From contig JAFGCX010000025.1 in assembly GCA_016932415.1 (NCBI GenBank), positions 1 through 64,000 of the forward strand: DNA of 64,000 bases. The letters are read 5' to 3'. A program made the translations under genes and the position numbers. The notes under the pieces were generated by a model. The model was not told the origin of the DNA, did not search any database, and was given only the letters and a program-made list of their open reading frames with translations. The DNA is from Candidatus Krumholzibacteriota bacterium. GTDB lineage: Bacteria > Krumholzibacteriota > Krumholzibacteriia > Krumholzibacteriales > Krumholzibacteriaceae. How positions within the stretch are numbered: the stretch's first letter is position 1; each line of letters begins with the position of its first letter. Positions 1-64,000 of this stretch are shown here, piece after piece.

Positions 1-131
1 CATAACGGGTTATTGACGATTTTTTGTTCGTAATTGCGTCCCATGAAAAACATGCTGAGATGCGTGTAAAAGTTTCGTGATCTATTCTACCAGGGATGTG
101 TTAATCCGCATTATTGTTTCTGAACGCGCTT

Positions 132-977
132 TCAACCTCCAAATGCTTTCATGCGGTCGAGGGGAGATATTATTCGTGCTAAATCCTTCCTCGAGACATG
201 GGTGTATATTTCAGTCGTTTTTGAGCTCTTGTGTCCCAGCAGTTCCTGAATATACCTCAAATCGGTCCCGTTTTCAAGCAGATGCGTCGCGAAACTGTGC
301 CTGAGGGTATGCGTGCTGACCTGTTTGCTTATCCCGGCGCGGTGTGATGCATTTGTGATCATGTTCTGAACGCTTCTCGGAGAGATATACCGTTTTTCAT
401 CAGCTCCCGGAAAAAGCCAGGCCGAGGGACAATAAGCCCTTGTATAGTCGCGCAGCACTCCCAGTGCCACATCGGAGAGGATCGTGTACCTGTCCTTCCT
501 GCCCTTTCCTCCCCTGACATGGATCAGGTGGCGTTCCGGATCTATGTCGCGCGTCTTGAGGCGCACCACCTCCCCCAATCGCAACCCCGCCGAATAGACA
601 ACCATCATTATCGCCAGGTGTTTTCTGTTTCTCACAACGGAGAAAAGACGCTGCACTTCCTCCATGCTCAGCACTGAAGGAAGCTTGCGGGCTTTTTTAG
701 GCCGGGGTAACTCGCTGATCACAAACGATTTCCTGAGTACATGAGCATAGAGGAATTTCAGGGCGCTGACCGCCTGGTTATGATATGAGATCGATACTTG
801 TTTCGTTTCTGTCAGATGAAGAAGAAAAGTCTCTATCTCGACTTTCCCGAGCTCAAGCGGGCTTTTCCTGAAAAACGCTACAAAGTTGGTTATCTGCTGG
901 AGATAGTTTTTTTCGGTCTTGCGGCTGTATCCGCGAAGCCGCATCTGGCGGCGCATCTCGTCCTTGAGCTTTCCCAT
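132..977 (-). CDS. Tyrosine recombinase (XerC/D-like integrase)
   Basis: Site-specific recombinase of the phage-integrase/Xer type, 281 aa. The N-terminal half is a SAM-like core-binding domain; the C-terminal half carries the whole catalytic set: Arg133 (GLRLGE), Lys158 (GGKGRKDR), His223 and Arg226 (HTLRHSFATH), His249 (LLGHKSS) and nucleophile Tyr258 (TEIYTHV). I start at the internal ATG because GGAAGGG lies just upstream; the longer frame adds a Gly/Arg-rich stretch with no ribosome site. Length is close to XerC/XerD, and there is no integron-type extra domain. It stands alone with no visible phage or cassette genes, so it may be a solitary integrase rather than the chromosome dimer resolvase. 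Confidence 0.9.
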   Translation of the reverse strand: MGKLKDEMRRQMRLRGYSRKTEKNYLQQITNFVAFFRKSPLELGKVEIETFLLHLTETKQVSISYHNQAVSALKFLYAHVLRKSFVISELPRPKKARKLPSVLSMEEVQRLFSVVRNRKHLAIMMVVYSAGLRLGEVVRLKTRDIDPERHLIHVRGGKGRKDRYTILSDVALGVLRDYTRAYCPSAWLFPGADEKRYISPRSVQNMITNASHRAGISKQVSTHTLRHSFATHLLENGTDLRYIQELLGHKSSKTTEIYTHVSRKDLARIISPLDRMKAFGG

Positions 978-1154
978 TTTCCCTTCCCTTCCGCCACCCC
1001 CGCCGCGCCAACAGGGAATCACCATCCAATTCCGGACCCTTCCGATGATATACTATCCCGCGCCAGGCATCAAGAGTTTAACATCCAATCGACAATCCGG
1101 TTGCCTCTTTGACAGGTGTTTTGTTTTTTCGGGAAATATTGCCCGTGCGCCACG

Positions 1155-1715
1155 CTATTTAAGCGAAAATCCCGATGTACCGAGGAATTCCCCTAGAGCT
1201 CGGTATTCGCCGTTGACATAGGTGATCAGCGGCACTTCAGAGATATCGAGCCTGCCCTCGGCCATCAGCGCCGCATCGGCGTGCTTGGCGACGACTTCTC
1301 CGATAAAGAGATGATGGACGCCGAGTTCGAGGACTTCACGTAATTCGCATTCGATATTCACGGGGCATTCGGCAACAAGTGGAGCATCGATCCTGCTTGC
1401 AGGCAACGGCGTAAGCCCGGCGCGTTCGAATTTGTCACCATTTCTTCCAGAGACGACTCCGCAAAGATCGACCTGGCGGACAATACCCGCTGTCGGCAGA
1501 TTGACTGTGAAACAGCCGCTTTCCTTTATCATCCTGTACGAATGACGTCCAGGTCTTATCGATACATGCATCATCTCCGGATCGGAGCAATTTACTCCGC
1601 ACCAGGCTACGGTGAGAAGATTATGCCCGAGTTCCTCATGGGCGCAGCCGACGAGGACCACGGGGACGGGGGCAAGGATCAAAGGGGTTTTGATCTCTCT
1701 CTTTTTTTCTTTCAT
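1155..1715 (-). CDS. Flavin reductase family protein (FMN-binding split barrel)
   Basis: About 186 aa, with the pattern of the flavin-reductase-like FMN-binding split barrel: an N-terminal beta segment (APVPVVLVGC), a conserved LLTVAWCGVNCSDP loop, SIRPGRHSY and CFTVNLPT, and a C-terminal strand VPLITYVNGEYRALG. Members reduce or bind FMN and often supply reduced flavin or act as NAD(P)H-flavin oxidoreductases in anaerobes. The start follows AAGAAGG about 6 bases upstream; the open frame extends 46 codons further without a ribosome site. It is encoded divergently from the beta-helix lipoprotein. Substrate unknown. Confidence 0.8.
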   Translation of the reverse strand: MKEKKREIKTPLILAPVPVVLVGCAHEELGHNLLTVAWCGVNCSDPEMMHVSIRPGRHSYRMIKESGCFTVNLPTAGIVRQVDLCGVVSGRNGDKFERAGLTPLPASRIDAPLVAECPVNIECELREVLELGVHHLFIGEVVAKHADAALMAEGRLDISEVPLITYVNGEYRALGEFLGTSGFSLK

Positions 1716-1862
1716 TATTACCTTCTTTATTCCTGCATCATGAAAAACGACTCCGGAAGCTGCGGGGCACCTCACCCGGGAGATGAAAACCGCCCACATC
1801 ATCTTCAAAAATATCCCTTTTATCAAGGACAAAAGATGATCGGTCAGAAACACCTGGGGCTC

Positions 1863-1891
1863 TTGACATCCGTCTCAATAATTTGTATTCT
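1863..1891 (+). promoter_or_regulatory. Sigma-70-type promoter for beta-helix lipoprotein
   Basis: TTGACA, a 17-base spacer and TATTCT: perfect -35, near-consensus -10. It lies about 50 bases ahead of the ATG of the downstream lipoprotein, which has its own AAAGGAAAG ribosome site. Confidence 0.7.
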
Positions 1892-1939
1892 GTCAAAGCG
1901 ATTAGGGACGATCAACTCCACAAAAGGAAAGGGATTACT

Positions 1940-3661
1940 ATGATATCGTTGTCCGGCCTCAGTTATCGATATTCAAACAAAAATCCGCTGCCAGAAAGAA
2001 AACCCGGTTTTATCGCGCCTGCCCGAATCAGGGTTTTTCGCGTTATAACACTGGTACTGGTGATTCCCTCCCTCTTTCTTCTTACCTCATGCTCGAGCAG
2101 TACGTCGCCTGGAGGAGGCGACGAACCTGAAGCCGCGACATGGTTCGTCGACCAGGCCGGCGGCGGGACTGGATCTGGAGAGAGCTGGGATGACGCCTTC
2201 ACAAACCTCTCGGCGGCGGTCACCGCTGCGAAAGCGGGAGACGAGATATGGGTGGTAGCCGGAACGTACACATCCGGCACTACCGATCACGACAGGCCCG
2301 TTGTTAGCCTCAAGAGCGGAGTATCCCTCTACGGAGGATTCGACGGATCGGAAGCCGCCCTCGCTGAACGCGATGTCGCGGCGAATCCAACGATTCTCGA
2401 CGGCAACGACATGGCGTTCCACGTCGTCATCGGCGCCGATGGCGCCGTTCTCGACGGGTTCACCATCACCGGCGGCAACGCCAACGGGGAGGGCGAGGCC
2501 GGCCGGGGCGCCGGTGTATTCTTAAGCGGTATTTCTATGACGATCTCTCACTGCATCATAGAGAACAACTACGCGGAATTCGGAGCGGGGATCTACGCGA
2601 CCGCCGATAACTCGACGATCAGCACTTCGATCATCCGCTTCAACGAGACCGGTGGGATGGGTTCCGATTATGCGGGCGGAGCGGGCTTTCTCGCGATGGA
2701 TGCCAGCACGACGCAGATCACCGATTGCCATTTCTTCCAGAATGTCAGCGCGAAATATGGGGGAGGCCTTCTAAGCTACAACTCCGAGATAACGGTGACC
2801 AGGTGCGACTTCGACGAGAACTCGGTCTCCGGAAATTACAATAACGGCGGCGGCATATACATCACGAACTGGAATAACACGGCGCTTGAACCTGTATTCA
2901 ACGATTGTGAATTCAGTGGCAATACCGCTTGGTATGGGGGTGCGTTCTATATGTACCAGTGCGTCGTTCATATCGATGGGTGCCTGTTTGACGGAAACAT
3001 TGCCAACGGGGGCGGCGGTGCGATCAACACATATTACGCCTCGCCGCTGATACAGAATACCGTATTCAACGATAATGACGCTGCGGCGGGAGGAGCGATC
3101 TATTTCTATTATCCTCGCGGAGGCGATCCTGCAGACCTGTTCAACTGTCTTTTCATCGGAAACAACGCTATCACCGGATACGGCGGAGCGATCATGTGCA
3201 ACAAGACATCTCCGAATGTTACGAATTGCACCTTCGCGGCTAATTTTGGATCTGTATGCGGCGGTATCTATATCCACACCGACGAGGTCCCCGTCGTAAC
3301 GAACTGCATACTATGGGACAACACGACTTCAAGCGGCGGAGCGCAGATACACGAGAACGGCGCCGGCGAACCACTGATACAGAACTGCTGCATCGATCAG
3401 GCCGATTATGAAGGAATTGGAAACACGATCCGCCTCGATCCTTTATGGGTCACCGGGCCCGATGGAGATTATTACCTCTCGCATGTAGCAAGCGGACAGA
3501 CCGAGACAAGTCCCTGCGTCGACGCTGGGAGCGATCAGGCGAGCCTTTTCAATTTCGACCTTCGCACGACCAGAATAGATATGGTTGTCGATTCCGGTGT
3601 CGTCGACATGGGATATCATTATCGCCGCTTGATCGTCGGCGCGGGACCGAGCCTTCAGTAA
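1940..3661 (+). CDS. Right-handed beta-helix lipoprotein (polymorphic outer membrane protein-like)
   Basis: Surface or periplasmic lipoprotein, 573 aa. A basic N-terminus and hydrophobic stretch end in lipobox LLTSC, followed by a Ser/Thr/Gly/Pro linker. The body begins WFVDQAGGGTGSGESWDDAF, a common opening of pectate-lyase-like parallel beta-helix proteins, and continues with repeated GGA/GGG-turn units (GRGAGVFL, GGGIYIT, YGGAFYMY, GGGAINTY, AGGAIYFY, YGGAIMCN, CGGIYIHT). The C-terminus (NCILWDN, SPCVDAG, DMGYHY) is typical of chlamydial-Pmp-like and choice-of-anchor proteins in FCB and planctomycete genomes. The ATG is chosen for AAAGGAAAG upstream. A carbohydrate or adhesion role is a family inference; no catalytic residues could be picked out. 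Confidence 0.85.
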   Translation: MISLSGLSYRYSNKNPLPERKPGFIAPARIRVFRVITLVLVIPSLFLLTSCSSSTSPGGGDEPEAATWFVDQAGGGTGSGESWDDAFTNLSAAVTAAKAGDEIWVVAGTYTSGTTDHDRPVVSLKSGVSLYGGFDGSEAALAERDVAANPTILDGNDMAFHVVIGADGAVLDGFTITGGNANGEGEAGRGAGVFLSGISMTISHCIIENNYAEFGAGIYATADNSTISTSIIRFNETGGMGSDYAGGAGFLAMDASTTQITDCHFFQNVSAKYGGGLLSYNSEITVTRCDFDENSVSGNYNNGGGIYITNWNNTALEPVFNDCEFSGNTAWYGGAFYMYQCVVHIDGCLFDGNIANGGGGAINTYYASPLIQNTVFNDNDAAAGGAIYFYYPRGGDPADLFNCLFIGNNAITGYGGAIMCNKTSPNVTNCTFAANFGSVCGGIYIHTDEVPVVTNCILWDNTTSSGGAQIHENGAGEPLIQNCCIDQADYEGIGNTIRLDPLWVTGPDGDYYLSHVASGQTETSPCVDAGSDQASLFNFDLRTTRIDMVVDSGVVDMGYHYRRLIVGAGPSLQ

Positions 3662-3738
3662 ACGAGTCCGGCAACTGGTGACAAAAAGGATTTTGCGCGG
3701 GGGGATCATTTTCTGTTCGACAGGCGGCCCCCCCTGGT

Positions 3739-4845
3739 TTACTTCGCCGCGGCCGCCATCACCTCCGCGCCATCCACCCAGACAGCCAGGTACGGCAGCT
3801 CTGCGCCCTTGCGCTTGAGATAGAGAAGGAACGGCCTGCTGAAGATAATCGATCTTCCCTCGCCGCCTCCTTTTTTAAGGAAGAATACGCCCTCGGACTC
3901 AAGCTGTACCCCGCTGCTATCGAGCCTGAACCTGACGTCCTGCCTCGCTTCAGCGATGAAATATTCCCTGAATCCTTCATTGCGAAGATACCTGCCGAGA
4001 AGAGGCTTGAAGGAGCATTCCGTGGAAAAATCGACGATTGGAACCAGCAGGATATCTTTTTCGCCGATCAGCTCCGGACTGGCAGCTGACACCTTCCGCG
4101 CGATTTTTTCGTACGTCTTGATCAACGATTCTTCCGGTTCGACGCTTGCCAGTACAAGCTCCTCTTCTGGATCATCGGTTTCAAGCCGGATTATCATCTC
4201 CCCTTTCGGGCTATACTCGAGGATTTCAACCTGGCTTCTCAGGTCTGCCGATCCCCCCTGCGCGCCCGGGCTGATCCCAAAAGCATGGACTTCCATGCTT
4301 CCTGCTGACCCCGAAAACTTCATCGGTCTTTCATATTCCTGAAAAGGCACCCTGAATTTCAGCATTTTGCTGAGAAAAGCGTAAGCAAGTATCCCATCGT
4401 CATCATTATATCTGCTCTCGATGATGGGAGCATTCCCTCCGAATCTGACCCTCAATTCCCTGTTGCTCTTCCCCACGATATCGTCGGCGCCATATCCCGT
4501 CATCACAAGGAAGTCCCTTTCGTTGAGGCCGAATGACTCCCCCGTGACGCTGTTCAACAGGTCGGCCATCTCGATCTGCCTGTCGAGAACGATCTTCTCC
4601 CCTACGATCTCGGTCGCCATCCTGTCCCAGGCGATCTGGAAGGTCGCGCAGAAAAGAACAGCCTTCCCGGGCTCGAAATCATTATCGAGAACGGATGTTA
4701 CGATAAGACCCACTTCCACTTTTTCCGGATCCTCAGCGGATACACTACCGGCTGATCCGGTCCCGCCGTTGACAACCAGGACAACGAGCAGAATCGCAAC
4801 AAACAGGTAAATCCGTTTAACTCCAGCTATTTGATTCATTTCCAT
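3739..4845 (-). CDS. Secreted protein, possible highly diverged serpin-fold protein
   Basis: 368 aa with a clear signal peptide (IYLFVAILLVVLVVNGGTGS) and a GGAAGGG ribosome site before the ATG. No family is obvious, but the order of segments resembles a serpin: a mid-protein LAYAFLSKMLKFRVPFQEY like the s3A/WxxPF region, then VLLVPIVDFSTECSFKPLLG like the strand before helix H, RFRLDSSGVQLESEG in the place of the hinge, and FSRPFLLYLKRKGAELPYLA like the C-terminal F-x-DHPFLF-I signature. An undisputed serpin lies near the right end of the window. The match is by eye and weak; most consensus serpin residues are absent, so a planctomycete-type hypothetical secreted protein is the safe call. 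Confidence 0.55.
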   Translation of the reverse strand: MEMNQIAGVKRIYLFVAILLVVLVVNGGTGSAGSVSAEDPEKVEVGLIVTSVLDNDFEPGKAVLFCATFQIAWDRMATEIVGEKIVLDRQIEMADLLNSVTGESFGLNERDFLVMTGYGADDIVGKSNRELRVRFGGNAPIIESRYNDDDGILAYAFLSKMLKFRVPFQEYERPMKFSGSAGSMEVHAFGISPGAQGGSADLRSQVEILEYSPKGEMIIRLETDDPEEELVLASVEPEESLIKTYEKIARKVSAASPELIGEKDILLVPIVDFSTECSFKPLLGRYLRNEGFREYFIAEARQDVRFRLDSSGVQLESEGVFFLKKGGGEGRSIIFSRPFLLYLKRKGAELPYLAVWVDGAEVMAAAAK

Positions 4846-5036
4846 TATTTTTCCCTTCCTATTATTTAACCCTGCCTGATCTGCGGATATGGATTAACCT
4901 TTTTATCCTCGATAATTGCCTCCTTTTTAGATCGCTTCCCCGGATTCTCTGCATATTTGACAGGGAAAATTGGACTGATGTTCCTAAAAATCTGGATTAT
5001 CCTGGAACAAATATTATTTTAATTCATTAAATATTC

Positions 5037-5076
5037 TTGACTGTAAAATGTTATTGTAGTATTGTGGTACTACAAT
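5037..5076 (+). promoter_or_regulatory. Promoter with 9-bp palindromic operator ahead of Rrf2/copper operon
   Basis: TTGACT, 17 bases, TATTGT form a good sigma-70 promoter. Lying across the -10 is a perfect inverted repeat, ATTGTAGTA-N6-TACTACAAT (5053-5076). Position and symmetry are those of a repressor operator; the adjacent Rrf2-family gene is the likely autoregulator. The rest of the 312-base divergent intergenic region (from 4846) holds no visible gene. Confidence 0.65.
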
Positions 5077-5157
5077 TCTTGTATTTTGCTGGAGACCCGG
5101 TCTACAGTGATCGACAGCTTTCAAATATGGCTCTGGAATTGAAAGGATCTGCCTGAT

Positions 5158-5559
5158 TTGAACGGATTTATAAAGATATCAAACGCTGCCTCCCTCGCGT
5201 TTCACGCGACGGCATATCTGGCCAGCCATGAAGGCGAACGTATCTCAAACAGGGAAATATCGGAAAGGTTCCTTGTCTCGGACGCGCATCTCGCCAAGAT
5301 CATGCAGAGGTTGCAGAAAGCGGGGATCGTAAAATCGGTCAGAGGCCCCAACGGCGGATATCTGCTCACCCGTTCGCCGGACGATTTTACCCTTACAGAG
5401 ATATACGAGGCTATCGAATCGAAAATCGAGACTGAAGGTTGCCTGCTTGATGAAAATGTTTGCGAGGGGGGATGCCTCCTCGGAGCACTTATAACCAGAC
5501 TGAACAAGGAGGTATGCGAAAAACTGGAGAATACAAGACTGTCAGATGTCAGGATTTAA
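5158..5559 (+). CDS. Rrf2 family transcriptional regulator (cysteine-ligand type)
   Basis: 133-aa winged-helix regulator. The HTH spans roughly residues 28-72 (ISNREISERFLVSDAHLAKI) followed by the family's wing motif RGPNGGYLL. Three cysteines, Cys95, Cys102 and Cys106 (C-x6-C-x3-C), sit where IscR/NsrR-type Rrf2 proteins bind an iron-sulfur cluster, with another at Cys120. The start is TTG, with GAAAGGAT about 11 bases upstream. It is the first gene after a promoter with a palindrome and is followed by the cysteine-repeat protein and Cus-type efflux genes, so a metal- or redox-sensing repressor of that operon is the best inference. The effector is not known. Confidence 0.88.
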   Translation: MNGFIKISNAASLAFHATAYLASHEGERISNREISERFLVSDAHLAKIMQRLQKAGIVKSVRGPNGGYLLTRSPDDFTLTEIYEAIESKIETEGCLLDENVCEGGCLLGALITRLNKEVCEKLENTRLSDVRI

Positions 5560-5667
5560 AAGGACAAGGGAAAATGGACCGGAAGGGGAAAAAGGCATCG
5601 ACATAGCCTCTACCGGAAAAAAAGCAGTCTTAATTTATAGATCGAGTCAATCAGAAGGAGGATAGGG

Positions 5668-6456
5668 ATGAATTTAAGAATGAACGCGAGATTCCTCATC
5701 GGGGTCGCACTGGTAATGCTCTTCGTCTTCGTGTCAGCTTCGCCTGGTTTTGCCGGCGGCAATAAAAAAGCCTGCTCGGCTGGCCTTTGCGAAGCAGCTG
5801 CCCTTTGCCAGGGTGAAAAAGACCAGGACAAGGTAAAAGAATCCAGGCCCTGCGGCATGCACGAGGGGAAAAAGTGCGAAAATGCCACCGAAGGCAAAGA
5901 ATGTTGCAAGCTGGCCGGCGAAAAATGTGAACACGCGAAGGGTGATAAGGCGTGCTGCAAAATGGCGGAAAATAAGTGTGCCCATGCCGCCGGTGATACT
6001 GCCTGCTGCAAGCATGCCGGGGAAAAATGCGACCACGCGAAGGGTGATAAAGCATGCTGCAAAATGTCCGGTAATAAATGCGATCGCGCGAAAGCTGATA
6101 AGACGTGCTGCAAAATGTCTGAGAAAAAGTGCCCCGGATCTTCCTTAGACAGCGCTGGCTGCAAGCATGCGCAGGTCAGGTGCGACGGGTGCGGGCTGGT
6201 CAAGGGATCTCCCGGCTGTTGCAAGATAGCCAAAGGTGCGAAGAACGCCGAGCTCTGTCTGAAGTGTGGTCAGATCAAGGGCAGCGACCTGTGCTGCAAA
6301 AAGGGCCAGGAAAAGTGCCCCGACTGCGGTCTCGCTAAAGGTTCTCCCGGTTGCTGCAGGATACCCGAAGGCGCGAAAAAAGCAGAACTTTGCGTTAAGT
6401 GTGGATTTATCAAGGGCAGCGAGGATTGCTGCAAGATCGAGAAGAAGAAAGAATAG
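5668..6456 (+). CDS. Exported 37-cysteine repeat protein of the copper-efflux operon
   Basis: 262 aa, very strong ribosome site (AAGGAGG). Residues 1-29 form a signal peptide (FLIGVALVMLFVFVSASPGFA). The mature part holds 37 Cys and two repeat classes: six 17-residue units, residues 67-168, of pattern K-C-x-HA-x-GD-x-A-CC-K; and two 45-residue units, residues 172-261, each with two C-x2-CG-x2-KGS-x2-CC modules. Lysine is abundant and aromatic residues nearly absent. The composition suggests a periplasmic metallothionein-like thiolate metal binder, possibly for Cu(I) or Ag(I), supplying the downstream efflux pump. I do not recognise a named family; function is inferred from composition and operon position. 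Confidence 0.8.
   Translation: MNLRMNARFLIGVALVMLFVFVSASPGFAGGNKKACSAGLCEAAALCQGEKDQDKVKESRPCGMHEGKKCENATEGKECCKLAGEKCEHAKGDKACCKMAENKCAHAAGDTACCKHAGEKCDHAKGDKACCKMSGNKCDRAKADKTCCKMSEKKCPGSSLDSAGCKHAQVRCDGCGLVKGSPGCCKIAKGAKNAELCLKCGQIKGSDLCCKKGQEKCPDCGLAKGSPGCCRIPEGAKKAELCVKCGFIKGSEDCCKIEKKKE
5866..6171 (+). repeat. Six tandem 51-base coding repeats
   Basis: Six in-frame copies of a 51-base unit encode the 17-residue Cys/His/Lys module. Copies 2 and 4 are nearly identical over their core, differing mostly at third positions, which points to recent duplication or conversion. Confidence 0.85.
6181..6450 (+). repeat. Two tandem 135-base coding repeats
   Basis: Two 45-residue units, each made of paired C-x2-C-G/KGS/CC modules, follow the shorter repeats in the same gene. 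The third positions have diverged more than those of the closest 51-base copies, suggesting an older duplication. Confidence 0.8.
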
Positions 6457-6466
6457 TGTAAATGCG

Positions 6467-7813
6467 ATGCGTGTTTTTCCGGCAGGCTACCGCGCGGTCC
6501 TGTTGATCGCGTTTCTCATACCTGCCTCTTCCGGAGCTTTCGAAAGAGACGAGGCCCGGGATATGATGAAAGCCGTCGAAGCGGGGTTCGCTTCGGCCAG
6601 CCCGGCCGGTCCCGGAAACACCCTCGAAGACTACCTCGCTTACGCGGCCCTCAACAATCCCGGTTTGAGGGCCGCCTTTTACAGATGGAAATCCCGTCTT
6701 GAAGGTATTGACGCGGAATCTTCCCTTGCCGATCCGGTTTTTTCCTATAGCTATTTCATTGAGAATATCGAAACGAGGGTGGGCCCGCAGAACCAGAGAT
6801 TCGGTATCAGGCAGAAGTTTCCCTGGTTCGGCACCCTCGGGGCAAAAAGAGATATGGCCGCTGAATCGGCTGCTGGCCTGTATCAGGCTTACCTGTCGGA
6901 AAAACTCTCCCTCTTTCTGCGGGTCAAGGAAGCGTACTACGACTGTTACCTTCTCCGGCGCGAAAGGGAGATCATCGAAGCGGGCGCCGGTCTGCTCGCT
7001 CAGATCGATGCTGTCTCCAGGACACGATATGAAACATCGAGCAGGCGCTACAGCGATCTGGTCAGGCTGGAGATCGAATCGAGCCTTCTCGAGGAGCGGC
7101 TTATATCTCTGGGCGACAGGGAAAAAGCCGCCTCGGCAAAATTAAGAGCTTCTCTTGATCTTCCCGGAACGGCAGAGATAGAAGTATCTGACAGTATTGC
7201 CAGGTTCACCCCATCTCTCGATTTTGAGACTGTAAAGAATGATATTCTCGCGAACAACCCCGATCTGAAAGCGCTCGGCCATATGATCGGAAGGGAAAAG
7301 GCCGCTCTGTCCCTTGCCCGCAGGGAAAGATGGCCGGATCTTACGATAGGGTTCGACTATATCGAGACCGGCGATGCTATCGATCCGACAATGCCCGGCA
7401 GCGGCAAAGACCCCTGGTCGGTCAACTTCGCCGTAGAACTGCCGATCTGGCATGGGAAGAACAGCTCCCGCGGGAAAGAAGCGCTAGCCGGCATCGAGAT
7501 GACCAGATATCTCCTCAGGGACCGGAAGAACAGTCTTGTAGCTCTCGCCGAAGAGGTTTTTTCCGAATATATCGAAGCGGGGCGCGATATTGATCTCTAC
7601 GGCAACGATCTGATCGCAAAAGCAGAGCACCTTCTAATCGTCACATTTGAAGAATATAAAACAGGAACGGCGGATTTTTCGGAACTTGTCGACGCGCAGC
7701 GCCAGCTTCTCGATCTGAGGCTTGAGCGTGAAAAAGCGATGGTCGTTGAAGCGAAAAAATTGGCGCTGATTGAGATGCTGACAGGGAAAGAACTCATGCA
7801 GGGTTCTGATTGA
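6467..7813 (+). CDS. TolC-family outer membrane efflux protein (CusC-like)
   Basis: 448 aa. The signal peptide is residues 1-24 (VLLIAFLIPASSGAF). Two outer-membrane-factor repeats are visible, each starting with a helix that contains the family pattern N-NP-L (NNPGLRAAFYRW near residue 60; NNPDLKALG near 265), followed by long coiled helices and GIRQKFPWFG and AVELPIWHGKN beta-barrel strands. The ATG lies 10 bases after the preceding stop; a longer open frame upstream is only the out-of-frame shadow of the cysteine-repeat gene. It should form the outer-membrane exit duct of the tripartite pump encoded by the next genes. Confidence 0.9.
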   Translation: MRVFPAGYRAVLLIAFLIPASSGAFERDEARDMMKAVEAGFASASPAGPGNTLEDYLAYAALNNPGLRAAFYRWKSRLEGIDAESSLADPVFSYSYFIENIETRVGPQNQRFGIRQKFPWFGTLGAKRDMAAESAAGLYQAYLSEKLSLFLRVKEAYYDCYLLRREREIIEAGAGLLAQIDAVSRTRYETSSRRYSDLVRLEIESSLLEERLISLGDREKAASAKLRASLDLPGTAEIEVSDSIARFTPSLDFETVKNDILANNPDLKALGHMIGREKAALSLARRERWPDLTIGFDYIETGDAIDPTMPGSGKDPWSVNFAVELPIWHGKNSSRGKEALAGIEMTRYLLRDRKNSLVALAEEVFSEYIEAGRDIDLYGNDLIAKAEHLLIVTFEEYKTGTADFSELVDAQRQLLDLRLEREKAMVVEAKKLALIEMLTGKELMQGSD

Positions 7814-7826
7814 AAGGAAGTCATTG

Positions 7827-8321
7827 ATGAAAATAATTACCATAATCTTCGCAGTGGTGATCGCCATAACTGCGTACGCAGGATTTTCTAACGCGCAGGT
7901 AACCGTGCCCAAACTTGTCGACGCCGGATCGATTGAAACGATAGGGTTGAAGAAACAGACCCTCTGCCCCGTCATGGGCAACCCGGTCGATCCAAAGATT
8001 TTCACAGATATTCAGGGCCAGCGGGTCTATTTCTGTTGCGCGATGTGCATCGACCAGTTCAGGGCAGCCCCCGGTAAATATTTCGAACAGGCGCGGATCG
8101 ACTCGGTACTTTTCGAGAATATACAGACGACCTGCCCGATTTCCGGAGACGTGATCGACAGGAAGTTCTTCACCTGGTACAAGGGCCGCGGTATCTACTT
8201 CTGCGGCGAAGAATGCAAAAAGATATTTGATTCCGATCCGGAAAAACAAATGGGTAAACTCGGCAAAGAGGAAGAAAAAAAGATCGAAAAAGAAAAGATG
8301 AAAGTCGAAAATGAACAGTAA
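7827..8321 (+). CDS. Exported protein with two YHS/TRASH-like metal-binding domains
   Basis: 164 aa, signal peptide residues 1-23 (IIFAVVIAITAYAGFSNA). Two similar modules follow: residues 46-86 with Cys47, Cys70, Cys71 and Cys74 (CPVMGNPVDP...YFCCAMC), and residues 102-140 with Cys103, Cys126 and Cys130 (CPISGDVIDR...YFCGEEC). The pattern CPxxG-N/D...Y-F-C-x2-C is that of YHS/TRASH heavy-metal modules found in copper-responsive proteins. The tail is highly charged Glu/Lys. AAGGAAG precedes the ATG. Its end overlaps the adaptor gene by 11 bases, implying coupled translation. A periplasmic copper donor or sensor role is inferred. Confidence 0.8.
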   Translation: MKIITIIFAVVIAITAYAGFSNAQVTVPKLVDAGSIETIGLKKQTLCPVMGNPVDPKIFTDIQGQRVYFCCAMCIDQFRAAPGKYFEQARIDSVLFENIQTTCPISGDVIDRKFFTWYKGRGIYFCGEECKKIFDSDPEKQMGKLGKEEEKKIEKEKMKVENEQ

Positions 8322-10170
8322 AACAGCTTTAAATAGCAGGAACGGGCTGATACTCCTCGCGGCCATTGTTCTCATTGCTTTTATGGCCGGGTACTTTTCC
8401 CGCGGAAATCGCGATTCCGGGGAAATCCCGGGCGAGCATGAGCATTCGGGCAGCGTTACAGCCGAAGTATCGCAAACGGCCTTGTGGACATGTTCGATGC
8501 ATCCTCAGATCAAACTTCCCTCTCCGGGAAAATGCCCGATCTGTTTCATGGACCTGATCCCGGTTGAAACCGGCTCCGGCGATGACCGCCTTGAAGAACG
8601 GCAACTGAGAATGACACCGGCCGCAATCAAGCTCGCCGGGATCGTGACAGCTCCAGTCACGCGTGGGTTCGTCGAAGCTGAGATACGGGTGACTGGCGAC
8701 ATCACCAATGACGAGACCCGTGTCACCTATATATCATCCCGGATGCCCGGGCGGCTCGATCGTCTTTTTGCCGATTATACGGGGATCGAGGTGAAAAAAG
8801 GTGATCCTTTAGTCAGTATCTACTCCCCCGATCTTGTAGGCGCGCAGGAGGAACTTCTCCAGGCAGCCGTGATGAATAACAAGGAGAAAGGATCGAACAG
8901 GTTCCTGGAAAAGGGTGCAGAGCCGACCCTGGCGGCAGCGAGGGAAAAACTGAGATTGCTCGGCTTCGATAAAAGCCAGATAGAACAGATCGAATCTTCA
9001 GGAAAAACGACCGATCACATGACGATATTTTCACCGGCCGAGGGAACGGTAATTGAAAAATCCGCTTTCGAAGGGATGTATGTAGAGACAGGCACGAAGA
9101 TATACACTATATCGAAGATGTCGAGCCTGTGGGTGAATTTCGACGTTTTCCAGAGCGATCTTCCCTGGCTGAGGGAAGGACAGCCGGTCGAATTTGCGAC
9201 ACCCTCGCATCCTGGAGAAAAATTCACCGGTATCATTTCTTTCATCGACCCTGTTTTCGACGATGAGACTCGCACGGTATCGATAAGGGCTGAATTCGAC
9301 AACTCCGGTGGTCGGTTGAAACCGGGGATGTTCGTCAGCGGCAATATTAAAGCCCGCCTTGACAGGCTCGGCAGAGCTGTCGACGATCGGGCGGCAGACC
9401 TCTCGGAAGCTCCCCTTGTGATCCCGGCCACATCGGCTTTGCTGACTGGTACGCGGGCAGTGGTCTACGTTAGATTACCCGGCGGATCGGAGCCTCTTTT
9501 TGAAGGGCGCGAAATAGCCCTCGGCCCGAGGGCCGGTGAATATTACATAGTAAGATCGGGCCTTGAAGAAGGAGATCTCGTCGTCGTGAACGGAGCATTC
9601 AAAATCGACAGCGAGCTTCAGATAAGGGCAAGACCGGGTATGATGTCGTCGATCGGATCGGGCACTCCACGATCATCGAAAGAGAATGAAGAAAAGGCCG
9701 GTCATCAGGTTCGGCGGCAAGGTTTCCAGTCGCTAGGGCCTGTCTATGAATCATATTTCGCCGTACAGATGGCGCTGGCAGGAGATGACCTCGTTTCCGC
9801 GTCGAAAGGAAACGCCGCTCTCGTCAATGCTCTCAGGCAGGTCGACCGTTCTCTTTTCGAAGGAAAACTCGCCGGATCATGGAAAAAATTATCGGCCGAT
9901 CTCGTCAGGGAAGCTGAAGCGGGAGAATCGGCCAGGACGATATCGGAATCGCGCGAAGCATTCTACAACCTGTCGAAATCGATGATCAGTCTTCACGATA
10001 ATTTCGGACATCCCGGGAAGAACGATTTTTTCCTTACCTATTGCCCGATGGCCGACGGCAACAGGGGCGCCTTCTGGCTTCAGGCGGTCGACACTGTTTA
10101 TAATTCCTTCTACGGAGCTTCCATGCTCCGATGCGGCTCGATTGAGAAAACCCTGCCCCCGGCAAGGTAG
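8311..10170 (+). CDS. cusB: CusB-like RND efflux periplasmic adaptor with heavy-metal-binding and DUF3347 domains
   Basis: 619 aa. An N-terminal membrane anchor (LILLAAIVLIAFMAGYF) is followed by a heavy-metal-binding domain at residues 59-85 with Cys61, Met63, His64, Cys75, Cys78 and Met80. Then come the membrane-fusion-protein parts: barrel-sandwich hybrid (SRMPGRLDRLFADYTG; FSPAEGTVIEKSAFEGMYV), helical hairpin, and beta-barrel (LWVNFDVFQSDLPWLREGQ). Residues 480-615 match DUF3347, ending in the signature YCPMADG...GAFWLQ...MLRCG. This arrangement is typical of CusB/SilB proteins in FCB bacteria. It links the RND pump to the TolC-like channel and hands Cu(I)/Ag(I) to the pump; metal specificity is family inference. 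Confidence 0.9.
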   Translation: MNSKTALNSRNGLILLAAIVLIAFMAGYFSRGNRDSGEIPGEHEHSGSVTAEVSQTALWTCSMHPQIKLPSPGKCPICFMDLIPVETGSGDDRLEERQLRMTPAAIKLAGIVTAPVTRGFVEAEIRVTGDITNDETRVTYISSRMPGRLDRLFADYTGIEVKKGDPLVSIYSPDLVGAQEELLQAAVMNNKEKGSNRFLEKGAEPTLAAAREKLRLLGFDKSQIEQIESSGKTTDHMTIFSPAEGTVIEKSAFEGMYVETGTKIYTISKMSSLWVNFDVFQSDLPWLREGQPVEFATPSHPGEKFTGIISFIDPVFDDETRTVSIRAEFDNSGGRLKPGMFVSGNIKARLDRLGRAVDDRAADLSEAPLVIPATSALLTGTRAVVYVRLPGGSEPLFEGREIALGPRAGEYYIVRSGLEEGDLVVVNGAFKIDSELQIRARPGMMSSIGSGTPRSSKENEEKAGHQVRRQGFQSLGPVYESYFAVQMALAGDDLVSASKGNAALVNALRQVDRSLFEGKLAGSWKKLSADLVREAEAGESARTISESREAFYNLSKSMISLHDNFGHPGKNDFFLTYCPMADGNRGAFWLQAVDTVYNSFYGASMLRCGSIEKTLPPAR

Positions 10171-10185
10171 ACGAAAGCAGGGATC

Positions 10186-13100
10186 GTGGAAAGTTCCAAT
10201 GACAATTCCAGCGCCGGAAAGAACTCCTTCCTCGATCGGATGATCTCCTTCTGCCTTCAGAACAAACTGATAATGACCCTGTTGACACTGATCCTCGTCT
10301 TCTGGGGTATAATGGTCGCTCCTTTCGGCTGGAGTACCGGGATCTTCCCCCGCGATCCCGTTCCCGTCGACGCGATCCCCGATATCGGTGAAAATCAACA
10401 GATAGTCTTCACCGGCTGGAGCGGCCGCTCTCCCCGTGATATCGAGGACCAGATCACCTATCCCCTCACCGTGTCGCTCCTCGGGATTCCAGGCGTCAAG
10501 ACGATCCGAAGCTTCTCATATTTCGGATTCTCCACGATCTATGTCATTTTCGACGAAAAGACAGATTTTTACTGGTCGCGTTCCCGGATACTGGAAAAAC
10601 TCAGCTCTCTCCCCGATGGGACTCTCCCCGCTGCGGTAAGTCCGACGCTGGGTCCCGACGCGACCGCCCTGGGGCAGGTATTCTGGTACACACTGGAAGG
10701 GATGGATAAAGAGGGTAGCCCCACAGGCGGATGGGACCTTCACGAATTGCGTTCAATACAGGACTGGACGGTAAGGTATGCTTTGATGTCAGCCGGCGGA
10801 GTGGCCGAGGTCGCCTCGATCGGCGGATTCGTGCGGGAATACCAGGTCGACGTCGATCCTGACGCGATGCGCGCCTTCGGCGTGACTCTTCAGGATATAC
10901 TCGCCGCCGTCCGGGCGTCGAATCTCGACACCGGCGCCGGCACGATCGAGGTAAACAGGGTCGAATACGTGATCCGCGGCCTCGGTCTGATCGGCGGGAC
11001 TGCTGACATCGAAAACAGCGTCATCAGGGAATCGGATAATGTACCGATCAGGGTGAAGGACGTAGCGGCTGTCTCGCTCGGACCGGCTGCGCGCAGAGGC
11101 GCTCTCGACAAGGGTGGCGCCGAAGCGGTAGGCGGAGTAGTCGTCGTGAGGTTCGGAGAGAATCCGCTGAAAGCGATCGACAACATCAAGGCGAAGATCA
11201 GGGAGATCTCCCCGGGCTTGCCGAAGAAGACTCTCGCCGACGGAACAGAGTCCCAGGTGAGGATCGTTCCTTTCTACGACAGGACCGGCCTGATATACGA
11301 GACCCTCGGCACTCTCAACACGGCTCTGATCGACGAGATTCTCGTTACGATAATAGTGATCATTATCCTGATGGCCCATATAAGAAGCTCCCTGCTGATA
11401 TCGGGGCTCCTTCCTCTTACGATCCTTCTTGTCTTCATCGCCATGAAACTTGTCGGCGTCGACGCGAATATCGTCGCGCTGTCGGGGATCGCGATCGCGA
11501 TCGGCACGATTGTCGACATGGGGATCATAGTCTGCGAGAATATCATCAGGCACCTCGCTATGGCAGTCCCCTCAAAAAGTACGTTGAAAGCGGTCTATGA
11601 TGCCACCTCCGAAGTCGCCGGGGCCGTTCTGACCGCCATAGCGACCACCATCATCTCCTTTCTCCCCGTTTTTACCATGACCGCTGCCGAAGGGAAGCTC
11701 TTCAGACCTCTCGCCTATACGAAGACTTTCGCCCTTTTATCCTCGGTCGTGATAGCGCTGGCAATCATTCCTCCTTTCGCCCATTTTCTTTTCTCGAAAA
11801 GAAAGATCTCTCGCCGCGCGAAAGTCCTTATCGCATTTCTTATGGTCCTTGCCGCAATCACGGCCGTCGTCTTTTCCTTATGGCTTGCCGCGCTTGTTCT
11901 GAGCCTTGTGGCTCTTTATATCTACCTGGCTCCGTCGATCCCCGCGAGAGCGAAAGCGGCGATCCCGTCATATCTCAACTACGCGATTGTTATCACTGTC
12001 GGCATCTTCCTCGCCAGGCACTGGCGGCCGCTGGGATACGGCAGGTCTTTTCTATCGAACTTCGCTGTCGTCGCCATTCTGCTCGGCGGATTCCTTTTTT
12101 TCTTTACGATACTTCTGAAGATCTACGAACCGGTCCTGAGGTGGAGCCTTGCTCACAGGAGACTGTTTCTATCTATTCCTCTGGTGCTGGTATTTCTGGG
12201 AGTAATAATATGGCTCGGATTTGGCCGGATCGCCGGATTTCTTCCCGAAAGAGCGCGGTTGGCCAGGCCTTTTACCGCGATTTCACACGTTTTCCCGGGC
12301 CTTGGCAATGAATTCATGCCCGATCTTGATGAAGGTTCTTTCCTTTACATGCCGACAACGATGCCTCACGCTTCTATCGGTGAGGCTCTTGATATCCTTC
12401 GAACGCAGGATATCGCTTTTTCTTCCCTCCCTGAAATAGAGTCTGTAGTCGGTAAGACTGGAAGGGTCGATTCCCCCCTTGATCCTGCTCCCGTCTCGAT
12501 GTTCGAGACGATAATCAATTACAAGCCTGAGTATGTCACAGATAAAAATGGCAGAGTGCTAAGGTTCCGTTACGACAAAGATTCGGGGAAATATCCACGA
12601 AACGAGAATGGAGATCTCATTGAGGACGGGCGCGGCCGTCCTTACAGGAACTGGCGCGACGGCATCGACAGTCCCGACGATATCTGGAAAGAAATCCTCC
12701 GGGCTGGAAAGATGACGGGGACGACTTCCGCTCCGAAACTTCAGCCTGTCGCGGCGCGCCTTGTCATGCTCCAGTCGGGGATGCGTGCCCCGATGGGAGT
12801 AAAGATCAAGGGACCCGATCTGGACGCGATCGAGAAGACCGGGCTGTCTATTGAAAAACTGCTCAGGGAAGTACCGCAGATCGATCCCGCGACAATCGTC
12901 GCCGACAGGATCATCGGGAAACCGTACATCGAGATCGACCTCGACCGCGAAAAACTGGCAAGATACGGTATTTCGGTCGGCCGGGCGCAGGAGATAATCG
13001 AAGCTGCTGCGGGAGGAATGGATGTGACTGCCACAGTCGAGGGACGCGAACGCTATTCGGTCCGTGTAAGATACAAAAGAGAGCTTCGGAATTCGATCGA

Positions 13101-13959
13101 AGGCCTCCAGAGTATCCTCGTTCCGTCACCCACCGGGACCCGGATACCTCTCGCGGAACTCGCCGATATCAGGTTGGTAAAGGGTCCCATGGTGATAAAA
13201 TCGGAGGATACCTTTCTGGTCGGGTACGTGATCTTCGATAAAAGATCAGGGTATGGCGAAGTCGAAGTGGTCGAAGCGGCGGCAGTTTATCTTGAAAGCA
13301 GGATTGAAAGCGGCGATCTCGAGATCCCGGCCGGAGTGAGCTATGCTTTCGCCGGAAGTTACGAAAACCAGGTCAGGTCGGCAAAAAGGCTCCGGGTCGT
13401 ACTTCCCCTTTCCCTGCTTCTCATCTTTATCATCCTGTACCTGCATTTTAAGAATATACCAGTCTCTCTTCTCGTATTTTCAGGGATATTCGTCGCGTGG
13501 TCCGGAGGATTTATCATGCTCTGGCTCTACGGTAACGGGTGGTTCCTTGATTTTTCCCTGTTCGGAGTCTACCTGCGCGATCTTTTCCAGATACGCCAGT
13601 ACAATCTTTCAGTGGCAGTCTGGGTAGGCTTTCTCGCCCTTTTCGGAATCGCCAGCGATGACGGGGTGATGATCTCGACCTATCTTGACAAGGTATTCAG
13701 AGAGGTCAGACCATCTTCTGTCGATCAGATCCGCGAGGCTACGGTCCGGGCGGGAAAGATGAGAGTCCGCGCGGCCCTCATGACATCTGCGACGACGATA
13801 CTCGCCCTGATTCCCGTACTGACCTCTACGGGAAGGGGCTCTGACATAATGGTTCCAATGGCCATCCCGTCCTTCGGAGGAATGAGCGTGGTGCTGATAA
13901 CTATCTTTCTTGTTCCAGTACTCTACTCCCTCATCGCCGAAAGGCGCCTTTCGCGGTAA
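10186..13959 (+). CDS. cusA: CusA-like heavy-metal efflux RND pump, enlarged form
   Basis: Inner-membrane proton-driven pump of the HME-RND family. The N-terminus has VPVDAIPDIGENQQIVFTGW and DIEDQITYPL, typical of CusA/CzcA; TM4 carries AIAIGTIVDMGIIV with the proton-relay Asp, and the C-terminal TM domain has KMRVRAALMTSATT. The start is GTG after GCAGGGA. At 1257 aa it is about 200 residues longer than E. coli CusA: residues about 540-645 add extra membrane helices after TM6, and residues about 784-820 add a hydrophilic Asp/Gly/Lys-rich loop (DKNGR, DKDSG). Last gene of the operon. Cu(I)/Ag(I) is the likely substrate from the adaptor and thiol-rich partners. Confidence 0.9.
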   Translation: MESSNDNSSAGKNSFLDRMISFCLQNKLIMTLLTLILVFWGIMVAPFGWSTGIFPRDPVPVDAIPDIGENQQIVFTGWSGRSPRDIEDQITYPLTVSLLGIPGVKTIRSFSYFGFSTIYVIFDEKTDFYWSRSRILEKLSSLPDGTLPAAVSPTLGPDATALGQVFWYTLEGMDKEGSPTGGWDLHELRSIQDWTVRYALMSAGGVAEVASIGGFVREYQVDVDPDAMRAFGVTLQDILAAVRASNLDTGAGTIEVNRVEYVIRGLGLIGGTADIENSVIRESDNVPIRVKDVAAVSLGPAARRGALDKGGAEAVGGVVVVRFGENPLKAIDNIKAKIREISPGLPKKTLADGTESQVRIVPFYDRTGLIYETLGTLNTALIDEILVTIIVIIILMAHIRSSLLISGLLPLTILLVFIAMKLVGVDANIVALSGIAIAIGTIVDMGIIVCENIIRHLAMAVPSKSTLKAVYDATSEVAGAVLTAIATTIISFLPVFTMTAAEGKLFRPLAYTKTFALLSSVVIALAIIPPFAHFLFSKRKISRRAKVLIAFLMVLAAITAVVFSLWLAALVLSLVALYIYLAPSIPARAKAAIPSYLNYAIVITVGIFLARHWRPLGYGRSFLSNFAVVAILLGGFLFFFTILLKIYEPVLRWSLAHRRLFLSIPLVLVFLGVIIWLGFGRIAGFLPERARLARPFTAISHVFPGLGNEFMPDLDEGSFLYMPTTMPHASIGEALDILRTQDIAFSSLPEIESVVGKTGRVDSPLDPAPVSMFETIINYKPEYVTDKNGRVLRFRYDKDSGKYPRNENGDLIEDGRGRPYRNWRDGIDSPDDIWKEILRAGKMTGTTSAPKLQPVAARLVMLQSGMRAPMGVKIKGPDLDAIEKTGLSIEKLLREVPQIDPATIVADRIIGKPYIEIDLDREKLARYGISVGRAQEIIEAAAGGMDVTATVEGRERYSVRVRYKRELRNSIEGLQSILVPSPTGTRIPLAELADIRLVKGPMVIKSEDTFLVGYVIFDKRSGYGEVEVVEAAAVYLESRIESGDLEIPAGVSYAFAGSYENQVRSAKRLRVVLPLSLLLIFIILYLHFKNIPVSLLVFSGIFVAWSGGFIMLWLYGNGWFLDFSLFGVYLRDLFQIRQYNLSVAVWVGFLALFGIASDDGVMISTYLDKVFREVRPSSVDQIREATVRAGKMRVRAALMTSATTILALIPVLTSTGRGSDIMVPMAIPSFGGMSVVLITIFLVPVLYSLIAERRLSR

Positions 13960-14009
13960 GTCATACCGGATCGGGGTAAAAATATTTCATCCATCTCCCG
14001 CGAAGGGAC

Positions 14010-14048
14010 TTGACATCTTCCTAATATAGGACTATATTAGTCCTATAT
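14010..14048 (+). promoter_or_regulatory. Consensus promoter overlapped by a 10-bp inverted repeat
   Basis: TTGACA, 17 bases and TATATT form a near-perfect sigma-70 promoter. A perfect inverted repeat, ATATAGGACT-N5-AGTCCTATAT (14024-14048), covers the -10 and predicted start point. The inner GACT/AGTC half-sites recall IscR-type Rrf2 sites; the Rrf2 gene two kilobases downstream is the likely repressor. Confidence 0.7.
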
Positions 14049-14067
14049 AAAGGTTATCGATTTCCCG

Positions 14068-16029
14068 GTGCCTTGGCGGAAAGGGAAGTCGGCCGGACGG
14101 GACCATCGAATGAATGATCTGCCTGTCTGGGTATTAACTGGAGGTACTCCCATCGACTCATCGCAGTCCATAATTGACAATGAAGGTTTCTCTGCCAACC
14201 CGGTCGAAGCTCCTGGAGATTTCACCAACAGGCTGATCTCGGAAAGCAGCCCCTACCTGCTTCAGCATGCCCATAATCCGGTGGACTGGTACCCATGGGG
14301 GGAAGAGGCCTTCCGGAAAGCGAAAGAAGAGGACAAGCCGATCTTCCTCTCGATCGGTTATTCGACGTGCCACTGGTGCCACGTCATGGAAAGGGAATCT
14401 TTCGAGAATGACAGGATCGCCTCCCTTCTCAACGGCGATTTTATCTCGATAAAGGTGGACAGGGAAGAAAGGCCGGAGATAGACGATCTCTACATGAAAG
14501 CTGTCCAGATGATGACCGGACAAGGTGGCTGGCCGATGTCGGTCTTCATCACCCCCGGTGGCCTTCCCTTTTTCGGCGGCACCTATTTCCCGCCTGAAGA
14601 AAAATATGGAAGGCCGGGATTCACTGATATTCTTACAAGCATCTCGAAAATTTGGAATAACGACAGGAAAAAGATAGAAGATTACTCCGGGAAGATGCGC
14701 GATGGATTAATTTCAATAAATGATTCTGAAAAAAAGACCGTGATCTCCGGATCTCTGCTGGCTGATTTTCTTTCGAACATGAAAGATTCTTTCGATCCGG
14801 AGTCTGGAGGGTTCAGGGGAGCTCCCAAATTCCCGCAACCGGCGCATATCTCCCTGCTGCTGAAAATCTGGAAAAGAGATGATGACCCCGATGCCCTCCG
14901 AATGGCCGAATCGACTCTGAAAGCGATTATGCGCGGAGGGATCTACGATCATATTGGAGGCGGGTTTCACAGATATTCGACCGACTCGAAATGGCTGATA
15001 CCTCATTTCGAAAAAATGCTGTACGACCAGGCTTTGATGGCGAAGGTATATATCGAAGCATTTCAGGTGACGAAAAATAAAGAGTTCGCGCGGGTCGCGC
15101 GGGAGACTCTTGATTATATCCTGCGCGACATGACTGACATAAACGGCGGTTTCTTCAGCGCTGAGGATGCCGATACCAAAGGAGCTGAAGGCACTTTCTA
15201 CGCATGGTCTCCGATTGAAATAATCGACGCCTTGGGAGCTGAAGATGCCGCCGTTTTTAACAACTATTACAATGTTACCCGGGAGGGGAATTTCGAGGAT
15301 GGCCTTACCATTCTCAATATTACCGGATCAACTGACGCTCTTGCAGAACAGACAGGTAATGACCCTTCCCGGGTCCAATCGATCCTGGCGGCGGGACGAA
15401 GCACCCTTCTCGAGCGCAGATCGCTTCGGGAACGGCCGATGGTGGACGACAAGATAATAACCGCCTGGAACGGCTTGATGATCTCAGCGATGGCCTTCAC
15501 CGGAGGTGCCCTTGGCGAGAAGAGATATACGGAAGCCGCCGGCCGAGCGGCACGATTTCTCCTCGATCATTCGTTCGAAGATGGAAGACTTATGCGCTAT
15601 TACCGGGATGGAAAGACGCGCGGACTGGGAGTGCTTGACGATTACGCCTTTCTACTGCTCGGGCTTATAGACCTCTACCAGGCGACGCTGGACAGCAGTT
15701 GGTTGAAGGAAGCTTCGATTCTGGCCGGCAAAATGACAGCACTTTTCTATGATGATAAAAATGGAGGTTTTTTCCTTACAGGCTCCGACACCGATGTAAT
15801 CCTTGTCCGCGATAAACCCGCTTATGACGGCGCCATTCCCTGTGGGAATTCCGTCGCCGCGCTTGATCTTCTCCGGCTTGGACGCCTTCTTTTCGATGAG
15901 CACCTTTCGGAAGAAGGGGAAAAGACCCTTGAAGCTTTTTCATGGAGAGCGGAGCGGTCACCAGCTTCCCTGCCTGTGATGTTGGGCGCGGTCGATTATT
16001 ACCTTGGCCCTCCGGGGAAATCGTTATAA
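14068..16029 (+). CDS. DUF255 thioredoxin-fold protein (YyaL/SPATA20-like)
   Basis: 653 aa with GTG, or about 639 aa from the ATG at 14110; neither start has a convincing ribosome site. The family N-terminus is evident: [21 protein letters not shown], then a thioredoxin-like active site CHWCH (Cys101, Cys104) with [10 protein letters not shown] and [11 protein letters not shown]. Residues about 240-650 form an (alpha/alpha)6 barrel like AGE/glycosidase folds ([33 protein letters not shown]). The family is widespread but its biochemical role is unsettled; disulfide chemistry is probable. Control by the overlapping palindrome and by the Rrf2 regulator that follows in the same direction is inferred. 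Confidence 0.85.
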
Positions 16030-16096
16030 TCTGATGAGGTCGGCGCGGTACGGAATACTGCCGATCGACTGATACTTACAGTGGAGGATGTGGATT

Positions 16097-16534
16097 ATGG
16101 AGATACTTCGCAGAAATACTGATTATGCCCTGCGGGCCCTTGTAATACTGGGCCGGACGGAACAAGACATGCCGGTTCCGGCGAGTAAGCTCGCCGAGCG
16201 CGAAAAGATCTCGTATCCGCTTACCTGCAAGCTGCTTCAGAAACTTCAGAAAGCGAAGATCGTGCAAAGCAGGATGGGGCCATCTGGCGGATTTCAGCTC
16301 AGGAGAGATTCCTCAGATATCAGCCTGCTCGAGATCATCGAGGCGATACAAGGTCGTATTCTCGTCAACGCCTGTTTCAGTGATGACTTTCTTTGCGAAA
16401 AAAGTCCAACCTGCCTTACGAAGGCAAAGCTCCAATACCTTCAGGACCATCTGGAAAACTACTTCAGCGGGCTTACTCTCGCCGACATCATTGAAGATAA
16501 GGGAAAAAGAAAGAAAACTGTCAGGATAAGATAA
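16097..16534 (+). CDS. Rrf2 family transcriptional regulator
   Basis: 145 aa. A winged HTH (VPASKLAEREKISYPLTCKL) and wing MGPSGGFQL match the family. Cys93, Cys100 and Cys106 (C-x6-C-x5-C) are placed to ligate an iron-sulfur cluster, as in IscR/NsrR/RsrR. The second ATG is chosen because GGAGG lies 9 bases before it and directly abuts the first ATG. It follows the DUF255 gene by about 70 bases, probably on the same transcript, which suggests a self-controlled redox-responsive unit. It is clearly distinct in sequence from the Rrf2 protein at the head of the copper operon. Confidence 0.88.
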   Translation: MEILRRNTDYALRALVILGRTEQDMPVPASKLAEREKISYPLTCKLLQKLQKAKIVQSRMGPSGGFQLRRDSSDISLLEIIEAIQGRILVNACFSDDFLCEKSPTCLTKAKLQYLQDHLENYFSGLTLADIIEDKGKRKKTVRIR

Positions 16535-16535
16535 A

Positions 16536-16565
16536 GGCGCCGTTCAAGCGCGGCGCCTCGAAATG
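16536..16565. terminator. GC-rich hairpin between convergent genes
   Basis: GGCGCCG, an 8-base loop, CGGCGCC: a 7-bp GC stem in the 59-base gap between the Rrf2 gene and the convergent rubredoxin gene. Only short T tracts follow, so a bidirectional terminator is likely but not certain. Confidence 0.5.
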
Positions 16566-16593
16566 ATTTTTCAGACAAGTGGCCTGGATCCCC

Positions 16594-16752
16594 TTACACC
16601 TTTTCGAACTCTTCCTTGCCGGCTCCGCATTCGGGGCAGATCCAGTCTTCTGGAAGGTCTTCAAAGGCAGTTCCCGGATCGATCCCCGCTTCCGGGTCAC
16701 CGATTTCCGGATCATATACATAACTGCATACCGTGCATTCCCATTTATCCAT
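16594..16752 (-). CDS. Rubredoxin
   Basis: A 52-aa gene. Translation gives [15 protein letters not shown] at the N-terminus, with Cys6-x2-Cys9 and Cys39-x2-Cys42 ([14 protein letters not shown]), the four iron ligands of rubredoxin, plus the conserved [17 protein letters not shown] core. The ribosome site AAAGGAGGG is strong. As a single-electron carrier it would reduce rubrerythrin-type peroxidases or oxygen reductases; two ferritin-like genes lie just upstream on the same strand, 35 bases from the nearest, suggesting one transcript. Nothing about the family signature is missing. Confidence 0.96.
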
Positions 16753-16787
16753 TACGCCCTCCTTTGATCATAAGATACCGATTCCCG

Positions 16788-17279
16788 TCAATCTTCCATG
16801 AATGTCGTCGAATCCATATCGAACCAGTAAAAACTGTCAATCAATGAATTCTTTTCCGCCAGCAGCAGATTGTAATGCCCCAGTTCTTCTTCGGCAAGAC
16901 TTAAAAAGAGGCTTTTCAGATCTTTTTCGACAGCCTTGTCTGCTTCCTTCTGGTAGAAGTCATTGGCGTTTCCCTCCGCCTCGATGGCGATATCGAGAGC
17001 GGCAAGAGCTCCCGCCACCTCGCCAACGGCTATGCCGCGGATCTCCGACTCCCTGATCTTGCTTGGAGAGGGAATGAATTTCTCGTTAAAAAGTTTCTTG
17101 TACCATGATTCGAGTTTTTCGCGATGGCCCTGTTCGTCATCGGAGAGACTGAGAAAGATCTTTTTCCCGCCGGAGTTGGTGATACTTCCCCCGATATTCC
17201 TGTAAAAGTTGCTGGCGCCGATCTCCTTGTATATCGCGTTGACGAGAGCCTCTTTCATAGCGTCATTCCTGTCAGGCAT
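16788..17279 (-). CDS. Ferritin-like diiron protein (rubrerythrin-type)
   Basis: 163 aa, a single four-helix bundle with two E-x2-H elements. Likely diiron ligands are Glu19, Glu49 with His52 (DDEQGH), Glu100/Glu102 and Glu132 with His135 (EEELGH). It resembles erythrin-type rubrerythrins that lack the C-terminal rubredoxin domain; the separate rubredoxin gene directly downstream could supply that function. Peroxide or oxygen reduction is the family role. The frame may start at the internal Met8. It lies 3 bases after the end of the phosphatase-fusion gene, so the two are very likely co-transcribed. Confidence 0.85.
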   Translation of the reverse strand: MPDRNDAMKEALVNAIYKEIGASNFYRNIGGSITNSGGKKIFLSLSDDEQGHREKLESWYKKLFNEKFIPSPSKIRESEIRGIAVGEVAGALAALDIAIEAEGNANDFYQKEADKAVEKDLKSLFLSLAEEELGHYNLLLAEKNSLIDSFYWFDMDSTTFMED

Positions 17280-17282
17280 TTT

Positions 17283-18311
17283 CTATTCTCCTTTTGACCG
17301 TATAACGACGATTGATATCTCATCTTCCAGAGGTATGCCGGAAGAGAATTCCCTCAATTCTGCCATGATATTCTTTATTATTTCTTCTGGCGTACCTTCC
17401 CACGTTTTTTCCAGGCAAGCGGCGATCCTGTCCCTCCCGAATATCTCATCTCCGGGGCCCTTCGCTTCCACCAGGCCATCGGAAAATATGCAGAATACGT
17501 TCCCTGACTCGAAAGGGACCTTGCTCTCCCTGTAGGTGAAGTTCGTGTCAACGCCGAGGATAAGCTGGGTGTTGAGAAGAGAGCCTACCTTTCCTCTGTC
17601 GTGGACGAGAAAGGGTGGCTCATGTCCGGCAATGGTGAAAGTCATCATCTTGTCTTCGAAATCTATCAGAAGGCAAAGCAGAGTCAGGAAGACTCCCTGC
17701 CCCTCGAATTTCTCGCCGAACCTCTCATTCAGGTGGCAGACTATATTTTTCGGGCTGAGCAGCTCCATCTCCATCTTCCCCGAAGATGAAGCTTCAATGT
17801 ATTCACCGAGCAGCCTGGCGGCAAGGGCATTGATCTCTGTTGTTTTGATACTGTGCCCCATCACGTCGTATAGCATCAGGAAGGTGCCCTTTTCTCTTTT
17901 GTCGCGCCCCCTGATCACTTCAGAAATGATATTGTCTCCCCCGAGGAGCCTCCCGGGAAGAGATATCGAAGTGATCTCGATGTCTGTCGTCCCGCTCAAC
18001 GAGGTCAACTCAAATTCGTCGGGAACATGATAAGACAGGGAATGTTCCTTGTCCTCGGCACCGTCATTGCTCCAGCTTTTCTGCACCGTCATATACTCGT
18101 TAAGGAGCAGATACCTGTGTCTTCGCTCTTCTTCGGCAAGCCGTTCGAGCAACCCCCTGACACCGGCCGGAAGAGTCTTGTCTTCGCTCCCCTTGTAATA
18201 GTAGTTGAACGCGGCGGTTTCCCTGGCGATCGCCCTGGAGAGCACTTTCAGCACCTGCCCGACTTCAGTCAGACCGGCTTCTTCCTCTGTCCTCTCCGAA
18301 TCGTCTTCCAT
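17283..18311 (-). CDS. Half-ferritin domain fused to SpoIIE-type PP2C phosphatase
   Basis: 342 aa. Residues about 15-75 form two helices with rubrerythrin-like metal motifs: Glu31 (IARETAAFNYYY) and Glu62-x2-His65 (EEERRHRYLL), that is, half of a four-helix diiron bundle. Residues 95-342 are a PPM/SpoIIE serine phosphatase: GGDNIISE (Asp126), DVMGHS (Asp149, Gly152), TIAGHEPPF, FSDGLVEA and a C-terminal EDEISIVVIR, so the metal-binding aspartates are present. SpoIIE-type enzymes usually dephosphorylate anti-sigma-factor antagonists. The fusion would let a dimer assemble a full diiron bundle and could sense oxygen or peroxide; that is inference. Flanked by ferritin-like genes on the same strand. 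Confidence 0.8.
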   Translation of the reverse strand: MEDDSERTEEEAGLTEVGQVLKVLSRAIARETAAFNYYYKGSEDKTLPAGVRGLLERLAEEERRHRYLLLNEYMTVQKSWSNDGAEDKEHSLSYHVPDEFELTSLSGTTDIEITSISLPGRLLGGDNIISEVIRGRDKREKGTFLMLYDVMGHSIKTTEINALAARLLGEYIEASSSGKMEMELLSPKNIVCHLNERFGEKFEGQGVFLTLLCLLIDFEDKMMTFTIAGHEPPFLVHDRGKVGSLLNTQLILGVDTNFTYRESKVPFESGNVFCIFSDGLVEAKGPGDEIFGRDRIAACLEKTWEGTPEEIIKNIMAELREFSSGIPLEDEISIVVIRSKGE

Positions 18312-18351
18312 TATTTCTCCAAACGATCTTTAATGCTGCCTGCCTGAAATG

Positions 18352-18804
18352 CTAGTCTTCCTTTAGTATCTCGTCGTCGTATTCGATCTCGAATCTCAGC
18401 TTGTGCTTTGCCTCTTCCTGGGCCAGGCGTAGAAACAACTCTTTCATCTCCGGGATATCCGTCTGGCCGGCAAGGTCCTGATAGAGTCTGAAAGCGGCTT
18501 TTTCAGCCTTCATCGCTATTATCAGCGCCTTCTGGTAATCGAAATCTTCCGAGGGATCGACATCAACGAGGTAATCGGCGATCTTCAGGTCTGTGACCTT
18601 TTTCTTCTCGGGAAGTTCCAGCCTGCCTTCCTTGACACCGAGGAGTTTCGCCTTATGTCCCTTTTCCTCTTCGGCAAATCCAAGGAAGACCTCTTTCATA
18701 TTCTTGTGCGGGACCTTCTCCGCCAGTTCGGTATAGAACCTGGCCGCTTTTTCTTCCTCTCCGATAGCGAATTCGATGATCTGCTCTATATTGTCGAAAC
18801 TCAT
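18352..18804 (-). CDS. Ferritin-like diiron protein (rubrerythrin family)
   Basis: 150 aa four-helix bundle. Ligand candidates are Glu17/Glu18, Glu47 with His50 (EEEKGH), Glu101 and Glu131 with His134 (QEEAKH). No rubredoxin domain is attached. The start is the third ATG of a cluster, chosen because AAGGAG sits 7-8 bases before it. It is the first gene of a leftward group with the ferritin-phosphatase fusion, a second ferritin-like protein and rubredoxin. It probably reduces peroxide or handles iron in the cytoplasm; no signal peptide is present. The 240 bases upstream contain nothing I recognise. Confidence 0.88.
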   Translation of the reverse strand: MSFDNIEQIIEFAIGEEEKAARFYTELAEKVPHKNMKEVFLGFAEEEKGHKAKLLGVKEGRLELPEKKKVTDLKIADYLVDVDPSEDFDYQKALIIAMKAEKAAFRLYQDLAGQTDIPEMKELFLRLAQEEAKHKLRFEIEYDDEILKED

Positions 18805-19061
18805 CATCTTCTCCTTCATCTTTTACCGTTTCCACGGGGACAATTTAAGTTTCAATTATCTGTATTCCGGTTTTTCGCGACTGCCCGCCCCTGCGTCTTT
18901 CCCGACATTCCAGTAAAAGGCACGCACAGTATATTAATAGATGCTCCCGGCTTTTTCAATCTTCAAATACTCCGCTTTCCAAAGAGAGTTCCCGCTACAC
19001 AACGGTTTTCCCTCTTAGGCAGGTATTTTTCATCATGGTCCGATCATCTGCTACGGTTCGA

Positions 19062-20711
19062 TTAGTCGACGGGAAAGGAGATCCTTCCCTTCCACTCTAT
19101 CTCCGGCGTTTCCCTGTTTATATAATCGATCAGTCGTAGCGCCACGCCTATCGTCTGGACAGCGCTTCCGAGATCCCATTCCGGGTCATATTCATCGTCG
19201 ACAGTATGGTATTTGCCTAGAAAGAACTCCATAAGCCTGTTTCTACCGCTCTCGAAATCCTCCCCGGCGCTGAGCCATACAGACGGTATCCCTTTCCTTG
19301 CGAAACTGAACTGGTCGCTTCGATAGAAGAACCCCTGGTCTGACATCGAGAAGTACGAGTACTCCAGGTCTGCATCATGAAGGATCCTTTTAAGGATATC
19401 TTCGATATTTGAATATTTCGCCCCTACCCCGACGAAATTGCGCGACTTCTCCCATACCGGGGTCGATTCGAAATTGATATTGGCTATGATCTTTGAAGGG
19501 TCGAGAGTCCCGGCAAAATAATGCGATCCGAGCAGGCCCGCCTCCTCCGCCTCGCAGGCGAGGATTATCACCGAATACTTGAGATCCTTTTCGTATTCCT
19601 TTATATGCCTGGCGGTCACCATCATCGAAGCGACCGCCGAACCGTTGTCGACGGCGCCGTTGAATATCCGGTCTCCCTCCAGCCGGGGGTTCATCCCGAG
19701 GTGATCGATATGGGCGCTCAGCACGATCGCTTTCCCGGCATACTTCGGGTCATTACCCGGAATAAAACCGACCACATTTCTCGTCGTAAAACTGCGGCGG
19801 CTGCTTTCGCCGGTGACCATAATATCGACTCCAAGATCGACCGGCCTGAAGCCGCCACTCTCCGACCTGCCGTACAGATCTTCCATCGACATCCCCGCGG
19901 CAGCGGCTATCTGGACGAATTTCTCTTCCCTGATCCACCCCCTGAAAAGAAGGTCGTTGTCTATCGCTGAATCGAGATAGACCTCCTCGCCACCCCATGA
20001 ATTCATAACCACATGCCATCCATACCCTGCCGACTCGGTGGTATGGACGAGAAGGATCCCTTTTGCTCCCCGTCTTGCCGCCTCCTCGATCTTGTAAGTC
20101 CAGCGCCCGAAGTAGGTCAGGGCGCTCCCTTCGAAAAGGCTCTCGTCGGACTCGTCGCTACCCTGTGGTTCATTCACGCGGACGATCACGATCTTTCCCT
20201 CGACGGAAACATCTTTATAGTCATCCCACGACCAGTCGTCCGAACTTATGCCGAATCCGGCGAACACAACCTCGCCGGTCAGCGAAAACTCTCCACCAGC
20301 GCCCGTATAGCTTCCGACGATATCGTCGGGATAGGACAGGGTCACCCCTCCCGCTTCACCGCCGAGGCGGTCGATGCTGAATCCGTTCAGCGTGAATTCC
20401 TGGTAATATCCTCTGGAGAGATCATTCGCCGCGCCGGATAGAGCATCCGCGCCGGAAATGGAGAATCCCTCCCCGGTGTAAGGTGCTATTTCAAGCACCT
20501 GGAAGAGGCTCTGTATATATTCCTCGGCGAGCTGCGCGCCCCTCGTCCCTGGAGCCCTTCCTTCGAGCAGATCGCTTCCGAGAAACTCGATGATCCCGCG
20601 GATCTCACTCTTCGATACTGATCTGTACGCCTCCTCCAGCCCATCGGCCGATGCCCCGCGCGGAAATAACAGCGCCCCAGCCAGAACAATAATCAATGTA
20701 TCTCTTAACAT
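19062..20711 (-). CDS. Exported M28 family zinc aminopeptidase with PA domain
   Basis: 549 aa with a signal peptide (IIVLAGALLFPRGASA). A protease-associated insert (about residues 150-310) precedes the M28 catalytic core. Zinc ligands are visible: SAHIDHLG, FNGAVDNGSA and CEAEEAGLLGSHYFA, with a late Asp/His region (SDQGFFYRSDQFSFARKG; YHTVDDEYD). The two-zinc aminopeptidase/carboxypeptidase role in the periplasm is family knowledge. It stands just downstream of the C69 dipeptidase gene on the same strand, fitting a peptide-scavenging unit. Spacing between the two is under 40 bases. Confidence 0.88.
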   Translation of the reverse strand: MLRDTLIIVLAGALLFPRGASADGLEEAYRSVSKSEIRGIIEFLGSDLLEGRAPGTRGAQLAEEYIQSLFQVLEIAPYTGEGFSISGADALSGAANDLSRGYYQEFTLNGFSIDRLGGEAGGVTLSYPDDIVGSYTGAGGEFSLTGEVVFAGFGISSDDWSWDDYKDVSVEGKIVIVRVNEPQGSDESDESLFEGSALTYFGRWTYKIEEAARRGAKGILLVHTTESAGYGWHVVMNSWGGEEVYLDSAIDNDLLFRGWIREEKFVQIAAAAGMSMEDLYGRSESGGFRPVDLGVDIMVTGESSRRSFTTRNVVGFIPGNDPKYAGKAIVLSAHIDHLGMNPRLEGDRIFNGAVDNGSAVASMMVTARHIKEYEKDLKYSVIILACEAEEAGLLGSHYFAGTLDPSKIIANINFESTPVWEKSRNFVGVGAKYSNIEDILKRILHDADLEYSYFSMSDQGFFYRSDQFSFARKGIPSVWLSAGEDFESGRNRLMEFFLGKYHTVDDEYDPEWDLGSAVQTIGVALRLIDYINRETPEIEWKGRISFPVD

Positions 20712-20749
20712 TCCTTCAATCCTTTCATCGGATACGGCGTTCGATTGAA

Positions 20750-22393
20750 TTATGGCCTTACCCTGTTATTCGAATATTTCGTAATGAGCTGGTCCCTGAG
20801 CCCGGAGTAGATACCGTGTATCTCCCCCATCCGCTCCAGAGTTATCCCGGTAAGGTATTTCTTCGCTTTTTGAGGGTCTTTTTTATACAGACGGGCCGCT
20901 TCTTCATCGATCTGAGCCTGCTGCTTGAAGAAGGAGTCTTCCAGCGGATCGCGCAGAGCCTTGACGTCCTTTATCGCCTCCTGCCATTTAAGGTAGAGGA
21001 GATTGTCGACAAAATCTATCGCCCATCTGACCGAGCCCTCATCATACTTTTCGGGATCCCATACCTGGTAAGCCTGATGGATCTGCGTCACACCGGTATA
21101 GATCGGCACATACGCTCCGACATGCTGGTTATCTACGAAGAACCAGTAGATTCCTCCTACGGGATCGGGAAGCCATGACCGCAGCTGGGCGACCATCCCG
21201 TATCCCCCCTTGGAGACGTTTCTGCGAAAATCGATATCGAGAAGGTTTCTCAAGTCAGGCGTGGGGAAAGGTGTCGCGAGAGGGCTCTTCACGAGATTTC
21301 CCTCGTCATCCGGCACGAGCCAGTCGAAATCGGCCGTCATATCATAGATCGTCCCCTCGAAAGTCGAGCGCTGGAAAGCGATCACGTCACGTACGGAGAT
21401 GAGTGTGTCCGGCCTGGCGGAAAATGGATAGATGGAAAGCGGTTCGACATACTGGTGATATGAGTCATTCTTCTTCGCCGGTTTTTCGAGCCACCTGTCG
21501 GGCCACTCCCTGAGACCGGCGCAGAAAGTCGAATAAAAGAGCCACGATCTGCTCGTAGCCCATTCTCTTGGAAGGGGAGCGTAGATTTCCTGCCATACGA
21601 ATGGGGCTCCCCCTGCCGGATCGTACCAGCCCCTGTCGATAGCTTCCTGCATGTAGTTGGACGAAGCGATGAACTCGCCGGAACGGGAAAGATCGATCTC
21701 GCCAATGATCGACCAGTTCGGGACCATCGCCACGTGATCGTCTGGAAGTCGTCTTGCTGCCCAGAGAGCTCCAGGTTTTCCACTCCCGCGTTTCCATCCC
21801 GGTCCGATGCTGAAAAGCTCGAGGATCCAGGCTTCATCAGGATCGGCGATCGCTATCGTCTCCGATTCCGGTCCGCACGAAGGAAGAAAACCGTATTCGT
21901 CGACAAGAGACGTGATCAGCCTCACAGCGTCTATCGCTTTCCTGCACCTCTGGAGGGCGAATATCATCGCCTGCTCTACGGTGATTATCTGCTCGCCTTC
22001 TCCCTTTTCGAGACCAAGTTCATCCCGCTGGCTCGTCGTGCTCTCGCCTATCGCCAGCTGGTATTCATTTATATGCGAATATCCCGAATGGAAATAGGCG
22101 AAAGTCCTTTCTACCTGCGGTATCTCCCCTATCACTTCCCATTCTCCGTGGGCGATAGAGGGGTCCTGGATTCCCCAGTAGACGGGAGCCATACTTCCCT
22201 TCCCGTGTCTCATCGCCGGAACATAGACTAGTCGTGAATTGTCGCACGCGTCGGTATGCGAGGTTATCACTGAACCGTCGACAGTGGCATCCCTGCCGGC
22301 CACGACTATCGTGCAGGAACCGGCCGGCGACAGGTGCGATGACGATACAAGCAAGGCGAGGCAGAATGATATTGTTGTCACGGGGTTCTTCAT
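20750..22393 (-). CDS. C69 family dipeptidase (PepD-like Ntn hydrolase)
   Basis: 547 aa. A signal peptide ends directly before Cys27 (SPAGSC-TIVVAGRD), which would become the N-terminal nucleophile of this Ntn-fold family. Also conserved: ATVDGSVITSHTDACDNSR, EYQLAIGESTT, EGEQIITVEQAM and EAWILELFS. Here the signal peptidase could itself unmask the catalytic Cys. The start is chosen for GAAGGAGA upstream. Expected to hydrolyse dipeptides in the periplasm. The next gene downstream is an M28 aminopeptidase. Confidence 0.88.
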   Translation of the reverse strand: MKNPVTTISFCLALLVSSSHLSPAGSCTIVVAGRDATVDGSVITSHTDACDNSRLVYVPAMRHGKGSMAPVYWGIQDPSIAHGEWEVIGEIPQVERTFAYFHSGYSHINEYQLAIGESTTSQRDELGLEKGEGEQIITVEQAMIFALQRCRKAIDAVRLITSLVDEYGFLPSCGPESETIAIADPDEAWILELFSIGPGWKRGSGKPGALWAARRLPDDHVAMVPNWSIIGEIDLSRSGEFIASSNYMQEAIDRGWYDPAGGAPFVWQEIYAPLPREWATSRSWLFYSTFCAGLREWPDRWLEKPAKKNDSYHQYVEPLSIYPFSARPDTLISVRDVIAFQRSTFEGTIYDMTADFDWLVPDDEGNLVKSPLATPFPTPDLRNLLDIDFRRNVSKGGYGMVAQLRSWLPDPVGGIYWFFVDNQHVGAYVPIYTGVTQIHQAYQVWDPEKYDEGSVRWAIDFVDNLLYLKWQEAIKDVKALRDPLEDSFFKQQAQIDEEAARLYKKDPQKAKKYLTGITLERMGEIHGIYSGLRDQLITKYSNNRVRP

Positions 22394-22515
22394 CTCGATA
22401 TCTCCTTCGGTGAAAGACGCTGACCATCGATTGTAAACAAAGCATCGACGGCCGAACAAGTGAATTGTTCGCGTCGGTAGGCATCCAGCCTCTCGAGCGA
22501 TCTTAAAAAGAGACT

Positions 22516-22543
22516 TTTGCAGTCTGCCAATAATATGTACAAT
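22516..22543 (+). promoter_or_regulatory. Putative promoter for methyltransferase-HEAT gene
   Basis: TTTGCA, 16 bases and TACAAT lie about 75 bases ahead of the chosen ATG, in the divergent gap beyond the C69 gene. Moderate match to sigma-70 consensus. Confidence 0.4.
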
Positions 22544-22619
22544 GCGAGTACACTATATCAGGGATCCCTGTTCCATCGTGACCGGTAGGAAGATGACCCT
22601 GCTCCGGGAGGCTGATAGA

Positions 22620-24395
22620 ATGAAAGGACGATTCCTTCAGACTGCTTTCCTTTTTTGCCTGGCCGTTGTCTTTACAGTCGGGCTGACTTTTGCGACTGTC
22701 GAGCTTCCTTACAGGATCGATCATATTATCCAGGGCAGAGTGACTACTCCCGGTTTCGATTCCCATGCAGATGAGGCGAGCCGTCTCCAGACAGAGCTGT
22801 TCATCGATCATTACAATCTCAGGGAAACAGGATATTTTTTCTTTGCCTTGATGGTCATCCTTCTCATAACCGGATTTGCCACGCGCAGGACAGCCCTGGC
22901 GGCCGCTGGAGCTTTTACTTTCATGCTTCCTGTTTTCGCGCAGTTCGCCGGTGTAATGTTCTTCCTTGCCGGCCTGGGAATATTGAACATCCTCTGGCTA
23001 CCCCTTCTCGACATTTCATACGACCTTCAACAGCTCGGGATGGTCATCCACGCTCCATACGACCTGTTGATGTGGCTGCTGGGAAAGGCCGGTATCAACG
23101 GCTACCGGTATATCGTCAATTTCTTCATCGGAGGAGGGCTTCTTCTTTTTTTTCTGGGAACATGGGCCTGGCTCATCGCCCGGGGCGGCAGGAAAAAGGT
23201 GGCAGATATCTGGATATACAGGTTCTCCCGCCATCCGCAATACGCCGGATGGATAATCTGGAGCTACGGGGTCTACCTCCTGCTTCTTCGTGGACTGTAT
23301 CCGAAACGTTCATGGGGAATAGGTGCCAGTCTTCCTTGGCTGCTGTCGACGATCTTCATCATCGGAGTGGCTATGGCAGAGGAGATACGGATGGCCCGTC
23401 TCCATGGAAGCAAGTACGAAAAATACCGCTTGAGCGCGCCTTTCCTTTTTCCTTTGCCCCTCTGTATCAGACGGCTTTTCTCGGTGCCGCTGAGATTGAT
23501 CTTTAAAAAAGAGTTTCCCGTCAGAAGACGCGAAGTTGCCGCTGTCCTTTCCCTTTACACAGCCCTGCTCCTGTCGATATCGGCTCTTTTCTATATGGAC
23601 GGAACCCGAACGATATCTCTCCTCTTCAGACCAGCCGCCAGCCGCCAGGAAGAACTTGAGGATATCACCAGAGATATTGAAGTGGAGGATCGCAGGATAC
23701 CCCGGTATCGCCTGGCGGAAAGGTTGAGATCGTACGGAAACCCATCTGTGGAACATTTCGTCAGGCTGCTGGGCAATGAAAAAGATCCGGTCAGGTTGAT
23801 CGCTATAGACGCTCTTGGGAAGCTTGGGAGTGAAAAAACCCTGCCGGTTCTCGTTGGATTGCTTGATGATCACTCTGCCGATATACGCTGGCATGCGACT
23901 ATCGCTTCCGGGGCGATTTTTTCAAGGCTTCGGGATAAAGATGTCGCTCTCGCCGACGTCGACGCAAATACGAAGACGGAGAAGATTCCCGCCGCGACCC
24001 GGGAAATGGAGACGATCTATCAACTCGCCCGGGAGGCGCTTGCCGCCAGGCTCGACGATACAGAATCATATATCCGTATTGAAGCGATGAAATCGCTGGC
24101 TTACGCCGGATCCGACACAATAGTCGAAAGAGCAAAGCGGTACATGGGCAGCGACGAGAAGTGGTTCCGCGCGGGTACGATCGACGCCCTCGGACTTCTG
24201 CGCTCGGAAAAGGCTGTAGATATAATTCTTGCCGGGCTCGTCGACGATGACGCGTATGTCAGGCGCCGCTCCGTTATCGCCCTGGTTATGTCCCGATCGC
24301 GCCGGGGATGCCCGGTACTGGAAAAGGCGGCAGGCGACGACGACAGGGAAGTCCGCCTCTACGCCGCCGAAGCGTTGAAGCGCCTCTGCCCCTGA
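22620..24395 (+). CDS. Membrane methyltransferase (ICMT/PEMT-like) fused to HEAT repeats
   Basis: 591 aa. The N-terminal 340 residues contain about six membrane helices and the isoprenylcysteine-methyltransferase/phospholipid-methyltransferase signature: RFSRHPQYAGW near residue 204 and, later, AEEIRMARLHGSKYEKYRL, which together bind AdoMet in this fold. After another helix (VLSLYTALLLSISALFYM), residues about 375-591 are HEAT-like helical repeats (VRLIAIDALGKLGSEKTLP; YIRIEAMKSLAYAG; WFRAGTIDALGLLRSEKA; YVRRRSVIALVMSR). The ATG follows CGGGAGG. The methyl acceptor is unknown; HEAT repeats usually bind proteins, so the tail may recruit a partner. Confidence 0.8.
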   Translation: MKGRFLQTAFLFCLAVVFTVGLTFATVELPYRIDHIIQGRVTTPGFDSHADEASRLQTELFIDHYNLRETGYFFFALMVILLITGFATRRTALAAAGAFTFMLPVFAQFAGVMFFLAGLGILNILWLPLLDISYDLQQLGMVIHAPYDLLMWLLGKAGINGYRYIVNFFIGGGLLLFFLGTWAWLIARGGRKKVADIWIYRFSRHPQYAGWIIWSYGVYLLLLRGLYPKRSWGIGASLPWLLSTIFIIGVAMAEEIRMARLHGSKYEKYRLSAPFLFPLPLCIRRLFSVPLRLIFKKEFPVRRREVAAVLSLYTALLLSISALFYMDGTRTISLLFRPAASRQEELEDITRDIEVEDRRIPRYRLAERLRSYGNPSVEHFVRLLGNEKDPVRLIAIDALGKLGSEKTLPVLVGLLDDHSADIRWHATIASGAIFSRLRDKDVALADVDANTKTEKIPAATREMETIYQLAREALAARLDDTESYIRIEAMKSLAYAGSDTIVERAKRYMGSDEKWFRAGTIDALGLLRSEKAVDIILAGLVDDDAYVRRRSVIALVMSRSRRGCPVLEKAAGDDDREVRLYAAEALKRLCP

Positions 24396-24504
24396 CCTTA
24401 CAGGCCGATTGAAGTATAATCACTAAAAACCCTCTTTGACTCGGTCTGGCTCTCCATTTTTCGGATTATTTGTCACTTTATGTTATTTTTTATCTATTTT
24501 TTGC

Positions 24505-24533
24505 TTTTCGCGATCGTTGATTTTGGTTATACT
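24505..24533 (+). promoter_or_regulatory. Putative promoter for HTH-binding-protein regulator
   Basis: A good -10 (TATACT) with a weak -35 (TTTTCG) at 17-base spacing lies 80 bases ahead of the regulator ATG, in AT-rich sequence. Low-to-moderate support. Confidence 0.4.
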
Positions 24534-24612
24534 ACCACCTTGCGACGAGGCGCGGCAGCACAAAGAACGATTTTTTTAATTTCCGCGGGGGAAAGAATCG
24601 GGAAAAAAGATC

Positions 24613-25509
24613 ATGACAGACCGGTTGATGACGACGAAAGAACTGGCCGCTTATCTGAGCCTTAACGAAAAGAAGGTATACAGCCTTGTGAAAAAAGGGG
24701 CTATCCCCTTCACGAGGGTGACGGGAAAATACCTCTTCCCGCTAGACTCGGTAAACAGATGGATCGAGGAGAGCATTATAGCCGCTTCGACCGGAAAAAG
24801 CACCGGAAAGATCACCATCACGGGAAGCCACGACCCTGCCATCGACCTTCTCGTATCGGAAGTGAACCAGAGACATTCTGATATCACGATGTTGATGGCG
24901 AGCGTGGGCAGCACAAGAGGGATGGAGATGCTCAGGGATGGAAGGGCGGACATGGCAGGCATCCACATCCTCGACCCCGATTCGAGCGACTATAACCTTC
25001 CATGGATAGAAAAAAACGCCCCCGGATTAAGACCTGTAGTCGTTCATTTCGCGATGAGAAGCCAGGGACTGATAGTGGCAAAGGGGAATCCTCTCGGTAT
25101 TGCCGGGATCGAGGATATCGCCGCAAGGCGGCTTAAGTTCGCCGGAAGGCAGAAGGGCTCGGGCACAAGGATGCTGTTGGGGCACCTTCTCTTCAGAGCC
25201 GGCCTCGCCGAATCCAATATCGAGATGCCTCTCGGCGAGGCGGCGACGCACACCGAGATCGCCCAGGCGGTCCGCGCCGGGCTTGTCGATGCCGGATTGG
25301 GAGTGCAGGCAGCGGCGATCGCGGCAAGGCTCGATTTTATAAATCTTACCGAGGAAAGCTTCGATATCGCCATGTCGAAGAGAAATTTTTACAGCGAGCC
25401 GGTGCAGAAATGCCTCGACACAGTCAGGTCCGAGGCGTTCAGGGGGAAAGTGACGTCGATGGGCGGCTATGACATGAAAGATTCCGGATCTGTCATCTCA
25501 TGGGGATAA
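24613..25509 (+). CDS. HTH regulator with periplasmic-binding-protein-like ligand domain
   Basis: 298 aa. Residues 5-55 are an excisionase/MerR-like HTH (TTKELAAYLSLNEKKVYSLV...RWIEE). Residues about 66-290 resemble a type-2 periplasmic binding domain (ITITGSHDPAIDLLVSEVN; MASVGSTRGMEMLRDGRADMAGIH; GRQKGSGTRMLLGHLL; VRAGLVDAGLGVQAAA) but with no signal peptide, so it binds ligand in the cytoplasm. Such fusions are often annotated as molybdate/tungstate-responsive regulators. It lies immediately upstream of the dihaem lipoprotein and porin on the same strand and may control them. The ligand is unproven. Confidence 0.85.
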   Translation: MTDRLMTTKELAAYLSLNEKKVYSLVKKGAIPFTRVTGKYLFPLDSVNRWIEESIIAASTGKSTGKITITGSHDPAIDLLVSEVNQRHSDITMLMASVGSTRGMEMLRDGRADMAGIHILDPDSSDYNLPWIEKNAPGLRPVVVHFAMRSQGLIVAKGNPLGIAGIEDIAARRLKFAGRQKGSGTRMLLGHLLFRAGLAESNIEMPLGEAATHTEIAQAVRAGLVDAGLGVQAAAIAARLDFINLTEESFDIAMSKRNFYSEPVQKCLDTVRSEAFRGKVTSMGGYDMKDSGSVISWG

Positions 25510-25608
25510 GAGGCGCTCGTGATGAGACGATCCTGGTGAAAATGATTGAATTTAAACGCGAGATTAAGCCCTTTTCAGCACGGAGCTGAAAGAAAGGAAC
25601 ATCAGGAT

Positions 25609-26856
25609 TTGAAATCAGAAATAAACAAAAAGAAAACAGAGTGGCCCGCTGTCATTCTTCCTCTACTGGCAATCCTTATCGCCGCTTTGTTCACGATGAA
25701 TTGCTCGGAAGACGACCCCGAGCTTCTCGTCTCGTCGAGAGCTTACCAGGGACACGCGTCTGACGCCGATATCAATAATTTCGTAAGGACCTACCCGCAC
25801 GCGATCGGGACCCGTCTCGATGATTGTCAGACCTGCCACCGCGCCGGAGCGGTCACTGATGACCAGATGGAGATCATCCAGGCTAACCCGTGCGACTACT
25901 GTCACTATATTCTGCATCCCCCCGAGGGATGGACTGGATTACCTACGACCATGATAGAGACTCTCAACCCTTACGGGCGTGACTACCTGGATGCGGGAAG
26001 GGACAGGATGGCCATAGTCGATATCGCTTCTTTCGACAGCGACGGCGACAGTCATATCAACTCCGACGAGATCGACGACCTCAGGTACCCTGGCGACCCT
26101 GGCAGCTACCCGGGGCTCGAACTCTGCCCAGTACGGACGATCACCCTTGAAGAGATGAAAAATATGCCGGTGACAACGCAGTTTGGACTGGCCAACACGA
26201 CCAAGCAGCAGTACGACTACTATGCGACATATACCGGCGTAAAGATCATCGATCTTCTCGATGCCGCTGAAGTAGACCTTGATGGAGCTGTGAGTATCGA
26301 TGTCATGGCTCCCGACGGGTACGCGAAGACATTCTCGGTCGAACAGATCACGCAGCAATACCCCGATCATCGCTTCTATCCTGGTCTCGGAACAGCCGAT
26401 CTCGGGATCGATTGCGCTTTTGTCGAATATCCGGACGAGACATACGGCCTTTCCTGGGGTGAACTTATAGGAGTGGAACTCGGTCAGGAATTCTGGCATA
26501 TCCTGGCCTACGAAAGGGAGGGTCAGCCTCTTGAAAGATCATATCCCGACCCGGCGACTGGAAGGATAGTCGGAGAAGGTCCGTTCAGAAATATCATACC
26601 CCCCGGAACGGGCGACGATGAACTCGACAGGCCCGATCGCGGAAAGAACCAGGAAACATCCGGCTGCACGATGCCCGAATGGAACTACAACTACGACGCT
26701 GATCACAACGCGGGAAGCATGGTCAAGGCGGTTGTCATCATAAGGATTAATCCGGTCGATGAGGGCTGCGAGGAATTCGATATAATCAACGGCGGATGGG
26801 CGATGGTAGACGGCGATTTCATCCTGATCTACGGACATGGAGTAAGCGCGGACTGA
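25609..26856 (+). CDS. Dihaem c-type lipoprotein with GEGP motif
   Basis: About 415 aa from a TTG preceded by GAAAGGAA; the frame is open 21 codons further. A basic n-region and hydrophobic stretch end in a lipobox-like FTMNC. Two haem c sites follow, CQTCH and CDYCH, about 25 residues apart. The middle (GVKIIDLLDAAEVDLDGAVS... GYAKTFSVEQI) looks like the oxidoreductase molybdopterin-binding (SUOX-like) fold, and IVGEGPFRNIIPP...RPDRGKN carries the GEGP motif seen in a family of dihaem proteins of metal reducers. Probably an envelope electron-transfer component. Its stop overlaps the porin start by one base, indicating coupled translation. Confidence 0.75.
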   Translation: MKSEINKKKTEWPAVILPLLAILIAALFTMNCSEDDPELLVSSRAYQGHASDADINNFVRTYPHAIGTRLDDCQTCHRAGAVTDDQMEIIQANPCDYCHYILHPPEGWTGLPTTMIETLNPYGRDYLDAGRDRMAIVDIASFDSDGDSHINSDEIDDLRYPGDPGSYPGLELCPVRTITLEEMKNMPVTTQFGLANTTKQQYDYYATYTGVKIIDLLDAAEVDLDGAVSIDVMAPDGYAKTFSVEQITQQYPDHRFYPGLGTADLGIDCAFVEYPDETYGLSWGELIGVELGQEFWHILAYEREGQPLERSYPDPATGRIVGEGPFRNIIPPGTGDDELDRPDRGKNQETSGCTMPEWNYNYDADHNAGSMVKAVVIIRINPVDEGCEEFDIINGGWAMVDGDFILIYGHGVSAD

Positions 26857-28025
26857 TGCGGTATCTGATGCAGCTGGCAGCTGCTGTCATTTTGATCCTC
26901 TTCCTCCAGTCGGCGGCGGCTCGTAATGCCCTGGCCGGAGAAGAGAGCCTGGCGATCGAAAGCAACGCCTCGATATGGTGGATCATAAATGAAGAGGTTG
27001 AGAACGGTCTTTTCCAGAACGGATCCCTCGATCCCGCCGCGGGCAGCGCTTCCGGGTTTAATTTCAGAGCCGGCAGGCTCGCCTTCTCCTGGCGATCGGC
27101 CGATGGCAGATACGAAGCACTAGTCAGGATCAGGCTTGAACAGAGGGCAGACATGCTTGATCTTTACGGCACCTGGAATTTCAGGCCATGGCTCCGCGCG
27201 TCGATCGGACAGATGCGCATCCCTTCTACCAGAGAAGGGATGACTCCCTGGTACGACCTCGATTTCATAGGAAAATCTTCTTTCGCGAAACATATATCGG
27301 ACTATTCTCTCAGCCGCACTCCATACATATCATCGGTCATGGCGGTCAAATCGTACGACAGGGACCTGGGAGTAGCTCTGAAAGGCGCCGTCACGTCAAC
27401 GGACCGCGACCTTTTATCATGGTTCATCATGGTATCTAACGGGATCGGAGCTGGCAGCTATATAGGAGGAAGGGAAGATCCGGGATTTGTCTATACGAAC
27501 GCGGTCGGAGACTATTATTACGGCCTCAGGGTCGAGGCCTCCCCTTTGTCGATTGTGAGACTTGGCCTGCATCTAAGCAGAAATATTCACGACAACATCG
27601 CACTCGGCGATCGCGGGCCCGTCCTCGATCTGGACAGATCGGCACGTACCGCTGACCTTTCCGCGAGCCTTCCATCCGGGCAGCGCCTATACGTTTTTTA
27701 CGGCGATGGAAGAATGGATGACTATTCCCTCGCGCAGCATTACCTCTATGAATACGGTGGCTGGGGGATCTCTCTGATCCAGCCACTGGACTCGGGAAGA
27801 TTTGAGCTTTGCGCCCGTTTCGATCGTTTCACCGCTGAGTACGCGACCGGAAGTCTCGAGACGGTCGATGAAAACATCACCTTCGGAATCAATTTCCGTC
27901 CCGACAGGCGGATCAGGCTCATGCTCAATTATCTCCTGAAGAACAGGTCGAATTCATCCGAGCCGGATCTCGAAGACAATATCCTCTACCTTGATTTCCA
28001 GTTCAATTTTGATACGAAGGTATAG
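26856..28025 (+). CDS. Outer membrane porin-like protein (OprP/porin-O type)
   Basis: 389 aa. Signal peptide residues 1-27 (LAAAVILILFLQSAAARNALA). The rest alternates polar and aromatic residues as in a beta-barrel, with porin-O-like strands (RAGRLAFSWRSADGRYEALVRI, a conserved IGQMRIPSTREG segment, SYDRDLGVALKGAV) and an amphipathic C-terminal strand DNILYLDFQFNFDTKV. The ATG overlaps the stop of the dihaem lipoprotein (TGATG). The pairing suggests a periplasm-to-surface electron conduit or a solute channel tied to that cytochrome; this is inference from gene order. Confidence 0.75.
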   Translation: MRYLMQLAAAVILILFLQSAAARNALAGEESLAIESNASIWWIINEEVENGLFQNGSLDPAAGSASGFNFRAGRLAFSWRSADGRYEALVRIRLEQRADMLDLYGTWNFRPWLRASIGQMRIPSTREGMTPWYDLDFIGKSSFAKHISDYSLSRTPYISSVMAVKSYDRDLGVALKGAVTSTDRDLLSWFIMVSNGIGAGSYIGGREDPGFVYTNAVGDYYYGLRVEASPLSIVRLGLHLSRNIHDNIALGDRGPVLDLDRSARTADLSASLPSGQRLYVFYGDGRMDDYSLAQHYLYEYGGWGISLIQPLDSGRFELCARFDRFTAEYATGSLETVDENITFGINFRPDRRIRLMLNYLLKNRSNSSEPDLEDNILYLDFQFNFDTKV

Positions 28026-28264
28026 TTATACCCTCTCATTCAGCCCTGCCAGCCTCTGCCCCGGAAGGGTCACAATTGCTCTCCGGTCTGTACGTGACGG
28101 GACATCATCCTGATACTCCGCAAATCCCACACCAACACTAAACAGCCGAATTTATGACAGTTATGACCCATCACCCTTTCGAGGCACACCGATTGCAGTC
28201 CAGAACCCCGAGTGGGTACCCGTGCAGCCAGTAATGGATTGAAAAAATTGAGGAGGGATCCAGT

Positions 28265-28648
28265 ATGAAAAGGATCAGTATAGCTACGCTTGCGCTAGTT
28301 CTTGTGATAAGTCTTTCGGGCATTTCTCTCGGCGCTGACCGGTGGGAGGAACAGATAACGATATCACCACAGGTACTTGTGCTCGATTTTGCGGGGACGA
28401 GGATCTCCATTCACTCGATAATTCCAGCCGCCGATCTTGTTAAAAACTCGATCTACATCGAGGTAAATGGCGCGGGGCCGATAGCGCCTTGCGGCCTGGG
28501 TGTCGATCTGCGGGGAAATATCGTTGTAAAAGTGAGAGTCGACGATATAAGGCAGTACGTCGCGCCTCCGTCGGCGGAGATCGCGTTGCGCGGCCTTTAT
28601 GTCTCGGGAGAGGAACTCTTTGCGACCGGAACGGTCGGCATTAGATAG
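28265..28648 (+). CDS. Small exported protein of unknown function
   Basis: 127 aa with a strong ribosome site (GAGGAGG) and a signal peptide (IATLALVLVISLSGISLGA). The mature 104 residues are rich in beta-branched residues (ITISPQVLVLDFAGTRISIH; GNIVVKVRVDDI) and contain one Cys. I do not recognise a family. The 239 bases upstream, after the porin gene, contain no open frame or clear promoter; a GGGTACCC palindrome near 28212 is the only structure I saw. Probably a free-standing periplasmic beta protein. Confidence 0.7.
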   Translation: MKRISIATLALVLVISLSGISLGADRWEEQITISPQVLVLDFAGTRISIHSIIPAADLVKNSIYIEVNGAGPIAPCGLGVDLRGNIVVKVRVDDIRQYVAPPSAEIALRGLYVSGEELFATGTVGIR

Positions 28649-28676
28649 ATCTGTCCGGGGGACCGCGGAATTGGCC

Positions 28677-29753
28677 TCACCGCCTGTCCCCCTTTTTTTT
28701 CATATCTTTCTTGACTGATTTAACATACTTGCCGAAATCTTTATCCTTTTTTCGTTTTTCCACGTACGACATCTGATGAAATTCCGATTCCCGTATCAGC
28801 TTCATATAGCTCTTATACCGTTCTTTGTCGAGACTACCGTTATCGACAGCCTCGAGGACCGAACAACCCTCTTCGTTCGAATAAGTGCAGTTACGAAAAC
28901 GGCAATTAGGGGTCAACTGAGTGATATCCGAAAAACTTTCATCGATCCCCGTATCGAGGCCGATCAGGCCCAGCTCGCGCATTCCGGGATTATCGATCAA
29001 CATCGCTCCGTTATCGAGAACTATCAGCTGGCGGCGCGTAGTGGCGTGTCTTCCCTTACCGTCTTTTTCCCTGACCTTCCTTGTCAGAAACTCTTCCCTG
29101 CCTGTAAGATGATTTAGAAGGGATGTCTTTCCGACTCCCGAGGATCCGAGCAGGCAGTATGTCTTGCCAGCCTCGAGGAAACTCCTGATCTCATCAAGCC
29201 CGGATCGAGATTCGTTACTGAACGCAATGACCCTGGCTTTGATGCCGGCACTGCTGATCCCGCCCAGCATTTCCTGAAGTTCATCGGAACTTACCAGGTC
29301 GGTCTTGCTCAGCAGAATGGCAGAGTCGATCTTGCCCTCTCCGACCATCGCCAGGTAACGCTCAAGCCGCCTTAGATTGAAATCGGAATCGGCCGCCTGC
29401 ACTACAAAAGCTGTATCGATATTTGAAGCGATGAGCTGATGATCGATCGACTTGCCCGCGGACTTTCGCGTCAAGATTGTTTTTCTCGAGAACAGGCCAT
29501 GAATTATTGCAAAGGTGCCTGAATCGTAGTACGTGACAAAGACCCAGTCTCCAACGCATGGCAGATCGGCATCATCCTCTGAATGATAAGATAATCTGCC
29601 GGCGAGCTCGGCTGGCAATTCACCATTTTCATTCCTGATGATATATCGCGACCGGTCGACGGCTGTCACCCTGGCAGGGTGAAAATCCTTATTTTCCGAT
29701 TCATCGAGTTGGCTCTGAAACCACTCATCGAATCCGAGATCCTTCAGTTCCAT
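28677..29753 (-). CDS. rsgA: Small ribosomal subunit biogenesis GTPase RsgA
   Basis: 358 aa, circularly permuted GTPase with an N-terminal OB domain (residues 25-90). Motif order is G4 SKTD (149-152), G5 FSN, G1 GSSGVGKT (203-210), G2 HATTRR, G3 DNPG. It checks and releases maturing 30S subunits. The zinc motif is altered: Cys284, Cys289 and Cys297 remain, but the usual His in C-x4-C-x-H-x5-C is Tyr291, as happens in some RsgA subfamilies. The C-terminus is strongly basic (KSVKKDMKKKGDRR). Convergent with the small exported protein gene. Confidence 0.93.
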   Translation of the reverse strand: MELKDLGFDEWFQSQLDESENKDFHPARVTAVDRSRYIIRNENGELPAELAGRLSYHSEDDADLPCVGDWVFVTYYDSGTFAIIHGLFSRKTILTRKSAGKSIDHQLIASNIDTAFVVQAADSDFNLRRLERYLAMVGEGKIDSAILLSKTDLVSSDELQEMLGGISSAGIKARVIAFSNESRSGLDEIRSFLEAGKTYCLLGSSGVGKTSLLNHLTGREEFLTRKVREKDGKGRHATTRRQLIVLDNGAMLIDNPGMRELGLIGLDTGIDESFSDITQLTPNCRFRNCTYSNEEGCSVLEAVDNGSLDKERYKSYMKLIRESEFHQMSYVEKRKKDKDFGKYVKSVKKDMKKKGDRR

Positions 29754-29777
29754 GATTGTCTCTGAATTCCCTTTTTC

Positions 29778-30641
29778 CTACAGGAAACTGTACGTTATCC
29801 CGAGGGCTACCGCCTGCTTGATCTGACGCCGCTTGGAAATATCCCTGTCGTAGAAGAGTTTGAAATTGAAATTGACATTGATATATTTCGAGATCTTCAC
29901 AGTCAGGAGATTATCCAGGTTGACATCTGTCTCATTGAACGCCTTGAAAGCGGTGAACAGTTCGAGCTTCGATGTGAGCTTCGTGTTCTCGGTTATCTTC
30001 CAGTCGACATCTGTCACTGATTCGGCTCCGATCTCATTCTTTGTCTTCTCTATCTTGTCGTCAGTTTCCGGATCATCTGCGTAAGGCACCGGGTAAACGC
30101 TTGTCAATGTCTGTTTCATAGAGAAACCGATCCTTGTCTTTACTATCTTGTTCGACTGATAAGCAAGCCCGATGCTTTCTCGAAAATACCCCGGGTCCAT
30201 GAAAGCCGATATCTGCGTTTTGGGATCAGTGTCATAGACATATCCAGGGGCAAACTGCGTCTCCCCCGTGGCAGCGACGAAAGGATCTGCCAGCCACCCC
30301 AGTTTATATGTATAAACGCTCTCCAGCTTGATCTCGTCTATCGACTTCTGAGTCTCCTGGTCTCCCGCCTTCGTCGACCCGAAGCCGAATTTGCCCGAAT
30401 TGGTCCAATTGGATCTTTCCTGGTCGTTTGTGAATTTGAAATAGAGGCTTGTCTGCCAGGCGAATGAATTCTCCCCGCCCTGGGCCCAGTTGTCGAATGT
30501 AGTCTGAGTAATATTGAGGGCGCCGACCATCTCTTTTTTCCAGCCATACTCCGGCTTCTCAGCCTTCTCTTCCTGAGCTGACAGGCAACCGCTGAATGCG
30601 ATCCACGTCGCCAGCATCAATATGAAAATCCTTGTTCTCAT
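29778..30641 (-). CDS. DUF3078 outer-membrane beta-barrel protein
   Basis: 287 aa with a signal peptide (IFILMLATWIAFSGCLSA) and AAAGGAGA ribosome site. The pattern W-NITQTTFDNWAQGGENSFAW followed by alternating beta strands and a terminal AVALGITYSFL is that of DUF3078, common in Bacteroidota and other FCB bacteria. The hydrophobic stretch also contains SGC, so lipoprotein processing cannot be excluded. Function unknown; likely an outer-membrane barrel. It lies 24 bases upstream of rsgA on the same strand and 38 bases downstream of the MscS gene. Confidence 0.8.
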   Translation of the reverse strand: MRTRIFILMLATWIAFSGCLSAQEEKAEKPEYGWKKEMVGALNITQTTFDNWAQGGENSFAWQTSLYFKFTNDQERSNWTNSGKFGFGSTKAGDQETQKSIDEIKLESVYTYKLGWLADPFVAATGETQFAPGYVYDTDPKTQISAFMDPGYFRESIGLAYQSNKIVKTRIGFSMKQTLTSVYPVPYADDPETDDKIEKTKNEIGAESVTDVDWKITENTKLTSKLELFTAFKAFNETDVNLDNLLTVKISKYINVNFNFKLFYDRDISKRRQIKQAVALGITYSFL

Positions 30642-30679
30642 ATCATCTCTCCTTTCAAACAGGTGGCGATATCATTCGC

Positions 30680-31495
30680 TCAGTGATTATACAGATGTAC
30701 ATCCTGCTGCGGGAATGGTATCGATATCGAGTTCTTATCGAATTCGAGTTTCACTTTTTCATGAGTATCGAAAAAGACGCCCCAGTAATCAGTTCCTTTG
30801 CACCATGGCCTGACGTTGAAATTGACCGAGCTGTCAGCGAGCTCGCCAACGACGACTACGGGGGGCGGGTCGTCAAGCACCCGGCTGTCTTCTCCGAGAA
30901 TCCGATTCAGGATTTCTTTCGCTTTCCTGATATCGGAAGAATACGCGATACCGAACTTCATGTCGACCCGGCGCGTTTCCTGTGTCGAATAATTAATGAT
31001 CGATGAATTTGATAATACTCCGTTCGGGATGATCACTGTCTTATTATCCGGTGTCGTCAGGATCGTATTGAGGATCTGGATGCTCTTTACAGCACCGGCG
31101 TGTCCAGCCCCTTCGATAAAATCACCGACTTTGAAAGGTTTGAAAAGAAGAATCAGGACGCCGCCGGCGAAATTGGACAGGCTGCCCTGAAGGGACAGTC
31201 CGACCGCCAGCCCGGCCGCTCCCAGAATGGCGACGAATGAAGTCATCTGGATGCCTATCATCGAAGCGACGCTTATTACCAGCATGGCCTTCAGCGAGAT
31301 CCTGACCAGGCTCATCAGAAAATGTTGCAGGGAAAGATCGGTTTTACTCCGTTCCATCGCCCGTCCAAGCGCTTTTACAAAGAATTTGATGACCCAAAGG
31401 CCGATTATCAGCGTCACCACGGCCAATATCAGTTTTGGCCCGTACGCCATAACCAGTTCCATTGCTTTATCAGTGTAAGTCTGAAGGTTGCCCAT
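30680..31495 (-). CDS. mscS: Small-conductance mechanosensitive channel MscS
   Basis: 271 aa, close to E. coli MscS (286). Three N-terminal membrane helices; the pore-lining TM3 reads AAGLAVGLSLQGSLSNFAGGVLIL with the small-residue packing pattern, followed by FKPFKVGDFIE and the beta domain (VIIPNGVLSNSSIINYS). Opens under membrane tension during osmotic downshock. The C-terminal cytoplasmic cage is complete (WCKGTDYWGVFFDTHEKV). Regulation is not apparent. Confidence 0.95.
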   Translation of the reverse strand: MGNLQTYTDKAMELVMAYGPKLILAVVTLIIGLWVIKFFVKALGRAMERSKTDLSLQHFLMSLVRISLKAMLVISVASMIGIQMTSFVAILGAAGLAVGLSLQGSLSNFAGGVLILLFKPFKVGDFIEGAGHAGAVKSIQILNTILTTPDNKTVIIPNGVLSNSSIINYSTQETRRVDMKFGIAYSSDIRKAKEILNRILGEDSRVLDDPPPVVVVGELADSSVNFNVRPWCKGTDYWGVFFDTHEKVKLEFDKNSISIPFPQQDVHLYNH

Positions 31496-31664
31496 TAATA
31501 TCTCTCCTGCTTAAATACAATCCAAAATGATCATCTGATCCTGATTTATAATCTGACAGCAGAAAGAATAGGTTATTTGATCGATGATTACAAACAATTT
31601 TGGGCGGCGGGACATATGCTTCTGTCCCGGATTTGATCTCTCCCCGGCGGATCAATCATTGAAT

Positions 31665-32483
31665 TTATCTTTCCATTACAGATCCACTAAAGACGGTATA
31701 AGTGAAAAAAGCGTAGTATTCCTTGAGGTTCAGAATAAAATCTGGTGATCCCGGGGAACAAAGAGACCGATACATCGCCCTGTCCTCAGAGGAAGCATCC
31801 GGTTGAGCCTTCCCCCAGAGCATCTCGAAGAGCTGGGTCAGCGCCTCGCGGATATCGTCATTCAGCGGGGCCTGGAAGTCCCTGATATATGTCTTTCCTT
31901 TCGCTCCTTTCAGCCCGGCCCTGCGGAACCACTTGAGCGCTCTCATGAATTGTTCGTCCGGGTCCCTGCCGTTGAGGTATGAAGCGACCGGCGAAGATGA
32001 TGAATTAAGCCTCGCTTCCAGCATCTGGTGTCCCGGAAGAAGGCTTTGTGAAGACCATGCCATGATAGCGACAAAGCCCCCCGGCCTGACTACCCTGGCA
32101 AATTCACGGAGGATAGGAAGCAGGTCACCCGTTGGATACCCGGCGCAATCAGCGCTCCATACCCAGTCAAAGTATCCGTCATCAAAGGGAAGGTCCCTGA
32201 TATCACCCTGCTGGAAAAGGATCCTGTCCGAAAAACCCGCTTCCCTGATTTTCTTTTCAGCATAATGGATAAAATCTTCTGACAGGTCCAGGCCTGTAAT
32301 GACTCCTGAAGATTCGGCCGCTTCTGCAAGAAGAATCGATTGCAGCCCCGCCCCGCATCCGGCGTCAAGACCCCGGCTTCCCGCATTGACGGGCAGATCT
32401 TCTATTACTGAACGAAGGATCGGCTCGCGCAGGACATTAGAACCTACAAGTTTCTGAATATACTCGTCTTCGTCTATCGTCAT
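31665..32483 (-). CDS. Class I SAM-dependent methyltransferase
   Basis: 272 aa. Rossmann-type AdoMet site: motif I RGLDAGCGAGLQSILLA, motif II VITGLDLSEDF, then QGDIRDLPFDDGYFDWVWSADC (motifs III/IV) and RVVRPGGFVAIMAW (post-motif). The UbiE/Methyltransf_11 arrangement suggests a small-molecule or lipid methyltransferase, and the C-terminal 100 residues differ from UbiE itself. No operon partner hints at a substrate; the Sec-peroxiredoxin gene is upstream on the same strand with about 80 bases between. Confidence 0.85.
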   Translation of the reverse strand: MTIDEDEYIQKLVGSNVLREPILRSVIEDLPVNAGSRGLDAGCGAGLQSILLAEAAESSGVITGLDLSEDFIHYAEKKIREAGFSDRILFQQGDIRDLPFDDGYFDWVWSADCAGYPTGDLLPILREFARVVRPGGFVAIMAWSSQSLLPGHQMLEARLNSSSSPVASYLNGRDPDEQFMRALKWFRRAGLKGAKGKTYIRDFQAPLNDDIREALTQLFEMLWGKAQPDASSEDRAMYRSLCSPGSPDFILNLKEYYAFFTYTVFSGSVMER

Positions 32484-32565
32484 CCTTCTAACCCAGCGCT
32501 CGATATCTCTTCGATTATATTGTCAACCCTGCTTTTCCTGACCACGCGACGAAATCTCGATAATC

Positions 32566-33285
32566 CTAGTCGAACGCCTGATCGGTCTTCCATTCTTTCC
32601 ATACATTTCCGACCAGTTCCGGCCCCGGCTTCAAAGTTTTCTTCCCCGGTTTCCATCCAGATGGTGTAGCTTCCGTCCCTTTCGATTGTCTCACGAGCTG
32701 GAACGCCTGGATCTGCCGGATCGATTCATTGACGTTCCTTCCGACCGGAGGCGTCAATACTTCGTAACCCTGTACTATTCCATCCGGATCTATGATGAAC
32801 CTTCCCCTTGTCTCGACACCGGCATCCTCATCATAAATACCATAAACCCTGCCCACTTTTCCACCGGCGTCAGAGAGCATGGCGTAGGGGACTCCACCTT
32901 CGACCATCTTTGACAGCTCGTTATCATTCCACATCTTATGAACGAACATGCTGTCAACGCTCATCGAAAGGACTTCGACGCCGAGTTTCTGGAATTCAGG
33001 ATACTTTTCAGCAACTGCTGAGATCTCGGTCGCTCAGACGAAGGTAAAATCACCGGGGTAGAAACATAGCACTACCCATTTTCCCAGATAGTCTGATAAT
33101 TTGACATTTATGAATTTACCCTTATGATATCCCGGCGCGGAAAAATCAGGGGCTTTCTTGCCGACTTGTATCATACTCTTGACCTCCTTTTTCTCGATGA
33201 CCTTTTCAGGTGTCTCTTCGGCGGGAGGCTCACCTACCGGTCCTCCCGTAGGCCGGGCGCATCCGCCCTTTACTTCCTCTGCCAT
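32566..33285 (-). CDS. Selenocysteine-containing peroxiredoxin (TGA at 33034-33036 read as Sec)
   Basis: AhpC/PrxU-type peroxidase, 239 aa including Sec. Read without interruption, the frame gives [13 protein letters not shown], then [16 protein letters not shown], then [19 protein letters not shown] and [20 protein letters not shown]. The TGA falls exactly at the peroxidatic Cys of TFVCPTE motifs, so Sec is far more likely than a stop. The flanking sequence keeps frame and conservation. Two starts are possible: the one used here (AAAGGA, adding a 37-residue Pro/Glu-rich N-terminus) or the ATG at 33174 (AAAGGAGG), which makes Sec residue 47, the position in Eubacterium PrxU. It needs selA-D elsewhere in the genome. 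A conventional reading splits it into two fragments. Confidence 0.88.
33008..33036 (-). promoter_or_regulatory. Candidate bacterial SECIS hairpin after the Sec codon
   Basis: Starting 12 bases after the TGA, the mRNA can fold UCAGC-AGUU-GCUGA (5-bp stem, 4-base loop containing GU), with GAU/AUC able to extend it. The loop begins 17 bases after TGA, inside the usual bacterial SECIS distance. Folding was judged by eye. Confidence 0.55.
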
Positions 33286-33328
33286 AACACATCCTTTCGC
33301 TGTTTTTCGATTCTCCCAATACGTTCCA

Positions 33329-33356
33329 ATGATACCATATATAAAAAATCAACCAA
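33329..33356 (-). promoter_or_regulatory. Putative promoter for the Sec-peroxiredoxin
   Basis: On the minus strand TTGGTT, 16 bases, TATCAT, about 45 bases ahead of the long-form start, in AT-rich sequence. It gives the peroxiredoxin its own promoter downstream of the diiron oxidase gene. Confidence 0.5.
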
Positions 33357-33392
33357 TATTTTTCCCGCGGCTTCCGATCGGGCATTCTTCCT

Positions 33393-34070
33393 TCATGCCT
33401 CTGGCAGTTCAGGCATCCCTTGATACCGTACTACTGCTTCTGGTTTGCCGCAGAAAAGAAAACTGTTATTCATGTGATCGCGCTCATCGAGGCCTATGCG
33501 CCGGAAGAGGTCTCCCCAGCTTTCGAAATCACCATATTCTTCAGCAACCGCTGACCCGACCGGCTGCGAATCGAGTTCCGGGTGATCTTCAACGAATCTG
33601 GCGTATACATGCTCGGCGTGGTCTTCAAATTCAGCGTTGAAGAGAAATGCTCTCGAGATATTGAACGCGGCGAGGATCGAAGAGATAGCGGCGTATGTAT
33701 TCACCATAATGGATCGCACTGCCGGGGCAAGGAACCATGGGTCTTTAACGCCATCTTCCCTCATTTTTTCGTCTATCACCCTCAAGTGCCAGTATTCGTT
33801 ATCCTGCGCTTCCCTCCCCCATGAGACGATCCGGAAGGCTCTCCGTACAAATTCCCCGTCACCGTACCTGCCCGTCATCTGCCTGTACTGGCGTATCTCC
33901 CACGCCCTGTAAGGTACCGAGGCCAGGGCTTCGATAAGTTTCGCCTTGGCCAGGGTGGTTTTTCTGCCCGTCACGATATCCATCATGAAAAAAAAGAATC
34001 TCGCCGCCAGGGAATACCTGTACCGCTTCCTCAATAACGTCGCTTTCTGTTCTTTACGCAGATCGATCAT
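33393..34070 (-). CDS. Alternative-oxidase/PTOX-like diiron protein
   Basis: 225 aa. The four metal motifs of the alternative oxidase family are recognisable: EALASVPYRAW (Glu48, like LETVA-VP), NEYWHL (Glu92-x2-His95, like NERMHL), FNAEFEDHAEHVY (Glu149, like the PTOX IEDHAYHTY) and LDERDHM (Glu196-x2-His199, like DE-x2-H). An amphipathic segment near residues 115-140 could attach it to one membrane face. Family members oxidise quinol and reduce oxygen to water. The protein is short compared with plant AOX and closer to bacterial PTOX relatives. Ribosome site AAGGAGA. Quinol oxidase activity is inferred. Confidence 0.72.
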   Translation of the reverse strand: MIDLRKEQKATLLRKRYRYSLAARFFFFMMDIVTGRKTTLAKAKLIEALASVPYRAWEIRQYRQMTGRYGDGEFVRRAFRIVSWGREAQDNEYWHLRVIDEKMREDGVKDPWFLAPAVRSIMVNTYAAISSILAAFNISRAFLFNAEFEDHAEHVYARFVEDHPELDSQPVGSAVAEEYGDFESWGDLFRRIGLDERDHMNNSFLFCGKPEAVVRYQGMPELPEA

Positions 34071-34144
34071 ACCGATATCTCCTTATTGACCCCCGCGCCA
34101 TGGCTGTATCAATCAAAAGATCAGGTTCCTGATCGGTTCCCGGA

Positions 34145-34756
34145 TCAGGCGCTAAGCTTCCTGGCTATCCTTGCGACATGCGCGCCCTGGAATCGGGCGC
34201 CGAGAATATCCGTCTCACAGGGCTTCCTGCTTCCATCCGAACCGGCGATCGTGGAGGCGCCGTAGGGTGAGCAGCCGATCACGCTGTCTGTCTTTGTCTG
34301 TTCCTGGAAAGCGTATGGAAGCCCCACAATCACCATCCCGTGATGCAGCAATGTTATATGGCAGGTCAGTATCGTCGATTCCTGACCGCCATGCTGCGTT
34401 CCAGAGCTTGTGATAACGCTGCCCGCTTTTCCGACGAGCGCTCCTTTTGCCCAGAGCGGACCTGTCGCGTCGAGGAATTGGCGCATCTGGCCGCACATAT
34501 TCCCAAACCGCGTCGGCGTGCAAAAAATAACCGCGTCCGCTTCTCCCATCTCTTCAACCGTGCATATAGGAACATCCGCCTGTGCTTTCTGCGCCTCTGC
34601 AGCTCCCATCTGGGCGATCAGATCATCGGACAGGGTCTCGGGCACGCGCCGGATGACTGATTCCACTCCTTCTACCGATCCGGCTCCCTCGGCGGCTGCC
34701 TGCGCGAGCTTGTAAATGTGTCCATACATCGAATAGTACAGTACGAGTACTTTCAT
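34145..34756 (-). CDS. wrbA: NAD(P)H:quinone oxidoreductase WrbA
   Basis: 203 aa flavodoxin-fold enzyme. FMN phosphate loop YYSMYGHIYKLAQA, flavin-ring loops PTRFGNMCGQMRQFLD and SSGTQHGGQESTIL, and the tetramer-type insertion are all typical of WrbA. It reduces quinones by two electrons with NAD(P)H, avoiding semiquinone radicals. AAAAGGAGG precedes the ATG. Its neighbour, a possible quinol oxidase, and the Sec-peroxiredoxin suggest a shared oxidative-stress theme. Confidence 0.95.
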   Translation of the reverse strand: MKVLVLYYSMYGHIYKLAQAAAEGAGSVEGVESVIRRVPETLSDDLIAQMGAAEAQKAQADVPICTVEEMGEADAVIFCTPTRFGNMCGQMRQFLDATGPLWAKGALVGKAGSVITSSGTQHGGQESTILTCHITLLHHGMVIVGLPYAFQEQTKTDSVIGCSPYGASTIAGSDGSRKPCETDILGARFQGAHVARIARKLSA

Positions 34757-34873
34757 AACGGCCTCCTTTTAGTTACAGGATTCAAGAATTCCATTCCGTC
34801 CCGGAGTATAAACACCCGGCAACCTGATATCTAAACACATGAAACAACGGCTATCCGGCCCGAATCTGTTCTC

Positions 34874-35689
34874 TCAGCCAAGGGCAACGTCGAGGATCAT
34901 CATGATCGAAAAACCGATCATGGTGGTCATTGTCACCAGGTCGATATTTTCCTGTTTGGACTGTGATTCCGGAATCAGCTCCTCAACGACGACGAAGATC
35001 ATCGCCCCGGCGGCGAAGCAGAGGGCATAAGGAAGGACAGATTGCATTTTAAGCACGAACAGCGCTCCCGCCACGCCGGCGATAGGCTCGACTATCCCTG
35101 ATGCCTGCCCCATGAAAAAGCTTTTTCCCTTGCTCATCCCTTCCCGCCTCAGCGGCATCGCAACGGCGGTCCCTTCGGGAAAATTCTGGATCCCTATCCC
35201 GATAGCCAGCGCGATCGCTCCACCGATCGTCGCCGATGGAAGCCCCGCCGCCACCGCTCCGAACGCCACGCCGACAGCAAGTCCCTCAGGTATGTTATGC
35301 AGGGTTATGGCAAGAACAAGGAGAGTGCTTCTCTGCCATGAGGTCTTTACTCCTTCTGACTTGTCGACACTGAGACCTGGATGCAGGTGGGGCAGGAATT
35401 TATCGGTCAGCCTCATCAGGATCCCACCGGCCATGAACCCTGTCGCCGCCGTCAACCATGGGATCTGACCCAGCTGGGAGGCCATCTCTATCCCAGGCGC
35501 CAGAAGAGACCAGAAGCTTGCCGCGATCATTACTCCTGCGGCAAATCCAAGCATCGAATCCATAAGCTTCTGGTTCACGCCCCTGGTAAAAAGGACTATT
35601 GCCGCTCCGGCAGCCGTTACTCCCCAGGTGAACAGTGTCGCGATAAACGCCTGCATGACGGGATGATACTGTTGTATGAAATCGACCAT
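34874..35689 (-). CDS. ZIP family divalent metal transporter
   Basis: 271 aa, eight predicted membrane helices. TM4 has the metal-site motif HNIPEGLAVGVAFG and TM5 GIGIQNFPEGTAVAMPLRREG, both diagnostic of the ZIP (ZupT-like) family. A short His-containing loop (HLHPGLSVDKSE) lies between TM3 and TM4. Imports zinc and possibly iron or manganese. Ribosome site AGGAAAC. No metal-dependent operator is visible in the 36-base gap upstream, which separates it from the methionine sulfoxide reductase gene. Confidence 0.92.
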   Translation of the reverse strand: MVDFIQQYHPVMQAFIATLFTWGVTAAGAAIVLFTRGVNQKLMDSMLGFAAGVMIAASFWSLLAPGIEMASQLGQIPWLTAATGFMAGGILMRLTDKFLPHLHPGLSVDKSEGVKTSWQRSTLLVLAITLHNIPEGLAVGVAFGAVAAGLPSATIGGAIALAIGIGIQNFPEGTAVAMPLRREGMSKGKSFFMGQASGIVEPIAGVAGALFVLKMQSVLPYALCFAAGAMIFVVVEELIPESQSKQENIDLVTMTTMIGFSIMMILDVALG

Positions 35690-35725
35690 ATCGTGTTTCC
35701 TGTCGATTTTGAAAAACCCGGCCGA

Positions 35726-36661
35726 TCAGAACTTCCTTTTATATATATGGCAGTAGGGCTGTTTTTTGTTTCTGCTGTAATAATCCTGGTGATAATCTTC
35801 AGCTTCCCAGAATCTTCCCGCTGGAAGAACGCTTGTAACGACTTGATATCCTTTTTGTTTTAATATTTCTATTAATTTCTCCGTGATTTTTTTCTCTTCT
35901 TCGGTGCGGTAAAAGACCGCCGAAAGATATTGCTCACCTATATCAGGACCCTGTCCATTGGCTTGCGTCGGATCATGGATCTCGAAGAAAAACTTCGCGA
36001 TCTCTTCATAATCCACGACTGATGGATCATAGATCACCTCCACCGCTTCAAGATGACCTGTGCCTCCTCCCGTCACGTCGCGATATGTCGGATCGGCCAG
36101 AGATCCTCCCATATATCCTGAAGTGGCGGAGATGACCCCTTCCCTGCCCTCGAAAAGGTATTCCACTCCCCAGAAACACCCTCCCGCAAAATAAGCTTTT
36201 TCTCTTCTGGATACTTCTTCGCCCGGGACGAAGACAAGGGAAATGGAATTTACGCAATGCCTGACATTCCTCTCGGTGAGCATCTCTCCTTCAAAAACAT
36301 GCCCGAGATGCGCTCCGCAACTGGCGCAGAGGATCTCGGTCCTTATCCCGTCGATGTCGATCTGCCTTCTGACCGCTCCGGCTATCTCATCATCGAAGCT
36401 CGGCCATCCGCAGGATGAGACAAACTTGTCGCTCGAGACGTAAAGAGGCGCGCCGCATCGTTTGCAGTGATAGATTCCCTTTTCAAAAAATTCGTTGTAC
36501 TTGCCGCTGAAAGGGGCTTCAGTCCCCTTATGCAGGATCACTCTTTCCTCTTCCTTGGAAAGCTTGTTGTAGTGTTCTTTATCCATTGTCCCCGCCTCCG
36601 CGTGAGAGATCAGGAATAGAACTGCACAAACTGTGACTGCCAGATTTTTATCTCTCCGCAT
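35726..36661 (-). CDS. Exported fused methionine sulfoxide reductase MsrB-MsrA
   Basis: 311 aa. A signal peptide (LAVTVCAVLFLISHAEAG) exports it. Residues 28-145 are MsrB, with zinc ligands Cys66, Cys69, Cys112 and Cys115 and catalytic Cys136 (RHCVNSISL). Residues 155-305 are MsrA with catalytic Cys162 (AGGCFWGVEYLF), GYMGG and the GTGHLEAVEV segment. It resembles PilB of Neisseria without the thioredoxin domain. Order MsrB-MsrA is the less usual one. It repairs both stereoisomers of oxidised methionine in envelope proteins; its reductant must come from another exported thiol protein. Confidence 0.95.
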   Translation of the reverse strand: MRRDKNLAVTVCAVLFLISHAEAGTMDKEHYNKLSKEEERVILHKGTEAPFSGKYNEFFEKGIYHCKRCGAPLYVSSDKFVSSCGWPSFDDEIAGAVRRQIDIDGIRTEILCASCGAHLGHVFEGEMLTERNVRHCVNSISLVFVPGEEVSRREKAYFAGGCFWGVEYLFEGREGVISATSGYMGGSLADPTYRDVTGGGTGHLEAVEVIYDPSVVDYEEIAKFFFEIHDPTQANGQGPDIGEQYLSAVFYRTEEEKKITEKLIEILKQKGYQVVTSVLPAGRFWEAEDYHQDYYSRNKKQPYCHIYKRKF

Positions 36662-36740
36662 CGCCTGTCCTGTCAGCTTGAGTTTCCGGCCTCATCGAGG
36701 TCCCGAAAGAGGTGCCCGGCACGGCGCCTCCTCATGCCCT

Positions 36741-37910
36741 TTAGAAAGCACCCACCATTCCGAGAACTCCCCTGTTGCGCTCTTCGGCGAGGTCTCTTGT
36801 ATATTCGGCGATAAACCGGAGATTGCGGGAAATAAGATAAGTATAGCTAAGTGTCGCCGTTTCATAGTCAAAAACCTTCGAATCGACAAGATTGTAAAGA
36901 CCGGTGAAGAAATACCTCGAATTATCGATATCGGGGGCGAACATCATCTCAACGACATATCCATGAGTTTCCAAATCATCCGATGATGTGAGGAATTCAG
37001 GGTTGGTATCCTTGCGATAAAGATACTGGGCGGTCAGTTCAACCGGGCCCATACCGAACGTCAGATCGGGGCCATAGTATGTCACATCGTTCGTCCTGCC
37101 GGATCCCGGTGATTTTTCCTTTCCGGCGTAATAAAAACCTCCAATGGTAACAATATCCCCTATCCCCTGATTCAATCTCAAGGCATAGTTCTTGTAATCA
37201 TCCTGATCGAGTTTGTCGTCTACCGCTTCCCCTTTTCCGTTCCCGTTCACTACCATCGCCACCAGATCGCTACCGGTCTTTTCCAGAGTATAAGCGAAGA
37301 CCAATCCCCGGTCATAAGTGAGGTTGATCGTCGAAGATCCGGGGCTTACCTTGTATACGAGATAATCTTCGTATGTAAGGCGCAGTTCGCGCTTCATAAG
37401 GGGATCGCAGACCTGAAACTGCCCGGCAAGCACATCTATCTTCGAATTGAAGACATTTCGAAAATGGATATAAGCGTCTTCAACCCCGGCGACCTCACCG
37501 CGCTCCGACATGAAAAAATAGAAGTAATACCCGATATTCTTGTAAAGCGTGCCGCCGGAAAGCAGTTTTAGGCCCCATGGTATCTGCAGATCGTTTTCTA
37601 CTCGTTGATCCTCATCAAAAGCGGCGAAAAGATCGATCCTGGCTGCGAGGGGGAAATCCTTGTTCAACCATAACAGGTCGTCGCCAGCGGTAATGTAGTC
37701 GCGTTTGTTCTCTTTCTCCGGAATAGTGAAGGCGTTAGCGGCAAACTCATCGCCATAGTCTTTCAGACGCGGGATCACCGAATGACAGGTATTGCAGGAG
37801 ATCTTGTATTTCCTCGCGAAGGCTGGGATTGCGTTTCCCTGCTGCGGGACAAGCATCCCTGCGAGCAGAACCAGGCAAAAAACAGACAAAAAACATCTCG
37901 ATACCTTCAT
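36741..37910 (-). CDS. Haem-porin: monohaem c-type N-terminus with outer-membrane beta-barrel
   Basis: 389 aa. After a signal peptide (residues 1-27) comes IPAFARKYKISCNTCHSVIP, one haem c site at Cys39/Cys42/His43, in the short plug-like stretch seen before barrels of cytochrome-porins. The remainder is alternating beta sequence ending in LSYTYLISRNLRFIAEYTR and an aromatic C-terminus. The architecture is like Cyc2 iron oxidases and related fused cytochrome-porins of Fe- and metal-cycling bacteria. AGGAGGAGA precedes the ATG. It follows the pentahaem cytochrome by 93 bases, likely in the same Fur-type-controlled transcript. Substrate not determinable here. Confidence 0.75.
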   Translation of the reverse strand: MKVSRCFLSVFCLVLLAGMLVPQQGNAIPAFARKYKISCNTCHSVIPRLKDYGDEFAANAFTIPEKENKRDYITAGDDLLWLNKDFPLAARIDLFAAFDEDQRVENDLQIPWGLKLLSGGTLYKNIGYYFYFFMSERGEVAGVEDAYIHFRNVFNSKIDVLAGQFQVCDPLMKRELRLTYEDYLVYKVSPGSSTINLTYDRGLVFAYTLEKTGSDLVAMVVNGNGKGEAVDDKLDQDDYKNYALRLNQGIGDIVTIGGFYYAGKEKSPGSGRTNDVTYYGPDLTFGMGPVELTAQYLYRKDTNPEFLTSSDDLETHGYVVEMMFAPDIDNSRYFFTGLYNLVDSKVFDYETATLSYTYLISRNLRFIAEYTRDLAEERNRGVLGMVGAF

Positions 37911-38003
37911 CTTCGATCTCCTCCTTGCTTACCATTCAGTCCGCGTCGAATTTATGTCAATAACATCAACTGCCGTTGATCTATAGAAAATGGCCCGGCA
38001 TTA

Positions 38004-39350
38004 TTATTCGTATATTTCTACCCATGTCGTCGCCCTGTTCACCAGGACAATCTCACTCTCCTCTTCGGGGACTTTGAGATATTCCGCGACCGGCCTGACC
38101 AGTTTCTGATAATTCAGTACTGCGTTGAAGACGACTATTCCCGGAGCTATATCTTCTGGAAGTTCAAAAGTATATGTCTCTATCTTTGTCTCGCGCGGAC
38201 CTATGCGGTAATCGACTCCGAGCCTGTGCGTGTTCCATTGCATGATCGTCATGTTTCCATCCGAATCAAGGTACGGCATCCGGAAAATTCGGTCACCTTC
38301 CGGGATTCCGTCCCGCTGAACACCTTTGAAATCAGGCAATCCCAGAGGGATCCCCATGTCCTGGTAAGCGAGAGTCTTTGCCGCTATCGTGAACTCTTCC
38401 CCTTCAAACCCTTTCCTGTCAACGCTGAGATGATACTTTTTCCCATCAGCATCGGTCGCTGTCACATCAAGCCAGAGGATCCTGTCTTCGACGGAACCGG
38501 TCGGGAATTTATGCCCCGTCTTGGCGTTGAACAATTGCACCTTGAGAAGCACCGATCCGTCTATCTCGACTTCCCTCTCCTCTGGATGCATCCTGATCTC
38601 GACGACTCCGGCCACCTTGCCTGGATCATGCGCGCCATGAAACAGGTGCTGCGCTACCATGTCTTCTGCGGCCATTATCGCGCTCTGGCCTGGAGCTTTC
38701 GGCATATGGCACTGATGGCATGGTACTCCTTCTGCCGCGTACGGACCATCGTTCCATTCGATCTGTGTCGATTTCACCCAGATACCGAAAGGGTTTTTCT
38801 CGTTATGGCAGGTCGCGCAAAACTTCGCTTCCTTTATATAATCTACCGACCTGGTAATATGGTGCGGTGATACCAGCCCCTCTTTCGGGCCATACTTGGT
38901 CTTTCCGGGACTGCTTATGAAATCGAAATTGAACGGCGGGTCCTCCTTGAAACCTGATATCGTATGGCATATCTCGCAATTGACACTCTCATTGGCCCTG
39001 CTGTTCTCCGAAGGCCGTGGTGGCGGCACGTCTCCGGCCAGAAAAGCCATAGGCGTGTGGCAACCGTTACAACCGTCGGCAACAGGCTTGAAACTTGGAT
39101 CTTTCTTCGCGTGCTCGACGGCGAGGTCGAAATATTCGATCTCATCCCAATGATGAGTATAAGCCTGCGACATCATCGACTGCTTCCATTGCTGGTAGAT
39201 ATCGATGTGGCAGCTCTGGCAGACCTCCGCCTTCTCGAACCGATCGTATGGTATCTTTCCCTTAGCCTCCTCTCCGGCGGGAATCTGCTGAAAAGCGAGT
39301 ATTCCTGAAAAAAGAAGCAGTAAGAAGATAATAGATTTGGTCCTGTTCAT
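38004..39350 (-). CDS. Exported pentahaem c-type cytochrome
   Basis: 448 aa with a signal peptide (SIIFLLLLFSGILAF). Five CxxCH sites: Cys44 (CQSCH), Cys94 (CNGCH), Cys125 (CEICH), Cys178 (CATCH) and Cys211 (CHQCH), all in the N-terminal half, in a cytochrome c554-like arrangement. Residues about 245-448 form a beta-rich domain without haem (DGSVLLKVQLFNAKTGHKFPTG; GPRETKIETYTFELPED). Periplasmic electron carrier or oxidoreductase by family. GGAGGG lies just before the ATG. It is first in the transcript behind the Fur-box-like promoter; the haem-porin follows. Confidence 0.88.
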   Translation of the reverse strand: MNRTKSIIFLLLLFSGILAFQQIPAGEEAKGKIPYDRFEKAEVCQSCHIDIYQQWKQSMMSQAYTHHWDEIEYFDLAVEHAKKDPSFKPVADGCNGCHTPMAFLAGDVPPPRPSENSRANESVNCEICHTISGFKEDPPFNFDFISSPGKTKYGPKEGLVSPHHITRSVDYIKEAKFCATCHNEKNPFGIWVKSTQIEWNDGPYAAEGVPCHQCHMPKAPGQSAIMAAEDMVAQHLFHGAHDPGKVAGVVEIRMHPEEREVEIDGSVLLKVQLFNAKTGHKFPTGSVEDRILWLDVTATDADGKKYHLSVDRKGFEGEEFTIAAKTLAYQDMGIPLGLPDFKGVQRDGIPEGDRIFRMPYLDSDGNMTIMQWNTHRLGVDYRIGPRETKIETYTFELPEDIAPGIVVFNAVLNYQKLVRPVAEYLKVPEEESEIVLVNRATTWVEIYE

Positions 39351-39477
39351 TTTACCCTCCGGATCGAAGTGTCCTAATAAAGCCCGGGGCGCCCAGCATA
39401 CATGGAATCATCAATAATTATGCTGATCTTTGTTGTTGATTCGCTTGATGATGTGTATAGACTGCTTTTCTGGAAAG

Positions 39478-39505
39478 ATGATAGCACAATGAGAATCATT
39501 TTCAA
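39478..39505 (-). promoter_or_regulatory. Promoter with Fur-box-like operator for cytochrome/haem-porin genes
   Basis: Minus strand TTGAAA, 16 bases, TATCAT. Between -35 and -10 sits AATGAGAATCATT (39488-39500), a palindrome matching 15 of 19 positions of the Fur consensus over 39485-39503. The start codon of the pentahaem cytochrome is about 120 bases downstream of the predicted transcript start. Confidence 0.65.
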
Positions 39506-39565
39506 CAAAATATATTTTCAATTTTACCGCCGCCCGCTTTGATCCCTGAAAATCATCACAGGTCC

Positions 39566-41239
39566 TCATTCCTCATCATACGGCAAAAACCCGGGTGCCT
39601 TTCTGTACCCCGTCTTCTTCTCATAGGCGTACGCTATCTCGATCAGGACCGGTTCGCTCCATGCCCTGCCGAAAAAAGAGATCCCGACCGGCAGAGCGCC
39701 GACGAACCCCATCGGCAATGTTATATTCGGGTATCCCGCCTGCGCGGCCGGAGATGAGCTGCCCAGCTGGAAACAGTCACCGTTAATATGATCTGTCTGC
39801 CAGGCGGGACTTCCAGTGGGAGCTATAATCGCGTCCAGGCTGTTTTCGTTCATTACCCTGTCGATCCCTTCATCCCTGATCCCTTTGATCATTCCGGCCA
39901 GAGCTTCCTTGTATTCAACGCTTTCCAGGCTTCCTTTTTCCTGGGCCATTTCGAGATATCTCTGGTTGAAATATTTCAGTTCCAGCGGATCGGACCTGTT
40001 GAACTCTATCAGATCCTCAACTCTTTTGACCGGCGCCTCCGGGCCGAGGGACTGAAAATATCTGTTCAATCCATCCTTGTACTCATAAAGCATGATCTCA
40101 AAGGAATAATCACCGACTTTACCGTCAGATATCCTGTCGATCTCGATAATCTCGGCTCCCTCGCTCCTGAGAAGATCCACGGCGTCATAAAAGAGGGAAT
40201 CGACCTTGTAATTTACTCCCAGCGGAGCCTTGTACAGTCCGATCCTTTTTCCCCGCAGTCCTTCGGCGTCAAGGAACTGCGTGTAATCAGCATGGTATTT
40301 CCCCTCGCACGCGAGGGTCTTCGCGTCTGACGGATCTACTCCGGCTATCGCCCCGAGGCAGATGGCGGCGTCCCTTACTGTTCGGGCCATCGGCCCGGCA
40401 GTATCCTGCGTAAAGGAAATGGGGATTATCCCTGACCGGCTCACCAGCCCGACCGTCGGCTTGATACCGACGATACCGTTGCTGCTCGATGGGCATACGA
40501 TCGACCCGTTCGTTTCGGTCCCTATGGCGATCATCGTCAGGTTGGCCGATACGGCCACAGCAGATCCCGAGCTTGATCCACAGGGATTTCTGCTGAGAAT
40601 ATATGGATTTTTAACCTGGCCTCCGACAGCGCTCCAGCCGCTTGACGATAATTCTCCGCGAAAATTCGCCCATTCGCTGAGATTCGCCTTCCCTATTATC
40701 ACCGCTCCGGCTTCTCTGAGCTTACCGGCGACGTGGCTGTCTTTGAGGGGATGAGAATCCATCAACGCTCTCGAACCGGCGGTCGTAGCCATCTTGTCAC
40801 GCGTATCTATATTATCCTTAAGCACGACCGGTATTCCGTGAAGAGGCCCCCTGATCTTCCCCTCTCTCATTTCGATATCGAGCTTGACCGCGATTTCGAT
40901 CGCGTCGGGATTGATCTGGATCATCGAATTGAGCCCTGGTCCGTCGTTATCGATCTTCTCGATCCGCTCAAGGTACGCCTTCACCACATCTTCGATCGAA
41001 AAAGAATCTGCTTCATATCCCGCCCTGAGTTCGTCGATCTCCATCTCGAAAAACCTGAAATCGTTATAATCCGCGCTCCCGGTCTCTTTGCCGGGAGATT
41101 GACATGACACCTGAAACATCATGACAGCGACGAGAAGAACGGCGAGCCCCGAGAAACGGGACCAGCGGCGACTGTTACCTGATTTCATGTATTTGTCCTG
41201 CCTTTCGCTGCTTCTCAGCCACGTATTGTCAGTGATCAT
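39566..41239 (-). CDS. Amidase-signature family lipoprotein
   Basis: 557 aa. The amidase-signature Ser-Ser-Lys triad is evident: Lys in HGIPVVLKDNIDT, the Gly/Ser loop NPCGSSSGSAVAVSA with the cis-Ser, and the nucleophile region IGTETNGSIVCPSS. The family hydrolyses amides or acts on peptide and Asn/Gln substrates. The hydrophobic segment LAVLLVAVMMFQVSC is a lipobox. The first ATG has a strong ribosome site (AAGGAGG, 8 bases), giving an unusually long 28-residue n-region; the alternative ATG at 41188 would give a standard one. Probably envelope-located; substrate unknown. Confidence 0.85.
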   Translation of the reverse strand: MITDNTWLRSSERQDKYMKSGNSRRWSRFSGLAVLLVAVMMFQVSCQSPGKETGSADYNDFRFFEMEIDELRAGYEADSFSIEDVVKAYLERIEKIDNDGPGLNSMIQINPDAIEIAVKLDIEMREGKIRGPLHGIPVVLKDNIDTRDKMATTAGSRALMDSHPLKDSHVAGKLREAGAVIIGKANLSEWANFRGELSSSGWSAVGGQVKNPYILSRNPCGSSSGSAVAVSANLTMIAIGTETNGSIVCPSSSNGIVGIKPTVGLVSRSGIIPISFTQDTAGPMARTVRDAAICLGAIAGVDPSDAKTLACEGKYHADYTQFLDAEGLRGKRIGLYKAPLGVNYKVDSLFYDAVDLLRSEGAEIIEIDRISDGKVGDYSFEIMLYEYKDGLNRYFQSLGPEAPVKRVEDLIEFNRSDPLELKYFNQRYLEMAQEKGSLESVEYKEALAGMIKGIRDEGIDRVMNENSLDAIIAPTGSPAWQTDHINGDCFQLGSSSPAAQAGYPNITLPMGFVGALPVGISFFGRAWSEPVLIEIAYAYEKKTGYRKAPGFLPYDEE

Positions 41240-41347
41240 TTTTATATCCTCCTTGCGTCACCTTTAGAAGCTCTACCGGCCCGGCCAGCAAATGATCCCG
41301 GCGATCCCATCCCGGCTATTAAATCCCGCTCGTATTCATACCAGGTA

Positions 41348-42874
41348 CTATTTCATCTCCCTGTCTCGAATCCTTTTCGAATAATCGGCGAACCGCCTGG
41401 CGTAGATCACTGAAGTGACCCCATTATCCTCAAGCCCCTTGAACCGTTTTTCAAACAAAAGCTCCGCCCTGCGCGTGGCATGATCGAGGTTTCCCTGATA
41501 TGAATAAACGCTCAGATAAGGCGCGACATCACCGCTCAGATCGATATCGATATCGAGGTATTGCGCCGGCTTTGTATCGAAATCGAGACTGGCGAACGAA
41601 ATATATCTCTGATTCCTGTTTTTCTCGGTATTGAAATAGATCACGCCTTTTTTGATATCGGCAAGCATGCTCCATTTGTTCCATCCCTTTACTTGAATGT
41701 CTTTCAGAAGTTCCAAAGCGTATTCTTTCGGAGCGATGCCGTCAGCCTTGTCAAAACCATCAAGACCTCTCGCCGCGCGGACGAACCTCGGTGTCTTTGG
41801 AAGAATCTTCCTGATCATCCCCTTAAAACCGCTATACTTCTCGAGTCTTTCAAGTTCCAGGGCGTACTCCGAATTGCAAAGCACGGGATATTTGACATCC
41901 TCCCCCCTGTGGATCACAGGGATCCCGTCGATGAACTCTATTATCGCGAAATCGCCGTTCCTGTCGGAGACGAAATAGTGCCATGACCACCCCTGAAGAT
42001 TTATATCACAGGCGTTCCATACTACTTCATCGACAAGGGAGCAGTTGTCCAGCTGATACTGTATCCAGAGGCATATGAACAGGGTCGGGTTTGATTCATC
42101 ATGCTTATGCCTCGTTTTTCCGAGACTCATCTCAAAAACTGACAATCCCTTTTCATTGACTCCTCCGTCAGGGAAATCTATCCCCTCGCTGTTAAATGTT
42201 ACCGATCCATACTTCGAGACCCAACTGATCTTAGGCTCCGGTTTATCTTCGAAAGGCACGATCACCTTTTCATATTCAGATGGTGAAGCGATCAGTTCAA
42301 ACCATGTGATCCCCTCCCTGTAGACATTTCTCTTATTGACGCATACCAGTCCTGGAACATCAAACCCCGGAGTCTCATCAAGGTTGTGCCCGACGAAAAG
42401 AAGCGAATCGGCCTCGAACGCGAAGGTCGAACAGCTGTGACGTCCCTCCTGTGCCGCGGACAATGAATCTTCAATCGACTCGATCAGGGAATCTCCATCG
42501 ACTGCAAGCGTAGAAGATCTGTAGTCTTCAAGAGCCTTCTGAAGCCAGGATGAACTGAGCTCTTCCTTCCCGTTTTTCAACCTTACTTCGTATGGCTTCC
42601 CGCTTACAGTACTCCTTGTACCGGCAAGCCGGATAAAATCTTCCGGAGTCTTTATCTCATCTTTAAAATGTTCGTATTTTCTTTTCATATGCCGGGCTGC
42701 TTTTTTTGAATCATGCTCGCGTCCGTTCCTGATAAAGACGCACTCTGATTCTTCCACGAATTTCAGCAGATACTCGATGATCTGAATGGTATCCCCGCCG
42801 CGCCTTATCTCCTGGGCGATCGGAATTTCAGAAAGGAATAAAATAACACAGAGCAGGATCATTGAACGTCTCAT
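41348..42874 (-). CDS. DUF5329 domain fused to a linear-amide C-N hydrolase (Ntn)
   Basis: 508 aa with a signal peptide (SMILLCVILFLSEIPIAQ). Residues 30-120 match DUF5329 (EYLLKFVEESECVFIRNGREH...DFIRLAGTRS...GKPYEVR). Residues 148-508 resemble choloylglycine hydrolase/penicillin acylase-like Ntn enzymes: Cys148 at the start (HSC-STFAFEADSLLFVGHNLDE), NEKGLSVFEMSL, and a middle-domain NLQGWSWHYFVSD. Such enzymes need Cys as the first residue, so the DUF5329 part would have to be removed; this makes it look like a propeptide. GGAG lies 6 bases before the ATG. Confidence 0.72.
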   Translation of the reverse strand: MRRSMILLCVILFLSEIPIAQEIRRGGDTIQIIEYLLKFVEESECVFIRNGREHDSKKAARHMKRKYEHFKDEIKTPEDFIRLAGTRSTVSGKPYEVRLKNGKEELSSSWLQKALEDYRSSTLAVDGDSLIESIEDSLSAAQEGRHSCSTFAFEADSLLFVGHNLDETPGFDVPGLVCVNKRNVYREGITWFELIASPSEYEKVIVPFEDKPEPKISWVSKYGSVTFNSEGIDFPDGGVNEKGLSVFEMSLGKTRHKHDESNPTLFICLWIQYQLDNCSLVDEVVWNACDINLQGWSWHYFVSDRNGDFAIIEFIDGIPVIHRGEDVKYPVLCNSEYALELERLEKYSGFKGMIRKILPKTPRFVRAARGLDGFDKADGIAPKEYALELLKDIQVKGWNKWSMLADIKKGVIYFNTEKNRNQRYISFASLDFDTKPAQYLDIDIDLSGDVAPYLSVYSYQGNLDHATRRAELLFEKRFKGLEDNGVTSVIYARRFADYSKRIRDREMK

Positions 42875-42960
42875 TGATACTCCGATCGTGCCCGCGCCCT
42901 GTCTCAACTGTCGCGTGGCGCGAGTAGCATAAATACCTGTTTTAAAGTATTACTGTTTTT

Positions 42961-43566
42961 TCATGTCATCCGCGTCATATTATGTCCCAGATCATAGGCT
43001 TTTTTAAGATTCTCTTCCCGAAACGTGTCATCCTTCGGCATCATGCCTCCGAGGATCAGCATTGAAGCGCTCTTCACACCGATACCAAGAAGTCGGTCTT
43101 CAATCATGATCTTTCTCATGCTTTCCGCGATCCCTGTTTCTTCAAGGTGTTCATTGGTATGGCCCGCGGAGCATATGACGACTGCCTTCTCTATTTCTAC
43201 GGTGCTATGGCGTGTTTCTGATTCATCATAGTAGTAGGCGTAACCATACGTCATCACCCGGTCGAACCAGCCTTTTAATTTTGCCGGACAGTCACTCCAC
43301 CATACCGGATAAATGAATGCCAGGGCATCTGCTACATCGATCTTCCTATGTTCCGCGCTGACATCTTCAGGCACTGGAAGAAGCGGATCGAGACCTACTT
43401 CGCGCTTATACTGCTCGATTTTCATCTCTGATTCGAATCCCATCCTGTACAGATCTGCCAATTCAAAAGTATGTCCGGCGTCCACCAGACCCCTGGTAAA
43501 GATTTCCAGCACTTCCCCGCAGAAAGATTTTTCGCAAGGGTGGGCGAATACAATATAAACGTGCAA
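42961..43566 (-). CDS. NAD(P)H dehydrogenase (quinone), flavodoxin-like fold
   Basis: 201 aa. The MdaB/NQO1-like family shows in VYIVFAHPCEKSFCGEV (FAD/FMN phosphate contact), ADLYRMGF, the FIYPVWWSDCPAKLKGWFDRV loop stacking on the flavin and a late VICSAGHTNEHLEETG segment. Catalyses two-electron reduction of quinones or potassium-efflux-associated KefF-type chemistry. It is not WrbA, which is encoded elsewhere in this window. It is on its own between the fusion hydrolase and a lipoprotein. Confidence 0.9.
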   Translation of the reverse strand: MHVYIVFAHPCEKSFCGEVLEIFTRGLVDAGHTFELADLYRMGFESEMKIEQYKREVGLDPLLPVPEDVSAEHRKIDVADALAFIYPVWWSDCPAKLKGWFDRVMTYGYAYYYDESETRHSTVEIEKAVVICSAGHTNEHLEETGIAESMRKIMIEDRLLGIGVKSASMLILGGMMPKDDTFREENLKKAYDLGHNMTRMT

Positions 43567-43620
43567 TGTCAGTACCTCACGCCCGAAGGAGCGACAGCCG
43601 AAGAACTACCGGCATGCCGG

Positions 43621-44157
43621 CTACTCGACCTTTGTTATCTCAACGCTGGTCTGCCTTATGTAATTAGAATCGCCCTCATATTTTACCCTTACTATCACAT
43701 CTGCTTCTGTATCCACATCCCAGGCAGGTCCGCATCTGGCGATCATGGCCATCTCGTAATCATCCGCTTCCGCGGTACCTTCATCCGCGAGCCAGCTACT
43801 CCAGACCTTGCCGCCATTGATCACCCATACGCACTCCACCTCCACCCCCTGGGGAATGGCGGTCGAATCGCAATCGATGATTTTTATATATGCCACCAGG
43901 CTTGTGCAGTCAGGCGGAGTCATCGGCATAAAGTTACGCCACAATTCGCTTGAAAGATATAACCTGGTGCCGTCGATATCCATTGTGTCTGAAATGGTCG
44001 ATATCTCCGGAGGCGTCCCCGTAGGATCGTTGTAAACAAAAGGCCAGGACGGACAGCATCTATGTACAGTACGGGGTTCTTCAAGGCAGGAATTCATAGA
44101 GACGATCAAGATCAACGGAATCATCGCGGCCAGAGTCATTCTGACGGTTGTATTCAT
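43621..44157 (-). CDS. Hypothetical lipoprotein
   Basis: About 178 aa; lipobox MNSC after a hydrophobic run (LAAMIPLILIVSMNSC). Then come RCCPSWPFVYNDP, several aromatic/Pro turns and beta-rich segments (VEVECVWVINGGKVW; ADVIVRVKYEGDSNYIRQT) like an immunoglobulin-type fold. GGAGG precedes the internal ATG by about 8 bases, preferred over an upstream ATG. Six Cys remain in the mature part after the lipidated one, in an envelope setting. Family not recognised. Confidence 0.65.
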   Translation of the reverse strand: MNTTVRMTLAAMIPLILIVSMNSCLEEPRTVHRCCPSWPFVYNDPTGTPPEISTISDTMDIDGTRLYLSSELWRNFMPMTPPDCTSLVAYIKIIDCDSTAIPQGVEVECVWVINGGKVWSSWLADEGTAEADDYEMAMIARCGPAWDVDTEADVIVRVKYEGDSNYIRQTSVEITKVE

Positions 44158-44258
44158 CGCTGACACCTCCAAACATCCTGCCTGGGAGCGCTGACGGATA
44201 ACTCAGCCCGGTGCTACCAGGAATCCGCGCCAGCCACCCCATACAAATGTGGCCTTTC

Positions 44259-44738
44259 CTAAAAGACCATTTTGAAATTAATACCTGAATACGTACTCTT
44301 TCTCCCATCCGGACAGATCACCGGGAAGACCTCGATTCGGGATATTCCCGGAGCATCATCAGTGTCGTGTCCTGCCCTCGTCATATTCAATACTCCGAAG
44401 ACGAGCGAGGCCGTACCGGCTCCACCCATGACAATGGCGAAATCATCGCGCAGATCATCATCGTCAGTCATCGCATAACCTGCCGCTACCAGGCCATACG
44501 ATATTATCCCCGCGGCCACGCCGAAATATCCATTCCTCCGATTGGGCCTGTCGGCTGCCAGTGAGACGGCGTTTGCGACCGAACTCCCTATGTCGATCAC
44601 CAGTATGCCAGCTACAACGTATGATGCTGAAGAATAACTGACCTGTTCTGAAAAAAGTTCGGACGGCAGGAGAATCACTATTGTTATTGCGATGGCCAGG
44701 ATAATTCCCGAAGATGATCGATGCGATATCCGCTTCAT
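44259..44738 (-). CDS. Hypothetical membrane or exported protein
   Basis: About 159 aa from the internal ATG, which has only a weak ribosome site. The N-terminal hydrophobic run IILAIAITIVILLPSELFS could be a signal sequence; two further hydrophobic, Gly/Ala-rich segments (SYVVAGILVIDIGSSVANAV; FGVAAGIISYGLVAAGYAM) suggest membrane insertion. The C-terminus (RIEVFPVICPDGRK) is hydrophilic. No family recognised. Its gene follows the cupin gene on the same strand by about 60 bases. Confidence 0.55.
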   Translation of the reverse strand: MKRISHRSSSGIILAIAITIVILLPSELFSEQVSYSSASYVVAGILVIDIGSSVANAVSLAADRPNRRNGYFGVAAGIISYGLVAAGYAMTDDDDLRDDFAIVMGGAGTASLVFGVLNMTRAGHDTDDAPGISRIEVFPVICPDGRKSTYSGINFKMVF

Positions 44739-44798
44739 AATTGCCCCGTAAAGGAATGCCGGGTCGGTTGGATCCTGATAAATCACATCATGGCCCTG

Positions 44799-45119
44799 TC
44801 AGCATTTCTCAAGAAAGAAAACCAGCACCGCGGAAGAAATGGCTCTGCCCCTGTGTCTGTGGCCCGGACCTTCAGGGATAAAAATACCATCGCCCGTCTT
44901 GTATATGACCTTCTCACCAGTATATTCGATTTCCATCTTACCTTCAAGAAGATAGCCGTGATGCCCTTTCTCACACCAGTGAAGAGGCATTTCTCTTGAA
45001 TACTCGACCAGCCTCATCCGCATTCCGTCCTGGTCGATATATTTGTGCCGTACACCTTCCATTGGAGATTCCCACTCCAGTGAATCAAAATCGATTTTAC
45101 GCGCAGTCATTTCGCTCAC
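44799..45119 (-). CDS. Cupin-domain protein
   Basis: 106 aa, a single small cupin: motif 1 like REMPLHWCEKGHHGYLLEGKMEIEY with His and Glu metal ligand candidates, and motif 2 GDGIFIPEGPGHRHRG with the late His pair. No signal peptide. Substrate unknown. Lies just 12 bases downstream of the hybrid-kinase gene, possibly the last member of that signalling transcript. Confidence 0.8.
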   Translation of the reverse strand: MSEMTARKIDFDSLEWESPMEGVRHKYIDQDGMRMRLVEYSREMPLHWCEKGHHGYLLEGKMEIEYTGEKVIYKTGDGIFIPEGPGHRHRGRAISSAVLVFFLEKC

Positions 45120-45131
45120 CTCTGTGACAGA

Positions 45132-46844
45132 CTATTGTTTCTCGACCTGTTTCTGATCGAGGATATCACGTAATTTTACAGCCAGGTTATTAACAGAAAA
45201 CGGTTTTTGTATAAATTCCCTGTCCTCTTCAAGAATCCCATCGGCGCCTGCCATGTCCGCGGAGTGCCCCGACATAAACAAAACACTGACTCCGGGATGA
45301 CGTTTTTCAACCAGCTTTGCCAATTCGACGCCGTTCATCTCCGGCATAACAAGATCGGTTATCAACAGATCGACCGTGCTGACCCTGGCATCTATCACCT
45401 GGAGCGCCTCCTCCGGGGTGAAAGCGGTCAATACCTCATATCCCAATGATTCCAGCATCTTTCTCGTCAGTTTAAGCAGGCGCGGCTCGTCTTCGACTAG
45501 GAGCACCGTTTCCTCCCCATGAAGCGAAGATGTCCGCGAGATATCATTTATTTCCTCCCCCTTCAACGAGATAAACCTCGGAAAATATATCTCGAATTTC
45601 GTTCCGGCTCCGGGTTTGCTTGCCACTGTGATATCACCGTTGTTCTGTTTCACTATGCCATATACAGTGGAAAGCCCCAGGCCTGTACCCTTGCCTATCT
45701 CTTTGGTCGTAAAGAAAGGTTCGAACAGATGCGACAGTGTCTCATCGTCCATACCGGATCCGCTGTCCTGGACCATAAGCCTGACATACTCGCCGGGTTG
45801 AAGGTCGGGGGAGCTATCCCCGGAATCAGCATCGATGACGACATTGGAAGTACTGATCACTACTTCGCCCGCACCATCTATAGCGTCACGGGCATTTATG
45901 CAGAGGTTCGCCAGTATCTGGTCGATCTGGCCTGGATCCATTTTGACCTGCCAGAGGCCTTCCCCGGGTATCCAGACAAGCCCTGTATCCTCACCGATAA
46001 GACGTTGCAGCATTTTCAGCATGCCGGTCATTGTCTCATTCATATCTATGACTTTACGTCTGACCGGCTGCCTGCGTGCGAAAGCCAGCAACTGCCTTGT
46101 AAGATCAGCGGAGCGGTGCGCCGCTTCCTGTATTTCCCTGATATCGGCATATAACTGATCCCCGGGGTCCAGCTGTAATAACGCCAGTTCGCTGTATCCC
46201 AGGATAACGCCAAGTATATTGTTGAAATCGTGCGCGATCCCCCCTGCCAGACGCCCGACCGATTCCATCTTCTGAGCCTGGATCATCTGTTCTTTATAAT
46301 TAAGCCGCTCCTTTTCGAGCCGCTTGCGTTCTATAAGCTCCTGTTCCAGGCTGCGGTTCGACTCCTCGACCTCAAGCATTTTTTCTTCCAGCTTGCGGAT
46401 GAGAGCAGTATTGTAATTTTTATAGAATACCGACTCTTCCATAACCTGCTTATTCGCGACCGGCTTTTTCGTCTCGAAATTCTCCAGTATCTCAAGAAGG
46501 ATCGCGAGAAACTTATCCGGTCCGGTAGGTTTGATTATGAATCGATCGGCTCCAAGGTTGAGAGCTAACTCTTCATCTTTAGGATCGGTATAAGTCGCTG
46601 TATAAAATATGAAGGGAATCTCTTTCAGTTTCTCGTCCCGCTTCCATTCACGGCAGAGGGCATACCCGTCCATCACCGGCATGAGGATGTCGCTGACTAT
46701 CATATCCGGTGGATTAAGCCTCGCTTGTTCCAGTGCTTTTTTTCCGTTTGAAGCCTGATCGACCTGAAACCCGTTGGCAGAAAGAAGGACCTGCAACATA
46801 TAAAGATTTTGCTCGTCGTCATCGACAATGAGTAATCTAGCCAT
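45132..46844 (-). CDS. Hybrid sensor kinase: receiver-HisKA-HATPase-receiver
   Basis: 570 aa. N-terminal receiver (LLIVDDDEQN; phospho-acceptor Asp in MIVSDILMPVMDGY), a coiled linker, HisKA with phospho-His in GGIAHDFNNILGVILGYSEL, a complete HATPase (INARDAIDGAGEV; DSGSGMD; GKGTGLGLSTVYGIV) and a C-terminal receiver (LLVEDEPR; DLLITDLVMPEMNG). No membrane segment: a cytosolic phosphorelay node. The ATG overlaps the end of the upstream receiver gene by 8 bases with GGGAG ahead of it; a longer frame upstream lies inside that gene and is not used. Output partner unknown. Confidence 0.88.
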   Translation of the reverse strand: MARLLIVDDDEQNLYMLQVLLSANGFQVDQASNGKKALEQARLNPPDMIVSDILMPVMDGYALCREWKRDEKLKEIPFIFYTATYTDPKDEELALNLGADRFIIKPTGPDKFLAILLEILENFETKKPVANKQVMEESVFYKNYNTALIRKLEEKMLEVEESNRSLEQELIERKRLEKERLNYKEQMIQAQKMESVGRLAGGIAHDFNNILGVILGYSELALLQLDPGDQLYADIREIQEAAHRSADLTRQLLAFARRQPVRRKVIDMNETMTGMLKMLQRLIGEDTGLVWIPGEGLWQVKMDPGQIDQILANLCINARDAIDGAGEVVISTSNVVIDADSGDSSPDLQPGEYVRLMVQDSGSGMDDETLSHLFEPFFTTKEIGKGTGLGLSTVYGIVKQNNGDITVASKPGAGTKFEIYFPRFISLKGEEINDISRTSSLHGEETVLLVEDEPRLLKLTRKMLESLGYEVLTAFTPEEALQVIDARVSTVDLLITDLVMPEMNGVELAKLVEKRHPGVSVLFMSGHSADMAGADGILEEDREFIQKPFSVNNLAVKLRDILDQKQVEKQ

Positions 46845-47241
46845 CGCTTTCTCCCTTCCCCGCGGCCTTTTTCCCGGCAGGCAGGTACTTTTCGAACTCT
46901 GAGACGAATGTCGCGGGATTGATCGGCTTTTCGATATACCCGGCGCATCCCGCGTCCATAATACGTTCCCTGTCACCAGGCATGGCGTACGAAGTGACCG
47001 CAACAATGGGGATTTTTTTGAGCTTCTGATCGCGCGCGAGTTCTCGCGCGATAGCATATCCATCCATAACGGGCAGCTGTATATCGAGCAGGATCAGATC
47101 GGGGACGATCTCGCGGACCATTGAAATGCCTGTTTTTCCATCCATCGCTTCCACTACTCTATATCCGGAATTTTTAAGTATAAATGAGATAAGATATGCG
47201 TTTTTTTCATTGTCCTCGATCAACAGGATCGTGGGTTTCAT
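46837..47241 (-). CDS. Single-domain response regulator (CheY/DivK-like)
   Basis: 134 aa receiver with all key residues: acidic pair Glu-Asp in LLIEDNEKN, phospho-acceptor Asp in [14 protein letters not shown], Thr in AVTSYAMPG and Lys in YIEKPINP. No output domain. It overlaps the sensor kinase upstream by 4 bases (ATGA) and the hybrid kinase downstream by 8 bases, so the three are translationally coupled. Probably the phosphoryl shuttle between the two kinases. Confidence 0.92.
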
Positions 47242-49643
47242 GCTTCAGCCCTTTCAACAGGTAATGTAAATATAAAGCAGCTGCCTTTTCCGTACTCGCT
47301 CTCGACAATGATGCTACCTCCCATCGACTCTGCCAGTCGCCTGGATATCGATAGCCCAAGACCTGTCCCTTCATACTTCCTCGTTGTGCCGGTATCTGCC
47401 TGACGGAATGGTTTGAAGAGAGTCTCGATATCTTCCTCCTTGATGCCTATTCCCGTATCTGTTATCCGCGTTTTCAGAAACCCGTCCGCGAACGAGCATT
47501 CGATCCGGACTTCTCCCCGCTCGGTGAATTTGACCGCGTTGCTGAGCAGATTCAATAACACCTGCTGCACACGTCTTGAGTCACCCTTTATCATTCCAAT
47601 ATCCGGATTGACCATTTCGGTGATTTTCAATCCCTTTTTATCAGCCAGCGGGTTGATTTTCTGAATGCTGTCGCGTATGACTTCCCGCATATCGAATCCC
47701 TCATACGCAAGTTCGACATGGCCTGCTTCTATCTTTGAGATGTCGAGAACGTCATTTATCAGATCGAGAAGATGTTGCGCGCTTTCCTGTACCATTACAA
47801 GCTGCTTTTTCTGTTCGGGAGTCAACGTTCCGACCAGGCCCATGAGCAGGATCCCCGAGAATCCGATTATGGAATTGAGCGGTGTGCGCAGCTCATGCGA
47901 CATCGTCGCGAGAAATGCCGATTTAAGGCGGTCCGACTCTTCCGCGTGATCCAGGGCTATTTCCAGTTCAGCAGTACGCTCTTCAACCCGGTGTTCCAAC
48001 TCCGCGGCATGCCGCTGCAGATCCTGATGCAGGCGACGGATCTCTTCATTCGCTCTTATGCGCTCTGTTATGTCAGTGCCTACGCTGAGTATTTCCGAGA
48101 CCTGGCCATCAGGTCCCAGTACGACCCGGTTGGTCCAGCTGATCCAGACCCGTTCGCCATTGCGCCGGATATTCTCATTAATATTCTGTTCGAATTCTTT
48201 CGGATCGGCGCATATCTGCTCCATCAACAGTCTCAGATCGCGTCCATCACTTTCAGTCGTGGGAACGATTGTTCCTATTACATGCTTCCCTGTTATCTCG
48301 CCGGTGGAATAACCAAAGAAACTCTGGCCGAACTCATTGAGAAAAGTGATCTCTCCTTCGGAATTCCAGCGAAGGATTATACTATTGGCCTGTTCGACAA
48401 GCTCGCGGTATTTCCGTTCGCTCTCGGCAAGCTGCTCTTCCGTTATTTTTCGGTTCGTTATATCCCGCACTATCGATTGAACAAGTACCTCTCCGCCGAG
48501 TTCCAACTGGTTGAGACTTACCTCTGCCATGAACCGTGTTCCGTCCAGGCGTCTGTGTTCCCATTCAAAAAACTGGTGTCCTTCTTCATTTGCCAGCCTG
48601 ATTTTCTCAAGAGCTTTCTTTTTCGAATTCTGGCCATCAGGCTGAACGTCTGGAGAAAATTTATATGGAGGAACACCGATTATCTCATCCCTCCCGCATC
48701 CAAACATGGCAAGAGTCTTCGCGTTACAGTCAATAAACCGGTCTCCGCGCATAAGCAGGATCGCGTCACCCGCAGTCTCGAACAAAGTCCGGTACTTCAG
48801 TTCGCTCTCGAGCAATGCCTGTTTTATATTTTCCTGCTCTGTGATATCCCGGACAGTTTCGATCGCTCCCGAACGATTTCCTTCCTTGTCGAATATAGGC
48901 GCGGCAACGCCCCACAGGTGGGCACCCTCTCCGTTCCTCAGACGTGGAATGAACGACTCGGCATAGATCGAATCACGTTCCCGCCTGACGTACTTGTAAT
49001 TTTTCTCCATTTCGGGAAACGATAGGTCGAGCAGGTCGATAAGGATAGGACGTCTTTCTCCAAAAAATGGTTCGGCATAAGCATGATCACCTTTGCCGAG
49101 CATCGCTTTCTTACTTACGCCTGTCATGATTTCGCAGGCGCGGTTCCATGCTATGATCCGTCTATCCTGATCGATAACAAATGTCGCGTCGGGTAGAAAT
49201 TCTATGATGTTTAAGAGCTGTTGCTGCAAGGCTCGGTTGGCCGATTCGGTGTGCATGCAGTCCGTTATATCATGGAGGATTACCAGCAGGTTCTGATCCT
49301 GTTTGATCCAAGTGCTGAATTCGATTGGAAAAAGGGTGCCATCCTTTCTCATTATCGTGCATTCAACGGTGCTGGCTTCGTCGGTCTTAAAAAAACCTTC
49401 TCCTACCCCGTCACCTGTTGTATTTTCAGGGATCAAAAGATCTTCGATCGTGAGCGAGAGAAGTTCCTCGCTGGAATACCCTGTCAACTCGGTTCCCCGC
49501 CGGTTAGCGGCAATTATCTTCCCATCAGCGCTGGTTACAAGCAATCCATCGGGGGATTCATCGAAAAATTTCCGATATATTTCCGTGGGAAGCGCTCCCC
49601 GGATATGTTTTCCCGCTTCACTTCGAATCCCAGCTTTTTTCAT
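47238..49643 (-). CDS. Multi-PAS sensor histidine kinase
   Basis: 801 aa. Four PAS units in a row (about residues 20-135, 140-265, 275-395 and 405-525; for example [25 protein letters not shown]), a coiled coil, HisKA with phospho-His in [19 protein letters not shown], and HATPase ([37 protein letters not shown]). No membrane helices, so it senses an internal signal such as redox, oxygen or a small ligand. First gene of the overlapping three-gene signalling locus. The ribosome site is weak. Confidence 0.92.
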
Positions 49644-49658
49644 CGCAATTCTCGCTTC

Positions 49659-49856
49659 TCAGGACCTGTCCCTGGAGATTCCCTTGCTCATTTTGAAGCC
49701 GATCAGGAAAATCGCAAGCCCCGCTATTACTCCCGGAAAGCCGACTTGGTATATGGCCTGGTCTGAAAGGTGATTGAGAATATGAATAAGGGCGGCGATG
49801 ATCACAACACTACCGAAAACGATCAGGACCTGACCGATAGACGATCCGTTTTTCAT
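49659..49856 (-). CDS. Small two-helix membrane protein
   Basis: 65 aa with GGGGGAT ahead of the ATG. Two hydrophobic helices (VLIVFGSVVIIAALIHIL and FPGVIAGLAIFLIGF) flanked by charged ends. No family recognised. It lies 15 bases upstream of the multi-PAS kinase gene on the same strand, so it may be co-expressed and could relate to that sensor. Confidence 0.6.
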   Translation of the reverse strand: MKNGSSIGQVLIVFGSVVIIAALIHILNHLSDQAIYQVGFPGVIAGLAIFLIGFKMSKGISRDRS

Positions 49857-49946
49857 GATAATATATCCCCCTGTTACCCGTTCAATATATCACCTTTCGC
49901 GAAACCTATCATTAAAAATCTGTTTCCGATCGAGGCTGGGGTTGAT

Positions 49947-51077
49947 TCAAGTTGTCGCTATCCATTCTGCCATAACCTCGAGCGAAAGGCCGATATTGCC
50001 GACTTGGCAGTGATTCTGGCCCTGTTCTTCTTTCGTGAATACCCTGCTTGTCACGCTTTTCGCGTTCTTCAACGCTTTTATCTGCATGTCAAGCATCTTG
50101 AAAGGAATGAAATGATCGTCTCTCCCCGTCATCAGGAGAACATCCTGAGTGACCAGGTCGGAATGAATATTCTGTTCGTTAAGATCGAGGTATATCTGGA
50201 GAGCATCGAGAGGCTTGTCTTTCCTGGTAATATACTTCAAATGATCTACCATCCACGGGGCCATGCCATCTCTTTTTTCGAATTTCATCGTGGCCATCTT
50301 ATCCATGAAATCCCTGCAATGTTCGATGCACCACAGATGAAGATGCCTGAGTACCGGCGGCATGCTTTTCATATAATCGATCGCGTGTCCGGACGAGATC
50401 ACTCGTTCGATCCGGTGTTCAAGCGCCGCGGCCCTCAAGCATAACCACCCACCGAGCGACAGGCCGATAAGTGTGCATCTCCCGGTATCAAGATAGTTTA
50501 TGACCGCGCTGACAGGCTTTTCCCATTCGTATATCAGAGGCAATCCGTATTTTCTCAATGCCGCACCCTGTCCTGGACCTTCGAACCCTATCACCTCGTA
50601 GCCAAGTTCCGAAAAATATTTCATCATTGAAAACCACTCTTCGATAAATGAATCGAATCCCCCGTGCATCAGGATCGTGCCTTTTTTTCCAGCTGCCGGG
50701 GGGATCCTCATTACCGGGAGGAAAGCGCCTTCGTAAGGCACCGTCAGTCTCTCGATCTTTTCACTCGCGAAGGCGGTGTCAAAAAGATCGAGGAACCTGT
50801 TATATACCTTATCTTTTTCGGAGTCCCTGGCCTTTATATAGAATTCGGCCGCTCGATAATAAAAAGCCGCGTTGATCAGCCTCTCTTCTCCAAGCGCTTC
50901 CTCACCCAGGCTTACCATCACGTTTTTCCAGTCTTTGAAGCTCCTGATTTTCCTTCCCGCTTTTTCCATATCCTCGCGTCTCGCGTACCCCAGCGAGTAC
51001 CACCTGTTAAGCTGGAAGTTAAAAAGCTGCTTTCTGTGGAACTCGCGATATCCGACGGGAAAATCGAATTCGATCAT
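49947..51077 (-). CDS. Alpha/beta hydrolase (FrsA/DHPON-hydrolase-like)
   Basis: 376 aa. An N-terminal helical cap (about residues 1-120) precedes the hydrolase core. Nucleophile elbow GLSLGGWLC, oxyanion region HGGFDSFIEEW, the acid in GRDDHFIPF and the His in QNHCQVGN form the triad. The layout with an N-terminal cap and GFEGPGQGAALR is that of FrsA and 2,6-dihydroxypseudooxynicotine hydrolase relatives. No signal peptide. Substrate unknown; it is separate from its neighbours. Confidence 0.85.
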   Translation of the reverse strand: MIEFDFPVGYREFHRKQLFNFQLNRWYSLGYARREDMEKAGRKIRSFKDWKNVMVSLGEEALGEERLINAAFYYRAAEFYIKARDSEKDKVYNRFLDLFDTAFASEKIERLTVPYEGAFLPVMRIPPAAGKKGTILMHGGFDSFIEEWFSMMKYFSELGYEVIGFEGPGQGAALRKYGLPLIYEWEKPVSAVINYLDTGRCTLIGLSLGGWLCLRAAALEHRIERVISSGHAIDYMKSMPPVLRHLHLWCIEHCRDFMDKMATMKFEKRDGMAPWMVDHLKYITRKDKPLDALQIYLDLNEQNIHSDLVTQDVLLMTGRDDHFIPFKMLDMQIKALKNAKSVTSRVFTKEEQGQNHCQVGNIGLSLEVMAEWIATT

Positions 51078-51110
51078 TTAAAACTCTCTTTTCGAGCTTT
51101 TCGCCCCATC

Positions 51111-51581
51111 CTACTCATCCTCCGACCCATGCTTCTCGACTCTTTTCGCGTAATCTCCCCTCCTCAGATGGAGAACGACGTTCTCAATCAGAAAGACTCC
51201 GACAAGGACGATCAGCACCAGAAGCGTTACGATAATTGCGGCCATATTGTACTCCAGAGCTATCATTGCTCCTATCGCGGCGAGCATCCAGATCCCCGCC
51301 GCTGAAGTGACCCCCTGTATCAACCCTTCGCGCGCCAGCATCACGCCTGCTCCGAGGAATCCGATACCCGTGACGACCTGCCCGAGTACTCTCGCTGGAT
51401 CACCCGTTGAACCGGCCGTCACGCTTCCGAGACGGACGAACAGCATCGTGCCGAGACAGATCAGAATACTTGTGCGAATGCCGGCAGGTTTCCCGCGAAG
51501 CTGACGTTCAATACCAATCAGCGCTCCGCAGAGACTTGCCAGTCCTACCGCTATCCAGAAATCAAGCCTGGTTGGATCCAT
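51111..51581 (-). CDS. MgtC/SapB family membrane protein
   Basis: 156 aa. The MgtC N-terminal domain is clear: LCGALIGIERQLRGKPAGIRTSILICLGTMLF, TGIGFLGAGVMLAREG and GVTSAAGIWMLAAIGAMIALE, with four membrane helices. The C-terminal soluble domain of virulence MgtC is absent. Some relatives affect magnesium-limited growth or ATP synthase. GGAGG precedes the ATG. Confidence 0.92.
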   Translation of the reverse strand: MDPTRLDFWIAVGLASLCGALIGIERQLRGKPAGIRTSILICLGTMLFVRLGSVTAGSTGDPARVLGQVVTGIGFLGAGVMLAREGLIQGVTSAAGIWMLAAIGAMIALEYNMAAIIVTLLVLIVLVGVFLIENVVLHLRRGDYAKRVEKHGSEDE

Positions 51582-51707
51582 TGGTCATTTACCTCCGATG
51601 ATCAGCCTTTTTACAGCTCACTGTCTGATCTTATTCAAAGTCTGCGTTCCTTTCCTCGCCATTGCAGAGCATTCTTATCATCCTTTTCTTCATCATGACC
51701 CGCCTGA

Positions 51708-52151
51708 TTAAAGGATTGAATCCATCCTGGCTTCACCCTGCCTGCTTTTTACAAACATGATCGATTCGTAAATAACGATTGCCAGCAAAGAGCCGGCGGC
51801 ACTTGCGATTATGTCATACGGATCAAAGTGCGTACTCGCTCCCCACATCGGCTTTATCTCCTCTATCGCCAGAATTATGAATATAAGAACGGAACTGATC
51901 CACACGAACAATCTTCCATATTTCGGGTCCCTTGTCAGAATTGCGTTCACGAAAGCGAGGCTTATAAGCCACGCGGCCAGGAAATTCGGCAGACAACCGG
52001 TCAATAATCTCAACGCGGTTATGTGGGAGAAAGAGGGTCTTAAGACTTCTTTGTTGAAAGAGATCAGCCCGAATAAAGCGGCGAAAAGGACCGCGTTTAT
52101 AACAATGATCCTTTTTTTGCTTTTTCGCTCGATATTTCCTTTCATCATCAA
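51708..52151 (-). CDS. Small integral membrane protein
   Basis: 147 aa with four hydrophobic segments (VINAVLFAALFGLISF; LTGCLPNFLAAWLISLAFVN; LFVWISSVLIFIILAIEEI; IASAAGSLLAIVIYESIMF). A VanZ-like layout (E-x2-P-x-W, then FDPYDIIASAAGSLLAI) is suggestive: VanZ proteins have a comparable DxxDxxxN/AxxG segment. Starts directly after the lipocalin stop codon; two adjacent ATGs are possible. Confidence 0.6.
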   Translation of the reverse strand: MMMKGNIERKSKKRIIVINAVLFAALFGLISFNKEVLRPSFSHITALRLLTGCLPNFLAAWLISLAFVNAILTRDPKYGRLFVWISSVLIFIILAIEEIKPMWGASTHFDPYDIIASAAGSLLAIVIYESIMFVKSRQGEARMDSIL

Positions 52152-52694
52152 TCACCGCTCCTCGACTGGCTGAATCGACCTGTCCTGTTTTACATAGATC
52201 AACTTGTCTGTTTCAAACCCGAGTGAATCCGCTTTCCTGACGAAGATGTCGATCAAATCCTTTTCAACTTCAGGCGTTCTCGACAAAAACCAGAGGTACG
52301 ATTTGTCCGACCCTGAAATAAAAGCATACTGGTAGTTTTCCCTGTCCAGATCAAAAATGACATACGACCCGTAAAACGGTCCAAAAAACGATACTTTCAG
52401 GTATCCGGTACTCTCCTGCTTAACGAAGTAAGCTTTCCCCTCCGCTTCTTTCCAACTCTTCCTGCTGACGGAGAATCCTCTGTTGACTATTTTTACGCCG
52501 CCGTCATCGTGCATCGAATACTCGGCGGTGACATTATCAAGGCCCCTCTCGAACGAATGATCAAGGCGGGCGATCTCATACCATTTTCCAAGATACCTGT
52601 TCAGTTCGAAACCTTCGACCGGACTGACATTCTCTGGAATCCCCAGGCACCCCGGCAGCAGAAGCAGCAGAACCCCGGCAATGGATATTCTCAT
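52152..52694 (-). CDS. blc: Outer membrane lipocalin (Blc-like)
   Basis: 180 aa lipoprotein with lipobox LPGC. The lipocalin GxW motif is present (YLGKWYEIARLDHSFERGL), followed by TAEYSMHDDGGVKIVNRGFS, GYLKVSFFGPFYGSYVIFDLD and YLWFLSRTPEVEKD, all as in bacterial Blc. It binds lysophospholipids or other lipids and helps envelope maintenance in E. coli. Overlaps or abuts the small membrane protein downstream. Confidence 0.95.
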   Translation of the reverse strand: MRISIAGVLLLLLPGCLGIPENVSPVEGFELNRYLGKWYEIARLDHSFERGLDNVTAEYSMHDDGGVKIVNRGFSVSRKSWKEAEGKAYFVKQESTGYLKVSFFGPFYGSYVIFDLDRENYQYAFISGSDKSYLWFLSRTPEVEKDLIDIFVRKADSLGFETDKLIYVKQDRSIQPVEER

Positions 52695-52727
52695 AACTTC
52701 CTCCTCTGACGCATTTCTATATCTCTG

Positions 52728-53324
52728 TCATTTTGCCATCCACAGCCTTATACCATCAAGTATCATCTGGACGCTCATTGAAAGTACTATCAGCCCGGTC
52801 AATCGTATCAGGGCTCCAAGAATATTGAATTTCGCGAGGCCTTTGCTGATCGAAAATGACATGAACATAAGGATCATATTGACCGCGAGGGCAGACAGAG
52901 TGGAGAGTGAAGTCACGATGACTCCCTGGTTTATGCTCATCGTGATCATCACCGTTATAGTCGCCGGACCTGCTATCATTGGACAGGCAAGAGGAACGAT
53001 AGAAATGTCGGAAAACCTGTCGTGCCCATCCTGCCTGAAAAAGACACCTTTACTGAGAGCTCCGAATCCAGCCCAGAACAGAACGATCCCTCCCGCTATT
53101 TTCAACGAATAAAAATCTATGTGAAAGATCTTTCTCAGAATAAATTCTCCGGCTACCATCGAAAGCATCAGGATAAGAAAGGCTACGATGGTGGATTTTA
53201 TGGCGACGGGGATTATTTCCTTCCGTTCCTCCTCGGACGCGAATACCGAGAGCATCGACACCTTGCTGACGGGATTGATCAGCGCGAGAATGTACAGCAT
53301 GTTAATCAAAATCGCTTTGACCAC
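52728..53324 (-). CDS. MarC family integral membrane protein
   Basis: 198 aa, about six membrane helices. Typical MarC segments: ALINPVSKVSMLSV, FHIDFYSLKIAGGIVLFWAGF and SIVPLACPMIAGPATITVMI. The start is GTG, three bases after the stop of the DUF169 gene, with that gene's end (AAGGGAGAG) acting as ribosome site, so translation is coupled. Proposed role in small-solute or amino-acid export is not settled. Confidence 0.92.
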   Translation of the reverse strand: MVKAILINMLYILALINPVSKVSMLSVFASEEERKEIIPVAIKSTIVAFLILMLSMVAGEFILRKIFHIDFYSLKIAGGIVLFWAGFGALSKGVFFRQDGHDRFSDISIVPLACPMIAGPATITVMITMSINQGVIVTSLSTLSALAVNMILMFMSFSISKGLAKFNILGALIRLTGLIVLSMSVQMILDGIRLWMAK

Positions 53325-53327
53325 TTT

Positions 53328-54047
53328 TTACTCTCCCTTTACGGTCTTCACCCTGGACTGCCTTAACTCTTTCCAGAAAGGCTTGTAAAGAAAACTGTCC
53401 TTATCCAGATTGCAAAGCTGTTTGAACATCGGTTTTGTGACGGTAAGGGCAAGTAGATCCGGCGGTAGGAACTTTCTCATGGCAATATCCGTCGCGCCGA
53501 TGATCGCTTTCGGAAGATCCAGATCGCCTAATAGCGCTGCCATCTGGCCGCAACCTGATCCAAAAGAAGAGATCGCTGGAAACCCTCCCGGTGAAGCATT
53601 GTGGTATTCCGCTCCGGTAAGCAGCAGGCTTAGCTGATCGGGATTAACAAAAAAAGTTACCGTTCTCAGGTAATCATACTGATTTTCTTTGAGAGGTCCG
53701 ATCACGATATACTTGTGCTGTTTCCTGTATGGGGATTGATTTTCAAGCCACTTCTCTATGATGGCAGGGGAAGATTTCAGGCCTTCCTTTTCAGCGAGGA
53801 ATTTCACCAGATTGTCGCGCGGCATCGACTCTACTCCGCAAAGCCAGTACCCGCCTCCCGGACACTTTATATTATCCTCGGAAACGATGATGCTTTTCCC
53901 TTCTGCCCAGTCTTGATAGGAGGAAAAAAAACACCGTCCCGGTTCGGCGAACGGTGCGAAAGGTTCTTTTTCCGGAGCATCATAAAGTCCGATCGGAACC
54001 ATGGTAATGCCGGCAATCTCGATAAGATCTCTAGCGTCTGGCTGCAT
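53328..54047 (-). CDS. DUF169 family protein
   Basis: 239 aa. DUF169 hallmarks: VPIGLYDAP, CPGGGYWLCG, LLTGAEYHNASPGGFPAISSFGSGCGQMAALLG and a C-terminal VTKPMFKQLCN. Conserved Cys and Gly-rich loops suggest a cofactor or metal site, and many members occur in methanogens and anaerobes, but no reaction is established. AAGGAGA ribosome site. It is coupled to the downstream MarC gene. Confidence 0.88.
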   Translation of the reverse strand: MQPDARDLIEIAGITMVPIGLYDAPEKEPFAPFAEPGRCFFSSYQDWAEGKSIIVSEDNIKCPGGGYWLCGVESMPRDNLVKFLAEKEGLKSSPAIIEKWLENQSPYRKQHKYIVIGPLKENQYDYLRTVTFFVNPDQLSLLLTGAEYHNASPGGFPAISSFGSGCGQMAALLGDLDLPKAIIGATDIAMRKFLPPDLLALTVTKPMFKQLCNLDKDSFLYKPFWKELRQSRVKTVKGE

Positions 54048-54238
54048 ATGAATTCTCCTTATTCTTAATTCCCCGCTTTGTTTTCTGCTGCATGGATCCG
54101 GTCAGTAATCCGCATTATGCCAGATTTCATCGATATTCATATATAAGAATCTTGAGGCGCGGGAAGTCTTCTTTGGTCAGTTCTTCTTCCAATCGTCATA
54201 GTACTTCAGCAGCATATTTTCCCTCTGGCTCGCGGCGA

Positions 54239-54826
54239 TCACCGGATATATCTGAAATGTCCCGTGACCGGATAGTCGAAGAGCATATCGGCGATCTCCG
54301 GCCCTCTGCCAATGTTGTGGGCGATCAGTGGCCTTTTTTCGTCAGGTGAGCGCTCGTATGTCACAATACCTATATGAGGCAGGCCACCGGGCAACATCCA
54401 TGTCACGATATCTCCCGCAGAGTAGTCGCCAGGGTCTGTGCTGATTCCCAGTACTTCTCCATGCCGTCGGAAGAATACCTGGAGATTCGGGACTCTCCTG
54501 TGATCTATATTGGGATCGGGGCTGCCCGACCCCCAAAAGTCCGGATATTCATCAAACGCGCCGGTCATGTCGACGTGGACCATTTCCTGCAGGTCGATTC
54601 CAACAGCTCGATAGGTCCGGATGATCAGATCGGTACAGACGCCGATACTATCCGGAACATCTCCCCCGGGATAAGCGATAGCCCTGTATGCCCCATCGTA
54701 GGTCACGCCGTGTCGAGTACGCTCGATCGCGGCTTCGACAAGCCGGCCTGTGAGGGTAGAATCCGGATTCTGCGCGAAAACTCCCGTAGCGACAATTATG
54801 ATCAGGGTGGCGGCAATTATCTTCAC
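54239..54826 (-). CDS. DUF1287 family exported protein
   Basis: 195 aa starting at GTG with a signal peptide (IIAATLIIIVATGVFA). DUF1287 core: VTYDGAYRAIAYPGGDVPDSIGVCTDLIIRTYRAVGIDLQEMVH...DMTG, DHRRVPNLQVFFRRHG, GDIVTWMLPGGLPHIGIV and AHNIGRGPEIADMLFDYPVTGHFRYI. Cys and His positions resemble NlpC/P60-like amidases, so a peptidoglycan link is possible. The reading ends at a TGA directly after GHFRYIR; see findings for a possible longer frame. Confidence 0.85.
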   Translation of the reverse strand: MKIIAATLIIIVATGVFAQNPDSTLTGRLVEAAIERTRHGVTYDGAYRAIAYPGGDVPDSIGVCTDLIIRTYRAVGIDLQEMVHVDMTGAFDEYPDFWGSGSPDPNIDHRRVPNLQVFFRRHGEVLGISTDPGDYSAGDIVTWMLPGGLPHIGIVTYERSPDEKRPLIAHNIGRGPEIADMLFDYPVTGHFRYIR

Positions 54827-54874
54827 TGGCCTGCCTCTGCGATACCGCGTATGACGATCCAGCCCGAAAAGGGT

Positions 54875-55807
54875 TTAGTTGCCATAGACATCTGTACTGA
54901 GATATTTAAGCCCCGAATCGACCATCAAGGTGACAACGCAGGCGTCCGGGCCCAATTTTTCCCCCACCCGGATGGCCGCGGTGACATTCGCCCCTGACGA
55001 CGTCCCTGCGAAAAGACCTTCCTCCCGGGCCAGGCGCCTGGTCATTTCTTTCGCCTCTTCAGTTTTGACCGCGACAGTCTCATCGATCAGGCCTGGATCC
55101 CACAGCGGAGGCTTATAACCAATCCCAACACCCTCGATCTTGTGGGGGCCGGCTTCTCCGCCCGACAATACGGCTGATTCACCGGGCTCGACGGCTATTG
55201 CCCTGATCCCGGGATTATATCGCTTCAGCACCGTCGCTACTCCACGAGACGAAGCCCCGGTACCCACAGACTGGACAAAAGCGTCTATCTCGCCATCTGT
55301 CTGGCTCAATATCTCTTCAGCAAGAGGATAATATCCAGCGATACTGTCAGTATTGTTGAGCTGGTCTGTCCAGTAAGTATGCGGTTTTCTGCTTGATTCC
55401 CTGGCCGTTTCGATCATATCGAGAATCAATTTCTTTGTGGTGCGTCCGCCTTCGCTCGGTACAAGGGTAAGCTCGGCCCCGAAAGCCGACATCTGGTTCA
55501 ACTTGTCCCTGCTGAACGCGTCGGAAGTGATAATATGAAGCTTGTACCCTTTAGCCACGCATATCAAAGCTAGCGAAACACCAGTGCTTCCTCCAGTGTA
55601 TTCGATAACAGTATCCCCTGGTTTCAACCTGCCATCTTCCTCCGCTCTTGAGATCATCGCCTGCGCGGCCCGGTCTTTCATGCTGCCCGTCGGATTTTCC
55701 CATTCCAGCTTCACAAAGATTTTCGCGCAGCCTGGCGGAACTACCTTTCGCAGTCGCACGATGGAAGTGTTCCCTATCGCCTGGAGTATATTATTATCAA
55801 TACCCAT
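54875..55807 (-). CDS. PLP-dependent cysteine synthase family protein
   Basis: 310 aa, fold-type II. The PLP Lys lies in NPTGSMKDRAAQAM, the phosphate loop is YTGGSTGVSLA and the pyridine-side Gly loop is GTGASSRGVATVL. It starts QAIGNTSIVRLRKVVPPG like CysK. The 'SMKD' rather than SxKD variant suggests a CysK/Cbs-like paralogue possibly using other substrates. Ribosome site GGGGG before the chosen ATG. No other cysteine-biosynthesis gene is adjacent. Confidence 0.9.
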   Translation of the reverse strand: MGIDNNILQAIGNTSIVRLRKVVPPGCAKIFVKLEWENPTGSMKDRAAQAMISRAEEDGRLKPGDTVIEYTGGSTGVSLALICVAKGYKLHIITSDAFSRDKLNQMSAFGAELTLVPSEGGRTTKKLILDMIETARESSRKPHTYWTDQLNNTDSIAGYYPLAEEILSQTDGEIDAFVQSVGTGASSRGVATVLKRYNPGIRAIAVEPGESAVLSGGEAGPHKIEGVGIGYKPPLWDPGLIDETVAVKTEEAKEMTRRLAREEGLFAGTSSGANVTAAIRVGEKLGPDACVVTLMVDSGLKYLSTDVYGN

Positions 55808-55963
55808 GGTCGACCCCCGCATTCACTTGTTCGATCTTTAATTTTCGAAGGAAATGTGCTGCCGAAATTAAACATCCCGTCAGAAATATTCATAAGTGAC
55901 TCGCCCCTTACGGATCCAACTGTCCTTTTCGTTATTCCCCCCTTTTCAGCAGTTTGAGTCCAA

Positions 55964-58771
55964 TTATTTTGTCAACACATGGCTCAACACTTCCAAAAGT
56001 TTTTTCTTTTTATATGGCTTGGCAACTATACCCCTGAAACCATATTCAGAATAGTTTGCCATAACAGGATCATTGGCGTATCCGCTTGAGACGATTACCT
56101 TCGCTTCAGGATTGATCTTGAGGATCTCCCTGATCGCGTCTTTTCCACCGACTCCTCCTGGAATCGTAAGATCCATGATAACAACATCAAAAGGCTCGCC
56201 GGCATCCATCGCGTCTTTATATATCTTGAGCATCTGCATGCCATCCAATGCCGTCTCAATTGCAAAGACTTCATTTTTGAGCATTCGCGAGACGACATCA
56301 CATATCATCTTTTCATCATCCATGACAAGCACTCTGGTGGTTTGATCTATTTTAATACTTTTTGAAGAAGGTCGCCCTTTTTCGATCAACAGAGATTGAT
56401 CAGATGCGGGCAGATACAACTTGAAGGTCGCGCCTTTACCATGTTTTGAATCGACACTGATGCTTCCACCATGGCTCTTGATGATTGAATAGACCGTTGT
56501 GAGACCCAACCCGTTACCCGCGTGCTTCGTAGTAAAATAAGGATCGAATATCCGGCCAAGATGATTCCGGTCGATTCCAATACCTTCATCTGCCACGGTT
56601 ATCTTGATATATTTTCCTTCGTCCAGCCCCTGGATCTCGTTTGCTGAAATATCGACATTCACCATTGTGATATATAGATGACCTCCATCCGGCATAGCTT
56701 GTTTGGAATTTATCGTGAGGTTGGAAAAAACCTGTTGTATTTGTCCTCTATCCGCCTCGACCGGCCAAAGGTCATCTCCATGCTTAAAAACCGGTAATAC
56801 ATTGCTGCCCGAAAGATCAAACCGAACGACTTCCTCTATCAGCGTGTCCAGGTTGACCCTCTCCTTTACGGGCGCCCCTCCCTTGGAAAAAGTAAGCAGT
56901 TGCTTTGCGAGCCGGATCGCCCGATCCATTGATTTTCCGGCATCTTCAAGCGGTTTGAAGCCGGGGTGATCTTCGGGAAGTTCTTCTTTAGCCAGCAAAA
57001 TATTCCCGAACAGCCCCATCAAGATATTGTTGAAATCGTGTGCTATTCCCCCTGCCAGGATACCGACACTTTTCAAATTTTCTGTCTTTCTCAATTCTTC
57101 TTCGGCCTTTTTTCGCTGTGTTATATCTATGAACACGCAGATAACCGCTGCCATTATCCCATCATCGTCAAAAACCGGGTGCGCCGTAAAAAGCGAGGGG
57201 AATGTTTCTCCTGATTTCCTTTCCAGCGTCGATTCTCCGCTGCAGCTTTTTCTGTATTCATTCATTTCTTTAAAACACCAGGCTACTTTATCGATTTCCT
57301 CCCGTGAATAAAGGATCATGATCGGCTTGCCCAGGACTTCTTCCGCCGCGTATCCGAATATCTGCTGGGCCCCGGGGCTGAAATCGACTATTTCCCCATT
57401 TTCACTGTCCCCTTCGACCTTTACAAAGGCTACATTCTTTGCCGCTTCAAATACCGCGCGGAGGTTCGCTTCGCTTTTGCGAAGAGATTCTTCGGCCTGC
57501 CTGCGATCCATTATCATCTTGTTGGCATTTTCTGCCATCTGGTCAAGTTCGGCAAACTGTATTACACCCCTGTCGATCGGATCGTCGGAAAATACCGCCC
57601 GATTGAAAAACAAGCTGAACAGATTGAAATCTTTTTTAAGTCTTCGGTTCAGCCTGCTGAATATAAAAAGCAACAACGCTACTACGCTGATAGTAATCAG
57701 AAGCGATTGAAGGATCCTCGATTTGATTTTATCGTTCAGCCCTGATTGAATCAGTGCGATTTCTGTTTCAACATCATCAAGATAGACGCCGGCTCCGATA
57801 ATCCATTCCAATTCCGGAATCCCGTAGATAAAAGAAGCTTTTGGCGAATCCTTCGTCATATCGGTCAGTTTATAAAACGAATAATAAATATAATCACCAT
57901 CGGGTATATGCGCGGCTTTGTACTCTTTGTCAAAAATGTTTTTCATTTTTTCTGGATCAGCGTCAAAGACCTCCCAGAGCTTTTGCGTTCCGGCCAAAAG
58001 TTTTCCGTTTGACACCAGAGCATCGCCGTTAAACTTGTTGACGAAAATATATCCTTCTTTGCCAAACCGGATCCTGCTGATGTCCAGGAGAAGGTTTTCC
58101 TTTATCCGTTTTGTAACATCATCAATATACAAGCCTGTTCCTATAAACCACCCGTACAGATTCAACCGCTTTACAAAAGATATTTTTTTAAAATCATCAC
58201 CTTCAGCATCCGGCTTTTTCCAGTAGTATTGATAAAAACCCTCTTCAGCCTGCTCCACGATATCAATCATATTTTTTGTGATGCTTCGTATTTCCGGATA
58301 CTGTTCTAATAACAGATTTTTACCGTTCAAATCGGATTTGCCAGGAAACAATATCGCAACTCCATCGACACGAATGATAAAATAGTATCCTCGATTCTGT
58401 TCAAACCGGATCGGAGTCAACGTGTTTAATATTATTTTTTGGATTTCATCCTCGTTTTTGCTGTTTTTATTTTCCTGATAAATATTTTGGACTATCGCGC
58501 ACGCTTCATAGACCCTGGATTCAATTTTTGATTTTACCTGATCTTCGCTTTGCTCTTTTTCATAAAGGATCATATCGACAACGCGTTCGACCTCACGCTT
58601 GATTATCTGTTTTTGACGATCAATATGATCTTCGCGCATTTGATCCGCTCGAATATTGAAATCCTGGTAAGAATCGATTACGTCAATGGTGATTATGCTC
58701 ACACCGATAGTTATTATGATGATAATCGACCATGACTGGATATATTTTATGAAACTGGTTTTATTCTTCAT
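55964..58771 (-). CDS. Cache-PAS hybrid sensor histidine kinase
   Basis: 935 aa. Membrane helix near residue 15-33, two extracytoplasmic Cache units (GYYFIIRVDGVAILFPG...GWFIGTGLYIDDV; GYIFVNKFNGDALVS...WIIGAGVYLDDV), a second helix (ILQSLLITISVVALLLFIF), a PAS domain (about 440-560), HisKA with phospho-His in GGIAHDFNNILMGLFGNIL, HATPase (DEGIGIDRNH; GNGLGLTTVYSI) and a C-terminal receiver (VLVMDDEKM; DVVIMDLTIPGG). A periplasmic small-molecule sensor that transfers to a further carrier. Stand-alone. Confidence 0.93.
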   Translation of the reverse strand: MKNKTSFIKYIQSWSIIIIITIGVSIITIDVIDSYQDFNIRADQMREDHIDRQKQIIKREVERVVDMILYEKEQSEDQVKSKIESRVYEACAIVQNIYQENKNSKNEDEIQKIILNTLTPIRFEQNRGYYFIIRVDGVAILFPGKSDLNGKNLLLEQYPEIRSITKNMIDIVEQAEEGFYQYYWKKPDAEGDDFKKISFVKRLNLYGWFIGTGLYIDDVTKRIKENLLLDISRIRFGKEGYIFVNKFNGDALVSNGKLLAGTQKLWEVFDADPEKMKNIFDKEYKAAHIPDGDYIYYSFYKLTDMTKDSPKASFIYGIPELEWIIGAGVYLDDVETEIALIQSGLNDKIKSRILQSLLITISVVALLLFIFSRLNRRLKKDFNLFSLFFNRAVFSDDPIDRGVIQFAELDQMAENANKMIMDRRQAEESLRKSEANLRAVFEAAKNVAFVKVEGDSENGEIVDFSPGAQQIFGYAAEEVLGKPIMILYSREEIDKVAWCFKEMNEYRKSCSGESTLERKSGETFPSLFTAHPVFDDDGIMAAVICVFIDITQRKKAEEELRKTENLKSVGILAGGIAHDFNNILMGLFGNILLAKEELPEDHPGFKPLEDAGKSMDRAIRLAKQLLTFSKGGAPVKERVNLDTLIEEVVRFDLSGSNVLPVFKHGDDLWPVEADRGQIQQVFSNLTINSKQAMPDGGHLYITMVNVDISANEIQGLDEGKYIKITVADEGIGIDRNHLGRIFDPYFTTKHAGNGLGLTTVYSIIKSHGGSISVDSKHGKGATFKLYLPASDQSLLIEKGRPSSKSIKIDQTTRVLVMDDEKMICDVVSRMLKNEVFAIETALDGMQMLKIYKDAMDAGEPFDVVIMDLTIPGGVGGKDAIREILKINPEAKVIVSSGYANDPVMANYSEYGFRGIVAKPYKKKKLLEVLSHVLTK

Positions 58772-58844
58772 GCGCGGTCATCCACTACCAGGAAGTTTTA
58801 TCAACTCCGCGGCAACTTCGATTCACCCTTTCTGATGCATTCCT

Positions 58845-59216
58845 CTACCATTCAAGCCGGTCAAACTTTTCTCTGGTTATCTCCGATTTGACATTGCCGG
58901 TGTGAGAGATGCCTGCCGGTTCAAACAGCATCAGACGGACATGCCCCCGGGGAACGACTCGATGTTCCACTCCTTTTGGGACGATATAGAACTCTCCGGC
59001 CTGCAATGTTGTCTTCTTCTCCGTCTCAATGATCTCCAGGACACCAGCCAGCACGAAAAACATCTCATCCTCGCCGGCATGCGCATGCCACGGCACTTTG
59101 TCGCCTTCCAGCCGTACAATCATAACATATTGACCGTTCAACTCGCCAATGATCTTTGGCGAAAACGTATCGCTGAATTTTTCGAAACATCTATCGACAT
59201 TTACCGCCCTTGACAT
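58845..59216 (-). CDS. Cupin-domain protein
   Basis: About 123 aa, single cupin: motif 1 KVPWHAHAGEDEMFFVLAGVLEI (His47, His49 and Glu53 region) and motif 2 GEFYIVPKGVEHRVVPRG. The metal ligand set HxH-x3/4-E...H is complete, fitting a dioxygenase-like or isomerase-like or regulatory cupin. The second Met is chosen for GAGGAG about 7 bases upstream. Different from the other cupin of the window. Confidence 0.85.
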   Translation of the reverse strand: MSRAVNVDRCFEKFSDTFSPKIIGELNGQYVMIVRLEGDKVPWHAHAGEDEMFFVLAGVLEIIETEKKTTLQAGEFYIVPKGVEHRVVPRGHVRLMLFEPAGISHTGNVKSEITREKFDRLEW

Positions 59217-59318
59217 TCCCAACTCCTCTTGCTGATACCATGGATCCCTGTTATGAACATCCGGACATTACTCACATATTCTCCCTGTTCACATATTGCA
59301 TTTCATGTAGGTGATTCA

Positions 59319-59585
59319 TTAATACTGCACCGATACTCCTTGCGCCACCAGGGCCGGGATCTGTACGTTCAGCGCGGCCGTTCCTTCATTATCATCGTCG
59401 CCTGTGGCCGTCCATGTCAGGGTGGCCGTCGTGTCTGTGATCGAAACGACTGCCAGGTCGGTTATGGCCCCGGGCGCGATGCCCTCGTCATCGGTGCCCG
59501 TCGCGGATGAACAGGAGATCAGATGCAGCCCTGGCGGCATCAACAATACTATCGCGATGGCGATCCTGAGTATGAGTGATTTCAT
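59319..59585 (-). pseudogene. Truncated FN3-domain lipoprotein remnant
   Basis: 88 aa: signal sequence ending in lipobox LISC, then SSATGTDDEG and the first strands of a fibronectin type III domain (APGAITDLAVVSITDTTATLTWTATGDDDNEGTA). The FN3 fold stops after about three strands and the frame continues only to ALNVQIPALVAQG before a TAA. Complete relatives have several hundred residues after this point. Probably a decayed or frameshifted gene, though the signal peptide and lipobox are intact. Confidence 0.55.
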
Positions 59586-59886
59586 TGCAGATCCTTCTTT
59601 TTCCAGCAGGCGACAATCGCCCGCCGCGGGGTCTTGTCAATGGCCTCACCGTTGCCGCAGCCACTCTTCACGGGACCACAACGAATGAGGAACAACCGCA
59701 AACGTATTCGCCTGACAGCCATAATATTCTTCTCCATCTGAATGATAGATTTTATTTAAACCAGGGCACACAATACAAGTCTTATCCTAATACCCAATTC
59801 CCCTCTTTCACTGGAATTCCATCCCGCAGATGTGATATTCTCCTCTGAACAGAGTTCAACCCGTCAAGCAGAAAGAGGAAACGAAA
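59586..59886. other. 301-base intergenic region, nothing recognised
   Basis: Lies between the FN3 remnant and the divergent dipeptidyl peptidase gene. I see no coding pattern, no strong promoter pair and no clear hairpin. Confidence 0.5.
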
Positions 59887-62154
59887 ATGCGCCACGTCCA
59901 TCTTATTACTCCCGCGTTAATACTGTTATTTATATCGATCTTACCATTGTCAGCCATAGCGGAGAAGGAAGCCGCCAGATTGACTATCGAGCGTATTTTT
60001 GACGACCCGAGTCTCAGTGGACCGAGTCCGCGCTCGTTGAAGATCTCCCCTGACGGTTCGCGGGTGACTTTTCTCAAGGGTAAGGATACAGACGCCGCGC
60101 AGCTCGATCTCTGGGAATACAATATCGCTGACGGAGTCTCCCGGCTGCTTGTAGATTCCCAGGTGCTGTTGCCTGGTGAGGTGAAGCTGTCAGCGGAGGA
60201 AAGAGCCCGCCGCGAGAGGCAGAGGATCTCTGCCTTCAGTGGAATAGTCGAGTACAGCTGGTCCGAAGACGGCACGGCACTGCTGTTTCCGCTTGCCGGC
60301 GATATTTATCTTTATGATCTGACCCTGCCGCCTGAAAAGGCGATGACCAGGCTGACCGAGACAGGCGCATTCGAAACGGATGCCCGCTTTTCTCCCCTCG
60401 GTAATTTTGTTTCCTTTATACGCGACAAGGACCTTTTCGTGATAACCCGCGCCACTGGCGGTGAGCATCAGTTGACCAAGGGTGGCGGAGGCGTCGTCTC
60501 CAACGGTATGGCCGAGTTTGTGGCCCAGGAGGAAATGCACCGCTTCACCGGTTACTGGTGGTCAGACGATGAGAAGTATATCGCCTTCGAGACGTTCGAC
60601 GAATCCCCCGTACCGGTGGCAAAGCGTTACGAGATCAATGCCGAGGATTTTGTAGTGACCGAGCAGCGTTATCCGGCTGCCGGCGATCCGAACGTCCTGG
60701 TAGGCCTTGGTGTGGTCACGATCGCCGGTAAAAAGGCCGGCGATATCACCTGGATCGATCTGGGTGCAGAAAAGGATATCTATCTCGCGCGCGTCGACTG
60801 GTACGACGGTGAACACCTGATAGTCCAGCGTCAATCGCGTAACCAGCAGAGCCTTGACCTGCTGCTGGCCAACGTGCGCAGCGGCGAAGCGAACCGGTTC
60901 ATGCGGGAAGTCAGCGATACCTGGGTCGAGCTTCACGAAGACCTGCGCGTCCTGAAGAAGAGCCAGGGGTTCGTATGGAAAAGTGCCCGCGACGGATTTC
61001 CACACCTCTACGTGTGTGATACGGATAGCGGGGTCCTGACCCGGCTGACAAAAGGTGACTGGTGCGTGGAAAAGCTGCTCGGTGTCGATGAAGAAGCGGG
61101 GCTCGTGTATTTCATGGCAACCAAAGAGACCGTCCTTGAGAGACATCTCTACACCGCTGCCCTCGACGGCTCGGATCCTGATAGCCCGAGGCGGATAACT
61201 TCCCGAAGCGGTGTCCATTACCTGGAATTCGCCGAAGACTGCAGCATATACATCGACAAGTTCTCGAACACCGATACGCCCCCCCAGGTCAGCGTGCACA
61301 GGGCCGATGGCACAAGGATCACCTGGTTGGAGGAAAACGCTCTTTCCGAAGAACACCCGTATTTTCCGTACTCCCGCCGGCACGCCAAAGTGGAGTTCGG
61401 GACCCTGAAGGCCGAAGACGGCCAGGACCTCTACTATAGCATCATCAAGCCGGTACCTTTCGATCCCGATCGCAGATACCCCGTATTCGTCGACTGTTAC
61501 GGTGGGCCACGCGGCCAGCAGGTATACAACAACTGGCGCGGAGTCTGGAGCCTGTATTCGCAATATCTCGCCCGGCATGGATATGTCGTCTTCACTCTGG
61601 ACAACCGGGGCACGGGACATCGGGGAAAGAAGTTCGACGATCCGATCTACGGGCAGTTGGGAAAGATAGAAGTCGACGACCAGGCGGCCGGCGCCAGATT
61701 CCTTGCGACCCTGCCGTACGTCGATCCTGAGCGCATAGGTATCTTCGGCTGGAGCTACGGCGGGTACATGGTCCTTATGACCATGACGAAAGTTCCCGGC
61801 CTGTTTCACGCTGGCGCGTCGGTCGCTCCGGTCACCGATTACCGGCTTTACGACACTCATTATACCGAGCGCTACCTTGGCCTGCCTGGCGTAAACAGCG
61901 ACGGGTACGAAGCGACATCAGTATTTCCCTGGTTGGATGCTCTCCGGGGGCCTTTGCTGGTGGTACACGGCATGGCCGATGATAACGTCCTGTTCACCAA
62001 CAGTACGCGGCTCTTCAAGGAGCTTCAGGACAGGGTGATTCCGTTCGAGATGATGACCTACCCTGGAAAGAAGCACAGCATCACCGGCAAAGCGACCAGG
62101 ACTCACCTGTTCGAGACTATAACAAGTTTCATGGACCGGCATCTGAAGGAGTAA
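59887..62154 (+). CDS. Exported dipeptidyl peptidase IV (S9 family)
   Basis: 755 aa with a signal peptide (ALILLFISILPLSAIAE). A beta-propeller (about 40-490) precedes an alpha/beta-hydrolase domain with Ser623 (GWSYGGYM), Asp699 (DDNVLFTNS) and His730 (GKKHSITGK). The double Glu of DPP-IV, which binds the free N-terminus, is Glu215-Glu216 (FVAQEEMHR). Spacing matches human DPP4 (Ser630, Asp708, His740). It should remove X-Pro dipeptides in the periplasm. Together with the M28 and C69 enzymes it completes a peptide-degrading set. Confidence 0.95.
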   Translation: MRHVHLITPALILLFISILPLSAIAEKEAARLTIERIFDDPSLSGPSPRSLKISPDGSRVTFLKGKDTDAAQLDLWEYNIADGVSRLLVDSQVLLPGEVKLSAEERARRERQRISAFSGIVEYSWSEDGTALLFPLAGDIYLYDLTLPPEKAMTRLTETGAFETDARFSPLGNFVSFIRDKDLFVITRATGGEHQLTKGGGGVVSNGMAEFVAQEEMHRFTGYWWSDDEKYIAFETFDESPVPVAKRYEINAEDFVVTEQRYPAAGDPNVLVGLGVVTIAGKKAGDITWIDLGAEKDIYLARVDWYDGEHLIVQRQSRNQQSLDLLLANVRSGEANRFMREVSDTWVELHEDLRVLKKSQGFVWKSARDGFPHLYVCDTDSGVLTRLTKGDWCVEKLLGVDEEAGLVYFMATKETVLERHLYTAALDGSDPDSPRRITSRSGVHYLEFAEDCSIYIDKFSNTDTPPQVSVHRADGTRITWLEENALSEEHPYFPYSRRHAKVEFGTLKAEDGQDLYYSIIKPVPFDPDRRYPVFVDCYGGPRGQQVYNNWRGVWSLYSQYLARHGYVVFTLDNRGTGHRGKKFDDPIYGQLGKIEVDDQAAGARFLATLPYVDPERIGIFGWSYGGYMVLMTMTKVPGLFHAGASVAPVTDYRLYDTHYTERYLGLPGVNSDGYEATSVFPWLDALRGPLLVVHGMADDNVLFTNSTRLFKELQDRVIPFEMMTYPGKKHSITGKATRTHLFETITSFMDRHLKE

Positions 62155-62191
62155 TGATCGCTGCCGGCAGTGATATTATATGACTCCATCA

Positions 62192-62689
62192 TTATTGTCT
62201 TATCAGTTTGACTCTTGCGAATATTTTACGTTGACCGTTTTCCTCCGAATCAATAAGCCATTCCCAGGTATCGTTATCCGGATCGCGGGTAAATGTATTA
62301 TAGATTATACTTTCATCAGGCAGTCTGAACACAAACGGCAGCTGATTTCCTTCACGTTTCGCGCGGCCGATTACTCCCGAAGAAAGACCACTTCCTCCGG
62401 TGTTATCAAGCCACAGGCATACGTACTGATCTGAGGTATCGTCCCAGCCGATAAGCACCGTGGCTTCATATTCAGGTTCACCGTCGACAGTCATCTCCCG
62501 GGATACTTCATTCAGCTGCAGGTAATAATGTCCAAGTACCCATTTCGCCTCAATATCATGTCTGGTCTCGTTTCCCGCAATCGTACCCTGCATAAGCCAC
62601 TTTCCAACCAACTGGTCAAGCATGGCATCCTGGAATCCTGGTTGTTGAGCGTATAATGGGCCTGCTGTTAAAATACTAATGGCCACCAA
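62192..62689 (-). CDS. DUF1579-like exported protein
   Basis: 165 aa. A short signal-like N-terminus (VAISILTAGPLYAQQ) and a lipocalin-like beta body: LDQLVGKWLMQGTI, IEAKWVLGHYYLQLNEVSREM, YEATVLIGWDDTSDQYVCLWLDNTGGSG and ARVKL. This is the DUF1579 pattern. The start is TTG (or GTG one codon on) lying inside the last codons of the serpin gene, a 22-base overlap, so translation is coupled. A longer start inside the serpin frame is not visible. Ligand unknown. Confidence 0.7.
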   Translation of the reverse strand: MVAISILTAGPLYAQQPGFQDAMLDQLVGKWLMQGTIAGNETRHDIEAKWVLGHYYLQLNEVSREMTVDGEPEYEATVLIGWDDTSDQYVCLWLDNTGGSGLSSGVIGRAKREGNQLPFVFRLPDESIIYNTFTRDPDNDTWEWLIDSEENGQRKIFARVKLIRQ

Positions 62690-63924
62690 TACCCATTTGC
62701 ATCCATTACTCTTCCGATAAATAATATCACCCCTTTCGGTTCATCTATAACCGCGAAAATAAAAGGTCGATCTGCGCTGAACCTTGGAAGCTCACAAACA
62801 AACAAGACTATTCCTGTGGCGCTGTATAAATAAGTTCCATACTCATTCAAATACATTGATGTTTTATGAATAACATCACCGACCCATGGAGATCCATCAT
62901 CAATTCCATCAATTCCTGATAAATTCGCCCCAGGATAAAATACTGATGTCATACCCATCGATTCCAGCACACTTTTAAGCGATAAAGCTGTATCGATATG
63001 AAATCTGGGAAGATCAACATGAATAAATGTTGAATTCAAAGAATCATAGATGGATGTAATGAGTTTTCCATCTAAAGAATCTTCAAAATCTGAATAATTA
63101 CCTTCATCAGGTAGAAGCAACAGCATTGATACGCTATCTCCCTTATAAGGCAATCTCAAAGCTTTGTACCCATCGCCATCGAAATAATCGAAATGGCTTT
63201 CTCCCGCCATTGTCATGACAGATATTGTGCTTCCATCAAGTCTTGTAAATACTCTGTTACTTGAATATTCAGGATCAAAACATTGCAGCCATTGCGCCTC
63301 GAAACAAAATACATTTGATAACACAAGGCGCGTGGCTGAATTAATGCATTCGGGAGGAAAAGCATCTTCAATTTGTTCATTCGTATTTTCATACACCCAA
63401 TCATTTATGGTGGAACGAGCTTCTTCAGGATGGTTGGAAAAATCGACCGTGTCCATTTCAGTTTCATAATAATAAACTAAAGTGTCCTGGTATGATTGAA
63501 GGATAGAAAAACTCCGGTCTATCCAGCATCCGTTTGCCATCCATACCTTGAATTCTTCGGGATTCGCTCCACCCCTTGAACAGATCTGTTCATTGAGCAA
63601 TGACATTGACGAATGAAAACCGTTTTCCTGCGGATAATGAAATTTCAGCACATCTGATATCTCAACTTCAGTGGCTCCTCTTGCGCCAGCATAGAGCAAC
63701 GCAAACGCGACAGAAACACTATGTGGACAAACGATCAGGTTATCCTCTGATTCCCTGACATTCTTGAACAATTCCACGGCAAATTCATTTGTACGTTCAA
63801 CTCTCAGCGTGAAATTTGTCGTTGGTTGAATTTCTTCGCCTGGAATCGTCCCTGAGTCACCATTACAGCCTGCGATCAATGCCATAGCAGGGATAATCAT
63901 CCATGCCGGCGAGTTTTTTTTCAA
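62668..63924 (-). CDS. Serpin lipoprotein
   Basis: 418 aa from TTG, chosen because GGAGG is 8 bases before it. Lipobox LIAGC. Serpin motifs are abundant: NLIVCPHSVSVAFALLYAGARGATEVEI, LVLSNVFCFEAQWLQCFDP (breach region), VMTMAGESHFDYF, ALRLPYKGDSVSMLLLLPDE, HVDLPRFHIDTALSLKSVLESMGM, and C-terminal DRPFIFAVIDEPKGVILFIGRV. The reactive-centre loop after NEYGTYLYSATG is about 8 residues shorter than in inhibitory serpins and has bulky Tyr/Leu residues in the hinge, so inhibition is doubtful. Overlaps the DUF1579 gene. Confidence 0.92.
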   Translation of the reverse strand: MKKNSPAWMIIPAMALIAGCNGDSGTIPGEEIQPTTNFTLRVERTNEFAVELFKNVRESEDNLIVCPHSVSVAFALLYAGARGATEVEISDVLKFHYPQENGFHSSMSLLNEQICSRGGANPEEFKVWMANGCWIDRSFSILQSYQDTLVYYYETEMDTVDFSNHPEEARSTINDWVYENTNEQIEDAFPPECINSATRLVLSNVFCFEAQWLQCFDPEYSSNRVFTRLDGSTISVMTMAGESHFDYFDGDGYKALRLPYKGDSVSMLLLLPDEGNYSDFEDSLDGKLITSIYDSLNSTFIHVDLPRFHIDTALSLKSVLESMGMTSVFYPGANLSGIDGIDDGSPWVGDVIHKTSMYLNEYGTYLYSATGIVLFVCELPRFSADRPFIFAVIDEPKGVILFIGRVMDANGYWWPLVF

Positions 63925-64000
63925 TTTGATCACCTCCGTCGACTATCAGCCTGACGACAGCTTCAGGCGCGGGCGCCGCCTGCGCACTTCGCGGCAATAA

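Follow-up and report, generated by a model that had tools for sequence, protein, structure and literature searches.

Bacterial metallothioneins are known as small proteins (under about 100 residues) of the cytosol; the periplasm, being oxidising, is considered a poor place for thiol sinks. The genes of the Cus system follow the order cusCFBA, and Rrf2 sensors hold Fe-S clusters at the Cys of their sensor loop. Among the systems closest to the locus described here, the metallothionein MymT has a size of 4.9 kDa and Csp1, a Cys-rich store of Cu(I), is a Tat-exported four-helix bundle (PMC7558416).

In this analysis, we followed up CysRep, a repeat protein encoded in the window, by which we mean the whole 64-kb stretch of DNA that was analysed. 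CysRep resembles the metallothioneins SmtA/BmtA and MymT in having many Cys residues arranged as in metal-thiolate clusters and few aromatics (just one after the signal peptide), but it differs from them in its apparent export, its 262 residues, its conserved repeats with near-invariant KGSPG loops and the lack of any sequence match to them. With Csp1 it shares predicted export, a high Cys content and, as we propose, a role as a Cu(I) store, whereas its signal is Sec-like, its Cys pattern is another and it matches no Pfam model. No four-helix bundle was seen in its two AlphaFold models, both of which are of low confidence (pLDDT 50-53). Like CusF, CysRep would be a periplasmic protein encoded alongside CusC, CusB and CusA; unlike CusF, it is Cys-based, is encoded before CusC and gives no CusF match, and a YHS protein is encoded between CusC and CusB. 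From its sequence we infer that CysRep would work like an exported metallothionein or Csp1, although by the tests made it is a member of neither.

All 37 Cys lie in the mature part of CysRep. They account for 13.7% of the codons of its open frame, which has 271; among the window's 188 frames with 100 codons or more, the runner-up reaches 6.9% and is antisense to CysRep. The N-terminus, MNLRMNARFLIGVALVMLFVFVSASPGFA-GG, resembles a Sec signal, with a mean hydropathy of 2.8 in its h-region and without twin Arg. The first-pass annotation had placed a signal-peptide-bearing protein with 37 Cys at 5668-6456, and the open reading frame, the Cys count and the Sec-like N-terminus were all confirmed. 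Its remark that the composition resembles that of a metallothionein and yet the protein is exported agrees with the clustered Cys behind a Sec-like signal; no metallothionein model was matched. It was also right in recognising no named family, as CysRep had no match in Pfam or NCBIfam (0 at E<=1) or among PDB sequences. Comparison with the PADLOC defence systems likewise gave no match.

The repeats of CysRep are evident at both the DNA and protein levels. Mechanical direct-repeat detection identified a 51-nt period (4.2 copies, 5914-6128), a 102-nt repeat family (5869-6123) and a 135-nt pair (6158-6427), and the mature protein contains nine copies of the motif C-x8-CC, whereas composition shuffles predict 0.84 and none of 20,000 reached nine. 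Six 17-residue repeats had been claimed, of which five are regular and the sixth is degenerate; three of the five have C-x-H, and the place of this His is taken by Asn in one and by Arg in another. The two 45-residue repeats that had been reported are present and could be refined, each being composed of two half-repeats with the spacing C-x2-C-x8-C-C (6181-6222, 6256-6297, 6316-6357 and 6391-6432). A comparison of the 17-mer KCxHAKGDKACCK with the half-repeat KCPDCGLAKGSPGCC revealed five non-Cys identities (P ~0.012, one permutation), which is suggestive only of the 17-mers being shortened half-repeats or derived from them. The two 45-mers have a dS of ~1.6, close to synonymous saturation, and are therefore old, which rules out their recent expansion. 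Coordinates are collected in Table 1.

Table 1. Features of the CysRep locus, with positions in the window; functions are predicted from sequence.
Feature	Position	Strand	Basis or remark
Promoter-like site with inverted repeat, candidate Rrf2-A operator	5037..5076	+	Consensus match; putative function
Rrf2-A regulator, sensor-loop Cys C-x6-C-x3-C	5158..5559	+	PF02082 E=5.9e-30; alignment
CysRep, predicted exported 37-Cys repeat protein	5668..6456	+	ATG start, 262 aa; predicted signal peptide ~5668-5754
CysRep N-terminal 17-residue repeat block	5875..6177	+	Five regular C-x8-CC units and one degenerate
CysRep conserved family module	6181..6432	+	Four half-repeats C-x2-C-G-x2-K-G-S-x2-C-C
CusC/TolC-like outer membrane factor	6467..7813	+	PF02321 E=6.5e-38; starts 10 nt past CysRep stop
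Exported protein with two YHS domains	7827..8321	+	PF04945 E=1.2e-12
CusB-like adaptor	8311..10170	+	N-terminal heavy-metal-binding domain, C-terminal DUF3347; PF16576, PF19335, PF11827
CusA-type RND pump, 1257 aa	10186..13959	+	TIGR00914 752 bits over cut-off 701
Strong promoter-like site and candidate operator before DUF255	14010..14048	+	TTGACA-17-TATATT, 11/12 consensus
DUF255 / Thioredox_DsbH protein, CHWCH motif	14068..16029	+	PF03190 E=2.5e-78; without signal peptide
Rrf2-B regulator, RRNTDYA subtype, C93/C100/C106	16088..16534	+	PF02082 E=5.3e-32; alignment

A genome search with the 45-mer identified relatives of CysRep in 5 of 80 genomes of the window's own phylum (the window's included), in 16 of 392 genomes of Planctomycetota and in 5 of 44 genomes of the phylum of a metagenome-assembled genome labelled Chlamydiae, whereas none were found in plasmid, phage and viral collections. 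CysRep is therefore not an orphan gene, and its repeat is a protein family absent from the annotation libraries searched; a literature search for its KGSPGCC motif found no paper containing it. The family comparison comprised 25 proteins, CysRep of the window and 24 relatives, in which half-repeats number from 1 to about 8 per protein and are normally paired (CxKCGQIKGSxxCC, then CxxCGLxKGSPGCCKI). Most half-repeats of the relatives retain the spacing C-x2-C-x8-C-C, and KGSPGCC is nearly invariant. The linkers of metallothioneins are usually far less conserved than the KGSPG loop, which points to a specific fold or to a partner for the latter. By eye, every one of the 24 relatives whose N-terminus is complete appeared to be exported, having either a signal peptide or a lipoprotein-type Cys, the latter in many Planctomycetota relatives.

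In what follows, G000 is the genome of the window, G001 is of the same genus, and G009 and G015 are of the same family. The repeats common to CysRep and its relative in G001 gave a dN of 0.17 and a dS of 1.9; CysRep is therefore maintained by purifying selection (dN/dS ~0.09). Together with the shuffles and the relatives, this ratio rules out a chance or wrong frame. The number of half-repeats differs between genomes (four in G009, six in G015), and the 17-mer array of G000 is absent from G001. Of the rapid copy-number change that had been proposed from the DNA repeats, the difference between congeners thus stands, but not for the 45-mers of the window, given their age.

The five genes from CysRep through the TolC-like, YHS and CusB-like genes to the CusA-type pump are separated by 10, 13, -11 and 15 nt, and the window therewith has a CusB adaptor and an outer membrane factor of the CusC kind encoded together in a single operon. 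The gene order given in the first-pass annotation, with CysRep before TolC-, CusB- and CusA-like genes, holds, except that the YHS protein between TolC and CusB was unmentioned. This protein occupies the place of CusF in cusCFBA; no CusF match in Pfam was found for it or for CysRep. CysRep repeats also occur joined to a YHS domain in two relatives, from G400 (its YHS part matches the window YHS protein at E=1e-15) and from G392 (E=9e-27, two-sequence comparison); a literature search for YHS, Cus and copper together found no paper. In the alignment with 3NE5, Met722, Met772 and Met861 of the window CusA align with M573, M623 and M672 of E. coli CusA, which form its Cu(I) triad (PMC8092243). The triad is complete, and the pump is therefore, by its sequence, of the Cu(I)/Ag(I) type.

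The association of the family with such operons is much narrower than the first-pass annotation had implied. The window does have a Cu-type CusA operon, but a Cus operon lies within or directly beside the CysRep locus in only 3 of the 27 family-bearing genomes, namely those of the window and of G009 and G015, and in the last two CysRep follows CusA, whereas in the window it precedes CusC. G030 has a CusA-like gene ~6 kb from CysRep, and elsewhere CysRep is not beside Cus genes. In G001 the Rrf2-A-CysRep pair is kept and the block of Cus, DUF255 and Rrf2-B is absent. These results rule out Cus linkage as a general rule of the family, and copper may therefore not be its general ligand. A cysteine desulfurase-like gene adjoins the Cus operon in both G015 and G009, and in G009 it is preceded by DsrE and TusA genes, placing sulfur transfer near the copper pump and CysRep.

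Genes for Rrf2-type regulators adjoin CysRep, or lie within a few genes of it, in G000, G001, G009, G015, G081 and G479. Three Cys at the sensor place are common to all seven Rrf2 proteins aligned, and judging by these three residues those of the window probably carry Fe-S clusters. The likeness to IscR extends to PF02082, the three sensor-loop Cys and a GACTA-WWW-TAGTC palindrome over a promoter, but Rrf2-A falls far under the equivalog cut-off of the NCBIfam IscR model (64 bits, cut-off 207.55), and the presumed targets comprise CysRep, DUF255 and stress genes rather than isc. In Pseudomonas, a gene under IscR repression is induced by copper, though a high dose is required (PMC6084964). Divergent from Rrf2-A in the window is a gene (3739-4845, -) for a 368-residue protein with a signal-like N-terminus and no Pfam match.

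Upstream of Rrf2-A, the promoter-like TTGACT-17-TATTGT (5037-5065) is overlapped by ATTGTAGTA-N6-TACTACAAT (5053-5076). A second putative operator, the 25-bp ATATAGGACTATATTAGTCCTATAT at 14024-14048, has perfect 11-bp arms and overlaps the promoter-like site before DUF255. Compared with the IscR type 1 motif ATASYYGACTRWWWYAGTCRRSTAT (PMC3899308), its core GACTA-WWW-TAGTC and outer ATA/TAT fit, but the triplet beside each half does not. The core GGACTATAnTAGTC has a single exact match in the 3.1-Mb genome of the window and eight in the 27 genomes, against five for the reversed control pattern. Four of the eight are in CysRep clusters: before DUF255 in G000, before CysRep-Rrf2 in G009 and G015, and before Rrf2 in G081. 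The shared candidate operator in the window suggested looking for a nearby gene of the Rrf2 subtype seen in G009, G015 and G081, and Rrf2-B was then found, co-directional with and 3' of DUF255, its ATG probably at 16097. A longer operator pattern was not enriched in Planctomycetota, with seven matches, fewer than for the reversed control; three of the seven are beside Rrf2 genes.

Several further observations concern these sites. Positions 14010-16534 of the window have the form of a self-contained unit of a near-consensus promoter, a 25-bp palindromic operator, DUF255 and Rrf2-B. The core GGACTATAnTAGTC also precedes DUF255 in G010, in which CysRep was not detected. In G015 it is found before a gene for a TlpA-like thioredoxin and before a gene for a FUR-family regulator, which is followed by an ODP (flavodiiron-like) gene; possibly, the G015 sites are an oxidative-stress regulon of Rrf2-B.

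DUF255 (PF03190), which Pfam still lists as of unknown function, is encoded within 8 kb of CysRep in 6 of the 16 genomes having both (G000, G081, G205, G479, G499 and G501). The expectation was 0.08 genomes (P ~5e-10, or 3e-8 if G499 and G501 are counted once, both values presuming uniform gene placement). The DUF255 proteins of the five genomes other than the window's have a signal peptide or a lipoprotein-type Cys. In addition, CysRep has DsbD/CcdA and thioredoxin domains as direct neighbours in G181 and G392. As a whole, therefore, the earlier reading of the locus was supported in part, having missed the wider family, the link to DUF255 and DsbD, the fusions with YHS, and the pair of Rrf2 regulators with an operator.

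The reading we favour, to which we would give an even chance on the sequence evidence, is that CysRep is a modular metal-thiolate sink of the cell envelope, for Cu(I) in this organism, whose thiols are maintained in reduced form by thioredoxin-fold partners and whose gene is derepressed upon Fe-S failure. It is favoured because of the four-Cys half-repeats, their variable copy number, the predicted export, the YHS fusions and the Cus operon. Each half-repeat would supply four Cys and three of the 17-mers three Cys and a His, and these sites would bind ions of soft metals, mainly Cu(I)/Ag(I). Acting beside the YHS protein and CusCBA, CysRep would buffer periplasmic Cu(I), which CusB and CusA would remove. 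The Rrf2-type regulators, probably Fe-S proteins, would repress the CysRep operon and the nearby DUF255 unit until copper or oxidants damaged their clusters and lifted repression; the Rrf2 link fits such deployment upon Fe-S cluster damage. The thioredoxin-fold partners (DUF255 here, DsbD and thioredoxin in relatives) may keep the Cys of CysRep reduced and fit the need of a sink for reduced thiols. Against a sink, the Cys might be no more than disulfides, given the oxidising periplasm; the narrow Cus linkage, the strong conservation of the KGSPG loop and the high dose needed for copper induction of the IscR target also count against this reading.

More tentatively, and with somewhat less than even probability, CysRep may belong to an envelope thiol system in which an exported Cys-repeat sink and an exported thioredoxin-fold CHWCH DUF255 reductant are both deployed by an Fe-S-sensing Rrf2 repressor in response to Fe-S cluster breakage by metals or oxidants, CusCBA having been added in one lineage. 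A system of this type would be previously undescribed. If it exists, it gives DUF255 a testable role and extends metallothionein-like buffering outside the cytoplasm; from a widespread exported Cys-repeat family linked to reducing enzymes and to regulators of the Fe-S type, one would learn how Cu(I) is buffered in some bacteria ahead of Fe-S enzymes.

The main rival to the metal sink is a thiol redox buffer of the envelope, in which pairs of Cys would switch between the dithiol and the disulfide state, with reducing power coming from exported DUF255, thioredoxin or DsbD and going to oxidants or nitrosative stress, Cus being a lineage-specific addition. It accounts equally well for the company of DUF255, DsbD and rubrerythrin: DUF255, DsbD/CcdA, thioredoxin and TlpA-like proteins are neighbours, exported or lipoprotein DUF255 is beside exported CysRep in five genomes, rubrerythrin and Hcp/prismane genes are near CysRep, and the FUR-family regulator and flavodiiron-like ODP protein are under the same operator core. 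We nevertheless consider it rather unlikely, as it leaves the YHS and Cus links unexplained: a plain redox buffer needs neither strict four-Cys spacing nor fused or co-operonic YHS metal domains nor Cus genes, and carriers seldom require up to 37 arrayed Cys.

The YHS fusions could also be explained by delivery, in which the repeats would fold into zinc-ribbon-like knuckles and hand over a metal, copper or a different one, to a partner (such as YHS, CusB or a metalloenzyme of the envelope) without storing it. The CxxCG knuckles and KGSPG loops, both conserved, point to a fold, and one CysRep relative has a weak match to the HVO_2753_ZBP zinc-finger model (20.8 bits, cut-off 33.2). However, a range of 1 to about 8 half-repeats is typical of capacity rather than of a delivery site, and there is no common client enzyme next to CysRep genes, leaving delivery improbable. 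Least credible, and in our view highly improbable, is a structural, disulfide-rich protein of the envelope or surface with no metal role: the proteins are Lys-rich and repeat-bearing, in many Planctomycetota they are lipoprotein-like, and several loci lack a metal or redox gene nearby, but vicinal CC is present in nearly every half-repeat and the family is linked with reducing enzymes, with control by Rrf2 and with Cus and YHS genes.

Genes for rubrerythrin-domain proteins are present in the window at 16788-17279 and 18352-18819 (-), and the same genes adjoin the Rrf2-A-CysRep pair in G001, in which synteny is kept. The gene between them in the window has a relative in G001 that fuses rubrerythrin to a SpoIIE phosphatase domain. 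Hcp/prismane-like genes are near CysRep in three genomes (loci L021, L092 and L093), and in both L021 and L092 an HD-domain gene lies between Rrf2 and CysRep.
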